NCBI RefSeq assembly: GCF_000144915.1
Contig: NC_014374.1
Coordinates: 868,001-932,000, forward strand
Length of the DNA stretch: 64,000 nucleotides
Direction: 5' to 3'
Source: Acidilobus saccharovorans 345-15
GTDB lineage: Archaea > Thermoproteota > Thermoprotei_A > Sulfolobales > Acidilobaceae
The notes below the pieces were generated by a model. The model was not told the origin of the DNA and made no database searches. It was given only the letters and a program-made list of their open reading frames with translations. Shown piece after piece: positions 1 to 64,000 of this stretch (positions within the stretch are counted from its first letter, which is position 1; every line of letters begins with the position of its first letter). Both the position numbers and the translations under genes were made by a program.

Positions 1-57
1 AACGCTAATGACATAGCTAGTGACGTAGAGGCGCTGGTTCAGGCCGACGCTCACTGA
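1..57 (+). CDS. 3' end of an unidentified gene (partial)
   Basis: The first 57 bases are open in frame 1 and end at TGA (55-57), giving an 18-residue tail that closes with LVQADAH. The other two forward frames stop within the first 15 bases. The gene would converge on guaB and overlap its stop by 7 bases, a packing seen elsewhere in the window. Too little is visible to name a product, and it may simply be noncoding. Confidence 0.3.
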   Translation, partial: NANDIASDVEALVQADAH

Positions 58-1472
58 CTCGCCCTGAAGAGCTCGCCTGGCACCTGCTTTGGTATCGCCA
101 TTCCAAACCTGGCCTTCTCCCACAGCTCCCTTATGTTTGAGGCCCCTGCGTACCCGAGCCCTGCCCTTATGCCCTCCGCCAGGTCAGCCAGCACGGACAC
201 CACCGACCCCCTGTAGGGAACCACTCCCTCCACGCCCTCAGCGACCCTCTTAGAGGCCCGAGTGTATCTGTCGACTGCGAACCTCCTCTCCATGGCGCCT
301 CTGCTGGCCATACCCCTGTACGGCTTATACGCCGAGTCCCCGATCCTTATCAGCGGCGCCGAGGCCTCATCAGTGCCCGCCAACAGGTAGCCTAGCATCA
401 CGCTCGAGGCCCCAGCCGCCAGGGCCTTGACGGCGTCGCCCGACGACCTTATTCCCCCGTCAGCTATTATGGGCACGTCGCCTGCTCCATGTTGATCAAT
501 GGCGTCCCTCACAGCGGCGACGGCCCAGAGGGCTGGCGCGTACGCTCCGCCAACGCTTGATGTGGTGCATATTGAGCCTCCAGCTATGCCGACCCTGAAG
601 CCATCAACCCTCTCAACTACCGTGAGGGCGTCTACCGCGGCCTCATAAGTGCCTATGTTGCCTACCACGAAGTCCGCTGAGACCTCCTTCGCCATGACTT
701 TAGCCGCAGTCATAGCTTCAACGTTGTGGAAGTGCGCCACGTCAGTCACCAGGGCATCGACGTACCTGTCAAGGAGCCTCGCCCTCTCCAGGTCGAACGG
801 CGATACCGCGGCCGCCACCAGAAGCCTTCCCTCCGAGTCAAGTGAAGGCTTGACCCTGTTCAGTGAGGAGTCGAAGGTCACGGTGCCCACGTAAGCGTTT
901 CCTGGGGCCACTATTGCGACGGTGTCCGACCCTCCAGACTCCAGGAAGTTCAGCGCATCCTCGACGTGCCTCACGTCGAAGGCCTTCGAGGGCTCCGCGA
1001 ACTCCGCCACAGGCCTGCCGCTGCAGCCTCTCAGCGACCCGGCCCTGACGTGACCTAAAACCTTGCCATCGGCCGAGACCAACGGGGCGTCCCTGAGGCC
1101 CAGCGACCTAAGGTCATCATAGGCTCTGCTGCAGTCCTCATCAGGCGTCACGTATATCCTCGAGGTGGGGATCGGAGGAGCGCTCTTCACCCTGCTCGCT
1201 ATTTCCGCCTGCTGCTCCTTGGGCATGTTCCTGTGGATCACGCCTATGCCTCCCATAAGTGACATGGCCACCGCCATGTCGTACTCCGTCACCGTGTCCA
1301 TGGGAGACGATGATATAGGTATGAGGAGCCTCACCCGCCTGCTGAACCTGGTGCTTACGTCAACTTTACTGGGATCCATTGGCGCCCTGCCTGGGACTAT
1401 GTAAACGTCGTCAAACGTGTACAGCTTCTCAGCGCTGCCGAGCTTTTCAAGGAATCCCATGCTCTCCACCAC
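51..1472 (-). CDS. guaB: Inosine-5'-monophosphate dehydrogenase
   Basis: Oxidises IMP to XMP with NAD+, the committed step to GMP. The catalytic loop reads GGSICTTSSVGG, with the nucleophile Cys at about residue 302; the IMP phosphate-binding stretch ADGGIR follows near 338, and the mobile flap with KRVAEGVEG lies near 407. A CBS-domain pair fits residues 95-215. At 473 aa it is normal for the family. The Arg that follows CTT in bacterial enzymes is Ser here. The start is GTG at 1472, about 25 bases downstream of a TATA box, so the mRNA is probably leaderless; ATG four codons on is an alternative. guaA and adenine deaminase lie just upstream on the same strand. Confidence 0.95.
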   Translation of the reverse strand: MVESMGFLEKLGSAEKLYTFDDVYIVPGRAPMDPSKVDVSTRFSRRVRLLIPISSSPMDTVTEYDMAVAMSLMGGIGVIHRNMPKEQQAEIASRVKSAPPIPTSRIYVTPDEDCSRAYDDLRSLGLRDAPLVSADGKVLGHVRAGSLRGCSGRPVAEFAEPSKAFDVRHVEDALNFLESGGSDTVAIVAPGNAYVGTVTFDSSLNRVKPSLDSEGRLLVAAAVSPFDLERARLLDRYVDALVTDVAHFHNVEAMTAAKVMAKEVSADFVVGNIGTYEAAVDALTVVERVDGFRVGIAGGSICTTSSVGGAYAPALWAVAAVRDAIDQHGAGDVPIIADGGIRSSGDAVKALAAGASSVMLGYLLAGTDEASAPLIRIGDSAYKPYRGMASRGAMERRFAVDRYTRASKRVAEGVEGVVPYRGSVVSVLADLAEGIRAGLGYAGASNIRELWEKARFGMAIPKQVPGELFRASQ

Positions 1473-1492
1473 GTGGGACCTTGAACGCGCTG

Positions 1493-1501
1493 CTTTTATA
1501 A
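1493..1501 (-). promoter_or_regulatory. TATA box of guaB
   Basis: On the minus strand this reads TTATAAAAG, centred about 25 bases before the guaB GTG. That spacing places the transcription start at or next to the start codon. It lies in the 31-base gap between guaA and guaB, so guaB can be transcribed separately from guaA. Confidence 0.55.
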
Positions 1502-1503
1502 CT

Positions 1504-3072
1504 TTAAACGGGCTCTATGGTTGACGGTGGCTTGGTGGTCACAGCGTACGTTACCATCACAACCTCAGGCACCTCAGACGTTATCCTTGAGGCTATGCGC
1601 TGCAGCAGATCATACGGGAGCCTCGCCCAGTCAGCAGTCATGCCGTCCTCGCTTTCAACGACCCTCACTGTTACTATGTAGCCGAAGGCCCTCCTGTCGC
1701 CCTTGACTCCCACCCACTTGTCGTCGCCAACGACGGCAAAGGCCTGCCAGACCGAGTTGTAAAGGCCCGCCCTCCTCAGCTCCTCCTCTACTATCATTGA
1801 CGCTCTCCTTGCTATCCTGAGCTTCTCCTCTGTGACCTCACCTATGACCCTGACCGCGAGGCCGGGCCCTGGGAACGGGTGCCTCATAGCAATGCTCTCA
1901 GGGATGCCGAGGGAGAGGGCGAGCCTCCTGACCTCGTCCTTGTAGAGGTACCTGAGGGGCTCTATCACCCTGAGGCCCAGGTCCCTGGGAAGGCCCCCCA
2001 CGTTGTGGTGGCTCTTAATCCTGTCAGCCCCCGCCTCAGCGCCGCTCTCGATGACGTCAGGGTATGTCGTGCCCTGAACCAGCCACCTTATCGAGCTGTC
2101 CGAGGTGGCCACCTCCTTGAAGACTTCAGCAAACACCTTCCCTACTACAAGCCTCTTCTGCTCAGGGTCCGTCACCCCCTTCAGGGCCCTCAGGAACCTG
2201 TCAGAGGCGTCTATGTAAATGGGGTTCAGCCCCAGGGACTTCAGCGCGCTTAGCACCTCCTCCGCCTCGCCCTCCCTCAACAGGCCGTGATTTATGAAGA
2301 CCACGACCGCCCTGTCGCCCAGGGCCCTTTTTGCTATGACTGCAGCCGTGGTCGAGTCGACGCCACCGCTGACCGCGACTATAGCTTTATCTTCACGAGG
2401 AATCTGGGACCTCACCTGTTCCACGAGCTTCTCGGCGAGGCCCTCAACGCTCCAGGTGGGCCTTACCTTAGCTACCTTGAAGAGGAAGTTGGCAATCAGC
2501 TTCACCCCTTTCTCCGTGTGCCTGACCTCTGGGTGGAACTGAACCCCGTAGATCTTGTCACCGGCCTTCATGGCTGCTATGTAGCCCGTGTCCTTTGATG
2601 TGGCCAGAACCTTGACGCCGGGACCCACCGAGGCCACGTAATCCGAGTGGCTCATCCAGACGTCCTCTTCCCTGCCCCAGCCGTCAAAGAGCGGGTCAGG
2701 CCCGTCAACCGTGACCCTGGTCCTCCCGTACTCTCCCTGCCCCCTCTCCACCCTCCCCCCAGTCATCTCGGCCAGGAGCTGGTGCCCATAGCATATGCCC
2801 AGCACGGGAAGGCCGAGCTTCAGGACCCAGTCCCCTATGGCAGGGGCCCCCGGCTCGTAGACGCTGCTCGGGCCCCCGGACAGTATTATTGCCCTGGGCC
2901 TCAGCTCCTCAACGGTGCTCTGGCTGACCGCGGCGTAAGGCACCACCTCGCTGTAGACTCCGAGGTCCCTGACCCTCCTTGATATCATGTGGGCGTACTG
3001 GCCCCCGAAGCTAATGATCAGCACAGTGTCGTGCTCCGCGCTGGGGCTCCACGACACCTCAGGACACCTCAA
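1504..3072 (-). CDS. guaA: GMP synthase (glutamine-hydrolysing), fused form
   Basis: Converts XMP to GMP using ATP and ammonia from glutamine. An N-terminal class I amidotransferase domain carries GICYGHQ (Cys about 94) and QFHPEV (His about 180, Glu about 182). The ATP-pyrophosphatase domain has the PP-loop SGGVDSTT near residue 235. The C-terminal dimerisation domain ends in TTKPPSTIEPV, close to the usual family tail. Many archaea encode these domains as two proteins; here they are fused. The longest frame starts at TTG 3072, overlapping adenine deaminase by 14 bases. GTG at 3024 (giving MLIISFGGQYAH) fits family N-termini better. Confidence 0.95.
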   Translation of the reverse strand: MRCPEVSWSPSAEHDTVLIISFGGQYAHMISRRVRDLGVYSEVVPYAAVSQSTVEELRPRAIILSGGPSSVYEPGAPAIGDWVLKLGLPVLGICYGHQLLAEMTGGRVERGQGEYGRTRVTVDGPDPLFDGWGREEDVWMSHSDYVASVGPGVKVLATSKDTGYIAAMKAGDKIYGVQFHPEVRHTEKGVKLIANFLFKVAKVRPTWSVEGLAEKLVEQVRSQIPREDKAIVAVSGGVDSTTAAVIAKRALGDRAVVVFINHGLLREGEAEEVLSALKSLGLNPIYIDASDRFLRALKGVTDPEQKRLVVGKVFAEVFKEVATSDSSIRWLVQGTTYPDVIESGAEAGADRIKSHHNVGGLPRDLGLRVIEPLRYLYKDEVRRLALSLGIPESIAMRHPFPGPGLAVRVIGEVTEEKLRIARRASMIVEEELRRAGLYNSVWQAFAVVGDDKWVGVKGDRRAFGYIVTVRVVESEDGMTADWARLPYDLLQRIASRITSEVPEVVMVTYAVTTKPPSTIEPV

Positions 3073-4798
3073 AGAGGGGCACGTAGGACCTCCTGCCCAC
3101 GCTGTAGAGGCCCTTGTCTGTGACCCTGAGCTCAGGTATCACTGGCAGAGTGAGGAGCTGTATCTGGTTGAGTACCAGGTCGCCGTCACAGCTGCAGGCC
3201 CTGCTGAGCTCGTTGGTGACCTCCTCAAGCCTTGAGGCCACCTCCTCAGAGCTCAGGTCACTCATGAGCCCGGCTATGGGCAGCGGCAGGAAGGCCTTCA
3301 CCGAGCCCTCCTGCGCAAACGCTATGCCTCCCCCCTTCGCCCTTATGGCCTCCAGGGCGGCCTCCATGGAGCCCCTCTCGTTGCCAACTATGATAATATT
3401 ATGCGTGTCATGGGCCACTGAGGACGCCAGGGCGCCGCTTACGCTGAGCCCCAGCAGGCCGAAGCCCTGAAGCTCCTTGCCGTACCTGTTTATTACGTGC
3501 ACCTCGGAAAGGTTGCCTTTGATTATGGGGCGCCCGTCCTCCACCCTTAGTACCTCAAACGACTCTGAGGTTATAGTCGAGCCGTTCACAAGCTCTATCA
3601 CCCTCGTCTGCACCTGGCCGCTGCTCACAGGCGCCCTAAGCTCAAACGACGGCCTGAAGCTCACCGTTACCGTGTTACCGTCGAGCTGCGACGACACTTT
3701 CTTTGGCGAGCACACCGCCTCGGAGCCGTTTATGAAGGTCTGAATGACGCGAAGCTTATCGTCCAGGGAATCCAGCAGGACCAGGTCAGCGAACCTTCCA
3801 GGAGTCACCGAGCCGAGCCAGCGCTCAAGGCCATAGGACAGGGCCGGGGCCAGCGTGACTGCCCTCACGGCGTCCACGGGGTCCACGCCGAGCTCTATGG
3901 CCCTCCTCACGGCCCTGTCCAGGTGCCCCTCGCGGACCAGGTGAAGGGCGTGAATGTCGTCAACCACTATTGGCACCAGCGGCGAGTACCTCGAGACCAG
4001 GTCGCTGAGCCTGTCCAGGTCCCTCCAGCTGGAGCCGAACCTCACGAAGGGGAACACGCCCCTCGAAAGCCTCTCCATGAGCTCCTCCCGCGCGGTGACC
4101 TCGTGGTCGTTCCTCACCCCTAGGCTTACGTAGGCGTCGAGCTCTGGGCCTGAGAGGCCCGCCATGTGGCCCTGGACAACCGCCTCCGAGGCTGAGGCCT
4201 CGGCCACGAAGTTCATCAGGTCCTCGTCGCCTTCAACGAGCGACTGGAGGTCCATGACCTCGCCCAGGCCTGAGAGGGCCCTGGCGGCCTCAAGGGCCTC
4301 GGAGTAACTTATTGAGGCCCCTCCTGCATCGTCCACTCGCCTTGAAGGTGGCACGTTGGGCGGCGCCAGCAGGAACACCTTAAGCAGCGCGTGCCTGAAC
4401 TCCTCAGCCACGGCATAGACTCCCTTGATGCCAAGCACGTTGCCGACCTCATGTATGTCAACGAAGGCGGCTGTGGTGCCGTGCTTGACAAGCTCCTTGG
4501 AGAACTCGCCGGGGCTGAGGAAGGTGCTCTCCAGGTGCATGTGGGCGTCTATGAAGCCGGGGGCCAGGTAGGCCCCCTTAGCGTTAACAACGCGCCTCGC
4601 TCGCGACCTGCAGTCGCCGACGCAGGCCACAACCCTGCCCTTAACGCCCACGTCCCAGCCTCCTGTCCTCCTGCCCCAGACGTCGACTACCTCTGCACCC
4701 TTTATCAGGAGGTCCAGGGGCTCTAGCCCAAGCGCGGCCCTGGACGCTGAGACCAGTTCCTGAGGGGATGGGCCTACAGGCCTCTCCAGCGTCAACAA
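3059..4798 (-). CDS. ade: Adenine deaminase
   Basis: Hydrolyses adenine to hypoxanthine plus ammonia, feeding salvage towards IMP and, with GuaB and GuaA next to it, GMP. Amidohydrolase-fold motifs of the Ade family appear in order: FIDAHMHLEST, VDIHEVGNVLG, GHMAGLSGPELDAY, NDHEVT and VDDIHALHL, with the C-terminal HNIIIVG domain. Length 579 aa is typical. Start is TTG 4798, with an A/T-rich TATA-like stretch (4815-4825) about 22 bases upstream, so probably leaderless. It is the first gene of a minus-strand purine cluster and overlaps guaA by 14 bases if guaA starts at TTG. Confidence 0.93.
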   Translation of the reverse strand: MLTLERPVGPSPQELVSASRAALGLEPLDLLIKGAEVVDVWGRRTGGWDVGVKGRVVACVGDCRSRARRVVNAKGAYLAPGFIDAHMHLESTFLSPGEFSKELVKHGTTAAFVDIHEVGNVLGIKGVYAVAEEFRHALLKVFLLAPPNVPPSRRVDDAGGASISYSEALEAARALSGLGEVMDLQSLVEGDEDLMNFVAEASASEAVVQGHMAGLSGPELDAYVSLGVRNDHEVTAREELMERLSRGVFPFVRFGSSWRDLDRLSDLVSRYSPLVPIVVDDIHALHLVREGHLDRAVRRAIELGVDPVDAVRAVTLAPALSYGLERWLGSVTPGRFADLVLLDSLDDKLRVIQTFINGSEAVCSPKKVSSQLDGNTVTVSFRPSFELRAPVSSGQVQTRVIELVNGSTITSESFEVLRVEDGRPIIKGNLSEVHVINRYGKELQGFGLLGLSVSGALASSVAHDTHNIIIVGNERGSMEAALEAIRAKGGGIAFAQEGSVKAFLPLPIAGLMSDLSSEEVASRLEEVTNELSRACSCDGDLVLNQIQLLTLPVIPELRVTDKGLYSVGRRSYVPLFEVS

Positions 4799-5131
4799 TC
4801 AACACCTTACTACGCTTTATTTTTTGTCTCAGTGTGTTGGAAATGGGGTTAATAGCTTTGCTGTTTACCCATAAGGTCAGCGTAGTATTTAACCTTTGGC
4901 ATACACACTAAACTTTTGGCCTCCTATGGGCGACAACGGCAAGTCATAGGGTAATTCCCTATGTCTCAAGGGTCCCGGCCTTCACATCAAATGTAGAGTG
5001 ACGGCCCAAAGCGCGCATTGCCCAGCAGGACTGATTAGGATGTTCAAAAAGGCACTCTTAAGGTAATACTCTTTTACTCTGGGCCGCAGCGACTATATGC
5101 TAAATGTCTGCGTACATCAAGGGTAAGCTGA
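4799..5131. other. Intergenic stretch with a 19-bp palindrome
   Basis: No convincing gene is seen in these 333 bases between the adenine deaminase promoter and the 3' end of the surface-protein gene. The only clear structure is a perfect inverted repeat at 4945-4963, CATAGGG-TAATT-CCCTATG (7-bp arms, 5-base centre). No tRNA fold or box C/D pair is apparent. Confidence 0.4.
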
Positions 5132-5797
5132 TTACCTTCTTCTTATTAGCACCACCGCTGACGCAGCTGCTATTACTGCTATTACAGCTCCGACCGCCAC
5201 ATAGATGGTCGTAGGGCTGGAGTGAGCCCTTGGGGACACCGTATTAGTAGGCAGCGTACTTGTAGATGTGGATGATGTTGAAGTCCCTGTTAAGGTTTGC
5301 GACTCCGCCTGCTGTGTCGTAGTTGTTACTGTTGTTGAAGTCGTCTCGCTAACAGTTGTAGTGCTAGTTGTGGTGGTTGTAGTAGAGTATGTTGTAGTCT
5401 GAGTGACCGTGGACGCGTTGCTGGGCTGTGGGTATTTGAGCGGGTTCATGTCGTACTGACCTGGGGCCACCTCATACGGCTCATCGCATATGTATGGGTC
5501 TGATGGTGACGAGGGTGTCACCTGCGAGAAGCCGCTGCCGTTCGGCAGCAGCCACGCGTTTCCAGCTATTACTTTGCCACCAAGCACGTTAGTGCCAGGC
5601 CTTGGCGTGACGTACCAGGTGGCTGTCGAGTTCACAACTTTTACAGGACCGTCAAAGACGTTGTTATATATTAGGTCGTTGTAGGAGTCGTAGAGGTAAA
5701 GCGTGTAGTTAGCAGCCTGTATGTCTGAGCCATATATGGTAGCGTTGGGCCCTTTGACGTACACTCCATAGGCGAAGGAGCTTACGTTCACATACAC
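5132..5797 (-). CDS. C-terminal part of a frameshifted beta-helix surface protein
   Basis: This frame continues the beta-helix repeats of the gene upstream. Read backwards past its nominal GTG it gives GLGINVTGSGVSLVYVNVSS, which matches the repeat style of the neighbouring reading frame, so the nominal start is not a real start. The order is about 60 residues of repeats, a linker, a long Thr/Ser stalk (about residues 128-195), one transmembrane helix (IYVAVGAVIAVIAAASAVVL) and a short RRR tail. That is a classic cell-surface anchor pointing outward. Restoring one base near 5843-5845 would join it to the upstream frame as a single protein of about 640 aa. Confidence 0.75.
   Translation of the reverse strand: MYVNVSSFAYGVYVKGPNATIYGSDIQAANYTLYLYDSYNDLIYNNVFDGPVKVVNSTATWYVTPRPGTNVLGGKVIAGNAWLLPNGSGFSQVTPSSPSDPYICDEPYEVAPGQYDMNPLKYPQPSNASTVTQTTTYSTTTTTTSTTTVSETTSTTVTTTTQQAESQTLTGTSTSSTSTSTLPTNTVSPRAHSSPTTIYVAVGAVIAVIAAASAVVLIRRR
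5270..5410 (-). repeat. Low-complexity Thr/Ser-rich stalk coding repeat
   Basis: Imperfect tandem trinucleotides of the ACA/ACT type on the minus strand encode runs of Thr and Ser in the stalk of the surface protein. A similar stretch occurs at 39241-39395 in an unrelated secreted protein. Stalks of this kind are usually heavily O-glycosylated. Confidence 0.6.
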
Positions 5798-7053
5798 CAG
5801 TGAGACGCCGCTTCCTGTGACGTTGATTCCCAGGCCGCTGCGCCCAGTGACCAGAGCTCGGAGTCCGATATAGTTATGTTAGTGCCCGTCGAGTTTATAT
5901 CATATGTGTAGCCGGCCTCCCTGACCTCTGACATATTGATGTTTTCGCCCTTCACTAGCAGCCCTGTGGCCCCCGTTCCATTATACACTACATTATATGA
6001 TAGGCTAAGCCCGGACAGCCTTATGTGGCTGCCGAAGGCCTCAACTCCTACCCTGGCCGTATATATCGTGACGCTGTCCACGTTCACGTGGCTGCCGTTA
6101 ATTAGAATGCCTATGCTGTCACCGTTGGCCTCTATGTCTGAGAGGTTAACGTAAGAGCCGTTAACCTCTACGCTCACCTGGCCTGAGCCCGCGGTGACGT
6201 TGAGCATGGTCACGTAGCTGCCGCGCACGCCCACGCCATAGCTCTTGCCGTATAAACCACTCTCCACGTTGAACGTAGAGTTGACCACACTTATGTGGCT
6301 GCCGTTAAACGTTGCCCCAAACCTGCTCGAGGAGGCGCCGCCTATCACGGTTACATAGTCTCCATTAACTACGATGCCGTAGCTGTTATCCGGGTTAGTC
6401 ACCCTCTCCAACTTAACTTGGTTGCCATTAACTGCAACGCCTATGTAGTCACCAAAGGTGTTAACTTTGTATATGGTTATGTTGTTGCCAGTTATGTTAA
6501 TGCCGCGCCCGCTGCTTGGCACAAAGGCGTTGTATATGCTTATGTTGTTGCCCCACAGCTGAAGGTCTGCCGTGAGTCCCTTCTCCAGGGAGGCGTTAAT
6601 GACGCGTATGTCGTTGCCGCTTCCATTCACCACATAGTAATACTTCCTGACAACAAGGTCCTCTATGGTTACGTTACTGGCATTGTTTATAAGTATGCCA
6701 ACGCTTTTGACGACGCCAACGCCGATAATTACCCTGCACCCTGTGATTACATGGCCTTCTCCATTTATTATTACGTTGCTCGCGAACACGCCTATCGTAT
6801 AGTTATCGCTGCACACGCTGATGTTGCTAGCTATAACATAGTATCCTGGCTTTGTTATATTAATAGGTCCCGTTATTTCCACGGGATCCTTCGAAGCGCT
6901 GTAAACGCTGTTGGCGTTCTCGCCCACGCTAAATGATGAGGCCGGCCTTCCGTGGGCTGCCAGTGCCCCCAGGGGCTCGCCCACTAAGGCAGTTATAGTC
7001 ACTAATGCCATGAACACTATTAAAACAAAAGCTAGATGCTTTTCCTTACTCAT
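5788..7053 (-). CDS. N-terminal part of a secreted parallel beta-helix surface protein
   Basis: A signal peptide (KEKHLAFVLIVFMALVTITA) is followed by about 370 residues of short repeats of the form NGSYVxLxxVxxxGxSxGIxVNG, typical of right-handed parallel beta-helix (NosD-like or pectin-lyase-like) proteins. Many NGS/NVT/NIT sequons suggest dense N-glycosylation. The frame ends in LGAAAWESTSQEAASHWCM, which is unlike the repeats, while the next frame over continues them. I therefore read this and the following frame as one gene broken by a one-base deletion (or sequencing error) near 5843. Start is ATG 7053. No catalytic residues are recognisable. Confidence 0.75.
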   Translation of the reverse strand: MSKEKHLAFVLIVFMALVTITALVGEPLGALAAHGRPASSFSVGENANSVYSASKDPVEITGPINITKPGYYVIASNISVCSDNYTIGVFASNVIINGEGHVITGCRVIIGVGVVKSVGILINNASNVTIEDLVVRKYYYVVNGSGNDIRVINASLEKGLTADLQLWGNNISIYNAFVPSSGRGINITGNNITIYKVNTFGDYIGVAVNGNQVKLERVTNPDNSYGIVVNGDYVTVIGGASSSRFGATFNGSHISVVNSTFNVESGLYGKSYGVGVRGSYVTMLNVTAGSGQVSVEVNGSYVNLSDIEANGDSIGILINGSHVNVDSVTIYTARVGVEAFGSHIRLSGLSLSYNVVYNGTGATGLLVKGENINMSEVREAGYTYDINSTGTNITISDSELWSLGAAAWESTSQEAASHWCM

Positions 7054-7108
7054 TTTAGGTCTATGAACGGGAGAATGGTATCATCTAAATGTGCTGGTAT
7101 ATAATAGA

Positions 7109-7135
7109 AGATGCATCTATCAATATAAGCATCTA
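7109..7135. promoter_or_regulatory. Palindrome and repeated GCATCTA upstream of the surface-protein gene
   Basis: AGATGCATCT at 7109-7118 is a perfect 10-bp palindrome. Its half GCATCTA recurs at 7129-7135, 16 bp further on, and a related ATCATCTA lies at 7079-7086. The cluster lies 55-80 bases before the ATG of the beta-helix protein. It could be an operator; no regulator is known for it. Confidence 0.25.
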
Positions 7136-7194
7136 GCAGGTCCTCGTGATACACTAAGTTTTCAAAGTCAATTACATAAATTGAGTTATAATAC

Positions 7195-8124
7195 TCAGCT
7201 CCTAGCGCGCGTTGCGCTGCTTATGCTGTTCAGCTCCCTGTAAGCCTTTATCATGCTTCCTATTCCTATGCCTCCCACCACAGTAAGCACGAGGATCAGC
7301 CCTACGTCCACGGCGTCTAGGTTAGGTATTGGCACCCCAGTGCTCAGGGCCAGGTAATCTATTGTTGGGAACAGCACTATGAGAAGGCCTATCACCACAA
7401 AGGCTAAGCCTCCGTAGTATAGAGTCCTTCCAGCGGTGGCCGCGCCCAGCCTTTTCACGCCCTCCTCGCCCAGGCCCTTAAGCCTTGCCAGGTTAGCAAA
7501 CGCCGCCCCAAATATTATCTGCATCGTCATTGTTCCAAGCCCAAACATCGCCCCAGGCAGCGGGGCGTAGAGCAGGGAGCCGACCCTCGGCGCGAGTATG
7601 AACGTTATTACGCTGGCGTAGGCGCCAAAACCGAAGCCAGCTATGAGGCCATGAACTATGGTCATCTTAAGCGGCACGTCCCTCAGCTGCTCGTATATGT
7701 TCTTCCTCTCAGCTGCCCTCCCGTGCGTTCTGCTGCCCAGCAGCCTGTCAAGCTCAAGGTGCAGGTACTTGCCCTTCAGTATGTAGGACCCAGCTATAGC
7801 CATAACTATTCCAACAACCACGTAGACCGGGCCGTCGAGGTTATACTTTTGATAGAAGTAAGCCAGCCCGAGGAACCCAAGGGTCGTCAGGAGCGCCCTC
7901 TGCAGCGTGAACCCGAGCGAGAAGAGGAAGCCCGCCTTCATGCCCCCCTTGGTGCTGTACTTGCCAACGGCGTAGCTGAAGGTTATGGGCCACGTGTGCT
8001 CGTCCGGCGTCGCGCCGTGCAGGAGGCCCAGCACATATGAAATAAGCAGTATCATGCCCAGCGACAGGCCCTGCGGCGGGTTCAGCAGCCACTCGACCCA
8101 GCCCCAAGCGCTCATTGTGCACAC
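7195..8124 (-). CDS. NicO/UreH-like multi-pass membrane transporter
   Basis: A 309-aa protein with about seven or eight hydrophobic segments. The first helix region carries HGATPDEHTW, which resembles the His-rich signature of NiCoT/NicO metal permeases (HAxDADHI), and the second half has another conserved-looking His in TIVHGLIAGFGFGAY. A short hydrophilic loop separates the halves. This suggests transport of a metal ion such as nickel or cobalt, but the family call is by resemblance only; a general LysE/TauE-type exporter is possible. GTG at 8124 lies about 32 bases from a TATA box flanked by TGTGCACA palindromes; ATG at 8115 is an alternative start. Confidence 0.5.
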   Translation of the reverse strand: MCTMSAWGWVEWLLNPPQGLSLGMILLISYVLGLLHGATPDEHTWPITFSYAVGKYSTKGGMKAGFLFSLGFTLQRALLTTLGFLGLAYFYQKYNLDGPVYVVVGIVMAIAGSYILKGKYLHLELDRLLGSRTHGRAAERKNIYEQLRDVPLKMTIVHGLIAGFGFGAYASVITFILAPRVGSLLYAPLPGAMFGLGTMTMQIIFGAAFANLARLKGLGEEGVKRLGAATAGRTLYYGGLAFVVIGLLIVLFPTIDYLALSTGVPIPNLDAVDVGLILVLTVVGGIGIGSMIKAYRELNSISSATRARS

Positions 8125-8161
8125 TCACCAAAGGAACTGATGCTTACTGTGCACATATAAA
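8116..8161 (-). promoter_or_regulatory. Promoter with two TGTGCACA palindromes
   Basis: The perfect palindrome TGTGCACA occurs at 8116-8123 (over the start codon) and at 8148-8155 (abutting the TATA-like TTTATATG). The centres are 32 bp apart, about three helical turns. The pair brackets the expected transcription start of the NicO-like gene, which is a good layout for a dimeric repressor. Confidence 0.4.
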
Positions 8162-8311
8162 CCTTACTTTAGACTTACTATACTGCTATGCCGTTGCCTA
8201 AAGTAGTTGTATAGGCCTGTAAGGTGTTCGCTCGTGGCTTACTCTGCCATGCTTAGGGCTCAAAATTACTAGAAGTTCATAGCAGTAGGGGCGACGCAAA
8301 GGCCACAAAAG

Positions 8312-8317
8312 TTATAA
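8312..8317 (+). promoter_or_regulatory. TATA box of tRNA-Thr
   Basis: TTATAA, about 26 bases before 8340, predicts transcription starting within or at the hairpin that precedes the tRNA. Confidence 0.45.
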
Positions 8318-8336
8318 CTAGCTAGGAGGAGAGGGA

Positions 8337-8359
8337 GCTGGGGGCCAAAAGCCCCCAGC
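8337..8359 (+). other. Perfect hairpin forming the tRNA-Thr leader
   Basis: GCTGGGGGC-CAAAA-GCCCCCAGC is a 9-bp GC-rich stem with a 5-base loop, and its last base touches the first base of the mature tRNA. It probably makes up most of the short 5' leader removed by RNase P. Confidence 0.55.
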
Positions 8360-8432
8360 GCCGCCGTAGCTCAGCCGGTAGAGCGCTGCCCTGGTAAGGC
8401 AGAGGTCCCGGGTTCAAGTCCCGGCGGCGGCT
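8360..8432 (+). tRNA. tRNA-Thr (anticodon GGU)
   Basis: The cloverleaf is complete: acceptor stem GCCGCCG paired with CGGCGGC, anticodon stem CTGCC/GGCAG with loop CTGGTAA (anticodon GGT), and T arm CCGGG-TTCAAGT-CCCGG. The discriminator is U (8432). There is no intron and CCA is not encoded. A hairpin directly precedes it, and a Cys/Met enzyme gene on the other strand ends 11 bases downstream. Confidence 0.95.
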
Positions 8433-8442
8433 CTGCCATGCT

Positions 8443-9618
8443 TTAGCTTATGGCCCCCAGTGCCTTGCCAAAGTCCTCCACTAGGTCGCCCTCATCCTCC
8501 AGGCCCACTGAGACCCTTATCAGGGACTCCTCTATGCCCAGGGCCCTCCTCTCCTCTGGGCTTATGTGGCTTGAGGCGGTGAACGCCGGCAGCGTCACTA
8601 AGGTCTCGGTGCCTCCAAGGCTTGGGGCCACCCTGGCCACCCTGAGGGCCTTCACAAGCCTGAGGGCGGCCTCTGGGCCTCCCCTGAGCGTGAAGGAGAG
8701 GACGCCGCCGTACAGGGGCCTCTCAAAGAGCCCTGAGGCCACTCCATGATATGGGCTGTCAGGGAGGCCCGGGTAGTAAACGGCTGCCACCTTGCTGCAA
8801 TCATGGAGGAACTCGGCCAGCGCCATAGCTGTCCTGCTCTGCCTCTCGAACCTCAGGGACAGTGTCTTCAGGCCCCTGTAGGTAAGGTATGCCTCGAACG
8901 GCGGCTGCACAGTTCCGAGCTTCCTCCTCCACTCATAGAGGTCCTTTACCTCTGGGCCACCTGCAGCGGCGATCCCGCCTACCACGTCGTTGTGACCGGC
9001 TAAGTACTTGGTGCTGCTGTGTACTACCACTGACGCCCCCAGCCTGAGGGGCCTGACCAGCAGGGGGGTCGTGAAAGTGTTATCAACTATAAGTTTGGTA
9101 CCGGCCTCTTTGGCTGCCCTGCCTATCTCCCTTAAGTCTATCACCTTGAGCGTCGGGTTTGTCATTACCTCAAGTACGGCCACATCGTACTTCCCTCCCG
9201 CAAGCTCATTAATTACCTCTTCAGTTGAAGGGTAAACTTTAACCAAGGAGCCTCCAACGAGGTTCAGTAAGTCCTGAAGCAACTGGATTGTAACACCGTA
9301 CATCTCCTTCAACGTCAGGATTCTCGCGCCCCTTTTCAACAGGGCCAGGAGGGACGCAGCTATGGCGCCCATGCCTGAACTGAAGGCAAGAGCATCGTCA
9401 GCGCCCTCCAGCGCGGCTACGGCCTTCTCGAGGGGCCTTAGGCTTGGATTCGTCTCCCTTGAATATCTGACCACCCTGCCCTTGTCGTCTCTAACTGCAT
9501 TATCATCAGTTATGTAATCATAGGCAACACTGAGATAGATAGGAGGTACTACAGACCTGTAGGGGTCATTACCGTACTGCGACCCTAGGATCTCCGTGTC
9601 CTCGTGCAAGTCGAGCAC
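8443..9618 (-). CDS. Cys/Met metabolism PLP-dependent enzyme (cystathionine gamma-synthase/lyase type)
   Basis: A fold-type I PLP enzyme of the trans-sulfuration family, 391 aa. The PLP lysine lies in SSTKYLAGHNDVVGG. YSRETNPSLRPLEKAVAALE and FSSGMGAIAA are the usual substrate and phosphate-binding stretches, and the C-terminus carries SHISPEERRALGI and the SVGLED motif. The family includes cystathionine gamma-synthase, beta- and gamma-lyases, and methionine gamma-lyase; sequence reading cannot choose between them. GTG at 9618 sits 27 bases from a strong TATA box, so the mRNA should be leaderless. Confidence 0.9.
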   Translation of the reverse strand: MLDLHEDTEILGSQYGNDPYRSVVPPIYLSVAYDYITDDNAVRDDKGRVVRYSRETNPSLRPLEKAVAALEGADDALAFSSGMGAIAASLLALLKRGARILTLKEMYGVTIQLLQDLLNLVGGSLVKVYPSTEEVINELAGGKYDVAVLEVMTNPTLKVIDLREIGRAAKEAGTKLIVDNTFTTPLLVRPLRLGASVVVHSSTKYLAGHNDVVGGIAAAGGPEVKDLYEWRRKLGTVQPPFEAYLTYRGLKTLSLRFERQSRTAMALAEFLHDCSKVAAVYYPGLPDSPYHGVASGLFERPLYGGVLSFTLRGGPEAALRLVKALRVARVAPSLGGTETLVTLPAFTASSHISPEERRALGIEESLIRVSVGLEDEGDLVEDFGKALGAIS

Positions 9619-9640
9619 CGGGCCTTAGATATAGTCATAG

Positions 9641-9650
9641 CTTATATATG
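9641..9650 (-). promoter_or_regulatory. TATA box of the Cys/Met enzyme gene
   Basis: CATATATAAG on the minus strand, centred about 27 bases before the GTG start, in the expected position for a leaderless transcript. Confidence 0.55.
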
Positions 9651-9725
9651 CTGCTAAGTAAGGCCCAGTTAAAACATAGTAATGTGGCTAAGATTTCCAG
9701 TCAAAACTATAAGAAAGTGATAATT

Positions 9726-10073
9726 TTAGTGCCTGGCGGCGCGGACCCTCGAATACCTAGTAGTTACCAGCAGATACCTTAGATGCTCGTAGGCGTCCTT
9801 GGTGTTGGGGGACGCGTACACCACTAAGCTCTCAATGCTGCTGCTCTCAACCATTTCATAGGCCTTTTCAACGTCTCCTTTGGCCAGGTACATAGCTATT
9901 TCCCTAGCGCTCTCCCCAAGAGACTTAAGGGCCTCAGCTACGTCCCTGAGCCCCTCCCGGTAGGCTAGGTTGGCCTCCCTTATGGCCTGCCTCGCCAGCT
10001 CTATGGAGACGCTAACCGCCTCGTCTGGGAGAGCGCTGGGCATAGCTCTCACTAGATCTCTAGTGACTACCAA
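9726..10073 (-). CDS. Small helical protein of unknown function
   Basis: A 115-aa, charged and largely alpha-helical protein with no Cys, signal peptide or membrane helix. I do not recognise a family; the heptad-like stretch around residues 20-70 suggests a helical bundle. The nominal start is TTG at 10073; the first ATG is at codon 11 (MPSALPDEAV). It is transcribed away from the zinc-ribbon gene behind it, with an A/T-rich gap between the two. Confidence 0.6.
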   Translation of the reverse strand: MVVTRDLVRAMPSALPDEAVSVSIELARQAIREANLAYREGLRDVAEALKSLGESAREIAMYLAKGDVEKAYEMVESSSIESLVVYASPNTKDAYEHLRYLLVTTRYSRVRAARH

Positions 10074-10129
10074 AATTAAAAAGATTTATTGTAAAGCTTA
10101 TGATCAATACATTATGTCTGGGCCAACCA

Positions 10130-10540
10130 TTACATGCCCTTTCCTTTGGGAACAGTGTAAGGCTTGCCGCCCTGGGCGAGCGGGTAGAAGTACCTGAACT
10201 TAAGGCCGCACCTGGGGCACTGGAGGCTCCTGCCCAAGTACTTGCCAAAATACCATGGAGGGCGGAGGAGCTTGAAGTCCCTGACCTTGCCCTTGAAACC
10301 GCAGCCCGGGCAGGTGAGCTCCGAGTCCCAGCCTAACATGGCGTCGCTGAGCAGCTTGACCGCGTCCGCGAGAGACTTAACGTCGCTGAGCAGGCTCGCC
10401 AGGTCGCCCCTGCCTATGTAGTCAAGCCATGCCCTTATGTGGCCCTGGGCCAGGTGATACTCCACGGCCTTGGGGTCAACTTCCGAGAGCCTCTTCATCT
10501 CCGTCAGGAGCTCCTCCTCATCCTTGGCAACCCCTATCAC
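10130..10540 (-). CDS. Zinc-ribbon protein with a DUF5752-like N-terminus
   Basis: From GTG 10540 the protein is 136 aa. The N-terminal half (VEYHLAQGHIRAWLDYIG) resembles a small family that I remember as DUF5752, though I am not certain of the number. The C-terminal half has two knuckles, CPGC and CPRC, about 27 residues apart, typical of a zinc ribbon. The frame stays open 17 codons further upstream (to 10591) and encodes EPFYFKSFDRV, which looks like the missing start of the domain, but that stretch has no ATG, GTG or TTG. The true start is therefore unresolved. Function unknown. Confidence 0.65.
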   Translation of the reverse strand: MIGVAKDEEELLTEMKRLSEVDPKAVEYHLAQGHIRAWLDYIGRGDLASLLSDVKSLADAVKLLSDAMLGWDSELTCPGCGFKGKVRDFKLLRPPWYFGKYLGRSLQCPRCGLKFRYFYPLAQGGKPYTVPKGKGM

Positions 10541-10630
10541 CCTGTCAAAGCTCTTGAAGTAAAACGGCTCCTTAGACGTGGCGGCTCCCGGTTATTTAGT
10601 ACAACAGCTTCTACTTATCCTTACCTGTGG

Positions 10631-11215
10631 CTAGCCCTTTTCCTTGCCCAACAAAGCCCCTGAGAAGCCTGCGGCCCAGAGCAGGTTGGGGTACACTATG
10701 AGCCTCTCCATCCCGCCCCACCCAAGGCCCAGGTATATCCCGTTCACGTAAAGCGCCAGGGCCATAAGGCCTATGGTGCCCAGGGCCCCCCACAGGGGAG
10801 TCCTAAGCCCCCTGTAGAGCGACGCTGGGTATGAGGCCAGGGAGGAGGCCAGGAAAGTCACGAGGGAGAAGATTATGTGAAGCCCGTGCGGGGACCCCTC
10901 TGGGAAGAGGCCAACGCCCGCAGCTCCAACGCCTGAGGCCATCACCAGGGCTCCAAGTGCCCTGCCGGTCGCGTCCCTCCCAGAGCGATATAGCAGCGCG
11001 CCGCCAGCTATTAGCAGAATGCCCAGTAGCATTATTGAGGTGTTGAAAACGGCTGCGTGAGGCGTAGAGGGCTCCAGCCTCAGGTTCCCCAGGTCGCTTA
11101 TGTAGTTCCTCGAAACGCTATACCCTGGGTATATGGCCTCGGCTATTAACATAAAGAGCACGAACTGGGCAACTCCAACAAAGATGATGTATCCGGCCAA
11201 GCGGTTCCCACTCAA
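10631..11215 (-). CDS. DUF998-type integral membrane protein
   Basis: A 194-aa protein with about six transmembrane helices. Hydrophobic helix 1 is followed by the loop YSVSRNYISDLGN, and LFPEGSPHGLH lies between helices 3 and 4; both are characteristic of DUF998 membrane proteins, whose function is unknown. The start is TTG at 11215. It stands alone on the minus strand, back to back with an MFS transporter gene. Confidence 0.7.
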   Translation of the reverse strand: MSGNRLAGYIIFVGVAQFVLFMLIAEAIYPGYSVSRNYISDLGNLRLEPSTPHAAVFNTSIMLLGILLIAGGALLYRSGRDATGRALGALVMASGVGAAGVGLFPEGSPHGLHIIFSLVTFLASSLASYPASLYRGLRTPLWGALGTIGLMALALYVNGIYLGLGWGGMERLIVYPNLLWAAGFSGALLGKEKG

Positions 11216-11395
11216 GCGGGATCCCAGATAGCCCGCCAGTGGAAGACAATAAGCGTAGTTGTCGCCGCCGTAACTTTCTGCATAAAGGCCCTAAGCTTAT
11301 AAACCCATCAAAGTTGACGTTAGCCGAAAGGGCGCAAGGGCACGAACAAGCTGAGGCAGGAAGTTACCCTGCTGCTGACGAGGCTGGTTTACTCG

Positions 11396-12472
11396 ATGCA
11401 GTGGTACGTCCTAGCGCCAGCCATGCTCCAGATACTGTCGGAGTACGGTGCCCCTAGCTGGCTCTCTGGCGTGCTGCCGCTGGTCTTCATAGCAGGGGCC
11501 GCGTCCACGCAGCTGGTCAGCGTAGCCCTCTCCGCCAGGATAGGGGCGAGGAACACGTTTGTCATCGGCCTTGCAATACTATCGCTCTCGGACATCATGA
11601 TATACTTTGCCAGCAGCGCCTGGGAGGCTGTGATGCTCAGGTTCATAGCGGGGCTCGGCACCGGCCTCTTCTTCGCCCCGGCTGGCTTCGTGCTCGTTAA
11701 CATAAGCGACTCCTCGTCAGCAAGCCTCATGGGACTTTACAACGCCACCTTCAACTTGGGGGGCCTCGCGGCCCTGGCCTGGGGGGTTGTGGACGGCCTC
11801 CTGGGGTGGAGGCTCGGAACACTTGTGGCAGGGCTCCTTGGCATAGTTATGGACGTCGCCAGCGCCACGGTGATAAAGTTCAACGGCAGGCCTGCAGGTG
11901 CGGGCCCCAGGGCAAGGAGCTCGTGGACTGACCTCCTGATAGTTGGCGCGGCCGGGGCTGGCTCCTTCGGAACCTCCTACGCCTTCGGCTTCCTCCTGCC
12001 CTCTATGGCTCAGCTCTCGTTCGGCGCCTCCCCCTTCGGCTCTGGGTCCCTGACGCTGCTCATGTTCGCCGGGGCCGCCCTTGGGGGCTTCCTGGCGGTG
12101 TGGGTGCCCGCCAGCTGGGCCAGGAGCAGGCGGCTGGTGTCCATACTCCTGGCAGTGTCATCCATAAGTTACCTTATGATCTACAGCAGGTCATTTGTGT
12201 TCTTCCTGGCGGCATCCTTTATTAACGGCTTCCTGGTCGACCTGGCCTTCAGCATTTACTACGCGTACGCTGTGGAGAGGTACGGCAGAGACCAGAGCGC
12301 CCTGTCCCTAGCTTTCATTAATATGGCTAACATGGCCGTCAGCCTCTGGATATTTCCCCTGGCTGGGTACGCGCTGCCCAGGGGGCTCCTGGCGGAGGCT
12401 CTTGTCCTAACAGCCACCAATGTAATGACAGTGCCTTTGCTTTACGCTACCAGGGGGCGATCAGGCAATTAG
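11396..12472 (+). CDS. MFS transporter
   Basis: About eleven hydrophobic segments in 358 aa. The first is truncated if ATG 11396 is used (MQWYVLAPAMLQIL). The frame is open back to 11324 and adds NKLRQEVTLLLTRLVYS, which would complete helix 1, but no ATG, GTG or TTG occurs there. A TATA box (CTTATAAAC, about 11297-11304) predicts transcription from about 11326, consistent with an earlier start. The substrate is unknown. Confidence 0.75.
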   Translation: MQWYVLAPAMLQILSEYGAPSWLSGVLPLVFIAGAASTQLVSVALSARIGARNTFVIGLAILSLSDIMIYFASSAWEAVMLRFIAGLGTGLFFAPAGFVLVNISDSSSASLMGLYNATFNLGGLAALAWGVVDGLLGWRLGTLVAGLLGIVMDVASATVIKFNGRPAGAGPRARSSWTDLLIVGAAGAGSFGTSYAFGFLLPSMAQLSFGASPFGSGSLTLLMFAGAALGGFLAVWVPASWARSRRLVSILLAVSSISYLMIYSRSFVFFLAASFINGFLVDLAFSIYYAYAVERYGRDQSALSLAFINMANMAVSLWIFPLAGYALPRGLLAEALVLTATNVMTVPLLYATRGRSGN

Positions 12473-12553
12473 CCATCGCCATCACAGAATAATATAACGT
12501 GACGCATAGAATGTAGAAGGACAGGATATTATGAACTACAAATATAGAATAAA

Positions 12554-12563
12554 GATATATAAA
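12554..12563 (+). promoter_or_regulatory. TATA box of the ABC exporter operon
   Basis: GATATATAAA, about 29 bases before GTG 12587, in a locally A/T-rich gap of 114 bases after the MFS gene. It should drive a leaderless mRNA for both ABC genes. Confidence 0.55.
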
Positions 12564-12586
12564 GCTCTTAGATAATCCAAGCCCAG

Positions 12587-13582
12587 GTGACCCACACGTC
12601 AGACGTGAGCATACAGGCCATAAACCTCACCAAAAGGTACGGCAACCTCCTGGCAGTTGACCACATAAACTTCAAAGTTATGAGGGGCGAGATTTACTCG
12701 CTGCTAGGGCCTAATGGGGCAGGCAAGACGACCACTATCTCTATGTTAGCAACGCTCAGGATGCCCTCCGAGGGCGACGCCCTCGTTGAGGGCTACAGCA
12801 TAGTGAAGGACAGGGTCAAGGTCAGGAGAGTCATAGGTGTGGTGCCCCAGGACCTCACTGCAGATGACGAGCTAACAGGCTTCGACAACGTGTTACTCAT
12901 GGCGAGGCTTCACGGCTTCAGTGGCAAGGAAGCTGAGGAAAGGGCCTGGGAGGCCATAAAGTTCATGGAGCTTGAGGACGCGGCCAAGAGGAGGGTTATG
13001 TACTACAGCGGCGGCATGAGGAGGCGGCTTGAGATAGCCATGAGCATAGTTCATAACCCCAAGGTAGTGTTCCTTGACGAGCCCACGGTTGGGCTTGACG
13101 TTCAGAGCAGAAGGCACATATGGGACCTCGTGAGGGCCCTGAAGAAGGAGGGCGTCACGGTCATACTGACTACCCACTACATGGAGGAGGCCGAGGAGCT
13201 TTCCGACAGGGTGGCGATTATAGATCATGGGCACATAGTGGCCGAGGGCACCCCCGAGGAGCTGAAGGCCAAGGTCAAGGGCGACAGGATCTACATAAAG
13301 TTCTCAGGCGACGCCGAGGCTGAGAAGGCCGTGAGGGAGCTCTCCCGCATCTTCGGCGATGTGAAGCTGTTGGAGGGCTACGTCGTAATAAAAGTGGAGT
13401 CCTCCACTGAGGCCATGCCGCAGCTCATAAAGGAGCTGTCGCAGTTTAACGTGCTTGAGCTCAGGGTGGTGAGGCCCAACCTGGAGGAGGTCTTCCTGGA
13501 GCTCACAGGTCATGGGCTTAGGGACGAGGAGTCCTTTGACGCGTTTAAGTTCAGGAGGCTCATGAGGGCGGTGAGATCATGA
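12587..13582 (+). CDS. ABC transporter ATP-binding protein (DrrA type)
   Basis: A 331-aa nucleotide-binding subunit. Walker A GPNGAGKTTT lies near residue 42, the Q-loop in VVPQDLT, the signature YYSGGMRRRLEIA near 143, Walker B VVFLDEPTVGLD near 163 and the H-loop LTTHYMEEAEEL near 195. The C-terminal extension of about 100 residues is the regulatory tail usual in DrrA-like exporters. It overlaps the following permease gene by 4 bases (ATGA), so the two are made together as an exporter, perhaps for a drug, lipid or polysaccharide. The GTG start fits the TATA spacing. Confidence 0.92.
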   Translation: MTHTSDVSIQAINLTKRYGNLLAVDHINFKVMRGEIYSLLGPNGAGKTTTISMLATLRMPSEGDALVEGYSIVKDRVKVRRVIGVVPQDLTADDELTGFDNVLLMARLHGFSGKEAEERAWEAIKFMELEDAAKRRVMYYSGGMRRRLEIAMSIVHNPKVVFLDEPTVGLDVQSRRHIWDLVRALKKEGVTVILTTHYMEEAEELSDRVAIIDHGHIVAEGTPEELKAKVKGDRIYIKFSGDAEAEKAVRELSRIFGDVKLLEGYVVIKVESSTEAMPQLIKELSQFNVLELRVVRPNLEEVFLELTGHGLRDEESFDAFKFRRLMRAVRS

Positions 13583-14409
13583 TAAGGGAAACCTACGTGC
13601 TGGTGGAAAGGGAGCTCAAGAAGTGGGTGGGAAGGAGGGGCACCTTCTTCATATCGCTGATAACCCCCATCGCGTGGCTGGCCCTCTTCGGGAAGAGCCT
13701 CAACTTCGTCAACATGTTCTCCTCAGCGGGCCTGCAGGGCGCCAACCCTGTCATCGTTAAGCAGTATGTAGACCAGACGCTGCTCAGGCTCTTCGGGACC
13801 ACCAACTACTTCGCCTACCTGGCCACCGGCATGTTTGTGGTCTTCGCCTTCTTCCAGAGCGTCTTCGGCGGCGTGAACATAGTGTTTGAGAAGAGGCTCG
13901 GAAGCATGAACAGGCTAAGGATGACCCCGGCCCCCAGGTCCAGCATATTCCTGGCCAAGATGGCAGCCACGCTCGTAAGGACCTTCTTCTATGAGACCAT
14001 ACTCCTTGTTATAGCCGTGGCGCTGGGCTTCAGCGTCGACTGGAACGCCATCAACTTTATTGAGGCCGGCGCTGCGATAGCCCTACTGGCGGCCGGCTTC
14101 ATAAGCATATTTGAGGCCATAGGCTTTGCTGTCGACAACCAGGAGATAATGTTCTCCATAGTTAACCTCATAAACCTGCCCCTCATGTTCGCGTCGCCGG
14201 CCCTCTTCCCCCTCCAGCAGATGCCGTGGTGGCTTAGGGACATAGCAAGGTTCAACCCGCTCACGTATGCCGTTGACATAGTTAGGTATAACCTGCTTGG
14301 AGTTCACAGCTTCAACATACTTGAAGACTGGGCGATACTTATAGCAATAACCGCCGTCTTCGTGACTGCAGGTCTTCTGGCCAGCCTGAGGGTGCTTGAG
14401 AACTACTGA
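13579..14409 (+). CDS. ABC-2 type permease
   Basis: A 276-aa membrane subunit with six predicted helices. The N-terminal VERELKKWVGRRGTFFISL and the C-terminal LFPLQQMPWWLRDIARFNPL motif are typical of ABC-2 permeases (DrrB type). It is the partner of the upstream ATP-binding protein, with overlapping stop and start codons. Confidence 0.88.
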   Translation: MIRETYVLVERELKKWVGRRGTFFISLITPIAWLALFGKSLNFVNMFSSAGLQGANPVIVKQYVDQTLLRLFGTTNYFAYLATGMFVVFAFFQSVFGGVNIVFEKRLGSMNRLRMTPAPRSSIFLAKMAATLVRTFFYETILLVIAVALGFSVDWNAINFIEAGAAIALLAAGFISIFEAIGFAVDNQEIMFSIVNLINLPLMFASPALFPLQQMPWWLRDIARFNPLTYAVDIVRYNLLGVHSFNILEDWAILIAITAVFVTAGLLASLRVLENY

Positions 14410-14416
14410 AATATAA

Positions 14417-14435
14417 TAAATAAGGTGTTTATTTA
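14417..14435. terminator. A/T-rich hairpin between convergent genes
   Basis: TAAATAA-GGTGT-TTATTTA is a 7-bp stem with a 5-base loop in the 63-base gap between the ends of the ABC permease and citrate synthase genes. It is a possible termination or end-protection element. Archaeal termination usually needs only T-rich tracts, so the assignment is weak. Confidence 0.3.
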
Positions 14436-14472
14436 ATTCAAAAAAGTGAGGTTAGCGCGGCCAAGTTGCTTA

Positions 14473-15690
14473 TTACTTCCTCTCGCTTATGGGAGCGTAC
14501 TTGAGGCCGGTGGGGCCCACGTACTTCTCGTCGGGCCTTATTAACCTGTTGTTAAGGAACTGCTCTATGTAGTGAGCAGTCCAGCCTACTATCCTGCCCA
14601 TGGCAAATATTGGCGTGTACATCGGTATTGGAATGCCGAGCTGGTAGTAAAGCACGCCAGTGTAGAGGTCTATGTTGGCAGGCAGGTTCTTCTCCTTCTT
14701 CATTACATCCTCGGCCTTGGCGAGCACCTTAACCCACATGTCACCGTTGGGCAGCTGCGCCACGAACTTCCTGGCCACGTCGGTCCTCGGGTCGTGCACC
14801 TTGTAGACCCTGTGGCCAAAGCCCATTATGAGCTCCTTCCTGGCCAGCCTGTCCTTTATGTACTGCTCTATGTAGTCCTCCAGCGGTATTCCCTTTGCCT
14901 GGGCCTGCGCCTGGGCCTCGAGCAGCATCTTCATGGCCTGCTCGTTGGCCCCTCCGTGCAGCGGCCCCTTGAGCGAGGCGACGCCGGCTGCTGCAGCGCT
15001 GTAAATGTCCGTCAGCGTGCTGGCGGCCACCCTTACCGTGAAGGTGCTGGCGTTGAAGCCGTGATCCATGTAGAGGACTAGCGTGGCCTCAAAGGCCCTC
15101 GCCTCAACGTCGCTCGGCATCCTGCCCAGGATCATCCTCAGGGCGTCCTTGGCGTGAGGCAGGCTTGGGTCAGGCCTGTAGAGGACGCCGTCCCTCGGCA
15201 GGTGCCACGCGGCGGCAAATATGAACGGGGTTAACGCTATGAGCCTCATTGCGTGCTCCTCTAGGAACTCGAAGGAGGCCTTCTGGGGCCACTCTGGCGC
15301 GTAGAACTGGCCCAGCAGGTTGTAAGCGTACTGGGCATAGTACATCGGGTGAGTGGCGGGAACCAGCTTCAGCGCGTCTATTAGCTTCTCGGGTATCTCC
15401 GCCCTGTAGCTGTCAAGCTTCTTCCTGTACTCGTCGTACTCCTTCTGGTTGGGCAGGTGTCCATAGTGTATGAGGTAAGCGGCCTCGTAAAAGTCGGCGT
15501 TCGCACCTATGTCATCTATTGTGTAGCCGCGATATATGGTAGCCTTGCCCGTGGGGTCAACGCCACTTATGTTAGTGGTGTCAACTATCACGTTGTCAAG
15601 GCCTTTTGGAACCACGATCCTTCTGCCAAGCGGGCCCTCTTCGTACTGGCACTCCACCTGCTTAGACAAACTGGACCTACCTCCGTCCAC
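14473..15690 (-). CDS. gltA: Citrate synthase
   Basis: Condenses acetyl-CoA and oxaloacetate to citrate. Active-site stretches are GPLHGGANEQ (His near 250) and GFGHRVYKVHDPRTD (His near 290), and the N-terminal TIYRGYTIDDIGANADFYE is family-typical. Length 405 aa is slightly longer than many archaeal forms because of an N-terminal extension before GLDNVIVDTT. Start is GTG 15690, with a weak TATA-like TCTTATTG about 24 bases upstream. 2-methylcitrate synthase activity cannot be excluded by reading alone. Confidence 0.95.
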   Translation of the reverse strand: MDGGRSSLSKQVECQYEEGPLGRRIVVPKGLDNVIVDTTNISGVDPTGKATIYRGYTIDDIGANADFYEAAYLIHYGHLPNQKEYDEYRKKLDSYRAEIPEKLIDALKLVPATHPMYYAQYAYNLLGQFYAPEWPQKASFEFLEEHAMRLIALTPFIFAAAWHLPRDGVLYRPDPSLPHAKDALRMILGRMPSDVEARAFEATLVLYMDHGFNASTFTVRVAASTLTDIYSAAAAGVASLKGPLHGGANEQAMKMLLEAQAQAQAKGIPLEDYIEQYIKDRLARKELIMGFGHRVYKVHDPRTDVARKFVAQLPNGDMWVKVLAKAEDVMKKEKNLPANIDLYTGVLYYQLGIPIPMYTPIFAMGRIVGWTAHYIEQFLNNRLIRPDEKYVGPTGLKYAPISERK

Positions 15691-15721
15691 GCTAAACTGT
15701 AGGCGAGGCTCAATAAGAGAG

Positions 15722-16204
15722 TTAGAGGTCAGTCGTATCTAACTTACTAAGGCTTGGAGAGTTAGAGTCCAGCCTGAGGTATGTTGAGAGGTCCTTATGC
15801 TTTCTCTCCAGCATCTCCTCCACGTCCCTGAGCCTCATGCCGCTCGCCGGGTCATCAACTGCGAAGCTGGAGCCGGTGGGCCTCAGGGACTCGACAGCGT
15901 GGAACCTCCACTCGCCTCCCCTGGCCCTGAACGCTATCAGTGCCAGTCCCCCCGCCCTTCTTGCGAACTCAGCCAGGCCTACCACCTGCTCGGCCTCTAT
16001 GTAGAGAGGGCCAGAGCCCGACCTTGACTTAACTTCTATGACGAGGACCTTACCGTCCCTGACGGCCACCAGGTCAGGCTGAAACCTCCTCTTAGCCCCT
16101 CCCCCGCTGGCTGGCCCCCTGACCACAGCGAACCCTCTCTCCCACAGGATGTCAGCGAGCTCATTCTCAGCCCTCGTGCCCTTTGCCTTGGGGTTCCTAA
16201 TCAT
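15722..16204 (-). CDS. hjc: Holliday junction resolvase Hjc
   Basis: A 160-aa archaeal resolvase that cuts four-way DNA junctions. The nuclease-fold residues appear as GTRAENELADIL (Glu), QPDLVAVRDG (Asp) and VIEVKSR (Glu and Lys), followed by a QVVGLAEFARRAGG helix. It has a C-terminal tail of about 40 residues beyond the usual domain. It overlaps nothing and faces away from an MFS gene. Hel308 and MCM lie at the far end of this window. Confidence 0.9.
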   Translation of the reverse strand: MIRNPKAKGTRAENELADILWERGFAVVRGPASGGGAKRRFQPDLVAVRDGKVLVIEVKSRSGSGPLYIEAEQVVGLAEFARRAGGLALIAFRARGGEWRFHAVESLRPTGSSFAVDDPASGMRLRDVEEMLERKHKDLSTYLRLDSNSPSLSKLDTTDL

Positions 16205-16280
16205 CCACGCCTCAACATCTATATAGTTCTACACGATTATTAATTCTTATGTCCTGGGCCTCCAGGCGCGGGGAAGGGCT

Positions 16281-17426
16281 TTGCGACATAGGCTGATGAC
16301 GACAGCGTCAGTGACGCTCTCGTTTCTGTGGGCCGCCGTCTCAGTCCTGTCGCTGGGCTACGACATAGAGGGCGTGTCGCTGTCCCTGAAGGCCAGCGTC
16401 AGCGAGGCCTCAGTGGCCATACTCTTGTCGTGGGAGGTTGGGGCGGTGGCCTCCGTACTCCTTGGCAGGCTTGCCGATCGCATCGGCGACAGGCCGGTCA
16501 TGGTCATGTCCTCGTCGCTCCTCGCTCTGGGCCTTCTGCTCGCGGCCGCCTCCAGGGGCCTCTGCGGCCTTTACGTGGCGTGGGCCCTTGTCGGCGTGGG
16601 CGCCAACTCAAACAACGGAATAGCCTACTATGTGGCCGCCGACCTTCACCCATCTAGGTCTGGGACTACGATCGGCGTGCTCGAGAGCCTGTACTTCGTT
16701 GGAGCCATGATTATGTCCGGCCTCTACGCCGCCCTTGGAGCCTCTGGCTGGAGGCTAACGTTTTTGCTTCTCTCCGCACTAAATGTGATCTCAGCCGTAC
16801 TTCTGGCGCTGTCGAAGTTCCCTCCAAGGAGACAAGCGGTTGCCCTCAGGCTTTCAAGTATCCCCGCAAAGCCCCTTCTGTTCTCCTCGACTATAATGGC
16901 ATCATATTTTATACTGACGGTTCCACTCCTAACGTACCCAACATACACGCTCTCGCTAGCTGGCATAGGCGGATCCTTGGCATCGGTAGTTATAAGCGCT
17001 GCCAGCGCCGCCGGCATAATATCATATGTTAGCATAGGCGCCCTCTCGGACAGGGTTGGAAGGAGGCTCCCGCTGGCGATCGCAGGCATCATGGGTGCGG
17101 CCTCAGGCGCCCTTATGTTAGCCTTGACAAGCAACAAAGCGGTGTTTGCAACAGCCTACGCTGTCGCAGTGGCTGCCAGCGGCTTCTTCTCTGCGGCGGG
17201 CGCGTGGGTAACTGAGCTCTTCCCAGGGAGCAGCGAAGGCTTAGCTATTAACCTGTCGCTCCTGTTTGGGAGAGTGATAGGGGGCCTTGCGCCGTTCCTC
17301 GTGACCCTTCCCAGCTCCGGCAGAGGGCTCATCATGGCAGTGCTGGTGGCCTCAACTATACTTATCGTAAGCTCGGCCCTTGCTCCGAGGGCGCGGACCG
17401 CAGAAACAAAAGAAAGGAAAACTTGA
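16281..17426 (+). CDS. MFS transporter
   Basis: A 381-aa protein with twelve hydrophobic segments. The loop between helices 2 and 3 has the MFS signature GRLADRIGDRPV, and its repeat in the second half reads GALSDRVGRRLP. The substrate is unknown; the overall pattern is of the sugar/organic acid or drug type. The start is TTG 16281 or ATG 16296. It converges on the 2-oxoacid oxidoreductase genes, ending 17 bases from them. Confidence 0.85.
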   Translation: MRHRLMTTASVTLSFLWAAVSVLSLGYDIEGVSLSLKASVSEASVAILLSWEVGAVASVLLGRLADRIGDRPVMVMSSSLLALGLLLAAASRGLCGLYVAWALVGVGANSNNGIAYYVAADLHPSRSGTTIGVLESLYFVGAMIMSGLYAALGASGWRLTFLLLSALNVISAVLLALSKFPPRRQAVALRLSSIPAKPLLFSSTIMASYFILTVPLLTYPTYTLSLAGIGGSLASVVISAASAAGIISYVSIGALSDRVGRRLPLAIAGIMGAASGALMLALTSNKAVFATAYAVAVAASGFFSAAGAWVTELFPGSSEGLAINLSLLFGRVIGGLAPFLVTLPSSGRGLIMAVLVASTILIVSSALAPRARTAETKERKT

Positions 17427-17442
17427 GCCTATGGCCTTAAAC

Positions 17443-18372
17443 TTAAGTGGGCACGAGCCTGTCCTTGAATGCGTCGAATGGGTTCGTCAGGGCCCTGCCG
17501 TTAACCCCGACCACTCTCCTGGCCGGCGGGTTCTGAAGGTAGCCAGGCATTATCTTCTCTATCCTCACGTCGAACGGCTCTATCATGGTGTTCCTGTAGA
17601 ATATGCCCAGGGGTATCCTCGCGTCCCACTCCAGCATCTTCTCTACTATCTTCGGTATCTTCTTGACGTCCTCGGGCTTCTCTATATTGGGGTCCCAGCT
17701 CGGGTCTTCCTTGTCCAGGTAGTATATCCTCTTCTCGTACCACTCCTTGGTCATTATGTCGTTATAGGTCGGGCACGGCTGAAGTATGTCAATGAGGGAG
17801 GTCCCCTTGTGCTTTATGGCGGCCTTTATCATCTCCTTCAGCTGATCTATGTGGTAAGCGTAGGCCCTTGCTATGAACGTGTAGCCGCTGGCGAACGCAA
17901 GCATGAGCGGGTTGACGGCGCTCTGTATGTTGGGCTGTCCCAGGGCCTTGGTCTTGACGTAGAGGGGCAGCGTCGGCGCTGCCTGACCCTTGGTGAGCCC
18001 GTAGACGGCGTTATCATGCAGTAGCACCTTTATGTCTATGTTTCTCCTGCCAACCGCGACGAAGTGACCAGCACCTATTCCCAGGAGGTCGCCGTCGCCT
18101 GAGGCCACTATAACTACCTGGTCAGGGTTGGCAAGCTTTATGCCCTGGGCCACGGGTATAGGCCTGCCGTGGAGCGTGTGCACGTTGGAGGTCTTAACGT
18201 AGTACGGCATCCTGCTGGAGCACCCTATGCCTGAGACTATGGTGACCTTCTCGTTCGGCAGGTCCAGCTCCGCCAGCGCCCTCTGCAGGGCTGTCAATAT
18301 GCCGAAGTTGCCGCAGGCAGGGCACCACTGGACCCACGCGTCCGTCTTGTAGTCCATCCAGTTACGAGCCAT
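17443..18372 (-). CDS. 2-oxoacid:ferredoxin oxidoreductase, beta subunit
   Basis: Binds thiamine diphosphate and a [4Fe-4S] cluster. Cysteines in CPACGNFG, IGCSSR and a later CPTYND are the cluster ligands, and the ThDP fold is marked by SGDGDLLGIGAGH with NDNAVYGLTKGQ-like residues following. Length 309 aa is normal for the crenarchaeal two-subunit enzyme, which oxidises pyruvate and 2-oxoglutarate to acyl-CoA with reduction of ferredoxin. It follows the alpha subunit with an 11-base overlap. Confidence 0.94.
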   Translation of the reverse strand: MARNWMDYKTDAWVQWCPACGNFGILTALQRALAELDLPNEKVTIVSGIGCSSRMPYYVKTSNVHTLHGRPIPVAQGIKLANPDQVVIVASGDGDLLGIGAGHFVAVGRRNIDIKVLLHDNAVYGLTKGQAAPTLPLYVKTKALGQPNIQSAVNPLMLAFASGYTFIARAYAYHIDQLKEMIKAAIKHKGTSLIDILQPCPTYNDIMTKEWYEKRIYYLDKEDPSWDPNIEKPEDVKKIPKIVEKMLEWDARIPLGIFYRNTMIEPFDVRIEKIMPGYLQNPPARRVVGVNGRALTNPFDAFKDRLVPT

Positions 18373-20311
18373 CGCTCACCACCACCAGGCCCTCCTTCAT
18401 TCCAAGCGCCTTCTTAACTCCATTGTAAACCTCCTGCTCCATGAGGCTCCTGCTGTTGAGCTTCGCAACCCTCTTCTTTATGTCAAGCCCCGTGAACATC
18501 CTTATGGCCATAACCATCTGACCGAAGGCGTTGTTCTCAACTGCTATGACGTCGTCCGACGAGCCTATGATACCCTTCACAACCTCCGTTGGGAACGGCA
18601 GGAACGTCTTTATCTGAAGGAACCTAACCCTGAGGCCGTCAGCCCTGAGCCTCTCCATGGCGTCCAGTATCGGTCCCTTAGTGGACCCCCAGGACACTAT
18701 AGTTATCTTGGCGTCAGGATCCCCGTGGAGCACGGCCTTCTCTGAGTCGGGTATGCCCCTCTCTATGGCCTCCATCTTCTTTATCCTCTTTAACATCATC
18801 TTCTCCCTAGTCGAGGGGTCCTCGGTCACAATGCCGTACTCGTTGTGCTCAAGGCTTGATACCAGGAACCTCACGGAGCCAAGCGGAGCCCTTGGGCTTA
18901 TGCCGTCCTCCGTGATCTCGTACCTCCTGTAGTCAGGGCCTGGGTTTGACACGTAGTTGCCCCTCGTGAGGGGCACCTTATAGGGATCTACGTCCTCCCT
19001 GTCGAAGCTCATCATGCTTGCGGCCATGTACTTGTCAAGCAGGTGAATAACAGGGACCTGGAACTGCTCGGCCCAGTTGAGGGCCTTTATTGTGTCATAG
19101 TACGCCTCCAGGTGGTCGCCGCTGGCGATCACTATCTTTGGCCACGCCTCGCCGTGGCCAGCAAATATGGCGTGCAGGAGGTCCTGCTGCCCCTGCCTTG
19201 TGGCTATTCCAGTTGAGGGCCCAGTCCTCATCCAGTCGCTTATGACGACCGGCACCTCGGCCATCACTGCGAAGCTTATCGCCTCATTCATAAGTGAGAG
19301 GCCGGGGCCGCTCGTGGTGGTGGCCACCCTGGCGCCAGCTATGGCTCCACCTATGGCCATGTTGAGCGCCGCCAGCTCGTCCTCGGCCTGAAGGGTCAGC
19401 GAGTTCATCTTGCTGGTCCCGAGCGCTTTGCTCGCCTCCTCGTCAAGGTCGAACACCCTGTGGGACTCCATGTAGAACGCCTCGTCCTGGCTTGGCGTTA
19501 TCGGGTAGTACGTCTCAAGCCCGACGCCGCCCACTATCTTAGCCATCGCAACTATGTCGTTGCCTGTTGCTATCATCCTCACCTTACCCCTGTGGGGGCC
19601 ATCGGGGAGCTCCTTGGAGATGCCGAAGTTGCTCCTGACGTACTCGTACGTGACCCTGGCGGCCTCCACATTAGAGTCTATGATGCTCTTCCTCCCTGAG
19701 AAGTACAGGTTTATGGACCTCTCAACAGCGCTCAGGTCTATGCCCAACACTGTCGCCAGGGCAGTTATTGTCATAGTGTTAACGCTCTTGGAGACGCTCA
19801 CAACCGTCGTCTTAAGCCTGTCCGCGGTCTGCTTCAGGAGATCCTTCAGGGGGAGCCCGATGGTCTTTATGCCGTTCTTGGAGAGGTACTTGACCAGCTC
19901 AGACGCTATCGGCTCTACTCCCTTAGACTTGAGGTCAGCTATCACCCTCTCCTTTACCTCGGGCTCCATGGGCGCTATCTTCTCTATCCTGGTCTGCAAG
20001 GAGTCCACGTCATATATCAGGTAGCTGCCCTCCTTCAGCTCATTATAGTGCGTAAATATGGCCTCAGCGTCTAGCGCTAGCAGCGCGTCAGCAGGAAGCC
20101 TCACGCTCCTGGGCCTTGAGGCCTTCACCCTTACATTATAATAGCTGTGGGCCCCAATTATATCGCTGTGGTACTCCCTTATGCCGAAGACGTCATATCC
20201 CTTAAGCATGAAGACCCTGAGCATCATCTGCCCTGATGACTCTATGCCGCCTCCCTGGGGCCCTCCTATCATGACGTCAAGGTCCACTGCTTCGCTCAAC
20301 TTCAGCGGCAC
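18362..20311 (-). CDS. 2-oxoacid:ferredoxin oxidoreductase, fused gamma-alpha subunit
   Basis: A 649-aa protein. The N-terminal 200 residues are the gamma domain (IGGPQGGGIESSGQMM, REYHSDIIGAHSYY). The alpha domain starts at about residue 240 and holds the substrate motif YPITPSQ near 276. This gamma-alpha fusion is the crenarchaeal pattern and pairs with the beta subunit. Start is GTG 20311; TTAATAAG lies about 34 bases upstream. Confidence 0.94.
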   Translation of the reverse strand: MPLKLSEAVDLDVMIGGPQGGGIESSGQMMLRVFMLKGYDVFGIREYHSDIIGAHSYYNVRVKASRPRSVRLPADALLALDAEAIFTHYNELKEGSYLIYDVDSLQTRIEKIAPMEPEVKERVIADLKSKGVEPIASELVKYLSKNGIKTIGLPLKDLLKQTADRLKTTVVSVSKSVNTMTITALATVLGIDLSAVERSINLYFSGRKSIIDSNVEAARVTYEYVRSNFGISKELPDGPHRGKVRMIATGNDIVAMAKIVGGVGLETYYPITPSQDEAFYMESHRVFDLDEEASKALGTSKMNSLTLQAEDELAALNMAIGGAIAGARVATTTSGPGLSLMNEAISFAVMAEVPVVISDWMRTGPSTGIATRQGQQDLLHAIFAGHGEAWPKIVIASGDHLEAYYDTIKALNWAEQFQVPVIHLLDKYMAASMMSFDREDVDPYKVPLTRGNYVSNPGPDYRRYEITEDGISPRAPLGSVRFLVSSLEHNEYGIVTEDPSTREKMMLKRIKKMEAIERGIPDSEKAVLHGDPDAKITIVSWGSTKGPILDAMERLRADGLRVRFLQIKTFLPFPTEVVKGIIGSSDDVIAVENNAFGQMVMAIRMFTGLDIKKRVAKLNSRSLMEQEVYNGVKKALGMKEGLVVVSDGS

Positions 20312-20397
20312 CCCACACCGTGCTCTCTGGCCCTAGCAGGACTTATTAAGTGAGATCAAATTACCTATAAGTTTGCCCCTAAAGCCTACACAGACCT

Positions 20398-20682
20398 TTA
20401 AAAGGCCCCGTAGATCTCCTCCCTGACGTCGGGGTCAACATATGCAGCCACGTACACCCTTACACCCTCCTTAACCAGCAGCCTTGCCTCCTCCCCGTTC
20501 ACTCTTGTCCTGAGCTCCGGCACCCAGTAGAACGAGCCGGGATCTATCTTGAGATCCGCGTGCCTTTCACAGCCATCGTCGTCCATGGTGAGCTTGCCCC
20601 AGGCGGTGCAGAGGCCCACGAAAGGGTAAACCACGTGCGGCCTCCAGTAGGCGCAGGTGGAGCAGCTCTTAGAGCTATTCAA
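20398..20682 (-). CDS. Small four-cysteine protein of unknown function
   Basis: A 94-aa protein with the pattern CSTC near the N-terminus, then GLC and GCERH, giving four Cys plus a nearby His that could bind zinc or an iron-sulfur cluster. The second half is a mixed alpha/beta stretch without hallmarks. I do not recognise a family. Start is ATG 20682, facing the DsrE-like gene across a structured 190-base gap. Confidence 0.6.
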   Translation of the reverse strand: MNSSKSCSTCAYWRPHVVYPFVGLCTAWGKLTMDDDGCERHADLKIDPGSFYWVPELRTRVNGEEARLLVKEGVRVYVAAYVDPDVREEIYGAF

Positions 20683-20873
20683 GCCCCCTCCCAGGGGGTC
20701 GCAGTAGCCGTTAAAGAAGTAAAATGCTAGCTGCCAACAGCTGCAGGCACTATCGTGGGAGCCTTAGCCTTAAGACCTCAGAGGCGGCTAAGCCGCGCTC
20801 CTTTAACGCGGGGACTCAGCTAACTCTGTCGCCCGCTTAAATTTTCGGCGGAGCCCTGCCACTGGGGTCAACC
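20683..20873. other. Divergent intergenic region with several hairpins
   Basis: Contains CCCCCT-CCC-AGGGGG (20684-20698), a 7-bp pair CTTAGCC (20763-20769) with GGCTAAG (20786-20792), and GCGGC-TAA-GCCGC (20784-20796). The last two share bases, so only one can form at a time. It also carries A/T-rich promoter-like patches for both flanking genes (about 20712-20728 and 20836-20845). Confidence 0.35.
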
Positions 20874-21233
20874 GTGAGCGCCAGGTATAGGGCAGTCATA
20901 CATGTTGACGAGGACTCGCGTGAGAAGTTGATGGCTGCCCTGAGGAACGCCTATAATTTGCTCGACAGCGTCGGCGAGAAGAACGCTGAGGTGGCATTTG
21001 TATTCAACGTCAGGGGACCCCTGACAATACTTAGGGGGTCCCTGGACGACTACGCCAGGGAGCAGATTAATGAGCTCCTCAGCATGGGGGTGAAGTTCTT
21101 CGTGTGCTCGATATCGCTGCGGGCGCTCGGAATCAAGAAGGAGGACCTCATCGACGGCGTTGAGGTTGTGGACTCGGGCATCAAGAGGATAGTTGAGCTT
21201 GAGAGGGAGGGCTACGCCTATATAAAGCCCTGA
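20874..21233 (+). CDS. DsrE-family sulfur-relay-like protein
   Basis: A 119-aa DsrE/DsrF-fold protein. The single Cys sits in KFFVCSISLRALGI, where DsrE proteins carry their sulfur-accepting Cys. The beta-alpha-beta pattern and the VFNVRGPLTILRG segment fit the family. Such proteins carry persulfide sulfur, although many archaeal members are uncharacterised. Start GTG 20874. Its last 53 bases overlap the 3' end of the convergent permease gene. Confidence 0.75.
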   Translation: MSARYRAVIHVDEDSREKLMAALRNAYNLLDSVGEKNAEVAFVFNVRGPLTILRGSLDDYAREQINELLSMGVKFFVCSISLRALGIKKEDLIDGVEVVDSGIKRIVELEREGYAYIKP

Positions 21234-22494
21234 AGGCAGCCGCTCCGCCGAGGCCTGCGGCCGCCGCCACGCACACCGTGGGCAGAACCCCGACCAGCGC
21301 CGCCCTGAGGCCCTGGGATATCACCTCATAGTAGAGCCCAGCTATCATCAGCGCCGCTCCCCCCACGGCGAGCGGCAAACCCTTCGCGGCGCTCCTCAGG
21401 TACCTCCGCGAGAACGCAGCATAGAGCAGAGATATCGCTGAGTGGGAAGTGAACAGCGCAGTGAGCGAAACTATTACAGAGTAGAAGTAAACGTTAAGCA
21501 CCCCAGCCACGGCTCCAACTAGGTTAACTCCTACAACTACTGCTAGGACCAGCATCGCGGACCTGTCGACCCTGATGCCAGTTAGCGCGTAGGTCAGCCT
21601 CTGCACTGCCATGAAGGCTGCCACCAGCGTGCCGAAGAGGCTGCTCAGGGTAAGCGCCACGTAGAGGTAGGGGAACCAGCCTCCGACGAACCTCTCTGCT
21701 ACCCAGAGCCCTGGATACTGGGTCTCCGCTAGCAGCGAGGAGACCCCCAGGTCTGTGAAGCCAGCCGCGGCGACCTCGTAGTACGCGGCAAAGGATATGG
21801 TCGCTGCGCCTACTAGGAAAGCTGCAAGAAATGAGAGGCTCACGTCCCTTGACCCCCTCCTGGCCTCGTAACCCATGAAGAACGAGGCCCCGCCCCCTGC
21901 CACAGTGAAGGCGGCCGCCATGGAGCCTGCGAAGAGGTCCTGGGGGGCCACTGAGAGACTGGGGGGCCTAAGCCCAGTGCGCATCAGCACTAACGCTCCA
22001 AGCAGAACGATCACTACGACTTCCGCCGCTGAGGTGAAGAGCGTGATCCCCAGGGGGGCAGTTGTGCCAGTCACCGCAAGCCCTGCCACGGCAAGCGGAA
22101 CTAAAATGGCCGCGAGCTCCGTGAGCGGCCTCGAGGCGGGGAGCAGCACGGGGAGCATTGCGCCAGCGAAGTATGATGAGATGGCCGATATGTACACGGT
22201 GTAGCTAAGCCAGTACGTCCAACCGACGGCCCTGGCTATGCCCTCCCCGGCCGACCTCCTGGCAAACTCGTAGGTGCCGCCGTAGGAAGCTATGACCTTA
22301 GAGTAGCTGTAGCCTATGGCAACCCAGATCCCATACATGGCCACGCCGAGGATTGTGGCCAGAGGGGCTGACGCTAGGGACTGGGCCATGACTATTGTCA
22401 GCAGGGCGGCGGTCGAGCTGAGGGGCGCTATAGAGCTTAACGACTGGGCAAATATCATGTAGCCGGGGACCGACGACTTCCTCAGCTCCTTCAC
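21181..22494 (-). CDS. APC-family amino acid permease
   Basis: A 437-aa protein with twelve hydrophobic helices. Features typical of amino acid-polyamine-organocation permeases include IGYSYSKVIASYGGTYEFARR after helix 2 and AGGGASFFMGYEARRGSRDV in the middle. The substrate cannot be told. The C-terminal tail (RSPPSQAQLSS) is encoded in the overlap with the DsrE-like gene. Confidence 0.85.
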   Translation of the reverse strand: MKELRKSSVPGYMIFAQSLSSIAPLSSTAALLTIVMAQSLASAPLATILGVAMYGIWVAIGYSYSKVIASYGGTYEFARRSAGEGIARAVGWTYWLSYTVYISAISSYFAGAMLPVLLPASRPLTELAAILVPLAVAGLAVTGTTAPLGITLFTSAAEVVVIVLLGALVLMRTGLRPPSLSVAPQDLFAGSMAAAFTVAGGGASFFMGYEARRGSRDVSLSFLAAFLVGAATISFAAYYEVAAAGFTDLGVSSLLAETQYPGLWVAERFVGGWFPYLYVALTLSSLFGTLVAAFMAVQRLTYALTGIRVDRSAMLVLAVVVGVNLVGAVAGVLNVYFYSVIVSLTALFTSHSAISLLYAAFSRRYLRSAAKGLPLAVGGAALMIAGLYYEVISQGLRAALVGVLPTVCVAAAAGLGGAAAFRALYRRSPPSQAQLSS

Positions 22495-22539
22495 TGGATA
22501 CCCTATCCAGCCATCTAAGTGACCTAATAAAATGTGTTT

Positions 22540-23508
22540 CTACCTTGGCCTGTAGGCGCTCCTAGCTATGGCCTGCGGCGGATTTATCGCTGTGGCCGCG
22601 GCACCGTAAAGCACCTCGTCGTCCCCAAACGTGCACCTCTCTATTCTAGGCACGCCGAAGACGCCCACGTACTCCTTCATGAACTCTATTAGCTCGCCCT
22701 TTATCAGGTCCTCGTTGTACAGGTATATGCTGCCCCCTATGAATATGGCCTCGGGGTCGTAGGCGGCGATTATATTCATCATGCCGGCCGCGTGGACCCT
22801 GTTTATGAAGCTCACCGCGTAGCGCGCGAACTCGTCGCCCTGCCTGGCCATTGAGTAGAGGGCCTCTGGGCTGAGCTCGCCCCTGGAGGCGAGCTCGAAG
22901 GCCTTAGTGCGAGGCCCTGACCACCTGGACGTTAGGTACTGGGCCGTCCTGGGTATGTTCCTCCCTCCCACGTAGGCCTCCCAGTGGCCGTTGCCCCCGC
23001 AGCCGCACCTGAGCTCGGACTCGAAGTCAACTATGCTATGTCCCAGCTCGTGCGCGTTGCCCCTCCTTCCAACTATGAGGTTACCATCAACTACAGCGCC
23101 TACTCCAAGGCCCGTGCTCATAGTGACGTAGGCCAGGTCCTCGAGCTCCTTGCCAGCCCCCAGGACCTTCTCAGCCCAGGCGCCTGCCAGCGCGTCGTTG
23201 GTGAGGTAGACCGGCCTCTGGAACTCGCTGCCCAGGGAGTCCCTTATGTTAACGTTACCATAGCCCAGGTTGGGGGCCCAGAGCAGGGTCCCATTCCTTA
23301 GGTCAAGGGGGCCTATGGAGGCCACTCCTATGGCCTCAAAGTCGTAGCCCCCACTCACGTCCCTTACCAGGTCTACTATCGCCTTAACTAGGTCGCTGCC
23401 GCTGGTCCTAGGCGTCTGCGTCTTCCTTACAGCGACGGGCCTTTCGCCCTCAAACAGGGCAACCCTCAGGTTGGTAGCGCCTATGTCAACGGCTATTATC
23501 CTTCCCAT
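22540..23508 (-). CDS. ROK-family sugar kinase (glucokinase type)
   Basis: Phosphorylates a hexose with ATP, probably glucose in view of the glycolytic genes nearby. The ATP motif is AVDIGATNLRVAL at the N-terminus, and the ROK signature has NAHELGHSIVD followed by CGCGGNGHWEAYVGG, a zinc-binding CxCGxxGH. I start it at ATG 23508 (MGRIIAVDIGATN), which has a GGGGAG ribosome-binding site 4 bases upstream. The frame extends to 23562, but that adds 18 residues that do not look like the family. It faces a phosphoribosyltransferase gene across one shared A/T element. Confidence 0.9.
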   Translation of the reverse strand: MGRIIAVDIGATNLRVALFEGERPVAVRKTQTPRTSGSDLVKAIVDLVRDVSGGYDFEAIGVASIGPLDLRNGTLLWAPNLGYGNVNIRDSLGSEFQRPVYLTNDALAGAWAEKVLGAGKELEDLAYVTMSTGLGVGAVVDGNLIVGRRGNAHELGHSIVDFESELRCGCGGNGHWEAYVGGRNIPRTAQYLTSRWSGPRTKAFELASRGELSPEALYSMARQGDEFARYAVSFINRVHAAGMMNIIAAYDPEAIFIGGSIYLYNEDLIKGELIEFMKEYVGVFGVPRIERCTFGDDEVLYGAAATAINPPQAIARSAYRPR

Positions 23509-23540
23509 AGGCTCCCCGGCCCACAAAAGCGTAGCCTCCG

Positions 23541-23554
23541 ATATATTTTTAAAT
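23541..23554. promoter_or_regulatory. Shared divergent TATA element
   Basis: ATATATTTTTAAAT is the only TATA-like sequence between the ROK kinase and the phosphoribosyltransferase. It is centred about 25 bases from GTG 23572 on the plus strand and about 39 from ATG 23508 on the minus strand, where a roughly 12-base leader carries the GGGGAG site. Confidence 0.5.
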
Positions 23555-23562
23555 GTGGTCAA

Positions 23563-24270
23563 GTGGCTCCAGTGGGGATAACTGTGCCCAAAGTGGTCAC
23601 CAAGTTAGTCTCCTGGGACGAGGTAGTTGAGTGGAGCCTTGGCCTTGCCAGGAAGATAGAGGAGTCCGGCTGGCTTCCCGACATGGTTGTGGCGGTGGCG
23701 AGGGGCGGTTACGTGCCTGCCAGGCTCCTGTGCGACTACCTCGGCATAAGTGACCTCATGAGCCTGCAGAGCCAGCACTGGACCGAGGCCGCTAAGGCGT
23801 CACAGAAGGCCATCATAAGGAACCCCTACTCGGTTGAGGCCAAGGGCCTGAAGGTCCTGGTAGTTGATGACATAGTAGACACTGGCGAGACGCTTGCCCT
23901 AGCGAAGGACTTCATCGCGAGCGAGTGGAAGCCTGAGGAGGTCAGGACTGCGGCGCTGCAGTGGATAAGCCCCGTAGCCAAGTTCAAGCCCGACTACTAT
24001 TACCTTGAAGTTAAGGACTGGGCCTGGTTCCAGTACCCGTGGACCCGCCTTGAGGACCTGACGCAGTTCATAGAGAGGATCTTCAGGGAGGACGAGAGGG
24101 CTAAGGGAGGCCTGAGCGAGGACCGCCTTAAGTCGCTCTTCATTGAGTGGTACGGCGTTAAGCCTGAGGACTTCGGCAGCTACTGGAGGCTGGCGATAGA
24201 CAGGCTGACGTCTAAGAGGGTCCTAGAGGTCAAGGATGGGGTCTTTGTGCTGTCAAAGTCAAGGAGGTAG
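23563..24270 (+). CDS. Purine-type phosphoribosyltransferase
   Basis: The PRPP-binding loop VLVVDDIVDTGETL lies near residue 105 and the PPi loop is VAVARGGYVPARLL near 45. The long C-terminal half with DYYYLEVKDWAWFQYPW resembles crenarchaeal xanthine/hypoxanthine/guanine phosphoribosyltransferases. It would complete purine salvage with the adenine deaminase and gua genes at the left end. The longest frame starts at GTG 23563; GTG 23572 (MGITVPKVV) fits the TATA spacing better. pyk follows convergently after one base. Confidence 0.82.
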   Translation: MAPVGITVPKVVTKLVSWDEVVEWSLGLARKIEESGWLPDMVVAVARGGYVPARLLCDYLGISDLMSLQSQHWTEAAKASQKAIIRNPYSVEAKGLKVLVVDDIVDTGETLALAKDFIASEWKPEEVRTAALQWISPVAKFKPDYYYLEVKDWAWFQYPWTRLEDLTQFIERIFREDERAKGGLSEDRLKSLFIEWYGVKPEDFGSYWRLAIDRLTSKRVLEVKDGVFVLSKSRR

Positions 24271-24271
24271 C

Positions 24272-25663
24272 TCAGAAGACCTGCTTTACCTTAACTACAG
24301 CGGTGCTCCTGTCCGGGGTCCAGGACAGCTCCACCAGCAGGCTTCCGGGCCCAGTTATGCCCTTGCTCTCGAGCTCCTTCTCCGTGGCCTCAAGCCCCTG
24401 CTCCTCGCTGTCGGCAGGCCCCACTACTACTGGCACTGTGCCCCAGAGCAGCGAGAGCTGCCTGGCCAGCTGAGTCGTGGGCACGCCCACGTATATCGAT
24501 GTGCCCGGCCTGAACGCTGATATTAGCCTGGCGACGTCAAAGTCATGGGCGTAGACCACCACCGAAGCGCCAACGTTCTGTGCCATCTCCACCACTCCCC
24601 TCGATATCCTGCTCTCCAGGCTTGACGTCAGCTGGTCGACGCGCCTGGGCCTCACGTTCTTGTTAGCCTCCTCTATTACCCTGCTCAGCCACGAGACCAC
24701 CTCGGCAGGGTACTTACCTATGGAGGTCTCCGAGGTCACCAGGAAGCCGTCGACCCCCTCCTCAATGCCTGCGTAGACGTCGGAGATCTCGCCCCTGGTG
24801 GGCAGGGGCCTCTCTATCATGCTCATGAATATCTCCGTTGCCAGTATCACCGGCTTCAGCTTCCTCCTGGCGGCCTCTATTATCCTCCTCTGAATTACCG
24901 GTATGTCCTCGAGTGGGAAGTGCATGCCCAGGTCCCCCCTGGCCACGACTATGCCGTCCACTACGTCAAGTATGGAGTCTATGTTGTTGACCCCGCTAGG
25001 CGTCTCTATCTTTGCCAGCAGCTTCACGTCCTTAGCTCCAGCGTCGCTCAGGGCCTTCCTTATGATCTCCACATGCCTGGCGCTCCTGACAAAGCTGGCC
25101 ATAACGTAGTCGAAGTTGTTGGCAGCTATGAACTTCATGTTCTGCAGGTCCTTCTCAGTAACCGGGGGCAGGTCATATTCCTTGCCGGCCAGCACGACAC
25201 CTTTCCTTGGCTCCAGCCTCTGGCCGCTTATCACCCTGAGCGTGGCGGAGTCCCTCTCTATGTCCTCCACGGAGAGCACGACCTTACCATCGTCCACGAG
25301 CACCCTGTCGCCCCTCTCAAGGGATGCGAAGAAGGCCCTGTTGTCAACAGGTATGCCCTCGCCCTGGGCGTCCTTGTACTTAAACCTGACCTGCTGCCCT
25401 GGAGCTATGTCGACCCCCTGGAACTCGCCCAGCCTGACCCTCGGCCCCTCAAGGTCCGCTACCTTGGCTACGTGAACCCCGAGCTCCTGGGACGCCTTGT
25501 CTATAAGCTCAAGGAACGTGGCCCACTGCTTCTCATCGCCGTGGCTCATGTTTATCCTGAAGCCGTCGGCCCCCGCGGACATCATCCTCCTTACTATGGC
25601 GTAGTCAAGCGTCGAGGGACCCATGGTAACCATTATCTTGGCTAGCCTTTTCACGTGCGGCAC
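24272..25663 (-). CDS. pyk: Pyruvate kinase
   Basis: Transfers phosphate from phosphoenolpyruvate to ADP, the last glycolytic step. Motifs in order: MGPSTLDYAIVRRMMSAGADGFRINMSHG (substrate and ADP site, residues 13-41), LLAKIETPSG (metal Glu), VVARGDLGMHFPLEDIP and TSETSIGKYPAEVV. The 463-aa length has the full C-terminal domain. GTG or ATG at 25663 gives MPHVKRLAKIMVTMGPS. Confidence 0.95.
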   Translation of the reverse strand: MPHVKRLAKIMVTMGPSTLDYAIVRRMMSAGADGFRINMSHGDEKQWATFLELIDKASQELGVHVAKVADLEGPRVRLGEFQGVDIAPGQQVRFKYKDAQGEGIPVDNRAFFASLERGDRVLVDDGKVVLSVEDIERDSATLRVISGQRLEPRKGVVLAGKEYDLPPVTEKDLQNMKFIAANNFDYVMASFVRSARHVEIIRKALSDAGAKDVKLLAKIETPSGVNNIDSILDVVDGIVVARGDLGMHFPLEDIPVIQRRIIEAARRKLKPVILATEIFMSMIERPLPTRGEISDVYAGIEEGVDGFLVTSETSIGKYPAEVVSWLSRVIEEANKNVRPRRVDQLTSSLESRISRGVVEMAQNVGASVVVYAHDFDVARLISAFRPGTSIYVGVPTTQLARQLSLLWGTVPVVVGPADSEEQGLEATEKELESKGITGPGSLLVELSWTPDRSTAVVKVKQVF

Positions 25664-25714
25664 CCAGTAGCCCTGACCGGCTAGGGAATATTAGCTCAAG
25701 CTATTCATGTGATG

Positions 25715-26272
25715 CTAAATTATGCCGTGTTCCCGGAGCCTCCTAAGTATAACTTGCCTCTCGTCGAACTCGCCCGCGAGCTCCTCAACCCTGCCCCTGT
25801 CCACCCTCAGCCTGCCGCCCTTCACAAGACCCCCTATTTCTTTCAGGGCTTCCTCGTCCTGTTCCCTGCCAGCCCTGGCCTTAAGCACCAGGTAGTGCTC
25901 CACGCCTATGGACTTCACCTTGACGCCCTCCACCTCAACCCTCCTTGCGCTGGATATGAAGTCCTCGGGCACATAGAAGTCATAAAGGTTGTCATAGAGC
26001 TCCACCGGCACCTCCTCGCCCTCCACTAGCATAGTTATCCTGGGGGTGCCGAGCCACGTCTGCCCGTAGTCCCACGAGTTGGCTTCAGCCATAGCACGGT
26101 ACGCGTCCTCGTTATCTATCACGTTGGGGGACTCTGCGAAGAGGTCCACGTCGTCGCCTAGGTCGCTCGCGCCTACCGCTATTGCTATGACGCTGCCCCC
26201 TATCAGCGTGAACTTGACGTTGTTAGACGTGAGCATCCTTATTGCCTGGGCGAAGGCCTTCCTGCTGACCAC
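25715..26272 (-). CDS. Nucleotidyltransferase-fold protein
   Basis: A 185-aa protein with LIGGSVIAIAVG followed by LGDDVDLF, the GG/GS and D-x-D metal pattern of minimal nucleotidyltransferases (Pol beta superfamily). The later IGVEHYLVLKARAGREQDEEAL helix is also common in AbiEii/MNT-like proteins. The target is unknown. No toxin-antitoxin partner (HEPN gene) is adjacent, so a role in such a pair is not supported here. Confidence 0.65.
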   Translation of the reverse strand: MVSRKAFAQAIRMLTSNNVKFTLIGGSVIAIAVGASDLGDDVDLFAESPNVIDNEDAYRAMAEANSWDYGQTWLGTPRITMLVEGEEVPVELYDNLYDFYVPEDFISSARRVEVEGVKVKSIGVEHYLVLKARAGREQDEEALKEIGGLVKGGRLRVDRGRVEELAGEFDERQVILRRLREHGII

Positions 26273-26410
26273 CTTGCCCTACCTCACGACATACTCCCTT
26301 GGGGACCTTAAAGTAACTTAATGAACTCTGCTGCAAGGACCTTAACGTTGCCGAAGCCAGCTGTCCTGGGTGGAAGCGATAAAAGGGCCTCGTAACAAGT
26401 TAGCACACGA

Positions 26411-26494
26411 GCCGGGGTGGCCGAGCGGTCCAAGGCGACGGGCTCGAGACCCGTTACCCGCAAGGGTGCGTGGGTTCAAATCCCACCCCCGGCG
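26411..26494 (+). tRNA. tRNA-Ser (anticodon CGA)
   Basis: Class II tRNA with a long variable arm. Acceptor GCCGGGG pairs with CCCCGGC; the anticodon loop CTCGAGA carries CGA; the variable arm runs TTACCCGCAAGGGTGC; the T arm is GTGGG-TTCAAAT-CCCAC. Discriminator G, as expected for Ser. No intron and no encoded CCA. Confidence 0.95.
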
Positions 26495-26557
26495 TCATGA
26501 GGGCCCACGGGGCCTGAATCCTAAAGCTTAAATGTATGGAGGGATCACACCCACCAT

Positions 26558-26634
26558 GGGGCCGTAGTCCAGCTTGGTAAGATGCGAGGCTTGGGCCCTC
26601 GTGATCCCGGGTTCAAATCCCGGCGGCCCCACCA
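26558..26634 (+). tRNA. tRNA-Pro (anticodon UGG), CCA encoded
   Basis: Acceptor GGGGCCG pairs with CGGCCCC; anticodon arm CGAGG-CTTGGGC-CCTCG carries TGG; T arm CCGGG-TTCAAAT-CCCGG. Discriminator A at 26631 is followed directly by CCA (26632-26634). A TTAAAT-type promoter element lies about 30 bases upstream. Confidence 0.94.
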
Positions 26635-26804
26635 CCTCACCTTCAGCCATGAAAGGTCTGTAGTCAGGAGCACCACATAGGTTGCCGCAGTCGCTAGTTT
26701 TATTAAACAATAAAATAGTTATAAAGTTATTTATATGAGCTTAATTGATATATTTAATTACTTGATAAAAACGTTTAAACAAAATCGTTTTACTTAAAAG
26801 TTTT
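26635..26804. other. A/T-rich promoter region of doxDA
   Basis: The 170 bases between tRNA-Pro and doxD become strongly A/T-rich from about 26700. They hold several TATA-like elements, including TTTAAAC at 26774-26780, which is about 28 bases before the doxD GTG. AAAACG (26768-26773) and CGTTTT (26786-26791) form a 6-bp inverted repeat around that element, a possible operator. Confidence 0.4.
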
Positions 26805-27335
26805 GTGAGATATATGAGCAGGAGCGTTGAGACCACACAGATGTATCTTCCTATACTCCGCGTGACCCTTGGCTTCATGTTCTTCTCGGCCTTCGTGAGG
26901 AGAACCATAAACGTCCCAGACAAGCTGAACCCTCACTCCTCGGCCTACGTCGGAGGCAAACTGATAACGTTTCTGCCCCACGCGTGGGCACCAATAAGGG
27001 GCACCCTTGAATACGTGCTCCTGCACCCAGCCCTCCTTTATGAGTTCCTGATATTCTTCACAGCTATGGAGGCGCTCTTCGGCCTCCTGATGATGCTTGG
27101 CCTGTTCACCAGGCTCTCGGGCCTTGTGCTCGCTCTGCTCTCGTGGGGCATAGGGCTAGGGGCGGGCTGGCTGGGGCCCACGTGCGTTGACGAGTGGCAG
27201 ATAGCAGTGGTCGAGGGAGCTGCGGCCTTCATGTTCATCTTCACTGGAAGCAGGTGGCTCTCGCTGGACCAGCTGCTCTCAAGCAGGTTCCCGCAGGGCC
27301 TGAAGGTAGGTAAAATGTACATACCGCTGTGGTGA
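26805..27335 (+). CDS. doxD: DoxD-like subunit of thiosulfate:quinone oxidoreductase
   Basis: A 176-aa membrane protein with four helices. The sequence [18 protein letters not shown] and the later [38 protein letters not shown] region are typical of DoxD. In Acidianus, DoxD and DoxA form an enzyme that oxidises thiosulfate to tetrathionate and passes electrons to quinone. The doxA-like gene follows after 3 bases. Start is GTG 26805 or ATG 26814. Confidence 0.85.
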
Positions 27336-27338
27336 GGG

Positions 27339-27866
27339 GTGAGCTTCATGAGCGTCTCAGTTAAGGCCATGGAGGCTATAGCCGTAGTAGCCTTCATCTT
27401 CGTCACTGGGGTTACCCTTGCAATGTACCAGATAAACTTCGGCGGCCTGAGCCACCTCGTGAACTACTCCAAGACTCCGGCCTACGAGCTCTACGGGACC
27501 AGGCTCTACGAGAACGGCACCCTCTTCCTCCAGGTAGCCAGGGTAGCGGGGCCTGACACCTACGGCGGATTCATATCGCTTGTCCAGGTGCTCTACCCTA
27601 ACGGCACCGTGCTTTACCAGTGGAATGAAAGCCAGCTGGCTCACATACCCTCAAGCGATATAACCAACAAGTACGACCTGCCTGGGCACTTAACCCACTC
27701 AACGGGCTTCGCCCTTGAAGTACCCCTAGGGCAGAACTCAACGATCATCCTTCAGATGCCCATGCATGTGAAGCCGGGCAACTACATAGTTAGGGTTTAT
27801 GACGTGGACGGACAGGACTCTGCCTATGGTATAACATTCCAGGTTGAAGTGATGGCGCAGGGCTGA
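27339..27866 (+). CDS. doxA: DoxA-like subunit of thiosulfate:quinone oxidoreductase
   Basis: A 175-aa protein with one N-terminal membrane helix ([18 protein letters not shown]) and an extracytoplasmic beta-rich domain with several N-glycosylation sequons and the closing [25 protein letters not shown]. This matches the DoxA layout. It is directly downstream of doxD in one transcription unit, with a GGGGTGAG ribosome-binding site before the start. Confidence 0.82.
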
Positions 27867-27941
27867 GAACCAGGCTCATAACTGTAATACTATTAATAAA
27901 AAGAGACCGCAAGAGAATTACTTTAAGATAGATTATTATTA

Positions 27942-27990
27942 CCTTACTTTTTAGTGTTTTAGTTTTGTTCTGTTTTGTTCCAGTTCGTTC
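27942..27990 (+). terminator. T-rich terminator after doxDA
   Basis: Several T runs (CTTTTTAG, GTTTTAG, GTTTTGTTC) follow the doxA stop by about 80 bases. Positions 27961-27990 are three imperfect 10-base tandem repeats (AGTTTTGTTC, TGTTTTGTTC, CAGTTCGTTC). Oligo-T tracts without a stem are the usual archaeal termination signal. Confidence 0.4.
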
Positions 27991-28119
27991 TAGAGGTCTC
28001 GTCAAAGCCCCATCAGCGTTTCGCGCCTACGTTTAGCTGTTAAACTTCGTGGAATCGTTGCAGCGATAAGCTATTTCTCAGATCAACATAAAAACGCCGC
28101 GTACAAGGTAACTTTTGAC

Positions 28120-28794
28120 GTGATTGACTTGAACCTGAAGGTGCTGGCGGCGGTCGCCGCCGTGATAGCGATAGCGGTCATTGGCAGTCTTTACTACTTT
28201 ATTGTCATAAGGCACCCAGCAACGCAGCCCTCAAGCAGCACCAGCCTAGGGCAACTGCTCTCAGCCAAGCCTGGCGCCGTTAACTCAAGCGAGCTCTCCT
28301 CGCTCTTGGGAGGCAACTGGACGATGCTGGGCAACAGCTCCTTTGTAGCCGTCGTGAACTTAAAGAAGGGTCAGCTGGACGTTGGATACCTCAACGGCAC
28401 CAGCAAGACCCTGAACCTGAGCAATGGACTTGAGCTCATAGGCCCAACTGGCCAAGCCAACGGCGGCTACCCCCTCTGGGTCACAGGGTACTTCTACTAC
28501 TCTAAGGTGTCGCCTAACACAACTTACCAGCTGGGCATAGAGGTCTTCAGGGCGACTAACTCCACTCAGATAAACTGGACCATGAGCGCTGTGGAGGGCC
28601 ACTTTAATATCGCGCCTCAGACCGCTGACGGCATAACCTATGTCGTAGTCCAGCCCTACGCGCCTGTCTATAACATAACCTTCGTGTACGCATCGTATAG
28701 GTCTACCTACCTCATTATAGTGATTAGCCTCTCAAACGCCAGTAAGGGGCAGCTAGTGCAGGTCACCGCGGCGGCCGCCAAGAGCATTGGGTAA
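28120..28794 (+). CDS. Membrane-anchored extracytoplasmic protein of unknown function
   Basis: A 224-aa protein with one N-terminal membrane helix (KVLAAVAAVIAIAVIGSLYYFIV), then a Ser-rich linker and a beta-rich domain with about ten N-x-S/T sequons. No known family is recognised. The codon use is ordinary for the window. It lies downstream of the doxDA terminator with its own A/T-rich leader region (about 28086-28106). Confidence 0.7.
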   Translation: MIDLNLKVLAAVAAVIAIAVIGSLYYFIVIRHPATQPSSSTSLGQLLSAKPGAVNSSELSSLLGGNWTMLGNSSFVAVVNLKKGQLDVGYLNGTSKTLNLSNGLELIGPTGQANGGYPLWVTGYFYYSKVSPNTTYQLGIEVFRATNSTQINWTMSAVEGHFNIAPQTADGITYVVVQPYAPVYNITFVYASYRSTYLIIVISLSNASKGQLVQVTAAAAKSIG

Positions 28795-28848
28795 AACCGC
28801 CGCGAGACGGGCTTTAGCCTCTCCCAAAACATTTGTTTAGGCCTGGAG

Positions 28849-29490
28849 GTGTCCCCGGTGAGCCTTGATAACAAGAAGGCCTCCTACGACGACATAGCGG
28901 AGAGGGTGAGGAACTGCAAGGCCTGCCCGCTCCACAGGCTGAGGACTAACGCGGTGCCAGGGGAGGGGAACCTCAGCGCAAAGATTATGCTGGTTGGTGA
29001 GGCCCCGGGGAAGAACGAGGACGAGCAGGGAAGGCCCTTCGTGGGCGCCGCTGGGCAGCTCCTTAGCTCATTGCTTGAGCAGGCGGGCCTCAGGAGGCAG
29101 GACGTCTACATAACTAACGTCGTAAAGTGCCGCCCGCCGAACAACAGGACTCCAACGGAGGACGAGGTGGCCGCATGCATAGGGTTCCTGAAGGAGGAGA
29201 TATCGCTAGTCAGGCCTAAGGTTATAGTGGCCCTTGGCAACACCGCCGGCTCCGCCCTCATGTCCCTTGCGGGAAAGCAGTGGAGGGGGGTCACAGCCGA
29301 GAGGGGGAGGAAGGTGAAGGTCTCCATAGGGGGCGTTGAACTAACTGTTATACCGACCTATCACCCTGCTGCGGCACTCTACAAGCCGGACCTAAAGGAT
29401 TACCTGGCAAAGGACATCAAGGAGGCTGCTGAGGAGGCGGAGGAGCCTGCGAGGGCGAGGAAGACTCTGCTTGACTTCATGGGCGGCTGA
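28849..29490 (+). CDS. Family 4 uracil-DNA glycosylase (Fe-S)
   Basis: Removes uracil from deaminated DNA. The catalytic motif GEAPGKNEDEQGRPFVGAAG starts near residue 49 and the second motif is TYHPAAAL. Four Cys ligands of the [4Fe-4S] cluster are seen: CKACPLH (two), KCRPPNN and AACIG. Length 213 aa is normal. The last 14 bases overlap the convergent S16 protease gene. A family 5 enzyme is encoded at 37963-38697, so two UDG types occur within 10 kb. Confidence 0.95.
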   Translation: MSPVSLDNKKASYDDIAERVRNCKACPLHRLRTNAVPGEGNLSAKIMLVGEAPGKNEDEQGRPFVGAAGQLLSSLLEQAGLRRQDVYITNVVKCRPPNNRTPTEDEVAACIGFLKEEISLVRPKVIVALGNTAGSALMSLAGKQWRGVTAERGRKVKVSIGGVELTVIPTYHPAAALYKPDLKDYLAKDIKEAAEEAEEPARARKTLLDFMGG

Positions 29491-31381
29491 CGCTCCTTAT
29501 GTAATTCTTATATGACCTCAGCGAGATGGCCGCCACTGCCATGGCGCCCACAGCCATGGCGGCGAGCACGAGGGCCAGCGTCGCGCCCAGGCTGGGGCCT
29601 GACTGCGATGTGCTTACGGCCTGAGGCTCGCCGCCGCTGTAGCCTACAGCCCCTATGTACCACACCAGCTCGTCGACCACGGCGCTCTCCATTATGTAGA
29701 TAGCGTCCTGCGGGTCCGAGGGCATCAACGTGGTGGCATAGCTCATGTATGAGGCGTCAAGTGAGCTGCTGAGCCCCCTCATCGACAGCGCGGAGCCCAG
29801 CAGGGAGTACTCCATCTCGAGCTCCCTCGCGTAAGCGCTGATAACAGCTGGGTTTGAGAAGCTCTGAGTCTCTATGAATATGACGTTAAGGGCGTTGGTG
29901 AGGGCGTCCTCATAGACACCTATGGCCGCCAGGTAATACCCCTGTGAGAGCATGTGATCGCCTTCACTGACGAGGAAGCTGAGGTCGTTCTCCATGGACT
30001 GCAGCACCTGGGCGTCCGCTATGTCCCCTACACTCTCAAACTCCTGTACATAGTAACTTATCAGAGAATTAGCATACCTTATCGCCGTGTCAGTAAAGGC
30101 TCCCACGGAGCTTGCAGTTGAGGCGACGAACTGAGGGGATATCAGGGGGCCTGTCCCCCTGGTAGCGTTGGCCGCAATCAGCCAGCCTATGGCGCTCTGT
30201 ATCCTTGCCTTGGCCACCCCAAGGTAGTAGGCCGGCAGGTAAGCGCCGCTGACGTTTACCTCCTGGGATATACTTGAGGCGTAGCCCGCGTAGTATATGG
30301 AGTCGGCCAGCCTCGCAAAGGCGGTCGCCGCGAGTTCGTCATATGCGAGCCCGTTAGAGCTGTTGGTATAAGCTACGGCCTGAGCTATTAGGCTCTCGGC
30401 TTCAGATGTTATGGCGCTCGACTGGGATGAGAAGAACTGGGAGAGCCCCTCCCCAGACTGGTAGGCCCTGTAGGCCCAAACTGTGTAGTTGGCTGCCAGG
30501 GCATTGATGTAAGCCGTGAACGCGTAGCTGGCGGCCGCGTATGAGAGAGTCTTGAGGAACTTCTCGGCCAGGCCTATATCCTGCTCACTTGCATTTATGT
30601 AACCTTCCACCTCCCCCTGAAGGGGCTGCGGCTCATCAAACAGGTTCACGCCGTGCAGGAGCGAGGTGGACTCATTTATGAAGCCCGTGGCGACGTTCTC
30701 CATCACTGCGTTAAACATGGGCAGGGGCTCCACGCTCAGCGTTACATTGAACCTGTACGAGTGAAGGACCTTAACGAGGGCGTCCACTATGCCGGCCACG
30801 GGCACCTGGTCCGTGTCGTTGCACGACGCTATGCCAGTTTCAAGGTTGCCCACCGGGTACACTATTCCAAGGCCATTGCTGCTCGCCGCCTCGCACTTGT
30901 AGGGAAGCCCTCCTATGGGGCCTGAGAGGCCCGAGGGCGACACCGCCCCCGTTATGGCGAACCTGTGGAGGTACGTGTCGTTTAGGCCCGTGGCCAAAGT
31001 GTAGACTGCAAGCATCACGCCAAAACTGCCGCTCGGCCCAGATATCTGGCCGCTCACATTTATGTGAACGTTGAGGTTGTAGTACCTCCAGTTCAGGCCA
31101 GCGTAAGTCATGGCTACCATGAACGCTGTCTCCATACTGTAAAGCGTTGACGGCTGCGCTGGTCCCGTGTTGTCGCTCACCGTGACCTGGCCGCTGCCCG
31201 GGTAGGACAGAGTTATTGTCGTGTTCGTCACCACCCCGCTTGTGCCCTCCACGGCAGGCAAAAGTATCCAGGTACTCCTGCTCCACGACGCCTGCTGGGC
31301 CCTTGCCACGGAAGGCGACGTGGCAGCTAACGACGCTATTATTATTAGCGACGCCAGCAGGAAGGCCAAGCCTTTGGACAT
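29477..31381 (-). CDS. Secreted membrane-anchored Lon-like (S16) serine protease
   Basis: A signal peptide (GLAFLLASLIIIASLAATSPSVARA) is followed by a Lon-type proteolytic domain. GQISGPSGSFGVML holds the likely nucleophile Ser117, and SGPIGGLPYKCEAAS the general base Lys162, 45 residues on, close to the spacing in Lon. There is no AAA+ domain. A long helical region (about 240-600) follows, then a C-terminal membrane helix (ATLALVLAAMAVGAMAVAAI) with a short basic tail inside. This matches the archaeal secreted S16 group that I remember as COG1750. It probably acts outside the membrane; substrates are unknown. Confidence 0.82.
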   Translation of the reverse strand: MSKGLAFLLASLIIIASLAATSPSVARAQQASWSRSTWILLPAVEGTSGVVTNTTITLSYPGSGQVTVSDNTGPAQPSTLYSMETAFMVAMTYAGLNWRYYNLNVHINVSGQISGPSGSFGVMLAVYTLATGLNDTYLHRFAITGAVSPSGLSGPIGGLPYKCEAASSNGLGIVYPVGNLETGIASCNDTDQVPVAGIVDALVKVLHSYRFNVTLSVEPLPMFNAVMENVATGFINESTSLLHGVNLFDEPQPLQGEVEGYINASEQDIGLAEKFLKTLSYAAASYAFTAYINALAANYTVWAYRAYQSGEGLSQFFSSQSSAITSEAESLIAQAVAYTNSSNGLAYDELAATAFARLADSIYYAGYASSISQEVNVSGAYLPAYYLGVAKARIQSAIGWLIAANATRGTGPLISPQFVASTASSVGAFTDTAIRYANSLISYYVQEFESVGDIADAQVLQSMENDLSFLVSEGDHMLSQGYYLAAIGVYEDALTNALNVIFIETQSFSNPAVISAYARELEMEYSLLGSALSMRGLSSSLDASYMSYATTLMPSDPQDAIYIMESAVVDELVWYIGAVGYSGGEPQAVSTSQSGPSLGATLALVLAAMAVGAMAVAAISLRSYKNYIRSVSRP

Positions 31382-31522
31382 ACTACCCCCTGCAACTGCG
31401 CCTCCTGTAAAGATTATATGCTCTGATTATGTCAACAAGAGGAGCTCATGGAGTTAACCATTGAGCATTACTTTTTAAAGGCCTGAGGACCCTAAACAGG
31501 TGAGCCCGTTAGGTGAGAGGTT

Positions 31523-32053
31523 ATGGGAGGTAGAAAGCAGCCAAAGCTTAAGGAGGCCTCCGTTGACGAGAAGGCAGGGTCAGCCAAGGAGCTCAGGATA
31601 ACGCCTACCCAGGTGGTCACCAAGGACAAGGTGCTCCAGAACCCTAAGCTCATGTCGCTGGTGTACCTGGTCAGCAGGCTGGGCCCCATACACGAGAGGA
31701 CCCTTCACATGATAGTTAGCGAGGTTCAGCAGAAGGGCTTCGACCTGGGCTACCAGTTCTTCAAGGTGGGACAGGACCCCTACAGTCCGGCGCTGAAGAA
31801 CGACGTTGTCGCGCTGCTATATGTTGGCCTTCTTGAGGCGGAGCCCAGGTACAAGAAGCTGGTCGTGAGCTCCTCCGGCAAGGAGGCCCTGGAGAAGGTT
31901 GGCACCCCCAAGGGGCTGCAGGACGTGGTAGAGAGCTCCATACAGGAGCTTAAGGCCAAGAGCTCCATGATGGACGCCAGGATAGATGTAGAGATACGTA
32001 GGGGCGTCGGGGCCCCCAACCGCCGCTCTTCAAGGCTCCCCCTGGGCCTCTGA
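31523..32053 (+). CDS. Conserved-looking crenarchaeal protein, possible winged-helix fold
   Basis: A 176-aa soluble, basic protein. The centre (LMSLVYLVSRLGPIHERTLH, then LKNDVVALLYVGLLEAEP and KKLVVSSSGKEALEK) has the helix-helix-beta-hairpin rhythm of a winged helix, and the tail is rich in Arg and Ser. I cannot name a family. ATG 31523 is preceded by GTGAGAGGT, a good ribosome-binding site, and by TTTTTAAA at 31471-31478, so this mRNA has a short leader. Confidence 0.65.
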   Translation: MGGRKQPKLKEASVDEKAGSAKELRITPTQVVTKDKVLQNPKLMSLVYLVSRLGPIHERTLHMIVSEVQQKGFDLGYQFFKVGQDPYSPALKNDVVALLYVGLLEAEPRYKKLVVSSSGKEALEKVGTPKGLQDVVESSIQELKAKSSMMDARIDVEIRRGVGAPNRRSSRLPLGL

Positions 32054-32197
32054 GCCTTATATTATAGAGCTAGTTCGACCTTCTTGCGCTGTTGTCGCAC
32101 TCAGGCGGGATGTAGGAACTTCCCAGGCATTTATAAGGCGTAAGGCCCACGAAGGGTTTCTAACACCCCAATTAGCTTGATGGCCTAGCAAGCCACG

Positions 32198-32599
32198 GTG
32201 CGGCTGTTGCCCAGTTATGTACACCTGCTGGGGAAAGAGACCAGAAGGAAGATCATAGAACTGATGGCCTCAGGAAGGGGCGTGAGGCAGCTGGCAGAAG
32301 AGCTAGGCGTGACGCCGGCAGCCATAAGCAAGTACCTCAAGGGTGAGACGCACCCATCAGATAGGGTGCTTGAAAGGGCCATAGAGTCCGCGAACCCCGA
32401 GGAGGCCCTGGAGATCTCAAGGATGGTGGCCGCCGAACTCCTTGACGGGATAGACGACTACGTGAACTGGTCCCTGGAGAGGGGGGTCGCAGATCCAAGG
32501 CTCTCAGTTAAGCTCTCAGAGATAGCCGCTAAGATAGGCCTGGCCTCCCTCTCCTCGAGGAGGCTCCCGGAGCAGGTTGACGAGAAGGTTAATCCTTAG
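32198..32599 (+). CDS. HTH transcriptional regulator
   Basis: A 133-aa DNA-binding protein. The helix-turn-helix VRQLAEELGVTPAAISKYLKG lies at about residues 29-49, of Cro/XRE type, and the C-terminal half is a helical region probably used for dimerisation. GTG 32198 is preceded by a leader of about 40 bases carrying a small hairpin (GCTTG 32175-32179 with CAAGC 32189-32193). It overlaps the end of the convergent gene by 11 bases. Targets are unknown. Confidence 0.8.
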   Translation: MRLLPSYVHLLGKETRRKIIELMASGRGVRQLAEELGVTPAAISKYLKGETHPSDRVLERAIESANPEEALEISRMVAAELLDGIDDYVNWSLERGVADPRLSVKLSEIAAKIGLASLSSRRLPEQVDEKVNP

Positions 32600-32963
32600 G
32601 CATCTGGTATCTGGACCTAAGGCCCAGCATCATGAACGACTCGGCCGCCTCCACCAGCCACCCAGCTATTATAAAGAGGAGCCTCTCGACGGCAACATCC
32701 TCGGGCTCCCCCAGGGCCCTTGAGGCAACGCCTGGGTCAACCCTGCCCTGAAACCTGGTCATTATCGCGTCCACCAGCTCAAGGAGGGTCATTGACGGCG
32801 ACGACTTAACCAGGCCCTCAACGAACTTGAAGTCGTCCTCGCTCAGCATGGACTTCTCCACCAGGTCCTCCCTGCCCTCGGCCCTGGCCCTCTCCCAGTA
32901 GAGGAAGAGCGGCGTGTAATCACTAACCACCTTGCCGGTGGCGAAGGGCGGCGCCCTGCTCAA
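32589..32963 (-). CDS. Small protein of unknown function
   Basis: A 124-aa, mostly helical protein with one hydrophobic segment (ERLLFIIAGWLVEAAESFMML) near the C-terminus. Not recognised. It begins within the stop of the metallo-beta-lactamase-fold gene upstream (4-base ATGA-type overlap), so the two are co-transcribed and may be functionally coupled. Confidence 0.6.
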   Translation of the reverse strand: MSRAPPFATGKVVSDYTPLFLYWERARAEGREDLVEKSMLSEDDFKFVEGLVKSSPSMTLLELVDAIMTRFQGRVDPGVASRALGEPEDVAVERLLFIIAGWLVEAAESFMMLGLRSRYQMPKD

Positions 32964-33625
32964 CTCGGCTCACTTTCCAGGGGTAATATTACGAGGGCGG
33001 GGCCGTTAAGCCTGCCTGGCTCGATATCCAGAGGTTCGCCTAACTTTGTCACAGAGCCATGCCAGAGCGAGAGCATCACGTCTATTGGGTCGAGCGGCAC
33101 GTTAGACCCAGCGACCCAGTAATGCATGGGCAGCACCAGCTTTGCCCCAAGCCTCGCGGCCCAGTCAAGGGCCTCGGCCTGTTTCACGGTGGTCACGTCG
33201 CCGGCAGGCACCATGATCACGTCAACCTTGCCCACTGACCTGATTATATAGTCCACAGGGCCCACACCCACATCGCCCATGTGCATAACCCTAAGTCCCT
33301 CCGCCTCAACGAGGTAGGCTGTGGTCCAGCCATACCTGGATCCGCCCTCAGGGTCGTGGGGCAGCCTGAAGCCGGTCACCGAGAAGGGCCCCAGAGTGAA
33401 GGAGCCCTCCCTTGAGAACGCCACGGCCTTAGTTTTTGGCCCCCTGGCGGTCTCAACGGAGTTATGGTCGTAGTGGTCGTGGGTCACCAGAATGTAATCT
33501 GCGTTGGCCTCGCACCTGGGCAGCCCCAGGCTGTCGCCGTCGTGAGGGTCTATGGCCAGCCTCGCGTTGCCGCTCCCTATAATGAAGTATGACTGCCCGC
33601 ACCAGCTGATCCTCAACTCCCTCAC
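32960..33625 (-). CDS. Metallo-beta-lactamase-fold hydrolase
   Basis: A 221-aa protein of the UPF0173-like branch. The metal site shows as LVTHDHYDHNS (HxHxDH), MHMGDVG (Asp) and VLPMHYW (His). Members hydrolyse diverse substrates and this one's is unknown. It lacks a signal peptide, so it is cytoplasmic. First gene of a two-gene minus-strand unit. Confidence 0.85.
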   Translation of the reverse strand: MRELRISWCGQSYFIIGSGNARLAIDPHDGDSLGLPRCEANADYILVTHDHYDHNSVETARGPKTKAVAFSREGSFTLGPFSVTGFRLPHDPEGGSRYGWTTAYLVEAEGLRVMHMGDVGVGPVDYIIRSVGKVDVIMVPAGDVTTVKQAEALDWAARLGAKLVLPMHYWVAGSNVPLDPIDVMLSLWHGSVTKLGEPLDIEPGRLNGPALVILPLESEPS

Positions 33626-33757
33626 TCAGGACGCCGGGGGAGGCAAGGCCTATTATTGTTAGGCCCCTTGTTTCAAAATTTTTATATTTCTGGTTCTGAA
33701 AGATGCTTGGTGCGCCTCTTGCTTCACGTGAGGTTCAGGGGAATTATAGTAGGCACC

Positions 33758-34957
33758 ATGGACGACCTTAACTTTTGGGGCAAGAGAGTCCTGGCAAGGG
33801 TTGACATAAACAGCCCCATGAAGGACGGCAGGCTCCTTGACAGGAGCAGGATAGAGGCCCACGCCAAGACCATAAGGGAGCTCCACGAGTCCGGGGCGAA
33901 GGTTGTAGTCATGGCCCACCAGGGCAGGCCTGGAGGTGACGACTTCGACCACCTTGAGCAGCACGCCAGGGCCCTCGAGCCCCTGGTAGGCACCTCGGTG
34001 AAGTTCGTTAAGGACGTCACGGGGCCTGAGGCCCTCAGGATAATAGACTCCCTGGAGCCCGGCGACGTCCTGGTCCTAGACAACGTCAGGCTCCTTGCCG
34101 AGGAGAACATACAGGCGGAGCCCGAGAGGCTCGTTAAGACGCTCCTGGTCAGGGAGCTTGCCCCCCACTTTGACGTATATGTAGGTGACGCCTTCGCCAC
34201 GGCCCACAGGAGCCAGCCGAGCGTCGCCGGCTTCCCCTACGTCCTCCCCTCGGTGGCCGGCAGGGTCATGGAGTCGGAGCTCAGGGGGCTCTCCAAGGTG
34301 CTTGACGTGAGCTCAAGGTCATTCTTCATAGGGGGCTCCAAGGTTGACGACGTAGTTAAAGTTATGCCAAACCTGATAGGCAAGGGAACAGTTATGACTG
34401 GGGGCCTCGTGGCCCTGACGTTCGCCAAGGCCTACGGCCAGTACCTGGGGCCAGCTGAGGACATAGTTAAGTCGCTTGGAGTTGAAGTCATTGAGGGTGC
34501 CAGGAGGGTCCTCGAGAAGGGCAAGGTCATGGTTCCAGTAGACTATGTCGTCGAGAGGCCCGACGGCGAGGTCGAGGTCCAGGAGGCCGGGCAGGAGCTG
34601 AGCGGCGTGCCCAAGGACGTAGGCCCCACGACCGTGGCCGCCTACAGGGACGTCATAGACGCCTCCGACGCCGTGATATTCAAGGGCACGGCCGGCGTGG
34701 TGGAGGACCCGAGGTTCAGGAGGGGCACCGTGGCCCTCCTTGAGGCCGCGCTGAAGTCAGGGGCCTTCGTGCTCGTCGGCGGGGGACACGCCAGCGCCGC
34801 GCTGTCATGGGTCGAGGAGGGCCTGAGGAAGGCCGTTGGCTACACGAGCACCGCCGGAGGGGCCATGCTTTACCTTGCGGCCGGGCTTAAGATGCCGGGC
34901 GTCGAGGCCCTGGCCTACTCCTACTCAAAGTTCATAGCCAGGGGAGGGTGGCCGTGA
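33758..34957 (+). CDS. pgk: Phosphoglycerate kinase
   Basis: Interconverts 1,3-bisphosphoglycerate and 3-phosphoglycerate with ADP/ATP. The substrate loop is LARVDINSPM, AHQGRPGGDDF follows, and the nucleotide side has FIGGSKVDDVVKV and VGGGHASAALS. I start it at ATG 33758 (MDDLNFWGKRV), the conserved N-terminus. GTG 33710 lies about 27 bases from a strong TATA box (TTTTTATATTT near 33683) and would add 16 residues as a leaderless start, so it is a real alternative. The gap gene follows with overlap. Confidence 0.94.
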   Translation: MDDLNFWGKRVLARVDINSPMKDGRLLDRSRIEAHAKTIRELHESGAKVVVMAHQGRPGGDDFDHLEQHARALEPLVGTSVKFVKDVTGPEALRIIDSLEPGDVLVLDNVRLLAEENIQAEPERLVKTLLVRELAPHFDVYVGDAFATAHRSQPSVAGFPYVLPSVAGRVMESELRGLSKVLDVSSRSFFIGGSKVDDVVKVMPNLIGKGTVMTGGLVALTFAKAYGQYLGPAEDIVKSLGVEVIEGARRVLEKGKVMVPVDYVVERPDGEVEVQEAGQELSGVPKDVGPTTVAAYRDVIDASDAVIFKGTAGVVEDPRFRRGTVALLEAALKSGAFVLVGGGHASAALSWVEEGLRKAVGYTSTAGGAMLYLAAGLKMPGVEALAYSYSKFIARGGWP

Positions 34958-35994
34958 GGGGCAAGGTCGCCGTAGGGGTAAACGGCTATGGAACCATAGG
35001 CAGGAGGGTGGCCTGGGCGGCGGGCCTCCAGCCTGACATGGAGCTAGTTGGCGTGGTTAAGACAAAACCTGACTACGCGGCCGCCCAGGCCATGAGCGCT
35101 GGGATACCGGTCTACGTGCCAGGGGAGGCCGAGGCCGAGAGGTTCAGGAAGGCAGGCCTTGAGGTCAGCGGCACCATAAGGGACCTGCTGAGGGAGGTTG
35201 ACGTCATAGTTGACGCGACCCCGGACGGCGTTGGGGCCACCTACTCTAAGCTCTACAGGGAGGCCGGCGTCAAGGCAATTTTCCAGGGGGGCGAGGAGGC
35301 CTCGGTGGCCCAGGTTTCGTTCAGCGCGCTGTGCAACTACGATGAGGCCGTAGGCAAGGACAGCGCCAGGGTGGTCTCGTGCAACACGACGGGGCTCCTG
35401 AGGTCCATATGCGCGATCAACTCGGCCGTGGGTGTCAGGGCGGTCAACGCGTTCCTAGTTAGGAGGGCGGCCGACATGCACGAGGTCAAGAGGGGTCCCA
35501 TAAACTCAGTTGTGCTCAACCCGCCCAGGGTCCCCAGCCACCACGCGGGCGACGTGAGGACCGTGCTCCCCTGGCTCGACATAACTACGGCCGCCGTGGT
35601 GGTGCCCACCACCCTAATGCACGTCCACTACGTGACGATGAAGCTTAAGGGGAACGCCTCAAGGGAGGAGGTTCTCGACGCCCTGAGGTCGTCGCCGAGG
35701 GTACTGGTGGTCAGCGCCTCAAAGTCCGGCGTGGAGGGCACCTCCCAGATCATTGATGCAGCTAGGCACATTAGGCCCAGGGGTGACGTGCCTGAGCTCG
35801 TGGTGTTTGAGGAGAGCGTCCTATCCAAGGGAGACGAGGTGTCCTTCATACAGGCCGTCCACCAGGAGTCCATAGTGGTACCAGAAAACGTAGATGCCAT
35901 AAGGGCGCTCACAGGCCTCAGCGACGGCGAGCAGTCAGTTAAGCTGACCAACTATGCCCTGGGCATCGGAAAGCTGCCGGGGCTCTCTCTTTGA
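34948..35994 (+). CDS. gap: Glyceraldehyde-3-phosphate dehydrogenase, archaeal type II
   Basis: Rossmann motif VGVNGYGTIGRRVAWA at the N-terminus; the catalytic Cys is in VVSCNTTGLLR at about residue 145. The His-containing HHAGDVRTVLPW region matches the archaeal phosphorylating enzyme rather than bacterial GapA. The longest frame starts at GTG 34948; GTG 34954, which overlaps the pgk stop by 4 bases behind GGGGAGGGTGG, is more likely. It forms an operon with pgk. Confidence 0.95.
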   Translation: MAVRGKVAVGVNGYGTIGRRVAWAAGLQPDMELVGVVKTKPDYAAAQAMSAGIPVYVPGEAEAERFRKAGLEVSGTIRDLLREVDVIVDATPDGVGATYSKLYREAGVKAIFQGGEEASVAQVSFSALCNYDEAVGKDSARVVSCNTTGLLRSICAINSAVGVRAVNAFLVRRAADMHEVKRGPINSVVLNPPRVPSHHAGDVRTVLPWLDITTAAVVVPTTLMHVHYVTMKLKGNASREEVLDALRSSPRVLVVSASKSGVEGTSQIIDAARHIRPRGDVPELVVFEESVLSKGDEVSFIQAVHQESIVVPENVDAIRALTGLSDGEQSVKLTNYALGIGKLPGLSL

Positions 35995-36062
35995 GCCTGG
36001 GTAATACCTATCACGCCTTATCATATATGATTTCTAAAGGAGGGAAGAGAAAAACGCATTTA

Positions 36063-36082
36063 GGTATATTTTGGTATAAAAA
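36063..36082 (+). promoter_or_regulatory. Tandem TATA elements of the pilin gene
   Basis: GGTATATTTTGGTATAAAAA contains two TATA-like boxes centred about 30 and 20 bases before ATG 36098, in an A/T-rich gap after gap. The upstream one has the right spacing for a leaderless mRNA. Confidence 0.5.
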
Positions 36083-36097
36083 TCTTAGGCGCCGGGC

Positions 36098-36577
36098 ATG
36101 GCAAGAAGTAGGAGGTCCATTTCAGATATAGTCGCAGTAGTTATGTTAATAATAATAGCAATAGCTGCCGCGGTCCTTATATACGCCTGGCTCAGCGGCC
36201 TTGTAGGCGGCGTTCACACCAGCAATGCAGGCTTATACACGAAGATAGAGATAGTCGGAGGAAGCATTACCTCAACATCAACAAGTGGACAATATACCGT
36301 CTCCGCTACGGTTGAAAACATAGGCGGAACTGCAGCCACCATTAACTACATGGCTGTTGAGAACGTGACCACCTCCTCCGTTATATGTAGCACATCCTCG
36401 TCAACGTCTACCTCCTCTTTCTCTCCAACTACCATACCTCCAGGCAAGAGCGTTACCCTTTCCTTCACATGCTCGCTGTCGTCATCAACACCAGCACCAG
36501 CGTCAGGCACGGCTGTAGAAATAGTGGCATCGACCTCTGATGGCGTAACTGCAACATATATAACAACGTGGCCGTGA
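36098..36577 (+). CDS. Type IV pilin-like protein
   Basis: A 159-aa precursor with a class III signal. The basic leader MARSRRS precedes the hydrophobic stretch ISDIVAVVMLIIIAIAAAV, which would stay as the N-terminal helix after PibD cleavage. The rest is a beta-rich domain full of Ser and Thr, as in archaeal adhesion pilins. No assembly ATPase or membrane platform gene is nearby, so its filament is built by genes elsewhere. It could also be an archaellin-like minor subunit. Confidence 0.8.
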   Translation: MARSRRSISDIVAVVMLIIIAIAAAVLIYAWLSGLVGGVHTSNAGLYTKIEIVGGSITSTSTSGQYTVSATVENIGGTAATINYMAVENVTTSSVICSTSSSTSTSSFSPTTIPPGKSVTLSFTCSLSSSTPAPASGTAVEIVASTSDGVTATYITTWP

Positions 36578-36619
36578 GGCCGAATAGCACTAGCCTGTAC
36601 ATCACGCGGCTACTCCATT

Positions 36620-36664
36620 AAGTTTTCTGATCTTCTTTCGCTTTTATCACTTTTTAATAAGTTT
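36620..36664 (+). terminator. T-rich terminator after the pilin gene
   Basis: Repeated T runs (GTTTTC, TCTTTCG, CTTTTATC, CTTTTTAATAAG) fill the gap between the pilin stop and the convergent CitG-like gene, the usual form of archaeal intrinsic terminators. Confidence 0.45.
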
Positions 36665-37516
36665 TTATATTAGGGCTAGGCTTTCATAGGCCAGCAGGGA
36701 GGCCGCCGCGCTCAGGACATCGAGAATGGAGCCTAGGTTCCAGCTCCGGGACCTCCACAACCTATCTAATAGCTCGAAGTTGCCCGCCAACGAGGCCTCT
36801 GCGGCTGCTATGAGTGACGCCCTGATACCCTTAGACCTTGCGAGCAGGGAGTCCTGCACAGCCGAGGCTAAGTATGAGTAAGCCCTAACCAGGGCCCTCT
36901 CGTACCCCTCCTTAGCCTCTCTCCTCATAATTTCGGCCACGGCCTGTGTGAGCCTGTAGCCGTTGACGACCTCCTGGGACGTTATATCGTCAACGGCGTT
37001 TAACACCTCCCCAAGGCCAACCGTGGGCCTGCCCTCGCTGACGTCAGGGAGAGGCCCCCAGTACCTGCCCAGGTGCGACGGCGCGAGGAGCCTGAGGAGC
37101 TCATAGTAGACCTCGGAGGCCCTGGGCGTTGACCTTCTGACCAGCTCGCTGGCCATTCTGCAGAGGCCCTTGATGTCCGGCCTGCCCAGCGACGCCGAGG
37201 CCAAGGGAATTATCATGAGGGCCTGGCCCAGGCCGACGTTTGCCCTTAGCCTCATCTCCTTAACTGCCCTCAAGTACTCCTCAAGGCCAGCCGCTATAGG
37301 GTCCTCCGCCCCTTCAGCGACCTTAACGCAGGCGACCAGCGCGCCCCTTTCCACCGCCTCGTGGTTTAACGCGAAGTCAAAGATGTCCTTGTCACTTTGG
37401 CCCTCAACCCTTGTCACCGCCCCAGGCTTTGGATGCGCAAGGGGCTCAAGGATTGCCCCAAGCGAGAGCGCCGAGGCGTTGGCCATGCACTCATATACCT
37501 GAGAGGACGTCACCAA
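36665..37516 (-). CDS. CitG/MdcB-like triphosphoribosyl-dephospho-CoA synthase family protein
   Basis: A 283-aa protein with the family motif EPLAHPKPGAVTRVEG near the N-terminus (compare ATPKPGLVDR in CitG), then DFALNHEAV and NVGLGQALMIIPLA. In bacteria the family makes the prosthetic group of citrate or malonate lyase. Archaeal members are uncharacterised, and no lyase gene is near, so the substrate is likely different. It overlaps the phosphatase gene upstream by 26 bases with the starts used here. Confidence 0.75.
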   Translation of the reverse strand: MVTSSQVYECMANASALSLGAILEPLAHPKPGAVTRVEGQSDKDIFDFALNHEAVERGALVACVKVAEGAEDPIAAGLEEYLRAVKEMRLRANVGLGQALMIIPLASASLGRPDIKGLCRMASELVRRSTPRASEVYYELLRLLAPSHLGRYWGPLPDVSEGRPTVGLGEVLNAVDDITSQEVVNGYRLTQAVAEIMRREAKEGYERALVRAYSYLASAVQDSLLARSKGIRASLIAAAEASLAGNFELLDRLWRSRSWNLGSILDVLSAAASLLAYESLALI

Positions 37517-37988
37517 GCCCCATCCCCTGCGACAGCTCCCTTATCGTGCCCCACGGCCCCAGCCTCCTCTTCATCACTTCAAGCAGGTCGAGGAACATAA
37601 GCTGCTCCTCGGACTCCGGCCCGCAGCCCCTGGCTCCCTCGAAGGCGTTCACGGCCTCCTCAGGGCTCATGTCTCTGAAGAGTATCAGGTACCCTGAGAC
37701 CACGGTTCCAGTCCTGCCGCAGCCGGCGTAGCAGTGCACGTAGACCCTCCTTCCCTGCTCAAGGTGTTTTGCTATTGCAGCAATCGCGGAGGCCGTGTTA
37801 CCTATGGGCTCCACCTCCATGTCCCTTATGGGGTAGACCTCCCTCGAGGAGCCCGTCGCCTCCGCTGGGCACGAGGGATCAAGCGTTATGATCACGTCTA
37901 CCTTTATGTCATACTCATCTAAGTCGACGCAGCCTGGCCCTGCGTAGAGGTTGGGCACCACCTCAGCTGGGCCTCTCACACTTATCAC
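37491..37988 (-). CDS. Dual-specificity protein phosphatase-like protein
   Basis: A 165-aa protein with the Cys-phosphatase loop VHCYAGCGRTGTV near residue 104 (HCx5R complete) and the general-acid loop YPIRDMEVEP before it. Archaeal members act on phosphotyrosine or phosphoserine, or on small phosphate esters. The longest frame starts at GTG 37988; GTG 37979 has a better-placed AGGTGAT ribosome-binding site. It lies between the family 5 UDG and CitG-like genes in one unit. Confidence 0.85.
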   Translation of the reverse strand: MISVRGPAEVVPNLYAGPGCVDLDEYDIKVDVIITLDPSCPAEATGSSREVYPIRDMEVEPIGNTASAIAAIAKHLEQGRRVYVHCYAGCGRTGTVVSGYLILFRDMSPEEAVNAFEGARGCGPESEEQLMFLDLLEVMKRRLGPWGTIRELSQGMGLGDVLSGI

Positions 37989-38697
37989 CTATGCCGGCCA
38001 GCTGCTTAGCCCTCTCAAAGATGTTCCTGAGGTCCTCTATCGTCAGCGTCCCGGTGTTCACGTTCCTCGGGCTCGGGTGGTAGCTGGCTATGAGCCACCT
38101 GCCGTCCGGCAGCCTGTACTCGGCCCCGTGCTTAAACTCAAACCTGACGTTAAAGACCTTGCAGAGCTGGTCAAACGCCAGCCTTCCCAGGGCCACGAAG
38201 ACCCTGGCGTTGGGCAGGAGGCTCAGCTCCTCCTTGAGGTACGGGAAGCAGTTGCCTATCTCCTCCCTGAGGGGCTTGTTATCAGGCGGGGCGCAGTGAA
38301 GCGAGGCTGTTATGTAAACGTGGTACACCTGAAGCCCGTCGTCCCTGCTGACGCTGGTGGGCTTGTTAGCCAGGCAGGCCTCGTAAAGAGCCCTGAAGAA
38401 GTTGTTCCCTGACTGATCCCCCGTGAACATCCTGCCTGTCCTGTTGCCGCCGTGAGGGGCTGGAGCCATGCCAACCACCACTATTGGGGCCAGAGGGTCC
38501 CCAAGGCTTGGAACCGGCCTCGACCAGTAGGCCTGCCCCCTGAACCTCCTGGGCGGGTTGAGGCCGACCTCGACGTCAAACCTCCTGAGCCTTGGACACC
38601 TGTTGCAGCTCAATATGGCGTCCTGAAGCTCCCTCAGCCTCCTTAGCCTCTCCTCGAGCCCCTGCAAGCCGCTCCCTCTTGATGGCTCCCTCGCCAT
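37963..38697 (-). CDS. Family 5 uracil-DNA glycosylase (UDGb)
   Basis: A 244-aa Fe-S glycosylase acting on uracil and other deaminated bases. Motifs: VGMAPAPHGGNRTGRMFTG near 74, the SLHCAPPDNKP stretch, and SYHPSPRNVNTGTLT near 206. Cluster Cys occur in SCNRCPRL, in HCAPP and in GNCFPYL. The motif lacks the Asp or Asn of other UDGs, as is usual for family 5. It heads a three-gene overlapping operon with a phosphatase and a CitG-like protein. Confidence 0.93.
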   Translation of the reverse strand: MAREPSRGSGLQGLEERLRRLRELQDAILSCNRCPRLRRFDVEVGLNPPRRFRGQAYWSRPVPSLGDPLAPIVVVGMAPAPHGGNRTGRMFTGDQSGNNFFRALYEACLANKPTSVSRDDGLQVYHVYITASLHCAPPDNKPLREEIGNCFPYLKEELSLLPNARVFVALGRLAFDQLCKVFNVRFEFKHGAEYRLPDGRWLIASYHPSPRNVNTGTLTIEDLRNIFERAKQLAGIGDKCERPS

Positions 38698-38845
38698 ACC
38701 AATAAGCCCGACGCCAACTTAAATGGCTACTCTGAGAGAATGCCTTTCTTTTAGAAATCATATATATCTGTCTATACCTGGACAGGCAAGGTATTTCTCC
38801 TTATAGAGATAGGCATAAGCCCATCGCCCCTCAGGGGGCACGCAG

Positions 38846-39919
38846 GTGGGTAAGGTGAGGCTCCTGGGCATCTTTGTCCTCGCAGCCCTTCTCATAGCCC
38901 TACTGCCCTCCGTGGCCATGGCCCAGTACGGCTACGGGGCCTCAGAGGTGGTAGTGAGCGCCAATAACGTCACCCTATACCCAGGAGGCTCCACGACAAT
39001 ATCATTTACAGTTAAGCTGGTGAGCGGCAACACCTGGGGAACCAACGTCAAGATAGTAACGTCGTCAAGCTACGTAAGCGCCACGGCGTCACCCTCGTCA
39101 GGTGACCCCACGTTTTCAGGCAAGCTGACAATAACCGTGGCCTCTAATGCCCCCTCCGGAGTCTACGAGGTCAACGTCAGCGCCACAGGAGACGATCCGT
39201 CAAGTTCGCCGGCAACTATTTACGTCTACGTTAAGTCCAATAGCACCACTGCCACAACAACTACTACAACGAGCACTACAACTACCAGCGCGACTTCTAC
39301 TACAACTACAACGCCGTCCAGCGCTGCCACGACCACTGTGACTACAACGAAAACCGTAACTACTACAAGCACCTACACCACTACCGCGCCATCGCCCTCG
39401 TCCTCAAGCTCGAGCCTCGCGCCTCTCGGCGCGTTTGTTGTCGTCGTCATACTTTCGCTGGCCGCTGTCTTTGGCCTAGGGCTCCTCGGGCCGCGCAAGT
39501 CGGCGCCAGCGCTGTCACTGCTATCGCTCATCCCTGAGGGCTACCTGCTGGCCTTTGACCCTGCGCTTAGGGCCACGGCCCCTCTTCACTATTACCTGTT
39601 GGCCGCCTACACGGCCTTCAGTGTGGCGGCGGGGGTGACGCTCCTCCTGAGGCCCCTGAGGGCGGCGTATGCTCTCACGGCCGCCATAGCAGGGCTTATG
39701 ACGCTTGCCATGATACTTGACGCCGCCCTGGGGCTCCCGCTCAGCTCCGTGTACTCCCCAGGCTCCATGGCCGGAATTGACTACCTGTTCGGCATGGGCC
39801 TGACGCCGTTCTCGTCGCTTGGGGTGACGCTCTCGTTTGCCTCGCTCATGCTTTTATCGGCCGGCGCCTCAGGCGCTTCGATAAGGGCCTTGAGGGCTGG
39901 GCTTAAGCCAGGCATGTAA
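38846..39919 (+). CDS. Secreted Thr-rich protein with a C-terminal multi-pass membrane domain
   Basis: Signal peptide (LLGIFVLAALLIALLPSVAMA) cut near residue 26, then an Ig-like beta-sandwich of about 100 residues (YPGGSTTISFTVKL to ATIYVYVK). A 50-residue Thr/Ser stalk follows, then about five membrane helices (from residue 193). The combination of an outer beta domain on a stalk with a helical bundle is unusual, and I do not recognise the family. A sensor or S-layer anchor role is conceivable but unsupported. Confidence 0.7.
   Translation: MGKVRLLGIFVLAALLIALLPSVAMAQYGYGASEVVVSANNVTLYPGGSTTISFTVKLVSGNTWGTNVKIVTSSSYVSATASPSSGDPTFSGKLTITVASNAPSGVYEVNVSATGDDPSSSPATIYVYVKSNSTTATTTTTTSTTTTSATSTTTTTPSSAATTTVTTTKTVTTTSTYTTTAPSPSSSSSSLAPLGAFVVVVILSLAAVFGLGLLGPRKSAPALSLLSLIPEGYLLAFDPALRATAPLHYYLLAAYTAFSVAAGVTLLLRPLRAAYALTAAIAGLMTLAMILDAALGLPLSSVYSPGSMAGIDYLFGMGLTPFSSLGVTLSFASLMLLSAGASGASIRALRAGLKPGM
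39241..39395 (+). repeat. Low-complexity ACA/ACT repeat coding a Thr stalk
   Basis: Imperfect tandem ACN triplets encode the Thr/Ser stalk of the secreted protein. The same kind of tract occurs on the minus strand at 5270-5410. Confidence 0.6.
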
Positions 39920-39920
39920 C

Positions 39921-39949
39921 CCTTTTTCTTAATAAACTTCTTTCTTTGT
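39921..39949 (+). terminator. T-rich terminator after the Thr-rich protein gene
   Basis: CCTTTTTCTT and CTTCTTTCTTTG follow the stop codon at once and precede malQ, consistent with an archaeal oligo-T terminator. The intervening AATAAA may also act as the malQ TATA element. Confidence 0.4.
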
Positions 39950-39973
39950 CAGCATTTCAAGCGGGGAAGCTAA

Positions 39974-41449
39974 GTGGAAAGGGGAAGCGGCCTACTGCTG
40001 CACATAACTTCCCTCCCAGGCTCCCCTTTGGTAGGCGACCTGGGCCCCTCAGCCCATGAGTTCCTCGAAATACTCAGGGATGCAGGGCAGAGGTACTGGC
40101 AGGTGCTGCCCCTGAGCCCCACTGCCCCTGAGCACGACAACTCGCCCTACAGCGGACTCTCAGCGTTCGCTGGAAACCCCATAATGGTGAGCCCCCAGCT
40201 GCTGGCAAACGAGGGGCTCCTCGCGGCTGATGAGCTCGCCTCCCTCCCACGGGGAGAGCCGAACAGGGTGGACTACGGGCTTGCGTATGAGCACAGGATG
40301 AGGCTCCTAAGGCTGGCCTTCTCAAGGTTTAAGCCCAGCGGCGACTACGACAGGTTCCTTGACAGGAACTCCTGGTGGCTTGAGGACTACGCGCTTTACG
40401 TCTCGCTGAGGGAGCACTTCAAGGGCTCCGACTGGTCCTCGTGGCCCGAGGGCCTTAGGCGCAGGGATAGGGGTGAGATGCAGGCCTGGCGCGAGAAGCT
40501 GAAGGAGAGGATTGAGCTTGAGCACTTCATCCAGTACGAGTTCTTCTCGCAGTGGTCCTCGCTCAGGGCTCACGCGAGGAGGCTCGGCATAAGGATAATA
40601 GGTGACATACCGATTTACGTGAGCTATGACAGCGCTGACGTGTGGTCCAACCCCAGGATATTCAAGCTGGGCCGTGACCTCAGGCCAACCTACGTCTCCG
40701 GGGTGCCGCCCGACTACTTCAGCAGGACGGGGCAGCTGTGGAACACGCCCGTCTATGACTGGGAGTCGCTTAGGAGGGAGAGGTACTCCTGGTGGATAAG
40801 GAGGTTCGCCCACGCCTCGGAGTTATTCGACGCCGTCAGGCTTGACCACTTCAGGGGCTTCGCCGCCTACTGGGAGGTGCCGGCGGGCGAGAAGACCGCC
40901 GTCAACGGCAGGTGGGCCAGGGGTCCCGGGGAGGACCTCTTCAGGCGGGTTATGAGGGAGGTGCCGAGGCTCCAGCTCATAGCTGAGGACCTGGGGTTCA
41001 TAACGCCTGACGTGGTGCAGCTCAGGGACAGGCTTGGCCTCCCTGGCCTCAAGGTGCTGCAGTTCGCCTGGGACGGCAACCCAGGCAACCCGTACAAGCC
41101 GCACAACTACGGCAGGAACTTCGTTGTTTACACGGGCACCCACGACAACAACACAATAGTTGGCTGGTTCTTCCACGAGGCCTCCCCCAGGGCGAGGCGC
41201 GAGGCAATGAACTACATGGGGCTCAGGGATGCCAGGGAGATAAACTGGGCCTTCATAAGGCTCGCCATGATGAGCGTGGCAGACGTGTCCATCTTCCCAG
41301 TCCAGGACGTGCTCGGCCTGGGCCCTGAGGCCAGAATGAACACGCCGGGCACTGTTGGCAACAACTGGAGGTGGAGGCTTGAATCGTTTGATGGGCTCAG
41401 GAGGGCCGCGAGAAGGCTCAGGGACATGACAAGGGCCTACGGGCGTTAG
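39974..41449 (+). CDS. malQ: 4-alpha-glucanotransferase (GH77 amylomaltase)
   Basis: Transfers maltodextrin segments between glucans. Conserved GH77 blocks: LLLHITSLPGSPLVGDLG, YWQVLPLSPT, NSPYSGLSAFAGNP, IIGDIPIYVSYDSADVW, DAVRLDHFRGFAAYWEVP (nucleophile Asp), IAEDLGFITPDV (acid Glu) and THDNNT (Asp). Length 491 aa is standard. Start GTG 39974 follows a GGGGAAG ribosome-binding site. Together with the ROK kinase, pgk-gap and pyk it supports growth on starch-type sugars. Confidence 0.95.
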   Translation: MERGSGLLLHITSLPGSPLVGDLGPSAHEFLEILRDAGQRYWQVLPLSPTAPEHDNSPYSGLSAFAGNPIMVSPQLLANEGLLAADELASLPRGEPNRVDYGLAYEHRMRLLRLAFSRFKPSGDYDRFLDRNSWWLEDYALYVSLREHFKGSDWSSWPEGLRRRDRGEMQAWREKLKERIELEHFIQYEFFSQWSSLRAHARRLGIRIIGDIPIYVSYDSADVWSNPRIFKLGRDLRPTYVSGVPPDYFSRTGQLWNTPVYDWESLRRERYSWWIRRFAHASELFDAVRLDHFRGFAAYWEVPAGEKTAVNGRWARGPGEDLFRRVMREVPRLQLIAEDLGFITPDVVQLRDRLGLPGLKVLQFAWDGNPGNPYKPHNYGRNFVVYTGTHDNNTIVGWFFHEASPRARREAMNYMGLRDAREINWAFIRLAMMSVADVSIFPVQDVLGLGPEARMNTPGTVGNNWRWRLESFDGLRRAARRLRDMTRAYGR

Positions 41450-41510
41450 TTTGCTCTATATAGAGAAAGTTATAATAGCTTCAAGCGTTTTCTAAAGGGC
41501 GGCGAGAGCC

Positions 41511-41975
41511 TTGAGCGAGGGGAAGAGGAAGCTGGGTATAGTGTTCGCCTCAGGCGCCTCCAACAGGATATGCTGCCTAATAATATACGGCGCCACGGCG
41601 CTGGCCATGGGCTATGACGTAAGGGTGCACCTGGTTAACGAGGGGTTGGTTGCCTTTAAGAAGGACGTCCTGCCCAAGCTGAGCACTGACGACATAGACC
41701 TGACCACGTTCCCGCAGTACTTCAAGCCCTACGTGGAGACCTACCTGAAGAACCTCAAGGAGTCGATCAGCTCCGGCAAGGTCAAGGACTGGTACTCGTG
41801 GATAAAGGAGCTGAAGGACCTCTACAGGGACTCGTTCAAGATATACGCCTGTCCCCTGGCGGCCCAGTTCTACAACATTAAGAAGGAGGACCTAGCGGAC
41901 GTGGTTGACGACATAAAGGGCGCCGAGGCGTTCCTTGACGAGGTCTACGGGGGCCCCATACTTTACATAGGCTGA
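41511..41975 (+). CDS. DsrE2-like sulfur-transfer family protein
   Basis: A 154-aa protein of the DsrE/DsrF/peroxiredoxin-like family. The N-terminal GIVFASGASNRICCLIIYGATALAMG and the C-terminal KIYACPLAAQFYNIKKEDL each hold Cys residues in the places used for persulfide binding. It is the second DsrE-fold protein in the window. Start is TTG 41511, about 38 bases from TTATAATAG. Confidence 0.8.
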   Translation: MSEGKRKLGIVFASGASNRICCLIIYGATALAMGYDVRVHLVNEGLVAFKKDVLPKLSTDDIDLTTFPQYFKPYVETYLKNLKESISSGKVKDWYSWIKELKDLYRDSFKIYACPLAAQFYNIKKEDLADVVDDIKGAEAFLDEVYGGPILYIG

Positions 41976-42098
41976 GCCGGCATCTCTTCAATGACTTTTT
42001 GGGCCTACGTGTTTTTCGGCCTCGCACGAGAGCTTTCAATCACCGCTTCAGCCGGTTTGCTATCGCTCATCGGCCACCTGATCCTTTGGTTCAGAACG

Positions 42099-42875
42099 TT
42101 AATTAGCTAAGCCCCGGGCCCTTGAAGGCACCCTGGCCTCCAGGAACATCAGCTTAAGGGCACCCATGTAGGGCTCCGGCACCCCTAGGGCCTCAAGGTC
42201 CCTGACAATGAGGCTGGCGTCATATTTGGCCCTCTTTAGCTCCACTTTACCGTTATCAACGTCAATGACCGCGTAGGCCGCCCTCGGGTCCCCGTCCCTT
42301 GGCTGGCCCACGCTGCCCGGGTTCATGAGGAGGCTGCCCCCGACCCTCCTCATAAACTGGTAATGCGTGTGCCCCACCAGGTACATGGAATAGCCCGGCC
42401 TGTTGCCAGCGGGCAATGAGAGCCTGAGGCTCCTCACTAGCATTTTCCTTACGGAGTCGTCATCAAGCCATGGATAGACGTAGCCGTAAAGGGGGCTTGA
42501 GGGGGAACCGTGAACTGCCATCGACCTCCCCATGTAGCCTAGGTCGAGCTCCAGCCGCTCAGGCCATGAAGCTATAAACGCTAAATCGCCACGGGAAACC
42601 AGCCTTTTCGTGAAGTTCTCCCTGAAGAAGACGCTTACCCAGTGAGTCTCCTCGCCGCACATGCAGTCAACGCCGTGAACCAAGGCGTTATCATGGTTCC
42701 CCATGACAGCCCTTGCGCCAACGGACCTAAGTATGTCTATAACCTCGCCTGGCCTTGGGCCATAGTCCACGGCGTCCCCAAGAAACAGCACCTCGTCGTA
42801 GCTCTCAGAGCTAATAACGGCACGTAAGGCATAAGGGTTTCCGTGAGCGTCGCTCAGCACCAACAGCTTCGTCAT
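42099..42875 (-). CDS. Calcineurin-like metallophosphoesterase
   Basis: Dimetal site motifs in order: LSDAHGNPYAL, LGDAVDYGP, VMGNHDNALVHG, MAVHGSP, VGHTHYQF, then NPGSVGQPRDGDPRAAY, the tail typical of the YfcE/MJ0936 phosphodiesterase group. 258 aa, soluble, substrate unknown. It has a short A/T-rich promoter region and stands alone. Confidence 0.88.
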   Translation of the reverse strand: MTKLLVLSDAHGNPYALRAVISSESYDEVLFLGDAVDYGPRPGEVIDILRSVGARAVMGNHDNALVHGVDCMCGEETHWVSVFFRENFTKRLVSRGDLAFIASWPERLELDLGYMGRSMAVHGSPSSPLYGYVYPWLDDDSVRKMLVRSLRLSLPAGNRPGYSMYLVGHTHYQFMRRVGGSLLMNPGSVGQPRDGDPRAAYAVIDVDNGKVELKRAKYDASLIVRDLEALGVPEPYMGALKLMFLEARVPSRARGLAN

Positions 42876-43015
42876 GATCTCTAGCCCTGAAACCCCTTAC
42901 ACTACGCTGCTGAATTTAGGGACGTTTATGTACATAACTCGCTTGCCTTCATGGCACAGAACGAACGACAAGCCTTGCCCTTCAGGGCGTAGGGGCCGGC
43001 CAACTTACAGGCAGG

Positions 43016-43093
43016 TGGTGGGCCCGGCCGGACTTGAACCGGCGACCTCCGCCGTGTCAGGGCGGCGTCCTAACCAATCTAGACTACGGGCCC
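43016..43093 (-). tRNA. tRNA-Val (anticodon GAC), CCA encoded
   Basis: Read on the minus strand, acceptor GGGCCCG pairs with CGGGCCC; anticodon arm CCGCC-CTGACAC-GGCGG carries GAC; the T arm is GCCGG-TTCAAGT-CCGGC. Discriminator A (43019) is followed by CCA (43018-43016). CTTAAAAAC about 29 bases upstream is a good TATA box. No intron. Confidence 0.94.
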
Positions 43094-43178
43094 ACCAGCA
43101 CTCTTGGCTTTCGGCCTAGTTTTTAAGCTCTGTGCAGCCGCAAAAGTTAATAGTAAGGTATAAGATATTTCGGTTAGC

Positions 43179-44690
43179 TTGATACTCAAGGTGGCCGGCT
43201 TGGAGTACAAGTGGAAGGCGCTGTCAGTTACAAGCGTCGGCTCGCTGATGTCGGCAATAGACAGCACCGTGGTGCTCCTGGCACTCGTTCCCATAGCTGA
43301 GGACCTTCACGCCGACTACGTGACCATAGTCTGGATAGTTGTAGCTTACCTTCTCGCCAACACTTCCCTGGTGCTCACTTTTGGAAGGGTCGGCGACACC
43401 TACGGGAGGAAGAAGATATACAACGCCGGCTTCGTAGTCTTCACAATAGGCTCCCTGCTCTCGGCGCTGTCCCAGAGCGGCCTTGAGCTGGTGGCCTTCA
43501 GGGCCCTGCAGGGCATAGGCTCGGCTATGATGCTATCAAACTCCCTTGCAATAATTTCTGAGGCGTTCCCAGTCAACGAGAGGGGCAGGGCGCTGGGCAT
43601 TAACTCCATAGTGTGGTCCTCGGGCACGGTGCTCGGCATAATCCTAGGAGGGCTAATAATAACGTATACCACGTGGAGGTGGATATTCCTGATCAACGTG
43701 CCCATAGGAATCTTTGGGACGGCGTGGGCTTACGCGACCCTCAGGGAGACTAAGTTCAGGAGGGTCGGCGAAAACTTTGACGTGCCCGCGGCCGTCCTGT
43801 TCACTTTGGGTATACTCGCGCTCCAGCTGGGCTTCACTTTAGGCCTCCTAAGGGGGTGGTCCGACGTGTACACGCTGCTGTCATTTGCGGCGGCACCCCC
43901 GCTGCTCGCGGCGTTCGCCTTCTGGGAGCTGTATAAGGTTAGGGACCCTATCGTAGACCTCAGGATGTTTAAGTACAACAGAATGTTCACGGCGTCAATA
44001 TTCACGGCAACCGTGCAGAGCCTGGCCATGTTTGCGGTAAACTTCCTCCTCCTGTTCTACCTTGAGGGCATATTCGGCCTGCCAGTGCTGACGGCCTCCT
44101 ACTTAATAATACCCATGGCCGCCGTCAACATGATAGCTGGTCCCATAGGGGGCAGGCTGACCGACAAGTATGGTCCGAGGCCAATAGCCACGGCAGGCCT
44201 TGTAATACAGGGCGCTGCGCTGTTCCTGCTAGCGATGATGAACGCCAGGACCCCGCTCTGGTGGGTTGCCATGGTGGAGGGCATCTATGGCCTTGGAGGC
44301 GGCCTCTTCTGGCCCTCAAACACGACAGCCGTAATATCGTCAGCTCCCAGGGAGAGGTATGGGGTCGCCTCTGGGACTCTAACCACGTTCAGGAACACGG
44401 GAATGATCCTGAGCTTCGCCGTCTCCTTGACGTCGGTGACGGCCGCCCTGCCTGCGTACTACGTCTACCAGCTCTTTGTCGGCACTTTGAGCGGCCACCT
44501 CCCCTCGTCGTTAATGGTAAGCTACCTCAACGCCCAGGCCTTCGCCTACCATGTCTCCCTTGGGCTTCTGGCCATAGCTGCAGTGCTCTCGGCCCTCAGG
44601 CCTTCGGGCACCCTCGCTAGGCACTCGGGGATGAAGGAGGTCGCCGCCCACCCTATGGTTAGGACAAGCGATGATAACGGCAGGAGCTAA
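43179..44690 (+). CDS. MFS drug exporter, DHA2 (14-helix) type
   Basis: A 503-aa protein with fourteen hydrophobic helices. The DHA2 signatures are DSTVVLLALVPIAEDL in helix 1, GRVGDTYGRKKIYNAG in loop 2-3, and SGTVLGIILGGLIITYTTWRWIFLINVPIG spanning helices 5 and 6. Such pumps export toxic or amphipathic compounds. Start is TTG 43179, or GTG 43191. The end overlaps the longest MEMO frame, but not the preferred one. Confidence 0.88.
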   Translation: MILKVAGLEYKWKALSVTSVGSLMSAIDSTVVLLALVPIAEDLHADYVTIVWIVVAYLLANTSLVLTFGRVGDTYGRKKIYNAGFVVFTIGSLLSALSQSGLELVAFRALQGIGSAMMLSNSLAIISEAFPVNERGRALGINSIVWSSGTVLGIILGGLIITYTTWRWIFLINVPIGIFGTAWAYATLRETKFRRVGENFDVPAAVLFTLGILALQLGFTLGLLRGWSDVYTLLSFAAAPPLLAAFAFWELYKVRDPIVDLRMFKYNRMFTASIFTATVQSLAMFAVNFLLLFYLEGIFGLPVLTASYLIIPMAAVNMIAGPIGGRLTDKYGPRPIATAGLVIQGAALFLLAMMNARTPLWWVAMVEGIYGLGGGLFWPSNTTAVISSAPRERYGVASGTLTTFRNTGMILSFAVSLTSVTAALPAYYVYQLFVGTLSGHLPSSLMVSYLNAQAFAYHVSLGLLAIAAVLSALRPSGTLARHSGMKEVAAHPMVRTSDDNGRS

Positions 44691-44733
44691 CTGTTTAAAT
44701 TTTGATCGCCCAGCTAGCCCAGGTGAAGAGCTG

Positions 44734-45600
44734 GTGCAGGAAATAAGGAAGCCCGCCCACGCTGGCAGCTTTTACCCTGCTGACAGGGATGACCTTGTAA
44801 AGTCAATAGAGTCAAGCTTCCTTCACAGGCTTGGCCCAGGAAAGCTCCCCCAGGCGCCGCCCTCAAGGAATAGGACAAGCGTTGGCTACCTGGTGCCCCA
44901 CGCAGGTTACATGTATAGCGGCCCCGTCGCCGCGCATAGCTACTATAACATGGCTCAGGAGGGAGCCCCCAAGGTAGTTGTGGTGGCAGGCCCCAACCAC
45001 ACGGGCCTCGGCGAGGCCGCCTCGCTCTGGCAGGGGGACGCGTGGGAGACCCCCCTTGGAACTGTTGAGGTTGACAGAGAGGTCGAGAAACTGATAATAT
45101 CAAATACCAAGTACTTCACCTTCGATAATGAGGCGCACCTGTACGAGCACTCGGTGGAGGTCCAGGTCCCATTCCTTCAGTATATCTTTGACTCCAACTT
45201 TAAGCTCGTCCCCATAGTGATAAAGCTTCAGAACCCTGAGGTGTCCAAGGACCTAGCAGACGCCCTAGTCAAGATAATTAATGAGAACGGGGTTGACCTG
45301 CTCTTCGTGGCCAGCAGTGACATGAACCACTACGAGCCCCACGACGTGACTGTCTCAAAGGATAACGAGGCCCTGAGGTACGTGGAGTCCCTGGACCCCG
45401 AGGGGCTTTTCAGGGTGCTTGAAGCAGACGACATAACCATGTGCGGGCCAGGCCCGGCGATGACACTGCTTTACATGGGAAGAAGCCTGGGCGCCACCAG
45501 GGCCGTCATATTGAAGCACGCAACGTCAGGTGACGTGACCGGCGAGAAGGACTGGGTAGTTGGCTACGCCTCCGCCGTGGTGCCGCTTCCTGGCAAGTAA
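44734..45600 (+). CDS. MEMO1-family (extradiol dioxygenase-fold) protein
   Basis: Motifs: RKPAHAGSFYPAD, GYLVPHAGYMYSGPVAAHSY, VAGPNHTGLG, LYEHSVEVQVPFLQ, SSDMNHYEP and MCGPGPAM. The conserved His residues correspond to the metal site of related dioxygenases. In archaea the gene usually sits in the mevalonate cluster, as it does here; its function is not settled. I start it at GTG 44734 (MQEIRKPAHAG), preceded by AGGTGAAG and by the TATA-like TTTAAATTTT at 44694-44703. The frame is open to 44671, inside the MFS gene. Confidence 0.9.
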   Translation: MQEIRKPAHAGSFYPADRDDLVKSIESSFLHRLGPGKLPQAPPSRNRTSVGYLVPHAGYMYSGPVAAHSYYNMAQEGAPKVVVVAGPNHTGLGEAASLWQGDAWETPLGTVEVDREVEKLIISNTKYFTFDNEAHLYEHSVEVQVPFLQYIFDSNFKLVPIVIKLQNPEVSKDLADALVKIINENGVDLLFVASSDMNHYEPHDVTVSKDNEALRYVESLDPEGLFRVLEADDITMCGPGPAMTLLYMGRSLGATRAVILKHATSGDVTGEKDWVVGYASAVVPLPGK

Positions 45601-45621
45601 AGATATCTACGGTGGCCTCCC

Positions 45622-46410
45622 TTGAGGCTCTCGCTAAGGCTGCCCCTCATAGTGATGGGCATTCCAATAGATGAGGTGGTAAACCCTTACCTAGTAGTGC
45701 CGGGCGAGCAGGTGAAGTTTGAGCTGAAGTACCAGGAGAACTGTGAAAGGGCTGACCTCAGCGCCGAGGGCTTGTCACAGGAGGTTGTCGGAAAGGCCAG
45801 GGAGTTCTGGAGAAGGCTGATGAGCGGCCTTAACATGAACGACTGCTCCTACGTTAGGTCAGAGGGCCTGCCCCAGAGGCGGCCCGTTGCAAGCACCTAT
45901 GCGGCCTTAACAACGGCGCTCCTTTACCTCACCGCCAGGTCGCACTCGGACACAGTGGACGAGCTGGAGATAGTCGAGATGGGAAGGATGTCAGACCCCT
46001 GGGGGGAGGGGGCCACGTGGTGGCAGAGCTCCATAGACGCCATGAGGTACGTGGCCGCCAGCGGCAAGGCCGCTGCGTACAGGAGCGAGGATGAAGTCGT
46101 TGACCTGCAGTTGGGCCGGGTAGACCTTAACATGGAGGTCAGGGCGTCCTCTGTGGTTGGAAAGGGGGCCACAAGGCAGGAGCTGGGCGAGAGCCTCTTT
46201 GACGCGGCGGTGCACATGATAGGCCAGGCCGTCGTGGACCTCTCGGACTCCCTTACGTCAGGCTCCCCACTTAGGGGTGAGCTAGTTAAGAGGCTGAGGG
46301 TTCAGAACGCGGCAGCCTACCTCTTCTATGGGGTGCAGACGCCCCAGGGGGAGTGCGAGTGGGTCCCCGGGCTTCCTGGCGAGCTTGAGCTGATGTGCCT
46401 TACGGCCTAG
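45622..46410 (+). CDS. Unrecognised protein in the MEMO-IPK cluster (possible divergent GHMP-kinase fold)
   Basis: A 262-aa soluble protein. In crenarchaea the slot between MEMO and isopentenyl phosphate kinase often holds mevalonate kinase, a GHMP-superfamily enzyme. Here no PxxxGLGSSA motif is visible; RRPVASTYAALTTALLYLTA is the nearest match, and somewhat resembles the serine-rich helix of diphosphomevalonate decarboxylases. WGEGATWWQSSIDAMR and NMEVRASSVVGKGATRQEL are other distinctive stretches. Function is unknown; involvement in isoprenoid synthesis is an inference from position only. Confidence 0.6.
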   Translation: MRLSLRLPLIVMGIPIDEVVNPYLVVPGEQVKFELKYQENCERADLSAEGLSQEVVGKAREFWRRLMSGLNMNDCSYVRSEGLPQRRPVASTYAALTTALLYLTARSHSDTVDELEIVEMGRMSDPWGEGATWWQSSIDAMRYVAASGKAAAYRSEDEVVDLQLGRVDLNMEVRASSVVGKGATRQELGESLFDAAVHMIGQAVVDLSDSLTSGSPLRGELVKRLRVQNAAAYLFYGVQTPQGECEWVPGLPGELELMCLTA

Positions 46411-46451
46411 GCTTATTTTCCCTTGAGTTAAAGTTAGCGCGGAGATGAAAC

Positions 46452-47180
46452 TTGAGGTGCAACCTAGCTGTAGTCAAGCTGGGGGGCTCCGCTATAACCG
46501 ATAAGTCCTCGCCAGAGACCGTCAGGTGGGACGTGCTTGAGAGCCTCTCCGCGCAGGTGGCCAGCTACCTCAAGGCGGGCGGACGGCTGGCCCTAGTCCA
46601 CGGCGGGGGTAGCTTTGGACATTACATAGTGAGCAGGCTGCTCTCCGAGAGAGGAAGGCTAGGCCCCAGCGAGGTCTCAGAAGTGCAGAGGGAGATGCTC
46701 CTTCTCGGAATTACCGTGGTCAACAGCCTCCTGTCGCACGGGGTGCCCGTTAGCCTTCATGCCGCCCACAGCATGTGTGTCGGCGAGAGAAGCTGTGAGC
46801 TGACCCCGATGCTAAGGGACCTCGCGGCCGGCCTAACGCCGCTAACTTATGGGGACGCCGTGCTCACTGAAAGGGGAGGGGTGGTAGTAAGCGGCGACAC
46901 CATAGCGTCCATGCTGGCCTCTGAGGCTAAGGCTGACTGCCTGATCTACGTGTCTGACGTCGATGGCGTAATAGGCCCTGAGGGAAAGGTCTTAAGGGTT
47001 GTAAGCCCAAGGGATGAAATAGCTGACATAACCAAACGTGGGGTTGACGTCACGGGCAGCATGAAGGGTAAGATCGCTGAGGCGGCCTCAGCCAAGGTCG
47101 CGAACACCAGGATAGTCAGGTGGGACTCGCTCCTGAGGGCCCTTAACGGCGAGGAGGTAGGCACTAGGGTCGTGCCCTGA
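46452..47180 (+). CDS. Isopentenyl phosphate kinase
   Basis: Phosphorylates isopentenyl phosphate to IPP in the archaeal mevalonate pathway. An amino acid kinase fold is shown by VVKLGGSAITDKS (ATP and phosphate Lys), VHGGGSFGHYI with the diagnostic His, VSGDTIASMLA, YVSDVDGVIG and DVTGSMKGKI. 242 aa. It follows the unknown gene after 41 bases and overlaps the 3' end of the convergent Bax1 gene by 17 bases. Confidence 0.93.
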   Translation: MRCNLAVVKLGGSAITDKSSPETVRWDVLESLSAQVASYLKAGGRLALVHGGGSFGHYIVSRLLSERGRLGPSEVSEVQREMLLLGITVVNSLLSHGVPVSLHAAHSMCVGERSCELTPMLRDLAAGLTPLTYGDAVLTERGGVVVSGDTIASMLASEAKADCLIYVSDVDGVIGPEGKVLRVVSPRDEIADITKRGVDVTGSMKGKIAEAASAKVANTRIVRWDSLLRALNGEEVGTRVVP

Positions 47181-48627
47181 CCTTTACTACCACGGCGTCG
47201 TTCAGCCCCGTCCATCTGAGCGAGTAGCCAACTAGGGCCAGGGCCTCCTGAACCCAGGGGCCATACTTTGAGGTCAGCTCGGAGAGCCTCCTGCCCTCAA
47301 GGCTTTCCCTGCTGAGGCTGTCAAGGAGCTCCCTTTTGACGAAGTAGTTCCTGAGCTTAACGTAGCCCTCCACCGTGCCATTAAACCTCCTCACGTCGTC
47401 AACCGTAACGCCATAGCGTTTAGCGACGTCTTCAAAGCTCACGTAGCTGCCCTTCACGTCTAACCTTTCTGGCAGCCGCCCGGCGTGACTAGAAAGCCTC
47501 GCCTTTAGCCACTCGTATATTGGCGCCACGTTAACTTTATCCTTGTAGGAAACAACGTCGTGGCCAGTCAACTTAAAGGCCCCAACGCCAAGTGACTCGT
47601 TGACGACAAGAAGTATGGGGTCCCTGAGGCCGGCCAGCTTCCTGAGCTTGGCGTTTATGTACTCCTTGGTCCAGAAGCCCACGACCTCTATGAATACCTT
47701 AGAGCTCCCACTGATGACAGCAAAGTCTGGTATCATTATCTCGCCAGTTGATGTCACCAGGGGCTCCGGCTCCCTTATAACCAGCCAGCCGCTGTCCTTC
47801 GCCAGGAGGGTGAGCTTCCTGTAGAGGTCCTCCTCGACAGAGCTGTCAAACGTTATGCCTGAGACGGTGGGCCTTGTGGGCATAGGCGCGTCGTCGCTAG
47901 TTACCTCCACGGTCACTATCCTCCTGGTCCTTCCCACCGCAACCTGCGCCCTGAGCCTCCAGCTGGCGCTCCTGAGCAGGTGAGGCACAAGCCTTGCCAT
48001 CAGCCTGCCGTACCTGTCGGTTAGCTTAGCCAGCGACACCGGCCCGTAGACGTCGACCTGGACAGGCCTTGACCTTGCATAGTACATGAGTCCCATCGCC
48101 TTAATTGACCTGAGCAGGTCCTTCCAATTGTCGCTGACCTCAAGCGTAACCATGTAGGACCTCAGCAGGAGGCCCTCCAGCTCCTCCATGTTATACTCCT
48201 CCATGAGATCCCTGGGGCCTATTGCGGGCCCAGAAACTATGACGCGCTCAAGGTCCAAGTCAGAGTACATGAACCTCTCAGCGTCGACACCCAGCTGTTT
48301 AGTTACCTCCTCGAGCCTCCTGCGCCTCTCCTCCTCAGAGAGGGCCGGGCCTCCCTCGAAGAGCTTCTGCCTTATCATGTATGGACTTACCGGGGACTCC
48401 TCCTCAAGCACTAAATACCTCAGGGCCACCTCCGTGATGCCGTCAACAAGCTTAGGGTCGTATATCCTCCTGAGGGGCTTTAGCTCCTCAAGGGCCTCCC
48501 CAAGTTTAAGCCCAGGCCTGAGGTGCCTTAACACCTCAGAGAACAGGTCCAGGTCGTCCTCGCCTGCGAAGAGCACCCTGGCCCTGGCGCCTCTAACTAT
48601 AAGCCTTACCAGGTCAGACCTCAGCAC
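47164..48627 (-). CDS. bax1: Bax1 nuclease, partner of archaeal XPB (DUF790)
   Basis: A 487-aa protein of the DUF790/Bax1 family. The nuclease core lies at about residues 275-350 as VEEDLYRKLTLLAKDSGW, then EIMIPDFAVI and KVFIEVVGFWT, the D...ExV-type active site. Bax1 binds XPB and cuts DNA near the fork in archaeal nucleotide excision repair. It begins within the end of the XPB gene (14-base overlap), so the two are coupled. Confidence 0.9.
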   Translation of the reverse strand: MLRSDLVRLIVRGARARVLFAGEDDLDLFSEVLRHLRPGLKLGEALEELKPLRRIYDPKLVDGITEVALRYLVLEEESPVSPYMIRQKLFEGGPALSEEERRRRLEEVTKQLGVDAERFMYSDLDLERVIVSGPAIGPRDLMEEYNMEELEGLLLRSYMVTLEVSDNWKDLLRSIKAMGLMYYARSRPVQVDVYGPVSLAKLTDRYGRLMARLVPHLLRSASWRLRAQVAVGRTRRIVTVEVTSDDAPMPTRPTVSGITFDSSVEEDLYRKLTLLAKDSGWLVIREPEPLVTSTGEIMIPDFAVISGSSKVFIEVVGFWTKEYINAKLRKLAGLRDPILLVVNESLGVGAFKLTGHDVVSYKDKVNVAPIYEWLKARLSSHAGRLPERLDVKGSYVSFEDVAKRYGVTVDDVRRFNGTVEGYVKLRNYFVKRELLDSLSRESLEGRRLSELTSKYGPWVQEALALVGYSLRWTGLNDAVVVKVRARP

Positions 48628-49954
48628 CTGACCTCCTCCTCATGCTCAGCCTGCTGTCGCTCGTGCCCTTCGTCACCAGCTCTATGAGGAGGGCCCTCTT
48701 GCCCTCCGCGGGCCTCAGGACCCTGCCGAGCCTCTGTATGAACTGCCGCGGAGTCCCATAGCCTCCGACAACTATGGCCACGCTTGCGTCAGGCACGTCA
48801 ACCCCTTCGTCGAACACGCTCGAGGCCACTATGACTTTGTATGCGCCCTTCCTGAAGAGCTCGAGTATCTTGAGCCTCTCCTGCTTAGGCGTCTTATAGG
48901 TCACGGCCGGCACGAGAAACTCGCGCGAGATCCTGTATGCCATTTCCGTGTCCCTAGTGAATATCAGCACTTTCCTGTCGCTGTACTCCGCCAGAAGCTT
49001 CCTCAATGAATCAATTTTAGCCCTAGAGTTAACGGCTATCCTGACGGACTCGTACCAGGCCTCCACGGCGTCCCTGGCTACCGGGTTCTTTGCGGCCAAC
49101 GACAGCAGCCTGTGAAAGTCCTCCAGCGACCTCAACGTGACGCCGAGCCTCTTCAGGTCTTCCCTTAGCCTGGCCCTCAGGGACTCATACCTTGACTTCT
49201 CGTCGTCCGTGAGGCTTACGTAAACCCTCTTAATGTCGTAGTCTGAGAGGTACTTGCCTCTCAGCTCCGCTGGCGAGACCCTTATCACTATGGGGCCCAC
49301 CAGGTCAGGTAACAGGACGTGCCTTCCGTCCTCCCTCTCAGGCGTCGCAGTGAGGCCAAGCCTGTAGGGAGAGGCCAGCACCTGGGCGACCTCCATGTAG
49401 CCGGGTGACGGGAGGTGGTGCACCTCGTCAAAAATGGCCAGCACGAACCTGTTGCCCAGCTCCTCAGCCCTGCTGTACGCGCTGTCATATGTAGATACCG
49501 TAATGCCCGCCACGTCGCTTTCGCCGCCGCCCAATATGCCGGGCGTCACGCTCAGGTGCCTCATTATTGCGCTTTTCCACTGGTGAAGCAGGTCTATCGT
49601 TGGCACCACGATTATTGTGGCGGCTCCTACCTCCTGGATGGCGGCCAGCGCGACGAGGGTCTTGCCAGCTCCTGTGGGGAGCACCACCACCCCCCTCATG
49701 CCGGCCCTCTTCCACGCCTCAAGGGCCCTCTCCTGGTAGTCCCTGAGCCTAATCCTCGGGGCGCGGAGGGCCTGGAGCGGGATGGGGTCAAGGACCCTGT
49801 CATCAACAGTTAAGCCTGACTCTCGAATGTAGTTCAGTACTTCATAGTACTTATATGGCAGCCCGACGTAGCCTCCGATCCTCTCATCGTACCTTAGGCC
49901 CGGCGCGTAAGAGTCGCTTACCAGCAGCCCCCTCCTGTAGCTGAGCTTAACCAA
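48614..49954 (-). CDS. xpb: XPB/Rad25-type DNA helicase
   Basis: A superfamily 2 helicase of 446 aa. Walker A is VVLPTGAGKTLVA, motif II FDEVHHLPS (DEVH), motif III TATPEREDGR, which includes the RED residues of XPB, motif V SSVFDEGVDVPDA and motif VI QFIQRLGRVLRP. An N-terminal damage-recognition-like domain precedes the helicase. It unwinds DNA at lesions together with Bax1, encoded directly downstream. Confidence 0.94.
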   Translation of the reverse strand: MVKLSYRRGLLVSDSYAPGLRYDERIGGYVGLPYKYYEVLNYIRESGLTVDDRVLDPIPLQALRAPRIRLRDYQERALEAWKRAGMRGVVVLPTGAGKTLVALAAIQEVGAATIIVVPTIDLLHQWKSAIMRHLSVTPGILGGGESDVAGITVSTYDSAYSRAEELGNRFVLAIFDEVHHLPSPGYMEVAQVLASPYRLGLTATPEREDGRHVLLPDLVGPIVIRVSPAELRGKYLSDYDIKRVYVSLTDDEKSRYESLRARLREDLKRLGVTLRSLEDFHRLLSLAAKNPVARDAVEAWYESVRIAVNSRAKIDSLRKLLAEYSDRKVLIFTRDTEMAYRISREFLVPAVTYKTPKQERLKILELFRKGAYKVIVASSVFDEGVDVPDASVAIVVGGYGTPRQFIQRLGRVLRPAEGKRALLIELVTKGTSDSRLSMRRRSGAEV

Positions 49955-50004
49955 GGGCTCCCTTTACCTTAGGGAGACGTTGCAAGGCGAGGTTAAAGGC
50001 CTTC

Positions 50005-51138
50005 TCAGCGAATTTCAAGTTCCCCTGCGAGCTCTTCCTCCTCCACTGGCATGCCATTTATGGCCAGCCTTGTCATTATGTCCCCTGAGGCGTCCTCGCT
50101 GAGGCCCAGTGACTCGGGGTAAACCAGGCCCGTGCCCCTCACCTTGCCCTCCAGCACGGCGAGCGCGGCAAACCCGAGGAAGCTTCCGGTTACCTTGGCC
50201 ATGGCCGTCGTCCCGTCCTCGGCCCTGGTGACCTGGGTAAACCTGATCCCGCCGCCAGACTTGCCGTACACGTCAACCACTAGCACTACTATATCCCTGA
50301 AGTTAACCCTCATAGACCATATAAGGGAGGCCAGCACCTCATCAGCCATAACCTCGTAGTTGCCGACGTGTATTGGCTTGTGTTCAAGGAGGCCCAACTT
50401 CTTGAGGCCCTTAATGAAGGCCACGTGGCCAGGCCACCTCAACGTGTACTCGGCCAGGAAGGACGCGTTTGAGTAGCTCTTGAGCAGCGTCCTGAGGCCG
50501 TCCGTCGGGAAGTACTCCAGCTCACCAACGCCTGGGACGTATATTGTTCCCATGGGGCCTGAGAGCGGATCCACTGCCACAACCTTGCCATCAACTATCG
50601 TCCTGGCAGGCCTCCTGTACTCATCTACCAGGTCAGATATGCTCCAGCTCGGCACGAGGCCAAGAGGTGGGTCGGGCCTCTCGCTTATGCCACCTACATA
50701 AATTTTAGCTCCCTTAAGGCCTCCCAGCTTCCTGTCGCCTATTCCAATGAGCATATTTGAGAGCCCGGGGGCGACGCCAGCATCCATGAGCAGCAGTATT
50801 CCAGCCTTAGAGGCCAGCTGGCCCAGCTCCTCCGGGTCCTCAGGGAAGAATGAGACGTCTACTATGTTGGCGCCCAGGTTTATCAGGCCCTTAAGGGCCT
50901 TGTAGGCTATGCTCCCTGGCAGGGCGGTAACTATGAGGTCCACGGTGCCTACGGCCTTCTTAACATCGTCAGGCGACAGCGCGTCAGCCACGGCGTAAGG
51001 CATTCTGAGCCTCTCGGCGGTCCTCGACAGAGAGTCTTTGGCCTTATCTACAAGGATCACTTCATGGCCCTCCCCCCTTATTACCGAGGCCGCTACGGAG
51101 CCCACGCCCCCAGCGCCTATCACTGCAACTCTAGCCAA
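50005..51138 (-). CDS. Saccharopine dehydrogenase-family oxidoreductase
   Basis: A 377-aa protein with a Rossmann start VAVIGAGGVGSVAASVIRGEGHEV, then ALPGSIAYKALKGLINLGANIVDV and LLMDAGVAPGLSNMLIGIG, all characteristic of saccharopine dehydrogenase/reductase-like enzymes. The substrate in archaea is not settled; lysine or related amino acid metabolism is possible. Start is TTG 51138; TTTAAATAT lies about 40 bases upstream, giving a short leader. Confidence 0.8.
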   Translation of the reverse strand: MARVAVIGAGGVGSVAASVIRGEGHEVILVDKAKDSLSRTAERLRMPYAVADALSPDDVKKAVGTVDLIVTALPGSIAYKALKGLINLGANIVDVSFFPEDPEELGQLASKAGILLLMDAGVAPGLSNMLIGIGDRKLGGLKGAKIYVGGISERPDPPLGLVPSWSISDLVDEYRRPARTIVDGKVVAVDPLSGPMGTIYVPGVGELEYFPTDGLRTLLKSYSNASFLAEYTLRWPGHVAFIKGLKKLGLLEHKPIHVGNYEVMADEVLASLIWSMRVNFRDIVVLVVDVYGKSGGGIRFTQVTRAEDGTTAMAKVTGSFLGFAALAVLEGKVRGTGLVYPESLGLSEDASGDIMTRLAINGMPVEEEELAGELEIR

Positions 51139-51363
51139 AGCTTAGCACCGCCACAGAGAAGCTGCATCTCCACCATATTTAAAGTTGATCTTGGCGGCCC
51201 GCGCTGGCCCTGATGGGCCCCGGGCTAGGGAGTTCCGATACTCCTCACCACTCGGTAGACCCTCTTGTCCTCACCGCCCGAGGCGCGCTGCCTAGTGCAG
51301 CACTAAAAATAAATGCGGCTTAGCCCTATAACCTCTGCTTGCCAAACTATAGGCTGAGGAGCC
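51139..51363. other. Divergent intergenic region with hairpins
   Basis: Holds the promoter of the saccharopine dehydrogenase-like gene near 51173-51183 and A/T-rich elements for the next plus-strand gene (CTAAAAATAAA near 51303 and CCTATAAC at 51325-51332). Between them are two hairpins, GGCCC-TGAT-GGGCC (51206-51219) and GGAGT-TCCGAT-ACTCC (51229-51244). A small structured RNA is possible but not shown. Confidence 0.3.
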
Positions 51364-51711
51364 TTGGAGGACGAGAGGCTCTCCAGGGCCTTATATAAAG
51401 TTGTGGAGCTTGAGGGCAAGGTGCCTGAGAGCATAGCTGACGGCTCCCTTGAAGAGGCCCTGAGAGAGCTGGCTGAGATGCTCAGCTCCCTAGAGCTGTC
51501 TTCAAAGGAGCCTCAGGTCGTCAGAAGGCCCTACGCTGGGATCAGCACGGAGGTAAAGCTCCTGAGCGAGATGGCGTTGGCCCTCAGGCTCAGGATGCTT
51601 CAAACGGGCAGACATAACGTGATCGGACTTAACTACTTCTACCACCGGCTGGATCAGGTCATATCTTACCTCCTTGAGGGCAGGCAGAGCAGGGGAGCGC
51701 TGTCATTATAA
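51364..51711 (+). CDS. Small helical protein of unknown function
   Basis: A 115-aa acidic, helical protein; the first 50 residues have heptad-like Leu spacing. Not recognised. Start is TTG 51364, about 35 bases after CCTATAAC. The antiporter gene follows after 12 bases, so they are probably co-transcribed. Confidence 0.6.
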   Translation: MEDERLSRALYKVVELEGKVPESIADGSLEEALRELAEMLSSLELSSKEPQVVRRPYAGISTEVKLLSEMALALRLRMLQTGRHNVIGLNYFYHRLDQVISYLLEGRQSRGALSL

Positions 51712-51723
51712 TTTATCCGTGGT

Positions 51724-52917
51724 ATGTTAGAAGAGCGGGGGCCAACCTCGCAGGAGTTAGGGCTTGAACTGCTGGGCCTCTCGCTTATGATATTAGTTGG
51801 CAAGGTTCTGGGCGACGTCACCGAGAAGTATGGATATGGGAGAATAACTGGTGAGCTGCTAGGAGGAATGATAATGGGTCCCTTCGCCCTGGGAGGCATT
51901 ATAAATGGCCTCCTAAACGTTAAACTGTTTTACCTTGGCTCTGAAGTGCTGTTCCTATCGCAGCTCTCCGTCATTTTCCTGGTATTTGCGTCAGGCCTGG
52001 AGCACGGCTCTGCCCCCCTGAGGAGGGCAGGGGCATGGGGCGCCCTTGGGGCTATCATGGGCGCCCTTGTGCCCTTTGCGCTCATTGTCGCTATCAGGGA
52101 CTACCTCTCATTGAACCTTGATGTATCCATGATAGTTGGCTCCGCCCTGGCGCCAACCAGCCTAGCGGTGGTCTCGGGCTCTCTTCAGTCGGCGAGGGCT
52201 AATGGCAAGTGGGCCGACTTCCTGCTCTCGGCCTCAGCGATAGACGACGTGGTCTCATTAATCCTCCTCTCAATAGCCTTCGGGGTCTCCGAGTCCCACG
52301 GCACTACGCTCGTCGGCGTGATAAAGGTTGTGGCCTTCTACTCAGTGGCATGGATCATAATATTTGTCACGTCAATAAAGGTGGTGCCGTTCCTCACGTC
52401 AAGGGTCGGAGGCCAGTACATTCTTGAGATGTCCCTAGTAGTCCTCTTTGGCATAATAGTCATAATGCAGGCCCTTGGGTTCTCGCCGATAATAGCCGCC
52501 TTCATAGCTGGCGTCTCGCTGAGCGAGTTCTCAGGCTCCCAGAGGCTCCAGGAGTTCTCGAGGTCCTTCCTGCTGGTCTTTGGGTCCATATTCTTCGTCG
52601 TGGTTGGCGCGGAGTTCGACTTAGCCACAATGGGCCTGACCGGCCTGTTAGCCTCGCTGATCATGATCGCAGCCGCCTTAATTGGCAAGCTGGCCGGCGT
52701 CCTGCCCTTCGCCTACGCAATGACTAGGAATGGGAAGGAGTCGGTGCTCGCCGGGACTGGCATGGAGCCGAGGGGAGAGGTTGGCCTTGCCATTGCGTCA
52801 GCCGCGCTTCAGCTAGGCTTCATAGACCAGCGCTGCTATAGCGCGCTAACACTTTCACTTATGCTCACGACAATACTAGGCCTCATAGCCTACAGCAGGG
52901 CCATACGGATGTTATAA
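51724..52917 (+). CDS. Kef-type cation/proton antiporter
   Basis: A 397-aa CPA2-family antiporter with about twelve helices and no C-terminal TrkA domain. GRITGELLGGMIMGPFALG in the N-terminal part, LAPTSLAVVSGSLQ, SASAIDDVVSLILLSI (Asp pair of the ion site) and GTGMEPRGEVGLAIAS are typical. It exchanges Na+ or K+ for H+, relevant to pH balance in an acidic habitat. Confidence 0.88.
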   Translation: MLEERGPTSQELGLELLGLSLMILVGKVLGDVTEKYGYGRITGELLGGMIMGPFALGGIINGLLNVKLFYLGSEVLFLSQLSVIFLVFASGLEHGSAPLRRAGAWGALGAIMGALVPFALIVAIRDYLSLNLDVSMIVGSALAPTSLAVVSGSLQSARANGKWADFLLSASAIDDVVSLILLSIAFGVSESHGTTLVGVIKVVAFYSVAWIIIFVTSIKVVPFLTSRVGGQYILEMSLVVLFGIIVIMQALGFSPIIAAFIAGVSLSEFSGSQRLQEFSRSFLLVFGSIFFVVVGAEFDLATMGLTGLLASLIMIAAALIGKLAGVLPFAYAMTRNGKESVLAGTGMEPRGEVGLAIASAALQLGFIDQRCYSALTLSLMLTTILGLIAYSRAIRML

Positions 52918-52958
52918 AAGGCCTTTGGGCCATTATGATATTATAAGGGCCCTTGAGC

Positions 52959-53813
52959 TCACTTCTGCTGTTGCCCCGCCTGCGGGCCTCCGCCCTGCTT
53001 CTTCTCCTCACTGACAACTAGGTCCCTAACGCCCATGAGGCCCACTGGGGACATGGGCCCTCCTGCGGGCGGGCCTGCGATAGGCAGGTTGGCAGGTATG
53101 AAGACGAGCATGTTCTTGCCCTCCATGCCCAGCTCATATATCATGTTCATCCACCTCAGCATGAACGCCCTGTCGTTGTTAACATAGAGGTTTGCAGCTT
53201 CAACCATCTTCTGGGCGGCCTCGTACTCGGCCTGAGCAAGCGTCACCCTGGCCCTCCTCTCCCTCTCGGCCTGCGCCTGCCTTGACATGGCCTGGACCAG
53301 GTCAGGGGGTATCTCGACGTTCCTTATCTCTACGGCAGTGACCTTGACGCCCCAGGTCTCAGTCTTGCTGTCAATTATGTTCCTGGCGAGCGCCGCCACC
53401 TTCTCCCTCTCGGTAAGTATCTCATCGAGCATCGTCTGGCCTATGACTTCCCTTAGGGTCGTCTCAGCCGCGAGCCTGGTGGCAACGTTGTAGTCCTCCA
53501 CTTTAAGCACAACCTTCTCAAGGTCAACGGGCTGGTAGTACATCACGGCATCAACTATGACTGGTATGTTGTCCTTCGTGAGGCTCTGCTCGGTCCTAAA
53601 GGCTATGGCCTGAAGCCTCGTCGATATTCTCATGGGAACCCTACCTATTATTGGCGGCACGTACACTATCCCTGGACCCTTGAGGCCCGCAAACCTGCCA
53701 AGTATCAGGACGGGCAGCCTCTCCCACTCATTGACGACCTTTATTCCGCTCAGCAGAATTATGGCCACTATGAGCACGATAAACGCTATTATTATGTCAA
53801 GCGCTAAGCCCAC
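52959..53813 (-). CDS. Stomatin/prohibitin homologue (SPFH protein)
   Basis: One N-terminal membrane helix (IIIAFIVLIVAIILLSGI) followed by the SPFH domain (NEWERLPVLILGRFAGLKGPG to LTEREKVAALARNIID) and a coiled-coil region (residues 175-210). The C-terminal hydrophobic stretch KNMLVFIPANLPIAG corresponds to the segment that NfeD proteases cut in Pyrococcus stomatin. The nfeD gene lies directly upstream, as usual for this pair. Confidence 0.9.
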   Translation of the reverse strand: MGLALDIIIAFIVLIVAIILLSGIKVVNEWERLPVLILGRFAGLKGPGIVYVPPIIGRVPMRISTRLQAIAFRTEQSLTKDNIPVIVDAVMYYQPVDLEKVVLKVEDYNVATRLAAETTLREVIGQTMLDEILTEREKVAALARNIIDSKTETWGVKVTAVEIRNVEIPPDLVQAMSRQAQAERERRARVTLAQAEYEAAQKMVEAANLYVNNDRAFMLRWMNMIYELGMEGKNMLVFIPANLPIAGPPAGGPMSPVGLMGVRDLVVSEEKKQGGGPQAGQQQK

Positions 53814-53878
53814 TCAAATCACCACTTCTATGTAGTTAGCGAACTACTTAAACCTATCTAAGATGCCAGAATCCATAT

Positions 53879-55189
53879 TCATGAACCCTTGTCCTCACCC
53901 GTGGCCCTCTCGACAAAGAGGGTTACCCCCTCGACTTTAACTACCTTTACCTTTTCCCCGACCTTTATGGTCTCGCCAGAGGCCGACACGGCCCTCCACA
54001 CGATGCCCTGCACCCTGACCTCGCCCACGGGAGCTAGGTCGCTCACTACGACGCCGACATCACCTATCAGGGACTCAGGCCCAGCCATCACCCTCTTACG
54101 CTTCATGGGTGAGGCTATCCACCTTATGTAAAGTCCCAGCACAACGCCAACTATGGCCACAACGGAGTCCGTGAGCACGTACTTAGATGCAGTTGGGACG
54201 CTGGTGGCCACGTAGGGTATCCCCATGGCCAAGAGGTATATGCCCACAGCTGAAGTTATGGCCCCTGCTATCATTGCAAAGCCGTGACCCATCTTAAGCT
54301 CCAGGAACATTATTATGGCGCCCAGGAGCAGCAGCGTCAGGCCTATGGCCGAGGCGCCTATTATCTCGGCGCCCACGAGGCCCATCACTATGGCGGTCAC
54401 GCCCACGGCCGACACTATAAACGTGGGGTGGAAGAGGTCTATCAGTATAGCCATGAAGCCCAGCGTTATTAGTATGCCGTCAACGGTGCTGTTGCTCAGA
54501 ACGCTCAGGAACTGCTCATAAGCGTTTTCGGAGATCTGCACCTGGGTCACGTTAGTGAGGCCCCACTCACTCATGGCCTGGGAGAGGCTGTTCGAGACGT
54601 TATTTATCAGGTGATACCTTAGGGCCTCCTCAGCAGTGAAAGCCCTATCATCAACTACCATTATCTTGGCTGCCGTCGCGTTCCTGCCCCACTTGCTTGC
54701 CAACGACTCCATAAACGCTATCATCGCGTCCTCGGTGTGGTTCTGCTCAAGGGGCGTGCCCCCAACTACTATGGGGGTCGAGGGACCTATGAAGGTGCCG
54801 TTGTCCATTATGATGCTGTTAGTGGCCATGGCTATGTAGCTGCCAGCTGAGGCCGCCATACCGTCAGGGGGCACGTATGTGTAAACTGGTATGCCGGCGG
54901 CCTGAGCCTGCTCTATGTAGCTCACTATCTTAAGCATGTCGCTCAGGTAGCCGCCAGGGGTGTTCATAACGATGACTATAGCCTTAGCTTTCAGCAGCTC
55001 TGCAGTAGTCACAGCCCTCTGCATCATGGTTGACGACCCTAGGTCCACAGGGACGTCAAAGTTAACAACCACAACCGTGGCGTTGCTAGTTGGGGCTGAC
55101 GCGGCCTCCGCATGCCACAGCTGGGCTGCGCCTATGGCTGCCAGCACGAGGGTTACTCCTAGCAGCCAGAGCAAGAGCTTTATCTTCAA
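53879..55189 (-). CDS. nfeD: NfeD-family membrane protease with C-terminal OB domain
   Basis: A signal peptide is followed by a ClpP/SppA-like domain: MNTPGGYLSDM for the oxyanion region and GMAASAGSYIA with nucleophile Ser114. Four or five membrane helices (about 205-330) and an OB-fold domain (GDVGVVVSDLAPVGEVRVQG) complete the 436 aa. Where Pyrococcus PH1510 has its catalytic Lys (YIKSLAQESGRNAT, from memory), this protein has FMESLASKWGRNAT, with Glu at 161 and a Lys at 166. Start TTG 55189. It pairs with the stomatin gene. Confidence 0.88.
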   Translation of the reverse strand: MKIKLLLWLLGVTLVLAAIGAAQLWHAEAASAPTSNATVVVVNFDVPVDLGSSTMMQRAVTTAELLKAKAIVIVMNTPGGYLSDMLKIVSYIEQAQAAGIPVYTYVPPDGMAASAGSYIAMATNSIIMDNGTFIGPSTPIVVGGTPLEQNHTEDAMIAFMESLASKWGRNATAAKIMVVDDRAFTAEEALRYHLINNVSNSLSQAMSEWGLTNVTQVQISENAYEQFLSVLSNSTVDGILITLGFMAILIDLFHPTFIVSAVGVTAIVMGLVGAEIIGASAIGLTLLLLGAIIMFLELKMGHGFAMIAGAITSAVGIYLLAMGIPYVATSVPTASKYVLTDSVVAIVGVVLGLYIRWIASPMKRKRVMAGPESLIGDVGVVVSDLAPVGEVRVQGIVWRAVSASGETIKVGEKVKVVKVEGVTLFVERATGEDKGS

Positions 55190-55220
55190 CTTCAGCCCTT
55201 TTTATGTGGAGCGGGCAAAA

Positions 55221-55229
55221 GCTATAAAG
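55221..55229 (+). promoter_or_regulatory. TATA box between nfeD and the short NfeD gene
   Basis: GCTATAAAG, centred about 24 bases before ATG 55249 on the plus strand. In reverse it reads CTTTATAGC, about 36 bases from the nfeD start, so it may serve both directions. Confidence 0.5.
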
Positions 55230-55248
55230 TAACGCTAAGGCGATAGGC

Positions 55249-55680
55249 ATGGGCGGGCAGGCCAGCGTAGGCTTCTTCTCAAGGCTGAGGTGGGGGGTTG
55301 GCAGCACGGCGCTGGTGATAGGGCTCACTGCAGTTGCGGCTTACCTGATAGCCACCGGCCTAGAGCACAATGATGCCCTGAGGCTTTTCTCCGGAGGCAT
55401 TCTAGCTATAGTGGACATAATAATTATCGTGGCCAAGGGCCTCGAGAGGATAACCCCTATGAAGCCTCCCTCTGAGAGCCTCGTTGGAAGGAGCGGCGTT
55501 GTTGTCATAAGTATAAGGCCTTCGAAGCCAGGCGTGGTCAGGGTTGATAATGAGCTGTGGTCAGCCATAAGCGACCTTGAGATCAAGGAGGGAAGCAGGG
55601 TTATAGTAGTTGAGAGGCAGGGCCTCTACGTTAAGGTTAAGCCTGTAAGTGATAAGAATATCGCCACAGATAAGGCCTGA
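55249..55680 (+). CDS. Short NfeD-like protein (membrane helices plus OB domain)
   Basis: A 143-aa protein with two membrane helices (STALVIGLTAVAAYLIATGL and LFSGGILAIVDIIIIVAKG) and a C-terminal OB-like domain (ESLVGRSGVVVISIRPSKPG, VRVDNELWSAISD). This is the protease-less short form of NfeD, and it resembles the last domain of the divergent nfeD next door (RVQGIVWRAVS). It may bind the same stomatin complex. Leaderless ATG start. Confidence 0.75.
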   Translation: MGGQASVGFFSRLRWGVGSTALVIGLTAVAAYLIATGLEHNDALRLFSGGILAIVDIIIIVAKGLERITPMKPPSESLVGRSGVVVISIRPSKPGVVRVDNELWSAISDLEIKEGSRVIVVERQGLYVKVKPVSDKNIATDKA

Positions 55681-55873
55681 GCGCGGCAAGAGACTAACCC
55701 ATTTGAGGCGCCAAGCCGGTGCCTCAAATCCTAGCTAGGCGACCTATGTTGCGGCTCAGCCGCTGACGAGGCTTTATTCCAATACGTCGCGACCTTAGAC
55801 CTTGGCTTAGGTGCCCCCGTGCAAAGATTTTTTAAATTGAACGTTAGATCAGCAATAACTAGGCGACCTATGT
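55681..55873. other. Intergenic region with a long hairpin and a 15-bp direct repeat
   Basis: A 12-bp stem (55701-55712 with 55718-55729, one G-U pair, 5-base loop) follows the short NfeD gene. CTAGGCGACCTATGT occurs twice, at 55735-55749 and 55859-55873, the second touching the Rieske ATG. GCGGC-TCA-GCCGC (55751-55763) is a further small hairpin. A TATA-like TTTTTTAAATTG lies at 55829-55840. Confidence 0.5.
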
Positions 55874-56224
55874 ATGGTATTTCGTAAGATATCTGTCATG
55901 GCTAAAATCTTTGATGCAAGGGACCACGCGGTCGTTATTATAGACAATACTCCAGTACTCATAGTCAAGCATAACGGTGAGTTCTACGCCATGGACGCCA
56001 GGTGCCCCCACATGGGCTGCGGCGTGCTCAGTGACGTCGAGGACGGGCATATAGCTGTCTGCCCCCTCCACAAGGCTAAGTTTGACGTGCTCACTGGCGA
56101 CATGGTTTCACAGCCTATAGTTATGCCTGAGAGAAAGTGCGAGTTCAACAAGGAGCTGCAGCCGCCGCTTAAGACCTACAGAGTGAGGGTGAGCCCTGAG
56201 GGCCTTCTTGAGATCGATATCTAA
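55874..56224 (+). CDS. Rieske-type [2Fe-2S] ferredoxin
   Basis: A 116-aa soluble Rieske protein. The cluster motifs are CPHMGCGVLSD and CPLHKAKFDVLTG, giving the two Cys and two His ligands, and the fold fits the ferredoxin-like soluble type rather than the bc1 subunit. It has no membrane anchor. Its electron partner is not encoded nearby. Start ATG 55874 lies at the end of a repeated 15-mer. Confidence 0.9.
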   Translation: MVFRKISVMAKIFDARDHAVVIIDNTPVLIVKHNGEFYAMDARCPHMGCGVLSDVEDGHIAVCPLHKAKFDVLTGDMVSQPIVMPERKCEFNKELQPPLKTYRVRVSPEGLLEIDI

Positions 56225-56328
56225 CAGCACTTGTGCGCCGCGCCTCCGCCTCACGGGCTACCGCACCTTCAGGCCGGCGTGAGAGGTCAGCTTTTAAGCG
56301 GGCCCCACAGAGCGTAAGCGGAGCTGAA

Positions 56329-56667
56329 ATGGTAAGCCTGAGCCTGGAGGTCAAGGACGTTCAGCCCTCAAAGCTCGAGGGCGTTAAGATAGCCAGGGCT
56401 GAGGGGCAGAGCGAGACGGTGACTTTTGACGTAATTGAGAGCATCTACACGGTGAACTCTGGGGATAAGATAGAGATTGTCATAGATGAGAGCAAGCCCA
56501 ACGACCTTGACTCTTTCGAGTTCTGCGGCCACGGGTACCTGGCCGCGGACGAAAGTAAAGGATTCACGCTTCTGTCGCTGTGGGGCATACTCTTCAAGTT
56601 TGCGCCTCCCCTAGGACTTAAGGCCGATACTAAGTACTACCTCTGCATGAGGAGAGTCAAGGGCTAA
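56329..56667 (+). CDS. rpo8: DNA-directed RNA polymerase subunit Rpo8 (RpoG)
   Basis: The archaeal counterpart of eukaryotic Rpb8. The diagnostic stretch is FEFCGHGYLAADESKGFTLL (compare DFCGHGYIV in Sulfolobus Rpo8), followed by SLWGILFKF and a C-terminal YYLCMRR. I start it at ATG 56329 (MVSLSLEVKD), about 35 bases after a TATA box (CTTTTAAGC); the frame is open to 56233 but that part is Arg-rich and unlike the family. The subunit occurs in Crenarchaeota and relatives but is missing from Euryarchaeota, so it supports the lineage call. Confidence 0.85.
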   Translation: MVSLSLEVKDVQPSKLEGVKIARAEGQSETVTFDVIESIYTVNSGDKIEIVIDESKPNDLDSFEFCGHGYLAADESKGFTLLSLWGILFKFAPPLGLKADTKYYLCMRRVKG

Positions 56668-57164
56668 CTTATTAACTTCCAGAGCTGGTCGCCGGGGTAA
56701 TGTAGGTTCTCTATCACCTTGCCCTTTGACTTCTCTTTAGCCATCTGCGATATGGTCTCGCTATCCTTAAGGGCCCTCCCGACGCCAACAGGCACGTTGC
56801 TCTGCTCATCTACTATTGCAACTACGTCGCCTTCCTTGAAGGTGCCAACGACCTTCCTTATGCCGGGGGCCATCAAGTCCGCGCCGCGACCTATGGCCTG
56901 GGAGGCCCCCCTGTCGACTACTACATACGGCAGCCACGAGAAGCCCCTCCTCAGGAGGCACATGAGCGTAGGTATCAGAACTCCCCTAACCCTAGCAAGG
57001 CACGCGAGCCCAGCATCAAAGTACACCGTGTAGTCTGAGGATCTAGCTTCCTCTAAATCATCCCAAGTAACGGGTACATTGCCGAGCCTGGCCTTAGCTT
57101 CATCAGCGAGCTGCTTAACGGCTTTCTTTGAGAGCTTATACCTGGTTGAGAACTTCCCTGGCAT
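56664..57164 (-). CDS. PUA-domain RNA-binding protein (MCT-1/Tma20-like)
   Basis: A 166-aa protein. The N-terminal half (STRYKLSKKAVKQLADEAKARLG) and the C-terminal PUA domain (GADLMAPGIRKVVGTFKEGD to GKVIENLHYPGDQLWKL) match the archaeal group related to eukaryotic MCT-1/Tma20, which binds the ribosome during translation initiation or recycling. Its end overlaps the Rpo8 stop by 4 bases in the convergent orientation. Confidence 0.85.
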   Translation of the reverse strand: MPGKFSTRYKLSKKAVKQLADEAKARLGNVPVTWDDLEEARSSDYTVYFDAGLACLARVRGVLIPTLMCLLRRGFSWLPYVVVDRGASQAIGRGADLMAPGIRKVVGTFKEGDVVAIVDEQSNVPVGVGRALKDSETISQMAKEKSKGKVIENLHYPGDQLWKLIS

Positions 57165-57474
57165 CTTAACCCCCAGCTCTTACATGACATAGCCTTAAAA
57201 TATGTTCGTCTTATTACACGACATTATGGATCTCGCCCGGCTGTTAAATACCAAAGAAGTTGCGTCCTCACAGACCCGTTGCTCTTCATCTTTAAGATCA
57301 GCCAGTGAGCGCCTGTCATCGGACGCTCATATATGGTGCGTCCGGCAGGGCTAAAAGGCAGTGATAGGTGTGTTTGCACTATGGCGTGATCAACGCAATT
57401 GTATTATGGTTTTGACCTTAAGGTTTTCAAGCGTGAACACGTCATAGAGGTATTTAAGGGCCGAAGAGCGTGCG
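57165..57474. other. Intergenic region with a 7-bp hairpin
   Basis: No gene is seen. CGGACGC (57320-57326) and GCGTCCG (57338-57344) form a hairpin with an 11-base loop containing ATATAT, and CCTG/CAGG extends it beyond an internal loop. TATA-like elements near 57195 and 57405 and TTTAAGG near 57451 could serve the flanking genes. Confidence 0.35.
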
Positions 57475-58011
57475 GTGATGGGGAAGAGCTTGAGCCAGGA
57501 AGGCAGTCATCAGAACAAACGACCCTCGCTCATGCTTATAGTTGTTGCAATGTTCCTGATAATTGTGGGCGGCGCCGTAAGCCTAGCGTACGCCATGTCG
57601 ATGTTTTCAGCGTCCTACAACCCTAACTCTAACCTCACTAAGACGCTCTACAACGAGTCCCTGGCCAGAGGATATAATTACACAGTCGCGCAAATTCAGT
57701 CCCTTATGAGGCAGGCCTCTGAGGCGATAATGGGCGTAAGCGCGTTTATGATAGTGCTTGGGGTTCTCACATGGCTCTTCGTCTACAGGCCTGACACCGC
57801 CGGGCAGTACTCAAGGGCCTCCCTAAGCGCCCTTATGCTAGGGATACTTTACATACTGGTCGGCCTGGAGGGCCTAGCCTACAGCCTGCTCCTCTGTATC
57901 ATTGGTGGTGGCATTCTGATATACGTTTGGTATAATCTAAGGAAGTACGCAAGGCTTGCGGCCGTTGCCGCCTCGCCAAGCGATTCAGGTAGCATGCAGG
58001 GCGGCATGTAG
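57475..58011 (+). CDS. Four-helix membrane protein of unknown function
   Basis: A 178-aa protein with four predicted membrane helices (from LMLIVVAMFLIIVGGAVSLA to LLLCIIGGGILIYVWYNL) and a glycosylation-prone loop after the first helix. It ends in a Ser/Gly tail. I do not recognise a family. The start is GTG 57475, or the ATG directly following, about 24 bases after TATTTAAGG. Confidence 0.6.
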   Translation: MMGKSLSQEGSHQNKRPSLMLIVVAMFLIIVGGAVSLAYAMSMFSASYNPNSNLTKTLYNESLARGYNYTVAQIQSLMRQASEAIMGVSAFMIVLGVLTWLFVYRPDTAGQYSRASLSALMLGILYILVGLEGLAYSLLLCIIGGGILIYVWYNLRKYARLAAVAASPSDSGSMQGGM

Positions 58012-58067
58012 TCATCAATACTGAGCCTTTTAAGTATAACTTATGGCAGAGCCTATAAGGACCCGTA

Positions 58068-59084
58068 ATGGTTGTGCTCGAGGCCCCGGCAGTCAAGGTC
58101 TACGAGTCGCCAAAAGCTAAGTGCGTTAAGTGCGGAGCTCCGGCCAGGATTAGGCTAAGCTACGCCAACGCCTGGTTCTGCGATAAGCACTTCAAGGAGT
58201 ACGTCAAGGAGAGGGTAAAGAACAACATCATAAAGTACAACATGGTGAAGAGGGGCGAGACGCTCCTGGTGGCCGTCTCCGGCGGCAAGGACAGCGTAAC
58301 TCTCATGAACGTGCTTGACGAGATAGCCCCAGAGCTGGGAGTTAACATAGTTGCAGTTCACATAGTTCTAGGCATGGGCGAGTTCTCCGAGAAGTCCCTT
58401 GAAGCCTTCAGGGACTCCTGCTCAAAGGCTAAGAACGTTAAGTGCGTCACAGTGGACCTCAAGGAGCTCCTGGGAATGTACATGCCCGAGATAATAAGGC
58501 GCAGCAGGAGGCCGGCCTGCAGCGTCTGCGGCCTAGTTAAAAGGTACATACTTAACGCTATGGCCGTGTCCTTAGGCGCCTCGTCAATAGCCACTGGACA
58601 TCACATGAACGACCTCATGACCTATGCCATCAAGAACTTCATGGAGCAGAAGCTTGACAACATAACCAAGCTAGGGCCGGTCAGCGAGTCCGAGGGCTCG
58701 GCCGTCAAGAGGGTGAGGCCCCTTTATGACATCTACGAGGACGAGACCAGGGCCTTCGTCAAGGTCTACGGCCTGAACTATGTTGACATAGAGTGCCCCT
58801 TTAAGTCGACCTTGACGCTTGAGGTGATAATAAAGGATATGCTCAGCAGGGCTGAGAGCGAGAGCCCCAGCCTTACGATATCCGCGGCCAGGGCGCTCGC
58901 GAGGAACCTGCCATCATACCCGAGGCCTGCCAGTCCGCCCAACAGGTGCCGCCTCTGCGGCATGCCGTCAAACGGTGACGTCTGCGGCTTCTGCAGGCTA
59001 ACTATGAGCCTGACAGGCGCCCCGCTGGGGCCTGAGGTGAGAAGCCGCATAGAGGGCATGATGAGCAGCTTAAGGACTAGCTGA
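58068..59084 (+). CDS. TtuA/Ncs6-family tRNA 2-thiolation enzyme
   Basis: A PP-loop ATPase that adenylates and thiolates tRNA uridine (position 34 or 54). N-terminal zinc finger CVKCGAPARIRL ... FCDKH, PP-loop VAVSGGKDSVTLMN near residue 68, catalytic Cys in CSVCGLVKRY near 150, TGHHMNDLMTYA, and C-terminal CRLCGMPSNGDVCGFC zinc finger. 338 aa. It overlaps the 3' end of the convergent M24 peptidase gene by 8 bases. Thiolated tRNA is common in thermophiles. Confidence 0.88.
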   Translation: MVVLEAPAVKVYESPKAKCVKCGAPARIRLSYANAWFCDKHFKEYVKERVKNNIIKYNMVKRGETLLVAVSGGKDSVTLMNVLDEIAPELGVNIVAVHIVLGMGEFSEKSLEAFRDSCSKAKNVKCVTVDLKELLGMYMPEIIRRSRRPACSVCGLVKRYILNAMAVSLGASSIATGHHMNDLMTYAIKNFMEQKLDNITKLGPVSESEGSAVKRVRPLYDIYEDETRAFVKVYGLNYVDIECPFKSTLTLEVIIKDMLSRAESESPSLTISAARALARNLPSYPRPASPPNRCRLCGMPSNGDVCGFCRLTMSLTGAPLGPEVRSRIEGMMSSLRTS

Positions 59085-60213
59085 TAATTCTTGAAAGCCG
59101 CGTCAGGAGCCTCGCGCCCTTGGCTGTGACTAAGACCATGTCCTCCACTCTGACCCCGTAGACCCCTGGGATATAGAATCCTGGCTCCACGGTCACCACC
59201 ATGTTCTTCTCAAGCACGTCTGTTGACGCCGGGGCCAAGTAGGGCACCTCGTGAACCTCCACCCCAACGCCGTGGCCAAGCCCGTGGTTGTAGAACTTGT
59301 CCAGGCCCTCCTTGGCGAGCACCCTGCGTGAAGCCAGATCAGGGCTCCTGGCCTCGACCCCTGGGGCTATCTGATCTACAGCAGCTGCCTGGGCCTCCGC
59401 GACAAGCTCAATGAGCCTCTTATACTCAGCCCCTCCCTCCCCGTGCCACATGCTTCTAGTCGTGTCACTGGCGTAGCCATACATGTCTGCGCCGAAGTCT
59501 ATCAGCACGGGGCCAGGCTTCTGGAGCCTGACGGGCGTCGGCGTGTGGTGCGGCAGCGCTGTATGGTCATAGAATGCCACAATTGTCGGAAATGACTCGC
59601 CCCAGGCGCCCTGCCTCATCAATGACGAGTAGAAGGCGGCCTCGACCTCGCTCTCTGACGGGCTGGAGTCCAGCAGCTCTATGGCCTCCCTGAAGGCCTG
59701 CTCTGCCGCGGCTATTGAGTCAAGTATCGCCTGCACCTCCCAATCGTCCTTTATGGCTCTCACCTTAGCTATTGAGCTGCTCAAGTCCCTTGCCTGAAGC
59801 TGCTGGGCTACGTTGAGAGAGGCGTAGTCAGCCCACTGAAGGTCAGCCCCTATTGACTTAACATTGCAGTTTCCTAGGACCTGTTTGACAGCGTCTGTGA
59901 GCCCTCCGCTTATTAGGTCGCTCTGGGGCACCATTGCCATGCCTACTGAGGCCTCGCCCGACCTTCTGTAGAATGCCTTGACTGCCACGTCCTTAGGCGA
60001 CATCGATGAGACCCTGTTATAGTCAAGGACCGAGGTGAGTATCACGTCGCCGCAGTCCCTAGTTATCAACATGGCTCCGGTGGGCTCCCTTATGCCCGTG
60101 GCGTACGTTATGTTTGGGGCCCCTAGGAGCAGCAGGGCGTCCACGGACTCCCTGTCGAGGAGGTCGCGAAGCTTCCTCCTGTTCAGATCCCACCTAGCCT
60201 CCAAACCACGCAC
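59077..60213 (-). CDS. pepQ: M24 aminopeptidase (Xaa-Pro dipeptidase type)
   Basis: A 378-aa metallopeptidase. The metal ligands show as LIDFGADMYGYASDTTR (two Asp), GLGHGVGVEVHE (His), VTVEPGFYIPG (Glu) and VRVEDMVLV (Glu). The N-terminal creatinase-like domain (DALLLLGAPNITYATGIREP) is present. It cleaves the bond before Pro in short peptides. The assignment as dipeptidase rather than aminopeptidase is tentative. Confidence 0.88.
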   Translation of the reverse strand: MRGLEARWDLNRRKLRDLLDRESVDALLLLGAPNITYATGIREPTGAMLITRDCGDVILTSVLDYNRVSSMSPKDVAVKAFYRRSGEASVGMAMVPQSDLISGGLTDAVKQVLGNCNVKSIGADLQWADYASLNVAQQLQARDLSSSIAKVRAIKDDWEVQAILDSIAAAEQAFREAIELLDSSPSESEVEAAFYSSLMRQGAWGESFPTIVAFYDHTALPHHTPTPVRLQKPGPVLIDFGADMYGYASDTTRSMWHGEGGAEYKRLIELVAEAQAAAVDQIAPGVEARSPDLASRRVLAKEGLDKFYNHGLGHGVGVEVHEVPYLAPASTDVLEKNMVVTVEPGFYIPGVYGVRVEDMVLVTAKGARLLTRLSRIIS

Positions 60214-60259
60214 CGAGGACTTGCGGCCGGGCCGCCAAAATAAACGCTGGCCCTATCGC

Positions 60260-60448
60260 TCACACTATCCTTACCCTGTTCACCTTCTTGTTCTGCCACG
60301 AGTACCTCCTCATCCTCTTGCTCCTGCCGAAGCCGCAGGCGGCGCAGTAGCCCTTAGCTACGTTAAACGCCCTCCTCCCGCACCTCCTGCACACTATGTG
60401 CGTGTACCCCCTTCCCATCTTGCCAAACGAGGCCGTTCCCTTGACCAC
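60260..60448 (-). CDS. rpl37e: 50S ribosomal protein L37e
   Basis: A small zinc-binding ribosomal protein. [20 protein letters not shown] and [20 protein letters not shown] contain the four zinc Cys. I prefer GTG 60448 (MVKGTASFG): AAGGTGA lies 8 bases upstream of it, whereas it would abut TTG 60454. It follows Lsm by about 10 bases in an operon, a common archaeal pairing. Confidence 0.93.
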
Positions 60449-60462
60449 TGCCAATCACCTTT

Positions 60463-60705
<243 letters not shown>

Positions 60706-60840
60706 TCACCTGCAGTGGCTGGGCCCCAAGGAGTTAAAAGCGTGCGTGAGGTTATGTGATATAAGGGCGGTCGACCTCCATTATAAGGAGGGCTTTCCAA
60801 CAACCCTTATTTTAACCCGCCCTAGATACAGGGAACTGAA

Positions 60841-60916
60841 GGGCCCGTAGCCCAGCCAGGATCAGGGCGCCAGCCTGCGGAGCTGGAGGTCCCGGGTTCA
60901 AGTCCCGGCGGGCCCG
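60841..60916 (+). tRNA. tRNA-Arg (anticodon GCG)
   Basis: Acceptor GGGCCCG pairs with CGGGCCC; the anticodon arm CCAGC-CTGCGGA-GCTGG carries GCG; the T arm is CCGGG-TTCAAGT-CCCGG. Discriminator G. No intron, no encoded CCA. TTATTTTAAC about 30 bases upstream is the likely TATA box. Confidence 0.94.
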
Positions 60917-60929
60917 TAGCCCGCTTAAA

Positions 60930-63104
60930 CTAGGCCGCGAACCTGTCAAGGCCTACGCCCTCGTGGCCTCTTCCCTTGATTGAGGCGGCCTCCTCCTTCC
61001 TCCCGAAGAACTCAAGTATAGAGGCCACGGTCGCGGGGCCTATGCCTGGAATCCTCAACAGCTCCTGAGGGCTTGCGGTTGCCAGGGACTCGAGGGTCTT
61101 GAAGCCGGCGTTATAGAGCCTCCTAGCCCTGACCCTCCCGACGCCGGGTATCTCCACGAGCTGCAGCAGCTCGGGCTTGACGCCCTCCTCTATGCGCTTT
61201 GACAGAAGCCTCAGCTTCTCTGAGACCTCCTCAGGGAGCCCTGCCGCGGGGGCCACCTCGGCCAGAGAGCTGGCTATCCACTTCGCCGTGTCGATTATCG
61301 AGGCGACGTCGCCTGGACCAACATCATAGGTCTCAGCAATTTTGTCGTCTGGAACCTCCTCTATCCAGTCGAGGAGGGCCAGAGTGGTCTTGAGAGCTGC
61401 CACGCTGTCCGGGTCGTCCCAGTCAACTATGTCTATTAAGGTTGGCACCCTGTCCACCGCCATGTCCATTATCTTCTCGCTCTCGGAGCTCCTGACGGGC
61501 AGCAGGTTCATGTCAGGCATGGAGGAGATTATATAGATGAGGCCCTCGGTTGTGAACTTGCCGTTGAACCTCTTTGCAAGCTTAACTAGCTTGGGCACGC
61601 TCGCTGGGTCGAGGTAAGTCCTTGAGACCACGTAGCCCAGGTGAGTAGCCTTAAGCTTCCCGTTAGTTTCCTCTACGAGGCCCCAGGCTACTAGGTCGTC
61701 AAGCGATATCCTGAGGATCTGGCTCAGCTTCTCCTCACCCCTCTGCACGTAGTAAAGGGTCTTCCTGTGCAGCTCCAGCAGCGACCCGAAGTCGTTGGCT
61801 ATGCCTGAGGCCACGGCACCAAGGGCTGAGTGCCTGACCCCCCTGACACCGTAAAGCCTGCTCTCGAGCCTCTCCGGCTTAGCCTTTATGTACTCCTCCA
61901 TGAGCTCCCTGACGCTCCTTGGCCTTGAGGCCACTATGATTGCCTCGCCGTAGGGGTCAAGGCCTGGCCTGCCCGCCCTGCCGGCGAACTGCTTATACTC
62001 AAAGACCTTTATGTCGCGTGGAACGCCGTAACTTTCGTCATACCTCTCCACCTCAGCAATGACCACCCTCCTGGCGGGGAGGTTAACCCCGGCCGCCAGC
62101 GTCGGCGTGGCAAATATGGCAGCTAAGGCCCCGTCCCTGAACGCGTCCTCTATTAAAGTCCTCTGCTCATTTGAAAGCCCGGCATGATGATATGAGACCC
62201 CCGACATTATGAGCTCCGCTATCTCCTCCCTGAGGAGCCTGGGACCCTCCGTCGCCAGTATCTTAGCGGCATACTCCCTGGCCTTTCCCTGGTTGAACTT
62301 GAGGAGGTTCCTTGGAAGCCTGGCGGCCATCTTGGCCAGCTGGACGGCCCTTCTCCTTGACTGGACGAAGACGAGCGTCTGGCCGCCCTGCCTGCTCTCG
62401 TCAACCACAAGGTTTATGCTGGGGTTGGCGCTCACCTCCTCCACCTTCCTCTTACTGCCATCTGAAAAGTGTATGACGCCGTCCTTGTAGACTCCCTCGC
62501 TCAGGGGCACCGGCCTCCAGTTACACTTCACCAGCTTAGCCCCTATCCAGTTGGCTATCTCGTCGACATTTGATACCGTGGCGCTCAGCGCCACGACCTG
62601 GACACCCCTTGACCTATAGAGGACCTTGGAGAGGAGGGTCTCGATTATCGGCCCCCTCTTTTCATCATCCACATAGTGTATCTCATCAACAACTAGCGAG
62701 CCCATCTTATCAATAATGGAGGGGCTGTTCCTTATGATGGAGTCCAGCTTCTCGTAGGTGGTTATTATAACGTCGTTCCTGTTTACAATAATCTCGTCGT
62801 TCACGTTTAAGTCCCCTATGCTTATGCCCACCTTAAGGTTCAGCTTCGTGAGGGCCTCCCTGAACTCCCTGTACTTCTCAGTAGCTATGCTCCTCAGGGG
62901 CGCGGTGTAGAAGGACTTCGCGCCCTTTAGGGCCGCGGAGGCCAGGGCCACCATAGCTATGAAGGTCTTCCCCGAGGCCGTGGGTGATGAGACCAGGAGG
63001 CTCCGGCCGTCCTCAACGCCTGCCTCAATGGCAGCCCTCTGTGGTGGGTAGAGCTCCTTGTAGCCCAGTATTTGCATCAGCCTCTCGGCGACCTTTGCTG
63101 ACAA
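60930..63104 (-). CDS. hel308: Hel308/Hjm DNA helicase
   Basis: A 724-aa Ski2-like helicase that unwinds lagging strands at stalled forks. Walker A LVSSPTASGKTFIAM, motif II VVDEIHYVDD, motif III LSATVSN, motif IV region TLVFVQSRR, then SYHHAGLS, LAAGVNLPARRV and QFAGRAGRPG. The C-terminal ratchet domain and a helix-hairpin-helix pair (VEIPGVGRVRARRLYNAG, RIPGIGPATVASIL) are present. MCM follows upstream on the same strand, with 11 bases between. Confidence 0.95.
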   Translation of the reverse strand: MSAKVAERLMQILGYKELYPPQRAAIEAGVEDGRSLLVSSPTASGKTFIAMVALASAALKGAKSFYTAPLRSIATEKYREFREALTKLNLKVGISIGDLNVNDEIIVNRNDVIITTYEKLDSIIRNSPSIIDKMGSLVVDEIHYVDDEKRGPIIETLLSKVLYRSRGVQVVALSATVSNVDEIANWIGAKLVKCNWRPVPLSEGVYKDGVIHFSDGSKRKVEEVSANPSINLVVDESRQGGQTLVFVQSRRRAVQLAKMAARLPRNLLKFNQGKAREYAAKILATEGPRLLREEIAELIMSGVSYHHAGLSNEQRTLIEDAFRDGALAAIFATPTLAAGVNLPARRVVIAEVERYDESYGVPRDIKVFEYKQFAGRAGRPGLDPYGEAIIVASRPRSVRELMEEYIKAKPERLESRLYGVRGVRHSALGAVASGIANDFGSLLELHRKTLYYVQRGEEKLSQILRISLDDLVAWGLVEETNGKLKATHLGYVVSRTYLDPASVPKLVKLAKRFNGKFTTEGLIYIISSMPDMNLLPVRSSESEKIMDMAVDRVPTLIDIVDWDDPDSVAALKTTLALLDWIEEVPDDKIAETYDVGPGDVASIIDTAKWIASSLAEVAPAAGLPEEVSEKLRLLSKRIEEGVKPELLQLVEIPGVGRVRARRLYNAGFKTLESLATASPQELLRIPGIGPATVASILEFFGRKEEAASIKGRGHEGVGLDRFAA

Positions 63105-63115
63105 AGTCCCTCACG

Positions 63116-64000
63116 TTAAACCTCCTTGTAGCAGTTGGACCTAATTTCTGCTATCTGGCCCTGCCTGTTCATGGCCCTTATGGTCTCCTCGACCTTGTCT
63201 GGCGCGGCCTTCGTCTGCGACGTGACCTCCTTTATTATATCGTCGAGCTTAACGCAGGGCCTGCCGTCCTCCCTGAGCCTCTTTATGGTGTCAACTATGA
63301 CGGTCATGAGCTTCCTGGTGTGGAAGCTGGCGCCAGTCGCTATCATTGAGTAATCTATGAAGCCGGACTCCACGTCAAGGCCCACGCTGCCTAGGAACGA
63401 CAGCATAAGCCTCACGGCCTCCTCGGCATCCTCGGCGTCTACCCTGTCCTTGAGCGCCATCCTGGCATGGGCCTCCGAGAGCCTCACGAGGGCCTCAAGC
63501 TGCCTTGCAGTGACCGGCACGGGCGTCTGGCCCTCGTTGCCGTACTTTGAGGCGGAGGACCTCATCGTGACGAAGAACGACTCTATTATAGACTTTGCCT
63601 CCTCGGTCAGCTTAGGCCTTGAGTACCTCTTGGCGTATATTATGTACTTCTTAAGTAGCTGCGGGTCTATCTCAGGCACATACTTGGAATAGTCGCTGTG
63701 AACGTCCAGTATGTACCTCGCCAGCCTCCTGTCATGCTCCATGGCCATAACGTCCTTTACTACAAATATCAGGTCGAACCTTGAGAGCACGGTGGGCGGC
63801 AGGTTGACGTTGTCTATGAAGCTCCTCTGGGGATCGTAAAGCCCATACTTGGGGTTGCCAGCTGCAAGGACGGCGGCCCTGGCGTTTAGCCTGGCCACTA
63901 TGCCTGCCTTTGATATGCTCACCGACTGCTGCTCCATGGCCTCATGTATCGAGGCCCTGTCCTCAGGCCTCATCTTATCAAACTCGTCTATCACGGCAAG
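63116..64000 (-). CDS. mcm: MCM replicative helicase, C-terminal part (cut by the window edge)
   Basis: The visible 295 codons start inside the AAA+ core: AVIDEFDKMRPEDRASIHEAM (Walker B), SISKAGIVARLNARAAVLAAGNP (sensor 1), LPPTVLSRFDLIFVV (arginine finger) and the ARQLEALVRLSEAHARM sensor 2 region. A C-terminal winged helix (FHTRKLMTVIVDTIKRL) closes the protein. The upstream part, with Walker A, lies beyond 64000. The nominal ATG at 63994 is internal, since the frame is open to the edge. Confidence 0.95.
   Translation of the reverse strand, partial: LAVIDEFDKMRPEDRASIHEAMEQQSVSISKAGIVARLNARAAVLAAGNPKYGLYDPQRSFIDNVNLPPTVLSRFDLIFVVKDVMAMEHDRRLARYILDVHSDYSKYVPEIDPQLLKKYIIYAKRYSRPKLTEEAKSIIESFFVTMRSSASKYGNEGQTPVPVTARQLEALVRLSEAHARMALKDRVDAEDAEEAVRLMLSFLGSVGLDVESGFIDYSMIATGASFHTRKLMTVIVDTIKRLREDGRPCVKLDDIIKEVTSQTKAAPDKVEETIRAMNRQGQIAEIRSNCYKEV

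Follow-up and report, generated by a model that had tools for sequence, protein, structure and literature searches.

Which protein is encoded between a MEMO family protein and isopentenyl phosphate kinase (IPK) in Acidilobus saccharovorans 345-15, at a place where a mevalonate kinase (MVK) might be expected? The window analysed here is a stretch of 64,000 nucleotides from the genome of this archaeon, which is a single contig of 1,496,453 bp. At positions 45622–46410 of its forward strand lies a real open reading frame (ORF) of 262 amino acids with a TTG start and a TAG stop, hereafter called X. In the alignment, the start column is common to two other genomes of the genus (L007 and L008), with a leucine-type codon readable as a start.

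The MEMO-X-IPK locus and the separate mevalonate kinase

Directly upstream of X on the same strand (44671–45600), the gene of the MEMO family protein (AmmeMemoRadiSam system protein B) matched Pfam PF01875 (Memo, E 1.3e-82) and NCBIfam TIGR04336 (AmmeMemoSam_B, E 1.9e-96). Directly downstream (46452–47180, forward strand), the IPK gene was identified by NF040647 (NCBIfam IPPK_Arch, 133.1 bits; cut-off 120) and by its translation, which contains the segment GGGSFGH, presumably the holder of the catalytic His. The three genes are co-directional, with gaps of 21 nt between the MEMO stop and X and 41 nt between X and the IPK start. These coordinates and family matches of the neighbours bear out the earlier note, which had described an ORF with no assigned family between MEMO and IPK. 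Its statement that the motif of GHMP kinases is not recognisable in X was likewise correct. The sole Pfam match was HOATZ-like (E 0.049, 13.6 bits; cut-off 25), no NCBIfam family matched, and no GHMP or MVK model of either collection was reached in scans to E 10, in which filtering removes most matches weaker than about 0.1. The sequences of the Protein Data Bank (PDB) gave only chance matches, such as a VHH antibody at E 0.15. Elsewhere in the window, a tRNA-Val gene (43016–43093, reverse strand) overlaps the forward-strand ORF at 42874–43119, which is therefore probably not a protein gene.

The genome encodes MVK at another place. A PF00288 search found five GHMP genes, and X was not among them. 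One of the five, G000:C1:1427909-1428820, about 0.5 Mb from X, is an MVK with complete motif 1, P-loop, PSGxD, and GAGxGG. Its relatives occur throughout the order, with E values of 1.7e-130 and 4.8e-126 in the genus and weaker ones elsewhere. A match to it at E <= 1e-5, weak in a few cases, was present in 142 of the 147 order genomes, this one included. In one X-carrying genome that is 67% complete (G134), the match reached only 8.6e-7 and MVK is not established. The proposal that X is the missing mevalonate kinase was thus rejected. From their translations, the other four GHMP genes look like a galactokinase (beside a GalT-like gene), a pantoate-kinase-like protein, and two ribofuranosylaminobenzene-phosphate-synthase-like proteins. 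The MVK frame itself (L036, G000:C1, about 2430–2475, reverse strand) offers no ATG, GTG, or TTG ahead of motif 1, and the first listed start comes just after GEH. About 55 nt before motif 1 there is a TATA-like stretch (ttaaatat), so the gene may use an unusual start codon, or the sequence may contain an error.

Fold, motifs, and extent of the X family

An AF2 model of X built from 13 sequences had a pLDDT of 91.2 and a pTM of 0.91, and showed the GHMP fold over the whole chain in comparisons with Foldseek and VIA. (A second model, of the X protein of L105 without an alignment, reached a pLDDT of 32.5 and was not used.) Foldseek returned 158 PDB chains at E <= 0.001; among the best 50 listed, with TM-scores of about 0.4–0.6, rank 1 was the MVK 2x7i (E 8.8e-10). 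The best VIA match was Leishmania MVK (Z 17.1, rmsd 3.4 over 250 residues). The 50 VIA rows listed, all of which we take, in part from their titles, to be GHMP-superfamily proteins, ran from Z 17.1 to 13.5. MVKs stood on top, and since galactokinase and phosphomevalonate kinase followed within about 1 Z, the fold alone does not pick out MVK. The possibility raised earlier that X would have a fold unrelated to GHMP kinases was therefore not borne out by either program.

The profile-profile comparison proposed in the earlier note, which covered MVK as the GHMP family, pointed to MVK. With hhalign, the X profile matched 30 MVKs with a probability of 97.2 in global and 95.0 in local mode (local E 4e-8). 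X resembles archaeal MVK in this profile similarity, in its VIA scores against the listed MVKs (Z 13.9–17.1), and in the slot between MEMO and IPK that MVK occupies outside the class. It differs in length (262 aa, compared with 312–332 aa for the 30 MVKs trimmed near motif 1), in not keeping the kinase motifs, and in the presence of a separate MVK in the genome. We consider it almost certain that X is an MVK-related protein of the GHMP fold. The GHMP decarboxylases (diphosphomevalonate and phosphomevalonate decarboxylase) also share this fold and stand high in the Foldseek list, but have lower VIA scores (Z 13.6 for 6n0z). They use ATP and the GHMP motifs, which X does not have.

The motifs were compared by aligning 37 X sequences with 53 MVK rows (18 slot and 35 unlinked) and with the five intermediates described in the next section. 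The 53 MVK rows represent 52 genes, the MVK gene of G135 having been entered twice (L065 and L212). Left out of the counts were the most divergent X rows, those of the family f3 loci L119 and L130–L134, and also L135, L193, L195, L203, and L204. Residues G13–P22 of X (GIPIDEVVNP; 45658–45687, forward strand) lie over GHMP motif 1 (K...GEH). The Lys, Glu, and His of this motif were each found in none of the 37 X sequences versus all 53 MVK rows, which had been cut by the motif-1 pattern, present in all 53 loci tried. Residues 86–100 (45877–45921, forward strand) align to the P-loop (GLGSSA) and are three residues shorter: GLGSS of MVK falls on a three-residue gap followed by T-Y. The second Ser, present in 53/53 MVK rows, was found in 0/37 X sequences, being replaced by Tyr93 in 36/37, and the two Gly columns hold Gly in one and two of the 37 (53/53 each in MVK). 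The segment RRPVASTYAALTTALLYLTA, once suggested to be a P-loop remnant, does contain the part that aligns to the P-loop. Residues 244–262 (ECEWVPGLPG...; 46351–46407, forward strand) lie over motif 3 (GAGxGG), whose four Gly columns in GxGxGG are occupied by Gly in 1/37, 2/37, 11/37, and 1/37 X sequences, versus 53/53 each in MVK.

The region D125–E156 (45994–46089, forward strand) lies over the Mg-Glu and catalytic-Asp region of MVK. The catalytic Asp column (PSGxD; 53/53 in MVK) holds Asp in 10/37 X sequences, and the alignment is gapped there. D125 falls in the column of a Glu that we assume to be Mg-binding in MVK. In X this column holds Asp in 34/37 sequences and Glu in the other three, so that an acidic residue is present in all 37, and it may leave room for metal binding. 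X also has conserved residues of its own. N21 (34/37), R142 (36/37), R154 (36/37), and G201 (35/37) are shared by all five intermediates and are absent or unconserved in MVKs. P22 is found in 36/37 X sequences, and residue 198 is basic in all 37 (His in 25, Lys in 9, and Arg in 3) and His in the five intermediates. With motif 1, the P-loop, the catalytic Asp, and motif 3 lost, X should not bind ATP or phosphorylate a substrate in the GHMP manner, and we think it very probable, judging from the alignment, that it has no GHMP-type kinase activity. X is thus predicted from its sequence to be a pseudokinase: an enzyme homologue that has lost its catalytic residues and whose gene is conserved. The earlier suggestion of a very divergent GHMP enzyme holds for the fold and the MVK position, but not for a GHMP enzyme of the usual kind, whose residues are missing or unconserved in the 37 sequences.

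A search with the single X sequence found relatives in 48 of the 147 order genomes. A 30-row profile raised this number to 98, a few of which were MVK only or chance matches. A 39-row profile matched in 136 of 197 class genomes (best E 1.1e-84), again with a few MVK-only or unidentified ones, and in the phylum matches were found in 61 of 250 genomes, many of those outside the class being MVKs or intermediates. Weak matches at MVK places numbered 10 in the order and 11 in the class search, and MVK rows were not counted as X in the order, class, or phylum searches. Five weak matches in the order search lay off MVK places. The one in G071 is not X, as its 460-aa ORF (L205) reads as a membrane serine-protease-like protein; those in G077 and G089 were set aside on their 460-aa ORF length alone; and the second matches of G082 and G141 were not counted. 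In the class search, second or short matches in G154, G157, G175, G187, and G039 were likewise not counted as X. Within the family of A. saccharovorans, X was matched in 37 of the 41 rows shown in the class search and not in G093, G133, G181, and G203. In G093 (L154) and G133 (L156), IPK follows MEMO directly with no X between them, and the role of X is therefore dispensable there. A 72-aa frame in G133 with a marginal X match (E 0.007) is perhaps a remnant.

Origin of X in the mevalonate kinase slot

Among 85 X loci, 67 showed the order MEMO-X-IPK on one strand. IPK was missing beside MEMO-X in seven (one of them at a contig edge), MEMO was missing beside X-IPK in 10 (five of them at the edge of the examined stretch), and one locus had neither neighbour. 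Eight X places had been fetched twice; with each counted once, MEMO-X-IPK was found in 59 of 77. The earlier note had named, as evidence against its idea, a bona fide kinase elsewhere together with X outside such clusters: the kinase exists elsewhere, but X mostly keeps the cluster. Its assumption that MVK fills the slot proved right for genomes of the same phylum that lie outside the class; in this order X is the usual occupant. Outside the class we examined 30 IPK loci, the best-scoring of 61 genomes searched and not a random draw. MEMO-MVK-IPK was found in 15 of them (MVK-profile E 1e-104 to 3e-70), MVK beside IPK with no MEMO within the stretch examined in three, and neither in 12. None of the 18 slot-MVK genomes has a second strong MVK: the slot gene matched at E 2e-128 to 1.9e-88, and any further GHMP match was 6e-23 or weaker. 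In 18 further genomes, 13 with X and five with intermediates, the best MVK lies at another place, mostly on another contig. No genome was seen with both a slot MVK and X: among the 18 slot-MVK genomes only G215, G236, and G243 matched the X profile, and the match was the slot MVK itself.

Two further features of the cluster were observed. In six genomes of family f3 (G002, G013, G024, G034, G044, and G061), MEMO lies within about 1.3 kb of MVK in the opposite orientation and X lies beside IPK; the cluster is split differently in them. The IPKs of six f1, f7, and f11 genomes scored 122–141 bits against the archaeal IPK model, versus about 200–263 bits in the 18 slot-MVK genomes. IPK is thus more divergent in the former, and kinship rather than X may be the cause.

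The best direct evidence for the descent of X from MVK is provided by five genomes of family f19 (L188–L192; same phylum, outside the class). Their slot proteins, of 270–283 aa from stop to stop, match both the X profile (E 3e-14 to 2e-8) and, nearly as well, the MVK profile (E 3e-11 to 1e-8). Like X, they lie between MEMO and IPK, have lost the P-loop and the catalytic Asp, have the conserved N, R, R, H, and G in all five proteins, and coexist with an MVK elsewhere in the genome. Unlike X, they keep GE..F of motif 1, the GG after the Asp region, and AK/GK of motif 3, and the D125 column is a gap in all five.

In a midpoint-rooted tree of 95 sequences, X formed its own long-branched group apart from all MVKs, with the f19 intermediates placed between the two (support 100 and 93). 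The slot MVKs did not separate from the unlinked ones, basal support being low (47 and 42), and X was not nested in the slot MVKs. With such a topology, a slot-copy origin of X rests on position and the intermediates, not on phylogeny, and because X branches fast, the tree is unreliable as to whether X branches from the slot MVKs. Decay of a slot MVK combined with long-branch effects would fit this tree, but an older duplication would fit it equally well. We consider a slot MVK the likely ancestor. Given that MVK occupies the slot outside the class and lies elsewhere in X genomes, and given the intermediates, X most likely descends from MVK and is a kinase no more.

X is under purifying selection. 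Its dN/dS was 0.06–0.21 in the eight closest of ten pairs, and 0.32 and 0.43 in the two most distant same-genus pairs, where dS is near or above 1. In the eight closest pairs, MEMO gave 0.05–0.12 (seven pairs with a value) and IPK 0.07–0.15 (seven pairs). The low ratios, together with homologues that occupy the MEMO-IPK interval in 67 of 85 loci, show that X is not a chance ORF.

Possible roles of X

The explanation that we hold, with a little more belief than doubt, is that X is a kinase-dead MVK descendant with a place in the mevalonate pathway; that this place is the non-catalytic one of a regulator or partner, rather than a catalytic step, is a more tentative part of it. X occupies the position of MVK in the MEMO-MVK-IPK cluster, with the working MVK gene elsewhere, and by its sequence and predicted structure it keeps the GHMP fold, has lost the motifs for ATP and catalysis, and conserves residues of its own (N21-P22, D125, R142, R154, basic 198, and G201). 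These basic residues may now hold, in the old active-site cleft, an anionic ligand from the isoprenoid pathway (a phosphorylated or carboxylated intermediate), and X might serve, for example, as a feedback sensor on MVK or together with MEMO. MEMO was present in 11 of 12 X genomes tested, 11 of which had been chosen since MEMO was unseen beside X; the exception is 70% complete. MEMO is a possible partner, though it is common also without X. As to the exact role, our best guess, a tentative one, is a putative ligand-binding regulator of the mevalonate pathway. A broader proposal, about which we are more doubtful, is that the MVK fold was rebuilt into a new ligand site (Asn-Pro, two Arg, basic 198, and D125), so that X would be a sensor or a new-chemistry enzyme that controls or extends isoprenoid synthesis in much of the Thermoproteota, independently of IPK.

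In most loci IPK is the next gene after X (67 of 85 as MEMO-X-IPK, and 10 more as X-IPK), and X might therefore be a subunit or activator dedicated to IPK. A mirror-tree analysis was carried out on 20 of the 30 genomes behind L006–L035, those with all four genes. The partial correlation of X was highest with IPK (0.42), followed by MEMO (0.34) and MVK (0.19), but the contrast was gone within its own family f1 (0.23, 0.28, and 0.19, respectively), and no clear partner was picked. Furthermore, IPK does not follow MEMO-X in six non-edge loci (L109, L117, L118, L200, L201, and L202). Among their genomes, IPK lies elsewhere in G004, G135, G167, and G208, and none was found in G189, which is 77% complete. 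The sixth, G078 (L109), belongs with G119, G131, and G141 to family f11, which we take to be Sulfolobaceae. All four genomes are 99% complete in one contig and keep X (E 5e-53 to 6e-57); no IPK above the cut-off was found in them, only weak partial matches of 43–44 bits, and IPK seems lost or unrecognisable. In G078, the only one of the four with the stretch examined, X lies beside MEMO with no IPK. The IPK model is not blind to f11, since it finds IPK in the f11 genomes G102 and G066; a control genome, Sulfolobus acidocaldarius, gave no IPK match at 1e-15. X therefore needs no IPK and is not simply an IPK subunit, and this reading was downgraded to an improbable one. A better, though still unlikely, candidate role is catalytic: the old fold would carry a new active site and perform non-kinase chemistry on an isoprenoid or related phosphate. 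The Arg pair (R142 and R154, 36/37 each), the basic residue 198 (37/37), and the acidic residue at 125 (37/37) could form such a site, and the purifying selection is in keeping with it. No known pathway step is evidently open, however, as most X genomes have both MVK and IPK, and X is missing in some relatives. X is also found in family f11, and the mevalonate route of Sulfolobaceae is reported to differ (PMC11052028), so that X is not tied to one pathway variant.

Retention of kinase activity would require that X use other residues for ATP. The predicted GHMP fold and D125 in the Mg-Glu column are what such a cryptic kinase would show, but the shortened P-loop, with Gly in its Gly columns in only one and two of 37 X sequences, the absence of the motif-1 Lys in all 37, and the loss of GxGxGG make it very improbable. 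Least credible of all is a decaying, functionless remnant kept in the operon by chance. X is indeed the fastest-evolving of the four genes compared (mean distance 2.65 versus 1.30–2.16), and it was not found in G093 and G133. On the other hand, the dN/dS of 0.06–0.21 in close pairs, and an open frame with its own conserved residues across an order and beyond, argue against decay.

A non-catalytic role on this fold has parallels in eukaryotes. XOL-1 of Caenorhabditis elegans and Gal3p of yeast are non-enzymatic GHMP proteins. Like X, if its predicted loss of activity holds, they use the GHMP fold with no kinase role, but they are eukaryotic regulators of unrelated processes. In the literature searched, as far as the parts available to us go (including PMC11052028, PMC3533463, and PMC4244643), the X family is not described, which is no proof of its absence from print; within these limits, no conserved archaeal family that takes the place of MVK within MVK's own cluster is described. 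The finding also corrects an annotation trap, in that these archaea do not encode MVK in the "MVK slot". The archaeal mevalonate pathway feeds membrane lipids, and to our knowledge little has been established about its regulation. Some Sulfolobaceae are genetically manipulable, and the occurrence of X in Sulfolobaceae-type genomes makes its role directly testable. Its preservation by selection, though the kinase parts are lost, points to an undescribed non-kinase role, and a kinase-dead MVK relative kept in the MVK position, with the real MVK elsewhere, is a ready candidate for a regulator.
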